NCBI GenBank assembly: GCA_937967705.1
Contig: CALCJG010000166.1
Coordinates: forward strand, 1 to 11,557
From: an uncultured Spirochaetia bacterium
GTDB lineage: Bacteria; Spirochaetota; UBA4802; JAGODF01
Direction of reading: 5' to 3'
DNA: 11,557 nt
Part shown: positions 1 to 11,557 of the stretch, piece by piece
Position numbering within the stretch: position 1 is the stretch's first letter
How the letters are laid out: each line of letters opens with the position of its first letter
Program-made: the position numbers and the translations under genes
Notes under the pieces: model-generated
What the model was told of the DNA's origin: nothing
Seen by the model: the letters and a program-made list of their open reading frames with translations, nothing else
Database searches by the model: none

Positions 1-723
1 GGATACCGGTCCGGACAAACCGTATTTGGTAAAAAGCAGTTCTCGCTCGGACTTACAGAGGGATTTGCTCCCTTCAGCGGCAGTCAGTCGGCAGTCCCAC
101 TTGATACCCTCCAGCCGGTGCAGAATTTTCAGGGGTATGTTGATGGGTACAATGGCGGGAAAGGGTTCATAGACGGTGTGTCCCAGAGATGCGGCCAGTT
201 CGTAGCCGCTGCGGGAAGCCCCTAACTGCGGATAGGCGCAACTTCCCGCCGCCAGAATGACGCTGTCGAAGGAGTGATTTTCCTGACTCGCGGTTATCAC
301 ACCCCAACATCCCTTCCCGGGACGGATGGCGTCCACCCGCCGATGCAGCAACACCTCCACGCCCCGTCTCTGCAGTTCGTACTCCAGAATCCGTTGAACC
401 GCCTGGGCCTGCAGGGAAGAGGGAAAAAGCTTCCCGTCCCGCCCCTCGGCGAAAGGGATACCGGCCTCTTCGAAGAAGGCAACGGTTTCTTCAAGACCGA
501 ACCGCCCCAGGACATTTTGAACGAAGGAGGGATTGTGCCCGTGATACCGGGATACGTCCAGGCCCCGGTTGGTGATATTGCACCGCCCGTTTCCGGTCAC
601 AAGCAATTTTCGCCCCAGCTTCTTCTGGCGCTCGAAAAGGATGACCCTGTGGCCCCGCTGAGCAGCCTGACAGGCGGCCATCATCCCCGATGCACCCCCG
701 CCAATCACCGCAATCCTTTTCAT
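1..723 (-). CDS. BaiN/HI0933-family NAD(P)/FAD-dependent oxidoreductase (partial, N-terminal 241 codons)
   Basis: This is the N-terminal part of a flavoprotein of the HI0933/YhiN/BaiN family; the C-terminus lies beyond the left edge. Reading leftwards from the ATG at 723, the protein begins with a Rossmann FAD-binding loop (VIGGGASG, residues 6-13) and an acidic residue ending the second strand (LFER). The family hallmark GRKLLVTGNGRCNITN follows at residues 37-52. Further in come AAGSCAYPQLGASRSGYE and, near the window edge, the LFTKYGLSGP segment typical of the family. The start is supported by a strong Shine-Dalgarno (GGGGAGGTGA) just upstream. It is divergent from the MotA-like gene. Family membership is secure. 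The physiological substrate is unknown; BaiN was named for bile-acid metabolism, but most members are uncharacterised, so no substrate is claimed. No frameshift is seen in the visible part. Confidence 0.9.
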   Translation of the reverse strand, partial: MKRIAVIGGGASGMMAACQAAQRGHRVILFERQKKLGRKLLVTGNGRCNITNRGLDVSRYHGHNPSFVQNVLGRFGLEETVAFFEEAGIPFAEGRDGKLFPSSLQAQAVQRILEYELQRRGVEVLLHRRVDAIRPGKGCWGVITASQENHSFDSVILAAGSCAYPQLGASRSGYELAASLGHTVYEPFPAIVPINIPLKILHRLEGIKWDCRLTAAEGSKSLCKSERELLFTKYGLSGPVS

Positions 724-807
724 GATCAGTCTCACCTCCCCTGACAATCTCAGCCGATTCTCCTCCATCGATAAATTATTACCGGCCTTAACGCCAATAT
801 TTTTTTA

Positions 808-836
808 TTTACAACCCCTTTTTTTCCTCTTATAAT
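808..836 (+). promoter_or_regulatory. sigma70-type promoter for the MotA-like/mqnC/ubiE operon
   Basis: A TTTACA -35 box (808-813) and a perfect TATAAT -10 box (831-836) are separated by exactly 17 nt. They lie in an AT-rich stretch about 45 nt upstream of the first gene's start codon. Transcription would begin near 843 and read rightwards. No terminator is visible before mqnC, so this promoter probably serves all three plus-strand genes down to 3136. No operator was recognised around it. Confidence 0.7.
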
Positions 837-880
837 ACCATTGCCTATCAGGGCGATCCCAATCACAACAGGAGGCACAT

Positions 881-1324
881 ATGATCATCCTCGGTCTAAT
901 AGTTTCATTATTCATCATTGTCGTGGCCATTCTCCTTGCCGGAAGCAATATCCTTTATATTGTCGATCCTGTTTCCCTTCTGATCATCCTGGGGATTGAT
1001 GCCGGCGTACTTGCGGCCTCCGGGGAATTGAAGACTTTCGCAAGCGGGGTATCCATGCTCTTCACAGGTACGGCGGGTAGGGAGAAAAATGAGATCTTGG
1101 CTTCCGCTGCGGTCTTCGATATGCTGGTAAAATCTTCCCTGGCGGCGGGATTCATAGGACTCCTGGTGGGCGCCATCATCATCCTTTCCAATCTGGCCAA
1201 TTTTACTCAGATGGGAGCCGCCCTGGCCGTCGCTCTCCTGAGTGTACTGTACGGCCTGATCATGGCCTTTCTCCTCTTTCTGCCGGCAAAATACAGCTTG
1301 ACGATAAAGGCCGGGCGGATGTGA
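881..1324 (+). CDS. miniature MotA/TolQ/ExbB-like inner-membrane protein (147 aa)
   Basis: A small, very hydrophobic protein with about four predicted membrane segments (roughly residues 3-25, 31-48, 86-108 and 113-136). The second segment, with IVDPVSLLIILG, resembles the second membrane helix of MotA. The C-terminal GAALAVALLSVLYGLIMAFL followed by LFLPAK matches the last MotA helix and its conserved Pro. Canonical MotA is about 250-290 aa and has a large cytoplasmic loop between helices 2 and 3; here that loop is only about 35 residues, so the flagellar rotor-contact domain is essentially absent. No MotB/ExbD-type partner is adjacent. The start has an excellent Shine-Dalgarno (AGGAGG at 870-875, 5 nt spacing). 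The gene is first in a probable operon, 31 nt before mqnC. Family resemblance is seen; a role as an ion-channel component is inference, and involvement in motility is doubtful. Confidence 0.7.
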   Translation: MIILGLIVSLFIIVVAILLAGSNILYIVDPVSLLIILGIDAGVLAASGELKTFASGVSMLFTGTAGREKNEILASAAVFDMLVKSSLAAGFIGLLVGAIIILSNLANFTQMGAALAVALLSVLYGLIMAFLLFLPAKYSLTIKAGRM

Positions 1325-1340
1325 TGTTAGTACCAATTGG

Positions 1341-1354
1341 GGGGTCAGAGCCTT
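1341..1354 (+). repeat. dispersed repeat GGGGTCAGAGCC, copy 1 (upstream of mqnC)
   Basis: An exact copy of the 12-nt core followed by TT, preceded by two more G residues. It fills the short gap between the MotA-like gene and mqnC and ends one base before the mqnC TTG start codon, so it occupies the position where a ribosome-binding site would be expected. With the copy in ubiE it shares GGGGTCAGAGCCTYCTTGA, 19 nt with one difference. Confidence 0.85.
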
Positions 1355-1355
1355 C

Positions 1356-2426
1356 TTGAAAGCAAAGAAAAATCTTTCTGATAGAATTGAAGCCGGAGAA
1401 CGAATAACGCCGGAAGAGGCCCTTCAACTCTTTTCATGGGATCTCCTCGAATTAGGTCTTGCTGCGGACCGTCGCCGGAGGATCATTCACCCGGATGAGA
1501 CCGTCGGTTTTATCCTGGACCGCATCATCAACTATACCAACATCTGCGAGGCGGAATGCGCTTTCTGCGCCTATCACGCCCGGGCGGGAACCATAGAGGG
1601 GTATGAGATGAGCATAGATGAGATTCTGGATAAAATCCAGGAACTTGTCGATAATGGCGGGACACAGGTCATGCTGCAGGGGGGGCTTCATCCTCGTTAT
1701 GATATCAGCTATTACGTGAAAATGATCCGCTCTGTCAAGGAGAGGTTTCCGGGGATTTATCTCCATAGTTTCTCCCCCGCAGAAATAGTGTATCTCTCGC
1801 GGAAAGGGGGTCAGAGCCTCCGGGACATCCTTATACAGTTCCGGGATGCCGGTCTCGATTCCATCCCCGGCGCATCCGACCTCCTGGTGGACCGCATAAG
1901 GAAAAGGGTCAGTCCTGCCAAACTCTCCCGCAAAGAATGGAGAGAGGTGATGCATACCCTGAAGGAACTGAACATGGGGTCCTCGGCAACGATGACATAC
2001 GGCATGGGTGAAACCCTGGAGGAACGCATCGCCCATTTCGATACAGTACGGCAGGTACAGGACGAGACGGGAATCATACGCGCTTTTATACCCTGGTCGT
2101 TTTCTCCGGCCAGAACAGAGCTGCAGGATATCATCCCCGCCTCGGGTATGGATTATCTGAAAATCGTCGCAATCGCCCGTATCTATCTCGACAATATTCG
2201 GTATATTCAGGCCGGGTGGCTCACGGAAGGACTCAAACTGGCACAAACGGCTCTGACCCTCGGGGCCAACGACATGGGCGGAGTGCTTACAGAAGAAGTC
2301 GTCGTCAAAGCCACGGGTATCAGGACAAAGACCAACCGGGAGGAACTGATCGATATTATTAAAAATGCTGGGAAAATTCCTGTGCAGCGGGACTCCGAAT
2401 ACCGCGAGATCAGGAGATTTGCTTGA
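1356..2426 (+). CDS. mqnC: cyclic dehypoxanthinyl futalosine synthase (MqnC), radical SAM enzyme of menaquinone synthesis
   Basis: A 356-aa radical SAM protein of the MqnC/MqnE/CofH group. MqnC cyclises dehypoxanthine futalosine in the futalosine route to menaquinone. The [4Fe-4S]/SAM motif CX3CX2C is at Cys64, Cys68 and Cys71 (CEAECAFCAYHARAG). It is followed by VMLQGGLHP (about 105-113), the AGLDSIPG segment (165-172), IPWSFSPARTEL (245-256) and a GANDMGG C-terminal motif (303-309). MqnC is preferred over MqnE or CofH because of the CAYHARAG and IPWSF segments and because ubiE/menG lies directly downstream. The start is TTG: the frame is open upstream to about 1308 but holds no other start codon, and the known N-terminus of the family fits here. 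No normal Shine-Dalgarno is seen; a dispersed repeat occupies its place. A second repeat lies in frame at residues 151-155. The stop overlaps the ubiE start. Confidence 0.85.
   Translation: MKAKKNLSDRIEAGERITPEEALQLFSWDLLELGLAADRRRRIIHPDETVGFILDRIINYTNICEAECAFCAYHARAGTIEGYEMSIDEILDKIQELVDNGGTQVMLQGGLHPRYDISYYVKMIRSVKERFPGIYLHSFSPAEIVYLSRKGGQSLRDILIQFRDAGLDSIPGASDLLVDRIRKRVSPAKLSRKEWREVMHTLKELNMGSSATMTYGMGETLEERIAHFDTVRQVQDETGIIRAFIPWSFSPARTELQDIIPASGMDYLKIVAIARIYLDNIRYIQAGWLTEGLKLAQTALTLGANDMGGVLTEEVVVKATGIRTKTNREELIDIIKNAGKIPVQRDSEYREIRRFA
1807..1821 (+). repeat. dispersed repeat, copy 2 (inside mqnC)
   Basis: GGGGTCAGAGCCTCC within the mqnC reading frame, encoding Gly-Gln-Ser-Leu at residues 152-155 (preceded by Gly151). 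The protein is not visibly lengthened: this position corresponds to the short variable segment just before the conserved AGLDSIPG motif. The same 15 nt occur in ubiE in the same frame. Confidence 0.85.
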
Positions 2427-3136
2427 AAGGGGAACTCAAATATACTCTGGAGAACAGGGACCCCTCAGAGCGGAAGCGGTTTATTCGCAAAACCTTTGAT
2501 ACCATCGTCCCCACCTACGATCTTTTGAACCGGATTCTCTCCCTGGGAATTGATATGCACTGGCGGCGATTTGCCGCTAAAAAGGTGGATAATATCAGGG
2601 GTCAGAGCCTCCTTGATCTTTGCTGCGGTACCGGTGATTTTACCAGAGTATTCCGGAAAAAAGGGGCCGAAGTAACCTCCCTGGATTTTTCCCTGCCCAT
2701 GCTGCAGAAAGGAACCACAAAAACAAACCTAGCCCAAGCCGTAGCCGCCGATGCAAGCCAGCTACCCTTCAGGGATGAAAGTTTCGCGATCCTTTCCATC
2801 GCCTTCGGCATTCGGAACATTCCAGACCTGACGAACTTCATTTCAGAAACATATCGCGTTCTGAAAAAAGGCGGCGTTCTGGTCATACTCGAATTGACAC
2901 GCCCCCGCTTCGCAGTACTCCGCTTCATTCACAGGATTTATCTGCAGACCCTAGTCCCTCTGTTGGGCAGGGTGATATCCGGCAGATCGGAAGCCTATCG
3001 CTATCTTCCAGGCACCATTGTCACTTTCGTAGATCCCAATGCCCTGGAGGAGATGTTCCTGCGGGGCGGATACACCCGCACCGACAAGTATTACAAAACC
3101 TTCGGCACCGTTACAGTGCTGATATGCAGGAAGTAG
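2423..3136 (+). CDS. ubiE: demethylmenaquinone C-methyltransferase (UbiE/MenG)
   Basis: A 237-aa class I SAM-dependent methyltransferase that performs the C-methylation of demethylmenaquinone, the last step of menaquinone synthesis. The family N-terminus is clear (FDTIVPTYDLLNRILSLGID, residues 25-44). Motif I is LLDLCCGTGDF (63-73), the acidic strand-2 residue lies in SLDFS (86-90), and the family segments IAFGIRNIPD (126-135), YRVLKKGG (144-151) and YRYLPGTI (192-199) follow. Length is normal for the family. It starts at TTG in an overlap of 4 nt with the mqnC stop (TTGA), with AGGAG about 8 nt upstream, so translation is probably coupled to mqnC. A copy of the dispersed repeat is embedded just before motif I (residues 60-63). 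The 3' end is 3 nt from the convergent Fe-S protein gene and no terminator is visible there. Confidence 0.92.
   Translation: MKGELKYTLENRDPSERKRFIRKTFDTIVPTYDLLNRILSLGIDMHWRRFAAKKVDNIRGQSLLDLCCGTGDFTRVFRKKGAEVTSLDFSLPMLQKGTTKTNLAQAVAADASQLPFRDESFAILSIAFGIRNIPDLTNFISETYRVLKKGGVLVILELTRPRFAVLRFIHRIYLQTLVPLLGRVISGRSEAYRYLPGTIVTFVDPNALEEMFLRGGYTRTDKYYKTFGTVTVLICRK
2598..2612 (+). repeat. dispersed repeat, copy 3 (inside ubiE)
   Basis: GGGGTCAGAGCCTCC in the ubiE reading frame, encoding Gly-Gln-Ser-Leu at residues 60-63 immediately before the SAM-binding motif I. The 15 nt are identical to the copy in mqnC, 791 bp away, in the same orientation and codon frame. Confidence 0.85.
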
Positions 3137-3139
3137 AGT

Positions 3140-4219
3140 TCACTCATACTTGGTGATGTCCAGCCCCTGCACCCGTGCTTTCTCGCGATACCAGTCCATA
3201 TCATCCTCCGGGGGTGTCACCTGTTCATTTTGAGGTTTGCGGATCAGCTTGATGGCCTGTTCCGGGCAGGTCGAAGCGCAAAGCCCGCACCCGATGCATT
3301 TATCCCTGTTAATTCTGCGAATACCCCCGACAACCTCTATGGCTTTGATCTGACAGCGTGTATCCGCGCAGGTTCCGCAGTTTCTACACTTCCCCTCGTC
3401 TATCACCGCATAATAATGCGCGTTAACTGTATCCTTCATGCCAAATCGCGCGGCAATCATCTGCACACAGCAACACCCACAGCAGTTGCAGATGAAGAAA
3501 TGCCCCCTTTGTGTATTGCCGGTCATATGAATGAGCCCTGCCTCCTCGGCCATCTTGAGTATGGAAACTGCTTCCTCCTTCGTGATAACGCGACCCACCA
3601 GGGGATGATTATCAAAATAGCCCGGCTTTTCAGATACGGCAAGGCATACCTCACGGGGCTTTGAACACTCCCGTCCCAGAAATGACGTCTGCTTCTTGCA
3701 TATACACTCGCTGACAGCAAAAGAGACCGATCGGTCCAGGATGGCCGAAACCTGTTCATAGGGCATGGGATTGTTTTCTGACTTCAACTCCTTTTCTATG
3801 GGGACCACCTGCATCATCTGAGGTTTATGCATAAGAAAATAGGGACCGACGGATTTGATGTATTTGGCATGGAGCTTGGCAAATTCTGCATCGATATTCC
3901 GCTGCTGAAGCTCGTACAATCCCAGTATCCAGGGAACCAAACCGTACCGTCTCTCCTGACTTCCCGGGTCACACTCAACCAATCCCCGCTTCCACATCTC
4001 ATCCAGCTTTTGTTCCAGATGTAACCGCTCCATTCCAGTTCGGTCAGCTATTTCCGTTACACTTTCCTTACGAAGCTTAAGTTTGCAAAACAACTCGGCC
4101 TCGTCCGCCCGGAAAATTTTTTTCAAAAGCAGCAGTTCCACACCGCTTTCAGAGCGTGGAAACCCGTTGGGTAGGGAGTTCAACACATCCGCCAACTTTA
4201 TATATATCTCGTCACTCAT
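3140..4219 (-). CDS. 4Fe-4S dicluster protein with N-terminal winged-helix-like domain
   Basis: A 359-aa protein in three parts. Residues about 25-95 look like a winged helix-turn-helix domain (VTEIADRTGMERLHLEQKLD, then a wing-like RGLVECDPG). The middle is Cys-rich: CIC at 172-174, Cys185, Cys192, and an unusual CNCCGCCC cluster at 244-251. The C-terminus carries two ferredoxin motifs: Cys278-X2-C-X2-C-X4-Cys289 and Cys308-X2-C-X2-C-X3-Cys318-Pro, the classic pair binding two [4Fe-4S] clusters. No signal peptide or membrane helix is seen, so it should be cytoplasmic. Start: ATG with a strong AGGAGG about 9 nt upstream. It is monocistronic and convergent with ubiE. Electron transfer or redox sensing is the likely role; which of the two cannot be decided from sequence. 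No established gene name is recognised. Confidence 0.8.
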   Translation of the reverse strand: MSDEIYIKLADVLNSLPNGFPRSESGVELLLLKKIFRADEAELFCKLKLRKESVTEIADRTGMERLHLEQKLDEMWKRGLVECDPGSQERRYGLVPWILGLYELQQRNIDAEFAKLHAKYIKSVGPYFLMHKPQMMQVVPIEKELKSENNPMPYEQVSAILDRSVSFAVSECICKKQTSFLGRECSKPREVCLAVSEKPGYFDNHPLVGRVITKEEAVSILKMAEEAGLIHMTGNTQRGHFFICNCCGCCCVQMIAARFGMKDTVNAHYYAVIDEGKCRNCGTCADTRCQIKAIEVVGGIRRINRDKCIGCGLCASTCPEQAIKLIRKPQNEQVTPPEDDMDWYREKARVQGLDITKYE

Positions 4220-4290
4220 GTTCCCTGGCCTCCTCTCTCGATCGGATCATCTGGAAATGTTCATTCCATGACACAACCCGAAAAACCACT

Positions 4291-4305
4291 GGGTAAAGTT
4301 CACCC
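4291..4305. promoter_or_regulatory. 15-bp dyad in the leader of the Fe-S protein gene
   Basis: GGGTAAAGTTCACCC is a near-palindrome: 7-bp arms around one central base with one G/T mismatch. It lies about 70 nt upstream of the Fe-S protein start codon and downstream of the promoter suggested at 4390-4417. It could be an operator or a small RNA hairpin; no regulator family is recognised. Confidence 0.25.
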
Positions 4306-4389
4306 GATTCCTCTACCTTATAGTATTACTGAACAGACTACTCCGTGAATTTATAAGTTACAATGATGCTTTCCCATGATATAATTCAA

Positions 4390-4417
4390 AGTATAACCAT
4401 TTCACACTTTATCGCAA
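4390..4417 (-). promoter_or_regulatory. possible promoter for the Fe-S protein gene
   Basis: On the minus strand, TTGCGA (4417-4412) and TATACT (4395-4390) are 16 nt apart in an AT-rich stretch, giving a 5' leader of about 160 nt for the gene starting at 4219. The rest of the gap between 4220 and 4442 holds no convincing ORF or terminator; the only other feature is the dyad at 4291-4305. Confidence 0.35.
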
Positions 4418-4442
4418 CTTTGTCAATTTCCATTTTTATCCA

Positions 4443-4455
4443 AAGGCCTGACCCC
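4443..4455 (-). repeat. dispersed repeat variant, left flank of the transposase gene
   Basis: On the minus strand this reads GGGGTCAGGCCTT, the family consensus with one base missing in the AGAG part. It lies 16 nt beyond the transposase stop codon and is oriented opposite to the copy on the other side of the gene. Confidence 0.75.
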
Positions 4456-4471
4456 TATTCTCAATCAATGT

Positions 4472-5062
4472 TCACCAAAAAACCGCACGCTTTCTTCTAT
4501 AATATTCCTCATACAATAATAAAGTCGCCACTTTTTCCTGAAAAGTATTACCAAGATATTGGAAATATTCATGAAGAGTAATGGGAGCACAAGGGCCTTT
4601 TTCGGGATTGAGGTACTGATTAATACTACCAAATTTGTAATCCCTGGGATCCGCAACCCTTTTCTTCCTGACTGGATTAAATGCAAGATACCAGAGCAAC
4701 CAGAGGAAATAATGAAGGGGCTTACCTTGATTCTCAACAATAACATCCTTAAATCTTTCATTCCAAAAAGGACCTATGCGATTTGTCGTTCGATTGTATT
4801 TTTCCGCAAACCGAGCTTTGATATATTGCATAATGCGGGATATATTTGCCTCCCCTTCCCTGGTTTTAATAACAAGATGGAAGTGATTATCCATGATTTC
4901 ATAAAAACACAGATCAAATGTATATATTTCCTTAGCTTGTAGAATCACATCAAGAAAAAGAGCTTTGAAGTAATCCTGTTCCATTAAATCCGCCCATTGT
5001 AAGCAACGAGAATAAACATGATAAGTTGCTCCGGGTATTTGTTCACGTGGTTTTCTAGCCAT
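4472..5062 (-). CDS. REP-associated tyrosine transposase (RAYT; Y1_Tnp, IS200-like)
   Basis: A 196-aa member of the REP-associated branch of the IS200/IS605 Y1 transposases, which act on single-stranded DNA through a HUH metal site and a tyrosine nucleophile. The protein opens with MARKPREQIPGATYHVYSRC, the standard start of this family. The HUH motif is His60-Phe-His62 (in MDNHFHLVIKT). The region after it has RIMQYIKARFAEKYN with candidate nucleophile tyrosines at 80 and 89, then GPFWNERFKDVIVE and WYLAFNPVRKK, the equivalents of the usual LFQGRYKSILVE and YIHLNPVRA. ATG 5062 is chosen over longer in-frame starts because of the family N-terminus and an AGGGGGG sequence just upstream. All expected motifs are present and the frame is intact, so it may be active. 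Its job in RAYT systems is thought to be mobilising or maintaining short repeats, which fits the many copies here. Confidence 0.88.
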   Translation of the reverse strand: MARKPREQIPGATYHVYSRCLQWADLMEQDYFKALFLDVILQAKEIYTFDLCFYEIMDNHFHLVIKTREGEANISRIMQYIKARFAEKYNRTTNRIGPFWNERFKDVIVENQGKPLHYFLWLLWYLAFNPVRKKRVADPRDYKFGSINQYLNPEKGPCAPITLHEYFQYLGNTFQEKVATLLLYEEYYRRKRAVFW

Positions 5063-5230
5063 CACCCCCCTCATATCCCTATAATGCATCAGCAAATAAA
5101 ATCTGCTGACCCTCATTCTGCAATGGATATCAATCCAACTCTGCTGACATAGATAGATCGGAATGATCATTATCCGTCGCCTATATATTAATTATACGAT
5201 TGGAGATGATTTTATTAGAACATTAAATCA

Positions 5231-5257
5231 TGGGGACAGAGCCTCTCTAAATCCCCA
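5231..5257. repeat. dispersed repeat variant forming a hairpin over the mgtE stop codon
   Basis: GGGGACAGAGCCTC (5232-5245) is the family consensus with T to A at position 5. It is part of an inverted repeat: TGGGGA (5231-5236) pairs with TCCCCA (5252-5257), and inside it AGAG (5238-5241) can pair with CTCT (5245-5248). The hairpin spans the mgtE stop codon TAG (5249-5247). No T-run follows on the minus strand, so it is not a standard rho-independent terminator, though it could protect the mgtE 3' end. Confidence 0.65.
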
Positions 5258-6629
5258 GAAGCAATTTAGCTGTCGAGAAATAGATCAAAACCCCGCCCAC
5301 ATCAACCAGCGTGGCTATTGCGGGGCTGGAAACAACAGCGGGATCTATCTTAATACGTGTGGCCACGAGGGGAATTATGCCTCCCAGCACAGTTGACCAT
5401 ATTACCTGAATGGCCAGGGCCAGGGATATCATCATGGCAATTCTGGTCAATCCAAGAGCCGGGGGGATGTCATTGGATCCATGGGACATGAGAAATACCC
5501 TCAGGCAGACAATGGCTGCAACACAAACACTGAGCATAAGGCTGACCGCGAGTTCCTTTCGGATCACTCCCATTGTATCTTTGGGGGAAAGTTCGTTAAG
5601 CGCAATGGCTCGAAGGACCATAGTAGCTGACTGGGATCCTGTATTTCCACCTGTGGATATGAGCAGAGGCATGTAATAGGCAAGAATGATGAGATTCTGA
5701 AGAGTCGCCCGAAACCCTTCGATGATAAATCCGGAAAGCAACTCCAGGAGCGCCAGTATGACGATCCAGCTTGCGCGCTTTCTAAAGTGGATAAAAGCGG
5801 AAATACCCATGTAGGATTTCTCCTCGACACCACCGCTTATGGCCATCAGTTTTTCCATGTCCTCCGTCTGTTCGTCCCTTATGATATCCATGGCATCATC
5901 ATGGGTGATGATGCCGACCAGTTTTTCGTCTCGGTCAACGATGGGTAAAGCTATAAGGTCGTATTCATCAATCAGATTGGCCGCCTTCTCCTGATCTTCA
6001 TCGGCAAAAGCGAAAATTGTGTCCCGTTTCATAATATCGCTGATTTTATTCTTGGTCTTTGATATTATAAGCTTTCTCAAGGAAATGAATCCTATCAGCC
6101 GTCCCTCTTTATCCGTCACGTATATGTAATAGATGGTTTCCTTTCCTGGTGCCTCACGGCGTATCTTCTTGATAGCCTTTTCCACAATATCGTCCTCAAG
6201 GAGAGTGGCAAAATCAGTAGTCATGATGGCCCCGCATGTCTCTTCCTGATAGGAGGTCAAGCGGATTATGTCTGCCCGGTCTTTCGTCGGCAGGAGGAGA
6301 AGCAACCTGTCGGCCATCACCTTATCCAAGTGCTGGAAAAGGTCGGCTCGATCATCATGAGACATCTGCAGCAGAAGACTTTTAACGTTTTTTTTATGGG
6401 CGCCGGATATCATTGATACCTGAACGTCCATATCCATATAGCTGAATATCTCCGCCCGCTGATATATTCCAACAAGATCGAGGATTCTCCATATCTCATC
6501 GGGTCTGAGCATGCTCAGATATTCTGCAATTTCCTTATCATGGTGGTCTTCCATGAAGGATTTAAGTATCTTTAATTTCTTTTTCCTTAGCAGATATCTA
6601 AGTTCGGGAACTAGGATTGGATTTTTCAT
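5247..6629 (-). CDS. mgtE: magnesium transporter MgtE
   Basis: A 460-aa MgtE-type Mg2+ channel of the inner membrane. It has the N-terminal superhelical MgtE domain (about residues 25-125), a pair of cytoplasmic CBS domains (about 135-195 and 200-255) that in the family sense Mg2+ and gate the pore, and a C-terminal five-helix membrane domain (about 285-460). The pore signature STGGNTGSQSAT is at 325-336. The last helix carries IDPAVVSSPAIATLVDVGG, including the conserved Asp (443) equivalent to the pore-lining Asp of Thermus MgtE. Start choice: an ATG at 6650 would add seven residues but has no ribosome-binding site, whereas ATG 6629 has GGAGG at 6640-6636, so 6629 is preferred. Length is normal. 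The leader contains a short upstream ORF and alternative helices around the Shine-Dalgarno, suggesting translational control by Mg2+. Confidence 0.92.
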   Translation of the reverse strand: MKNPILVPELRYLLRKKKLKILKSFMEDHHDKEIAEYLSMLRPDEIWRILDLVGIYQRAEIFSYMDMDVQVSMISGAHKKNVKSLLLQMSHDDRADLFQHLDKVMADRLLLLLPTKDRADIIRLTSYQEETCGAIMTTDFATLLEDDIVEKAIKKIRREAPGKETIYYIYVTDKEGRLIGFISLRKLIISKTKNKISDIMKRDTIFAFADEDQEKAANLIDEYDLIALPIVDRDEKLVGIITHDDAMDIIRDEQTEDMEKLMAISGGVEEKSYMGISAFIHFRKRASWIVILALLELLSGFIIEGFRATLQNLIILAYYMPLLISTGGNTGSQSATMVLRAIALNELSPKDTMGVIRKELAVSLMLSVCVAAIVCLRVFLMSHGSNDIPPALGLTRIAMMISLALAIQVIWSTVLGGIIPLVATRIKIDPAVVSSPAIATLVDVGGVLIYFSTAKLLLGI

Positions 6630-6669
6630 ATCCTGCCTCCAATCATTCATAATGTTAATCAGGCAGGAT
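6630..6669 (-). promoter_or_regulatory. hairpin masking the mgtE ribosome-binding site
   Basis: In the mgtE mRNA, ATCCTGCCT (minus strand, 6669-6661) is perfectly complementary over 9 nt to AGGCAGGAT (6638-6630), with a 22-nt loop. The 3' arm includes the last three bases of the GGAGG Shine-Dalgarno and ends at the base before the mgtE ATG. When formed, the stem should block initiation at 6629. A second segment, GGCAGG at 6720-6715, can pair with the CCTGCC (6667-6662) of the masking strand and so free the ribosome-binding site. The pairings are seen; the regulatory role is inferred. Confidence 0.5.
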
Positions 6670-6714
6670 TCAGTATTTGATGGGATTTTATGGATGTTAC
6701 ATCAGAAACCAGGA

Positions 6715-6720
6715 CCTGCC
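6715..6720 (-). promoter_or_regulatory. competing (anti-masking) segment in the mgtE leader
   Basis: GGCAGG on the minus strand starts one nucleotide after the stop codon of the upstream ORF and is complementary to CCTGCC at 6667-6662, the core of the strand that masks the mgtE Shine-Dalgarno. A ribosome terminating at 6724-6722 would cover it. The alternative helix is only 6 bp against 9 bp for the masking stem, so it would have to act kinetically, during transcription. Confidence 0.4.
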
Positions 6721-6721
6721 A

Positions 6722-6766
6722 TTAAACCAATACAACACCCCTTCCAGCTTCAGGGTCATCCTTCAT
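6722..6766 (-). CDS. possible 14-aa leader peptide upstream of mgtE
   Basis: A short ORF, MKDDPEAGRGVVLV, ends 92 nt before the mgtE ATG. It has a well-placed Shine-Dalgarno (TGGAGA, with GGAG at 6776-6773 and 6 nt to the ATG), which is what distinguishes it from chance ORFs. The early Asp-Asp-Pro-Glu run is notable: in E. coli the Mg2+-responsive leader peptide MgtL begins with a Glu-Pro-Asp-Pro stretch, and nascent acidic/proline N-termini are known to destabilise ribosomes at low Mg2+. The peptide is not homologous to MgtL, and no published leader of mgtE with this sequence is known to me. Presence of the ORF is seen; translation and function are inferred. Confidence 0.45.
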   Translation of the reverse strand: MKDDPEAGRGVVLV

Positions 6767-6868
6767 GATTTTCTCCAGATAAATAATAACCCGCCAACGC
6801 GTGATAAAGGAACTTGTTAGCGACTATTTTCCGATCAGCGCCCGAATACTGTCAATTGATTTTTCCAA

Positions 6869-6882
6869 AAGGCTCTGACCCC
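6869..6882 (-). repeat. dispersed repeat, copy 6 (upstream of the mgtE leader)
   Basis: On the minus strand GGGGTCAGAGCCTT, an exact core, about 100 nt upstream of the mgtE leader ORF and in the same orientation as mgtE transcription. A TTGACA (6855-6850) lies just downstream on the minus strand, but no good -10 box follows at the right distance, so no mgtE promoter is called. Confidence 0.8.
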
Positions 6883-6938
6883 ATCCCCCCAAAGGTACAA
6901 TTCAACTCCAAAAACATACCGACGTGTCAGTTTTTTTG

Positions 6939-6967
6939 TTGACATATTATTCTCATACCTTTACTTT
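6939..6967 (+). promoter_or_regulatory. possible promoter for the outer-membrane protein gene
   Basis: A perfect TTGACA (6939-6944) is followed after 17 nt by TACTTT (6962-6967), which keeps the key T, A and final T of a -10 box. It would give a long leader of about 315 nt that includes the inverted repeat at 7022-7057. An alternative -35 box lies at 7170-7175. Confidence 0.35.
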
Positions 6968-7021
6968 CCATTAAGGCTTTTTGGGCAGGAGTCAATTTTA
7001 TTATAAATACCCCTGTCTGTA

Positions 7022-7057
7022 TCTATTCAAAATCTGTCCTACCGGTTTTTGAATAGA
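7022..7057. promoter_or_regulatory. 11-bp inverted repeat, possible operator or leader hairpin
   Basis: TCTATTCAAAA (7022-7032) and TTTTGAATAGA (7047-7057) are perfect inverted repeats around a 14-nt centre. A third, directly repeated TATTCAAAA lies at 7080-7088. It sits between a promoter-like site and the outer-membrane protein gene. No T-run follows, so it is not a terminator. Centre-to-centre spacing of about 25 nt would suit either a regulator binding site or an RNA hairpin. Confidence 0.4.
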
Positions 7058-7289
7058 CAAAAGCAGCATCAAGGTTTTATATTCAAAAGTCCTATTGTTT
7101 TCAGGAGATCATGCTTCCCAAGATATCCATATGGCCCTAGTATTCATAATTTACACCATGGATTAATAGTTGACATTTACAAAATAGTATTCCATTTTCA
7201 TTAAATATACTTATAGTCTCTTTTTTTTACTTTGTGTAAACCGGTGATAGCTGGTGTCCCAATACAATCCTTTCGTCATGAGGTCAGCA

Positions 7290-8705
7290 ATGAAAAAGAT
7301 TTTCGCCTTGATTAGCCTTTTTTTCCTAGCTTCACTGAGCGATGCTCTGTACGCAAACATAGCTGACACCTACGGCTGCGGCGGCCGCGGGGTAGGTATG
7401 GGCAATGCCATGGTGTCTCTCGTGGATGACTGGAGTTCCCCTTATTACAATATCGCCGGCCTGGGCAGAAAACCGAAAAAAGCTGATCTTTCCGATGCTA
7501 AAAGCAAGGTATCGTTAGTGTATAAAACCCTGACAGGAGCTAAGAAGAAAACGGTCAGCGAAAAAGATGAGAGCAAAGATAAAAGGGTCATCAACAATAA
7601 TGAGCTTGCCATAGGCTATCTCTACACTATGCCATTATTGAATGTATCCTATCCCGGAGCAACGGAGCTAAAGAATATGAACTCAGGAGCCCTTTTCCTG
7701 GGTTTGACCATGGATCTCAACACATTCATCAGGATGCCCTACGATCTGGGGCTTCGTTTTGGTGTTACGGCCATTCTTGAGGATGATTTCGGTCTGGGAA
7801 AGGTGACTGATGATGATACACAGGTGCATTATTTCCTGCGTTACGGAAGGCGCATCCAGCGCTTCCTCCTCAATATGGGGCTTGGATTTGAAGTATGGAA
7901 AGAACATCTGTATCTGGGAATAGGTTCTACCATTGGAGTAGGCGGTCAGGGGGTAGTAAAGATCGAGGAGGTCAATCTCACAGAAGAACAGCAATCCCCC
8001 CCCACCCGAAGTAAACTCAACCTGAAACCCCGGCAGGCTCCCGTTGCCGGCATCAGCTTCAAATGGGAAGATCTGGGCCCTGGAACACTTAATGCAGGCT
8101 TTGCTTATCGGGGGGAGTTGATGCTCAAGATCGATCCTTTCGACACCCAGGCTACGACTACCCTGGGAAATGTCAATATGAAGATGTACATCGCCATTCA
8201 GGACTATTACACACCCCACGAATTTGTGGGGGGAGTGGCTTACACCTACAACGATTTCTGGATTTTTAAAGCCTGTACATGGGCACTCGACATAGAGTAT
8301 CAGATGTGGTCGAAGTATGATTTATCCGCTACCCAGAAGTCTTTGGCAACCTATGAGAAACCTAATTTTAAGGACATCATCATCTATAAGTTTGGCATGG
8401 AAGAAACTGTCAGATCCTGGCTGAAGGTGCGGCAGGGTTATATCTACGAACCCGCATTCACTCCAGACCAGACAGGTCGCTCCAATTATCTTGACAACGA
8501 CAAGCATATTCTCTCACTCGGTCTGGGTTTTATTATCCCGGATGTTCTCATCCTGAAAGTACCGCTTGAGGTGGATGTAGCTTACCAATACCAGTACCTT
8601 TTACCAAGAAAAAGCGAAAAGACAAACCCGACGGTTTACAACCCCTCCTATAGCTATGATGGCCAGGTACATACCTTCATGGGATCCCTCAGAATCAGAT
8701 ATTGA
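7290..8705 (+). CDS. outer-membrane beta-barrel protein, FadL/UPF0164-like
   Basis: A 471-aa exported protein. It starts with a signal peptide (MKKIFALISLFFLASLSDAL, cleavage probably after Tyr-Ala at residue 22). The mature N-terminus NIADTYGCGGRGVGMGNAMV followed by DDWSSPYYNIAGLG matches the N-terminal plug of FadL/PorV-like barrels (compare the usual DDASAAYYNPAGLA). The remainder is rich in alternating aromatic/hydrophobic strands, and the C-terminus MGSLRIRY ends in an aromatic residue, the outer-membrane assembly signal. A Lys-rich stretch at about residues 60-95 is probably a loop. ATG 7290 is preferred over in-frame GTG 7254 or ATG 7278 because it begins the signal peptide directly and has GAGG a few nt upstream. 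FadL relatives move hydrophobic compounds across the outer membrane; the substrate here is unknown. It appears to be a single-gene unit ending in a terminator. Confidence 0.8.
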   Translation: MKKIFALISLFFLASLSDALYANIADTYGCGGRGVGMGNAMVSLVDDWSSPYYNIAGLGRKPKKADLSDAKSKVSLVYKTLTGAKKKTVSEKDESKDKRVINNNELAIGYLYTMPLLNVSYPGATELKNMNSGALFLGLTMDLNTFIRMPYDLGLRFGVTAILEDDFGLGKVTDDDTQVHYFLRYGRRIQRFLLNMGLGFEVWKEHLYLGIGSTIGVGGQGVVKIEEVNLTEEQQSPPTRSKLNLKPRQAPVAGISFKWEDLGPGTLNAGFAYRGELMLKIDPFDTQATTTLGNVNMKMYIAIQDYYTPHEFVGGVAYTYNDFWIFKACTWALDIEYQMWSKYDLSATQKSLATYEKPNFKDIIIYKFGMEETVRSWLKVRQGYIYEPAFTPDQTGRSNYLDNDKHILSLGLGFIIPDVLILKVPLEVDVAYQYQYLLPRKSEKTNPTVYNPSYSYDGQVHTFMGSLRIRY

Positions 8706-8745
8706 TCGCATGCATTGGCTCCATTCTTCATTTAACGGACGATAC

Positions 8746-8774
8746 ATCCCACTCTTAATGAGTGGGATTTTTTT
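8746..8774 (+). terminator. rho-independent terminator after the outer-membrane protein gene
   Basis: A perfect 9-bp stem, ATCCCACTC (8746-8754) with GAGTGGGAT (8760-8768), a 5-nt loop and a following run of seven T (8768-8774). It begins 41 nt after the stop codon. Confidence 0.92.
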
Positions 8775-8783
8775 AATCAGCCC

Positions 8784-8797
8784 AAGGCTCTGACCCC
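8784..8797 (-). repeat. dispersed repeat, copy 7 (after the terminator)
   Basis: Minus strand GGGGTCAGAGCCTT, an exact core, 10 nt past the T-run of the terminator. With the next copy it forms a direct pair 106 nt apart. Confidence 0.8.
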
Positions 8798-8889
8798 ACT
8801 TATTCCTCATTTATTCCTGGACAGAAGCAGTCATGATACTGACGAAATTTCATGCATCCTTATAAAGTAGATCTAGCAGACCCGTCTCT

Positions 8890-8901
8890 GGCTCTGACCC
8901 C
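8890..8901 (-). repeat. dispersed repeat, copy 8 (upstream of lepA)
   Basis: Minus strand GGGGTCAGAGCC, an exact core followed by AG instead of the common TY. Same orientation as the copy at 8784. Confidence 0.8.
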
Positions 8902-9113
8902 TCCATATTCCAACTTGCGGTTCAATACGGCCATATTGGAAAAAAATGCTTGCATTAAAAGGGGAACGAAGAACATTAATCCAATTCTGGGACCGTTGCT
9001 CCTGCGATGGACAAAAGCCTGACATTAGGGCTCTCTCGGCCAAGCGAGATTATTGATCAGATATTACCCCGGAAAAACCAAATCGCACCCGAACAAGGAT
9101 AAAGACATTAGGC

Positions 9114-10910
9114 ATGGACTTAAAGCATATCAGAAACTTTTCCATAATAGCCCACATCGATCATGGGAAATCGACCCTGGCAGACCGTATCATTGAAAAA
9201 TGCCACCTGATTGATCCCAGAAATCATATGGACCAGATACTGGATACCATGGATATCGAGAGGGAAAGGGGAATAACCATCAAATCCAACGCTATCACCC
9301 TGAATTACAGAAAACCTTCGGGGGAGGAATACATTTTCAACCTGATAGATACCCCGGGTCATGTGGATTTCACCTATGAGGTTTCCCGAGCCCTTGCCGC
9401 CTGTGAGGGTGTACTGCTTCTTGTGGACGCCTCCCAGGGTGTGGAAGCCCAGACCATAGCCAATCTCTATCTGGCCATGGAAAACAATCTGGAAATCCTG
9501 CCGGTAATCAACAAGATCGATATGCCCAGCGCCGATGTGGCACGGACCAAGGAGAGCATAGAGAAAAGCCTGGGACTTGATGCGGAAACTGCCGTCCTGA
9601 CCTCCGCCAGGGAAGGCATCGGCATCGAGGAACTCCTGGACAGGATCGTAGAGGTCATACCACCTCCCACGGGGTCTCCTGATGAACCGTTGAAGGCCCT
9701 CATCTTCGACTCCCATTTTGATAAATACGTTGGGGTCATTATTAAAGTAAGAATCTATTCCGGTATGGTAAAAAAGGATGACGAGATCCTCCTCTACTCG
9801 ACAGGAAAGAAATACACGGTAACGGAAGTGGGGGTCTTCCGTCTCACCAGGGAGAAACGCCCTGCCCTTAACCCCGGTGACGTGGGCTACATCATAGCGG
9901 GGATCAAGACCGTTATGGACACCAAGATCGGCGACACCGTAACCCTGTCCCAGAACATCACCCCGGCGCCCCTTACGGGTTTCAAAGACGTCAAGCCCAT
10001 GGTCTTCTCGGGCCTCTACCCAATGTACAGCGATGATTACGAGGAACTCAAGGAAGCCCTCTATAAACTGCGTCTTAACGACGCCTCCCTTATCTTCGAG
10101 CCTGACAATTCCTACGCTCTGGGATTCGGTTTCCGCTGCGGATATCTGGGCCTTCTCCACATGGAGATCGTCCAGGAAAGGCTGGAGCGGGAATTCGACC
10201 TGGCCCTGGTGACAACTGCCCCCAGCGTGGAGTACCGCATCGTTGACAGCCGGGGCGAGGTTCAGGTCATCGACAACCCTGTCAAGATGCCCGATCCCTC
10301 CGCTATCGAATACATTGAGGAGCCCTTTGTAACGGCGACCATCATAACACCAACGGAGTACATAGGAGCCATCATGTCCCTGGTCATGGATTGCCGGGGG
10401 ATACACAAGAGCATGGAGTACGTGGACGCCACCCGTGTTCAGCTCCACTATGAGATGCCCCTTGCCGAGATCGTCTTTAACTTTTACGATAAGCTCAAAT
10501 CCTATTCCCGGGGTTATGCCTCCTTTGATTACGAGATCAAGGACTTCCGCAGGGCGGACATGGTTAAAGTGGATATACTGGTCAACGCAGAACCTGTGGA
10601 CGCCCTTTCCTTCATCGTCCATAAGGACAAGGCCTACAACCGGGGCAAGGACATCATTGAGAAGCTCAAGGATGTGATCCCCAGGCATCAGTTCAAGATT
10701 CCTCTTCAGGCCGCGGTGGGAGCCAAGATCATAGCTCGGGAGAACATTTCGGCCCTGAGAAAGAATGTCACGGCAAAATGTTACGGGGGCGATATTACCC
10801 GCAAACGCAAACTCCTGGAAAAACAGAAGGAAGGCAAGAAGCGGATGAAACTGATAGGTTCCGTGGAAATACCCCAGGAGGCCTTCATGACGATACTGAG
10901 GATTGATTGA
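9114..10910 (+). CDS. lepA: elongation factor 4 (LepA), ribosome back-translocase GTPase
   Basis: A full-length 598-aa LepA/EF4, a translational GTPase that acts on the 70S ribosome. G1 is AHIDHGKST (13-21), switch I contains [10 protein letters not shown] (49-58), G3 is DTPGH (79-83), G4 is NKID (133-136), and a TSAREGIGI segment provides G5. Domain II and the EF-G-like domains III and V follow, with the LepA-specific C-terminal domain ending [17 protein letters not shown]. Gaps or frameshifts are not seen. The start is set by the family N-terminus ([20 protein letters not shown]). The Shine-Dalgarno is weak: AGG is only 2 nt from the ATG, and AAGGAT is 13 nt away. The gene follows a terminated gene and ends 15 nt from a convergent ORF, so it is probably transcribed alone. 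Confidence 0.97.
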
Positions 10911-10925
10911 TCTGCAGTCTGCCGT

Positions 10926-11294
10926 CTATTTCTCGGGACAGTCGTAAATTCTGAAACTGCCCGCTCCGAGAAGGCTTACGAATTCCCCCGGGAGATCTGA
11001 AGCCTGATATATCCAGAAAAGCTCCAGGGCATCCTCCTCGCAGACGATCTGAAACTCCTTGTCGCGGTAATTCCCGTCCCAGCTCAGACATCTCTCATGA
11101 ATACTGAGCACGGTAAAAAGGGTTCCAAAAAAGCTATGGTCATCGCACTCCAGGGACACAAGCACGTTGAAATCGAGGGATGTTCCCATGGGCTTCCATC
11201 CCCGCTCCAGAGCATTGTCCAGCACATGAATCCACTCCCTGTCGCTGAAGGTGAAGACAAAAGAGTCGTCGATGTTTCTGACAGTATAACCCAT
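10926..11294 (-). CDS. hypothetical protein, 122 aa, unknown function
   Basis: An ORF convergent with lepA (15-nt gap). The product is acidic and rich in aromatic residues (for example SDREWIHVLDNALERGWKPM at 17-36 and FWIYQASDLPGEFVSLL near the C-terminus), with no signal peptide or membrane helix, so it should be a small soluble cytoplasmic protein. I do not recognise a family. It is accepted as real because it fills the space after lepA neatly and reads like an ordinary globular protein, whereas overlapping frames do not. Start: ATG 11294, with only a weak GGGA upstream. A dispersed repeat copy lies 39 nt upstream in the same orientation. Confidence 0.55.
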   Translation of the reverse strand: MGYTVRNIDDSFVFTFSDREWIHVLDNALERGWKPMGTSLDFNVLVSLECDDHSFFGTLFTVLSIHERCLSWDGNYRDKEFQIVCEEDALELFWIYQASDLPGEFVSLLGAGSFRIYDCPEK

Positions 11295-11332
11295 AGAAAT
11301 CCCATATCGGCTTCATTCTGTTGAAAAACCGG

Positions 11333-11344
11333 GGCTCTGACCCC
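11333..11344 (-). repeat. dispersed repeat, copy 9
   Basis: Minus strand GGGGTCAGAGCC, an exact core, upstream of the 122-aa gene and oriented with it. It lies in the divergent gap between that gene and the one starting at 11479. No promoter is convincingly seen in this gap. Confidence 0.8.
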
Positions 11345-11478
11345 TTCTCCATTGGAACCGGCTGAAATAGGGCGTCAAGCAGAAACCCGGCCTCCCCGCC
11401 CCCATTCCCGGGAATAATGGTTGCCATATATATCCTGATATCCCATACCATAATCAGCAAAACGATGAGGGTGACCCC

Positions 11479-11557
11479 ATGCATAAAGATCCGATCGAAA
11501 TCATTATAAAGGAAGCCGCGGCATTTACGAGGGAAAAGATGAAAAACCTCAGAGCCA
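11479..11557 (+). CDS. start of an unidentified gene (partial, 26 codons)
   Basis: An ORF starting MHKDPIEIIIKEAAAF and running off the window, with GAGGGTG about 5 nt upstream of the ATG as ribosome-binding site. The visible segment looks like one amphipathic helix with many charged residues. Helices like this precede the HD domain in some small HD phosphohydrolases, but no catalytic motif is inside the window, so this is only a guess. The last bases contain TCAGAGCC in frame, which may be chance or a tenth degenerate repeat. Confidence 0.5.
   Translation, partial: MHKDPIEIIIKEAAAFTREKMKNLRA

Follow-up and report, generated by a model that had tools for sequence, protein, structure and literature searches.

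The way in which REP-like words multiply and the effects, good or bad, of domesticated RAYTs on their hosts are open questions. Both are raised by the 11,557-nt stretch of Spirochaetota DNA analysed here (the window), in which a short repeat is scattered around and within genes that neighbour a RAYT-like transposase gene. The question at this locus is how the repeat is related to the transposase and how its copies could have come to lie where they do.

The repeat and the resident transposase gene

The repeat GGGGTCAGAGCC occurs exactly seven times in the window, three times on the plus strand and four times on the minus strand (Table 1), each at the position given by an initial annotation of this DNA. 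There are also two copies with one mismatch, GGGGACAGAGCC and AGGGTCAGAGCC, and a further variant, GGGGTCAGGCC, which is one base shorter. Two variants had been annotated; the one starting at 5232 is indeed a one-mismatch copy, the other is the shorter variant, and the one-mismatch copy within mqnC had been missed. Nine matches with at most two mismatches were found in the window, compared with a mean of 0.98 and a maximum of 6 in 200 shuffles, which bears out the earlier exclusion of chance. A chance origin is also ruled out among the genomes of relatives, where the word reaches up to 168 copies, far above the reversed-word control with at most two matches per strand per genome. The core of the repeat is 11 nt long (GGGGTCAGAGC), not 12 nt as annotated, and is followed by a weak M-Y. 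Among 282 distinct copies at RAYT loci, base 12 was C in 57% and A in 34%, and base 13 was T in 51% and C in 27%; the TY proposed for the 3' side is partly right. The remaining flank columns were nearly uninformative except for a mild A-richness on the 5' side. No notable hairpin was found when nine 72-nt contexts were folded as DNA and compared with their own shuffles (z-scores from -1.29 to +1.76), as the annotation had held, and no Rfam family reached its gathering threshold in the window. An orientation rule, suggested by exact copies that are all plus to the left of the transposase gene (three) and all minus to its right (four), was rejected: the 2249 copy contradicts it and, judged by eye, it has no counterpart at other RAYT loci.

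Table 1. Copies of the repeat and the transposase gene in the window
Feature	Position	Strand	Context
Solo copy	1341-1352	+	Close upstream of the TTG at 1356, the predicted mqnC start
Solo copy	1807-1818	+	Within mqnC, reading G-Q-S-L
One-mismatch copy AGGGTCAGAGCC	2249-2260	-	Within mqnC; commonest tolerated variant
Solo copy	2598-2609	+	Within menG/ubiE, reading R-G-Q-S-L
Terminal repeat GGGGTCAGGCC	4445-4455	-	3' flank of the transposase gene
RAYT/TIRYT-like Y1 (HUH) transposase gene	4472-5170	-	PF01797, conserved residues, predicted fold
Terminal repeat GGGGACAGAGCC	5232-5243	+	5' flank of the transposase gene; inverted with respect to the 3' repeat
Solo copy	6871-6882	-	Intergenic, upstream region of mgtE
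Solo copy	8786-8797	-	Intergenic; next copy, in the same orientation, at 104 bp
Solo copy	8890-8901	-	Intergenic, upstream of putative lepA (9114-10910, named from sequence)
Solo copy	11333-11344	-	Upstream of minus-strand ORF 10926-11294

The transposase ORF matches PF01797, the sole domain found in it by Pfam, at 35 bits (cut-off 23). The start common to relatives lies at 5053 (193 codons), and a longer reading begins at 5170 (232 aa). The HUH histidines H60 and H62, together with Y125 and N129, are invariant across 38 aligned relatives, and the motif YLAFNP has the class 2 form Y---NP. The predicted fold (pLDDT 91) is nearest to E. coli TnpA_REP (4ER8, E 5e-8), followed by the ISDra2 and IS608 transposases, and 4ER8 was the sole match when a profile of the transposase was compared with the PDB. 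The protein is a RAYT-like Y1 HUH transposase of the kind known from TIRYTs, with a score against the NCBIfam RAYT model NF047646 (72.7 bits) that lies under the cut-off of 80. RAYTs have reportedly been classified in a GBE study of 2017. The search for relatives gave 611 matches at E ≤ 0.001, and among the 120 matches listed the organisms named by the source were Spirochaetota or Spirochaetes.

The word as the end of a transposase element

There is good support for reading the repeat as the resident transposase's own terminal inverted repeat. Both copies that flank the gene in the window contain the GGGGWSAS motif (GGGGTCAG on the 3' side and GGGGACAG on the 5' side). We compared 60 RAYT loci, consisting of the window and 59 of 77 fetched loci, the other 18 having been dropped as cut-off, partial or late-listed. 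CTG[AT]CCCC was present within 250 bp upstream in 31 of the 60, GGGG[AT]CAG within 200 bp downstream in 16, and both terminal words in 13, including the window, where the pair is imperfect. A single element copy is visible in the window, and a near-identical multi-copy element was seen in the related spirochaete G028, where the word forms the sharp ends of RAYT elements. A 511-base element query gave 23 matches in G028, 19 of them at 94–100% identity and many at contig ends. At seven distinct left ends the boundary reads GCTCTGACCCC, and five of these share an extra outer module, itself closed off by a further copy of the word. The word is present at 12 of 16 right ends (once as GGGGTCAGAAC and twice as AGGGTCAGAGC) and missing from the other four; the 12 word-bearing ends diverge directly past the word, with T as the second base in 11 of them. 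In some Spirochaetota the gene and two inverted words move as an element, as the sharp ends of near-identical copies show. In others, G017 and G018 among them, the RAYT loci are syntenic and have the word concentrated about them.

The abundance of the word depends on the presence of the gene. Among 118 genomes (G001 and its relatives) the 11-mer ranged from 0 to 168 copies, and at least five copies were present in 32 of the 36 genomes whose RAYT match was strong (E below 1e-34) compared with 3 of the 82 others (Fisher p 5e-21, shared ancestry ignored; the E-value limit and the five-copy limit were both chosen after viewing the tables). The 79 other genomes without a strong match held 0–4 copies. 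Among the relatives, neither of the outcomes named as refuting in the initial annotation, a count near background or equal abundance where a RAYT is lacking, was obtained. The exact 12-mer was found in 23 of 28 genomes with RAYT loci and numbered at most 76 in one genome; the reversed word was absent from all of them. The repeats form a genomic family, present in the window and in relatives' genomes; these genomes are mostly metagenome-assembled, their contigs break at repeats, and related sites share ancestry. The exceptions were G039, G044 and G046, with 12–25 copies each and no RAYT match, and G019, G020, G023 and G026, with a RAYT and 0–1 copies. Other RAYT lineages lie amid related words, which were taken as top-ranked words with no control: GTCAGAGTAA in G009 and CTCTGGCACC in G019 are examples, and such words were clear in G009, G016, G019, G020 and G104. 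The top word of G023 had just three occurrences in 3.2 kb, and G026 had none. Since other lineages lie amid related words, the word appears to change along with its enzyme. The element ends, the dependence on RAYT and the locality described below together identify the word as the end that belongs to this family of RAYTs.

At the C55 locus of G007, the RAYT of G033 is absent and the flanks are 87–89% identical; within the aligned flank G007 and G033 have a solo word in common, and another word lies in the spacer. C55 was rejected as an exact empty site, and its pre-insertion target is unreadable because the spacer fails to align. A second locus, L192 compared with C75 of G007, was no clearer.

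The arrangement is that of the published TIRYT/TIRtron, here in Spirochaetota. The available passages of Di Nocera et al. 2013 (PMC3733652) describe a RAYT-like tyrosine transposase between terminal inverted repeats, with GGGGWSAS replacing REP hairpins, and repeats that can be genomic families of single copies, dimers or clusters. Our locus shares the flanking inverted repeats, the motif and the repeat family, and differs in that its hosts are Spirochaetota. A resident RAYT with such repeats has a precedent in this paper, which corrects the initial description of the arrangement as unusual. Similar features are given for TnpA_Y1 subclass 2.1 in the passages available from Quentin et al. 2018 (PMC6006769), where the TIR consensus is GGGG[AT][CG]A[CG], the motif is of class 2 (Y---NP), REP hairpins are lacking and the proteins have an HTH-like C-terminal domain. 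YLAFNP, the hairpin-less repeat and the same TIR consensus are found here; the difference is that repeats abound near the RAYT gene here, whereas, according to those passages, the genes of subclass 2.1 were found to have no REP-like sequence nearby. REP/REPIN systems with RAYTs, according to the passages available from Nunvar et al. 2010 (PMC2817692), resemble the present one in their dispersed words and in an abundance that tracks the resident RAYT, and the fold predicted here is nearest to TnpA_REP. A hairpin REP is ruled out, since the word has neither a palindromic hairpin nor a GT[AG]G foot (neither GTAG nor GTGG occurs in it). Unlike the inverted pairs of REPINs, close neighbours here mostly share an orientation (69 versus 21), and about half of the solo copies lie in ORFs. 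The HUH/Y1 catalytic fold and the sharp-ended multi-copy element of G028 recall IS200/IS605, from which the locus differs in that its ends are inverted 11-mers. The identity of the word as a terminal inverted repeat and its crowding around the RAYT gene go beyond what the initial annotation had read.

Locality, replacement and exactness of the solo copies

Solo copies are crowded near the RAYT gene. Around the RAYTs of the same 59 fetched loci, the density downstream was 0.56 per kb at 0.1–1 kb, 0.58 at 1–2 kb, 0.14 at 2–5 kb and 0.03 at 5–10 kb, and upstream it was 0.31 at 0.3–1 kb, 0.16 at 1–2 kb, 0.17 at 2–5 kb and 0.09 at 5–10 kb; the reversed-word control gave one match overall. Similar results were obtained with a larger set of loci, with 0.51, 0.35, 0.17, 0.066 and 0.072 copies per kb at 0.3–1, 1–2, 2–4, 4–7 and 7–11 kb, so that the density did not drop further beyond 4 kb. 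Seven genomes with a distant RAYT or another word were excluded from this set and from the frame and neighbour counts. In the window no outer copy is more than 6.3 kb away from the gene. Genome-wide, 19 of the 21 copies in G017 and 21 of the 27 in G018 are at most 5 kb from a RAYT, of which there are three, where about 0.2 were expected; 10 and 9 of these near copies, respectively, lie within 300 bp of a RAYT and may therefore be ends. The corresponding numbers were 11 of 67 in G001 and 10 of 50 in G012 (0.6 and 0.3 expected), and most copies in these two genomes lie far from RAYTs, often in clusters. Many non-coding copies are likewise clustered. Neighbours at most 150 bp apart were in the same orientation in 69 cases, convergent in 12 and divergent in 9.

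Genes are entered by the word, as had been annotated, yet they are under-represented: among solo copies more than 300 bp away from any RAYT, 124 are inside ORFs of 120 codons or longer and 122 are elsewhere, and 85% of the sequence is covered by ORFs. In this count, orthologous sites of sister genomes were taken separately. All five stop-free frames are occupied, with 21–29 copies each, and the sixth holds a stop and is impossible within an ORF. A protein-level constraint is ruled out by the use of all five frames, and the solo copies showed no bias towards a frame, a strand or a part of the gene. Pfam families were detected in 9 of 10 ORFs picked from those in the frame count, among them a threonine aldolase-type lyase, peptidase U32, histidyl-tRNA synthetase, ApbE, a TonB receptor and RACo.

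Of 19 comparisons with an aligned relative without the word, 17 were gap-free within eight bases of the site, and the word-less orthologue sites differ at 1–7 of the 11 bases (mean 4.0). At the mqnC site at 1807, the word is absent in homologues of 18 genomes and 22 of 22 rows are gap-free over the stretch shown; mqnC is also gap-free at the word site against PDB 6xi9. The word at the menG site at 2598 is absent in homologues of 30 genomes, where 31 of 32 rows are gap-free over the stretch shown, and the comparison with PDB 4obw shows a gap of six residues a little ahead of the site. At the 2249 site the window alone reads T-A-L-T-L-G, compared with [IVL]-A-L-[ASD]-[MF]-G in 20 of 20 rows (18 genomes). 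As these alignments show, solo words appear to replace existing bases, within genes included, with no change in length. The short, unstructured repeat with a RAYT described initially does enter genes, and its in-gene copies look like equal-length replacements rather than insertions in nearly all comparisons. The manner in which copies would be written in place is inferred.

The copies also resist divergence. The 11-mer was identical in 22 of 41 between-genome comparisons, where 4.3 were expected from GC-matched neighbouring windows, and in 18 of 29 (4.0 expected) when one comparison was taken per site group; neither value was reached in any of 20000 Monte Carlo simulations, which ignore phylogeny. 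This set was limited to alignments in which gaps made up less than 3% of the flanks (62 of 83 rows, which merged into 41 comparisons); a low gap share served as a stand-in for coding. The word was identical in 4 of 4 comparisons at a flank identity above 90% (1.4 expected), 10 of 11 at 80–90% (1.9 expected), 8 of 19 at 70–80% (1.0 expected) and 0 of 7 below 70%. At distances of up to 4 kb from RAYTs, 174 copies are exact and 134 have one mismatch; G1A, G3T or C11T account for 93 of the 134, and positions 2, 6, 7 and 9 hold 0, 0, 1 and 1 of the mismatches. At the level of these alignments, solo words are shown to stay exact as their flanks diverge, and decaying repeats should not produce such a mismatch spectrum.

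Locality, equal-length replacement and exactness are apparently new relative to the literature found. The crowding of solo copies, their equal-length replacement in coding DNA and their exact conservation are unreported for TIRYT/TIRtron in the passages available from PMC3733652, and literature searches, including passages of PMC6006769, PMC8266576 and PMC8049555, gave no report of locality, equal-length replacement or exactness. Among the matches listed by a literature search, no title presented the word as a bacterial repeat.

Possible origins of the solo copies

The reading that we favour, with a probability of about one half, is that GGGGTCAGAGC(M)(Y) is the end and recognition word of a TIRYT-type RAYT and that solo words arise by transfer or templating of the end word, in cis, onto partial matches. 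The RAYT, as a single-strand HUH transposase, would act in cis on single-stranded DNA near its own gene, probably on the lagging strand, and would transfer or template its end word onto stretches that already match in part; the copies would be kept exact by repeated conversion or by selection acting on the sites. Such a mechanism would leave length unchanged, take no account of reading frame and have a range of a few kb. This range would suit the single-stranded stretches of the lagging strand, since IS200/IS605 transposases favour lagging-strand single-stranded DNA according to the summary in the available passages of PMC6006769. A more specific version, in which the RAYT is a cis-acting writer that turns partly matching 11-mers within a few kb, host genes included, into exact and length-neutral copies kept by repeated conversion, is doubtful and is offered tentatively.

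A serious rival, possible though not probable, is that solo words are binding sites under selection near the RAYT, made by point mutation with no conversion; the RAYT could be a regulator, a sink or linked to a site of replication, or the binding protein could be one of the host. Exactness and conservation, both in genes and between them, fit such sites, and so do the several bases that unequal orthologues often match beforehand. The absence of any frame, strand or gene-position preference speaks against them, as do the many clustered copies per region, which exceed the need for a few binding sites, and the altered conserved residues at the 2249 site of the window. It is unlikely that the words are pre-existing targets among which the element prefers to land. 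Elements adjoin further words and C55 of G007 carries words with no RAYT, but the concentration of copies within 5 kb of RAYTs in G017 and G018 leaves little reservoir elsewhere, and the 0–4 copies in nearly all genomes with no strong RAYT match argue the same way. Dead remnants of past insertion and excision are disfavoured, with quite a small chance of being right: solo words match the element ends, many non-coding copies are clustered and some G028 modules are bounded by words, but in-gene copies show no change in length, and decay should strike all positions, including the four that are almost free of mismatches. DNA uptake signals of the Neisseria/Haemophilus type (DUS/USS) are likewise short exact words in coding DNA that occur in all stop-free frames. 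This resemblance is offset by the range of copy number among genomes, the crowding near one gene and the tight tie to RAYT presence, and we consider an uptake signal highly improbable.

Conversion in cis by a single-strand nuclease-ligase is the best joint account of locality, equal length and exactness. Several observations count against cis writing: most copies in G001 and G012 are far from RAYTs and the density is flat beyond 4 kb; G039, G044 and G046 have words and no RAYT, and G019, G020, G023 and G026 show the reverse; no word was kept below 70% flank identity, and menG has the six-residue gap against 4obw; and the right-hand word is missing in 4 of 16 G028 element copies. The word kept in the aligned flank at C55 of G007, and the one in its spacer, with no RAYT there, call for caution in the same respect. 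No fresh gain was found between a closely related pair, and conversion was at no point observed.

What the system leaves is a simple, local footprint, a word of 11 bases set over neighbouring genes with no indels and then retained, and one enzyme with one unstructured word makes a directly testable system. The more specific writer version, if true, would mean template-directed local rewriting by a domesticated single-strand transposase. The system would show a transposase constraining the coding DNA of its host with nothing inserted.

Genes neighbouring the RAYT

The menG gene lay within about 7 kb of a RAYT in the window and in the relatives G004 and G028. The window gene with weak Pfam and NCBIfam matches to FadL/AupA-like outer-membrane proteins scored 31.1 bits with Pfam, against a cut-off of 29.7, and its NCBIfam AupA score of 74.6 bits was far below the cut-off of 840.

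Genes, neighbourhoods and tandem arrays in the window and in related genomes
Feature	Sequence	Positions	Basis or description
Short ORF, 147 aa	window	881-1324	MotA/ExbB-like matches (Pfam/NCBIfam)
Outer-membrane protein, FadL/AupA-like	window	7254-8705	weak Pfam and NCBIfam matches
menG-RAYT neighbourhood	window	1356-5170	
menG-RAYT neighbourhood	G004:C1	12344-12925 and 19122-19823	
menG-RAYT neighbourhood	G028:C69	1-339 and 3990-4673	
Tandem array of the word	G001:C22	17-123	19-base period, 6 copies
Tandem array of the word	G001:C70	67383-67489	19-base period, 6 copies

The word in relatives and its variants

Both tandem arrays in the genome of relative G001 were remote from every RAYT found. 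Three further related genomes (G039, G044 and G046) contained 12-25 copies of the word each and gave zero RAYT matches, which may reflect either incomplete assembly or loss of the gene.

Among top-ranked words from other RAYT lineages, the related words GCTCTGGCCC, GGGTCTGGCA, GCTCTGACAC and GCTCTGACCC occurred side by side at six loci of G016 (L028, L029, L039, L044, L070 and L071). RAYT matches in this genome numbered ten, and the pattern gives the impression of a separate dialect of the word for each RAYT. Around a distant RAYT in G104 (locus L226, G104:C1:48501-68500) we observed 16 copies of GCTCTGTCCC; another repeat, containing CCAGTTCCTCG and ACTGGCCGAA, was present 15-17 times in 20 kb.

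Modules outside the element left ends

Five copies of the element in G028 (L063, L065, L123, L129 and L137) had in common an additional module of about 60 bases outside the left end, upstream of the RAYT, and the outer boundary of this module was formed by a further copy of the word. A different module was common to L064 and L066 of the same genome. Judging from these modules, solo words, copies away from the element's own ends, seem able to serve as alternative element ends.
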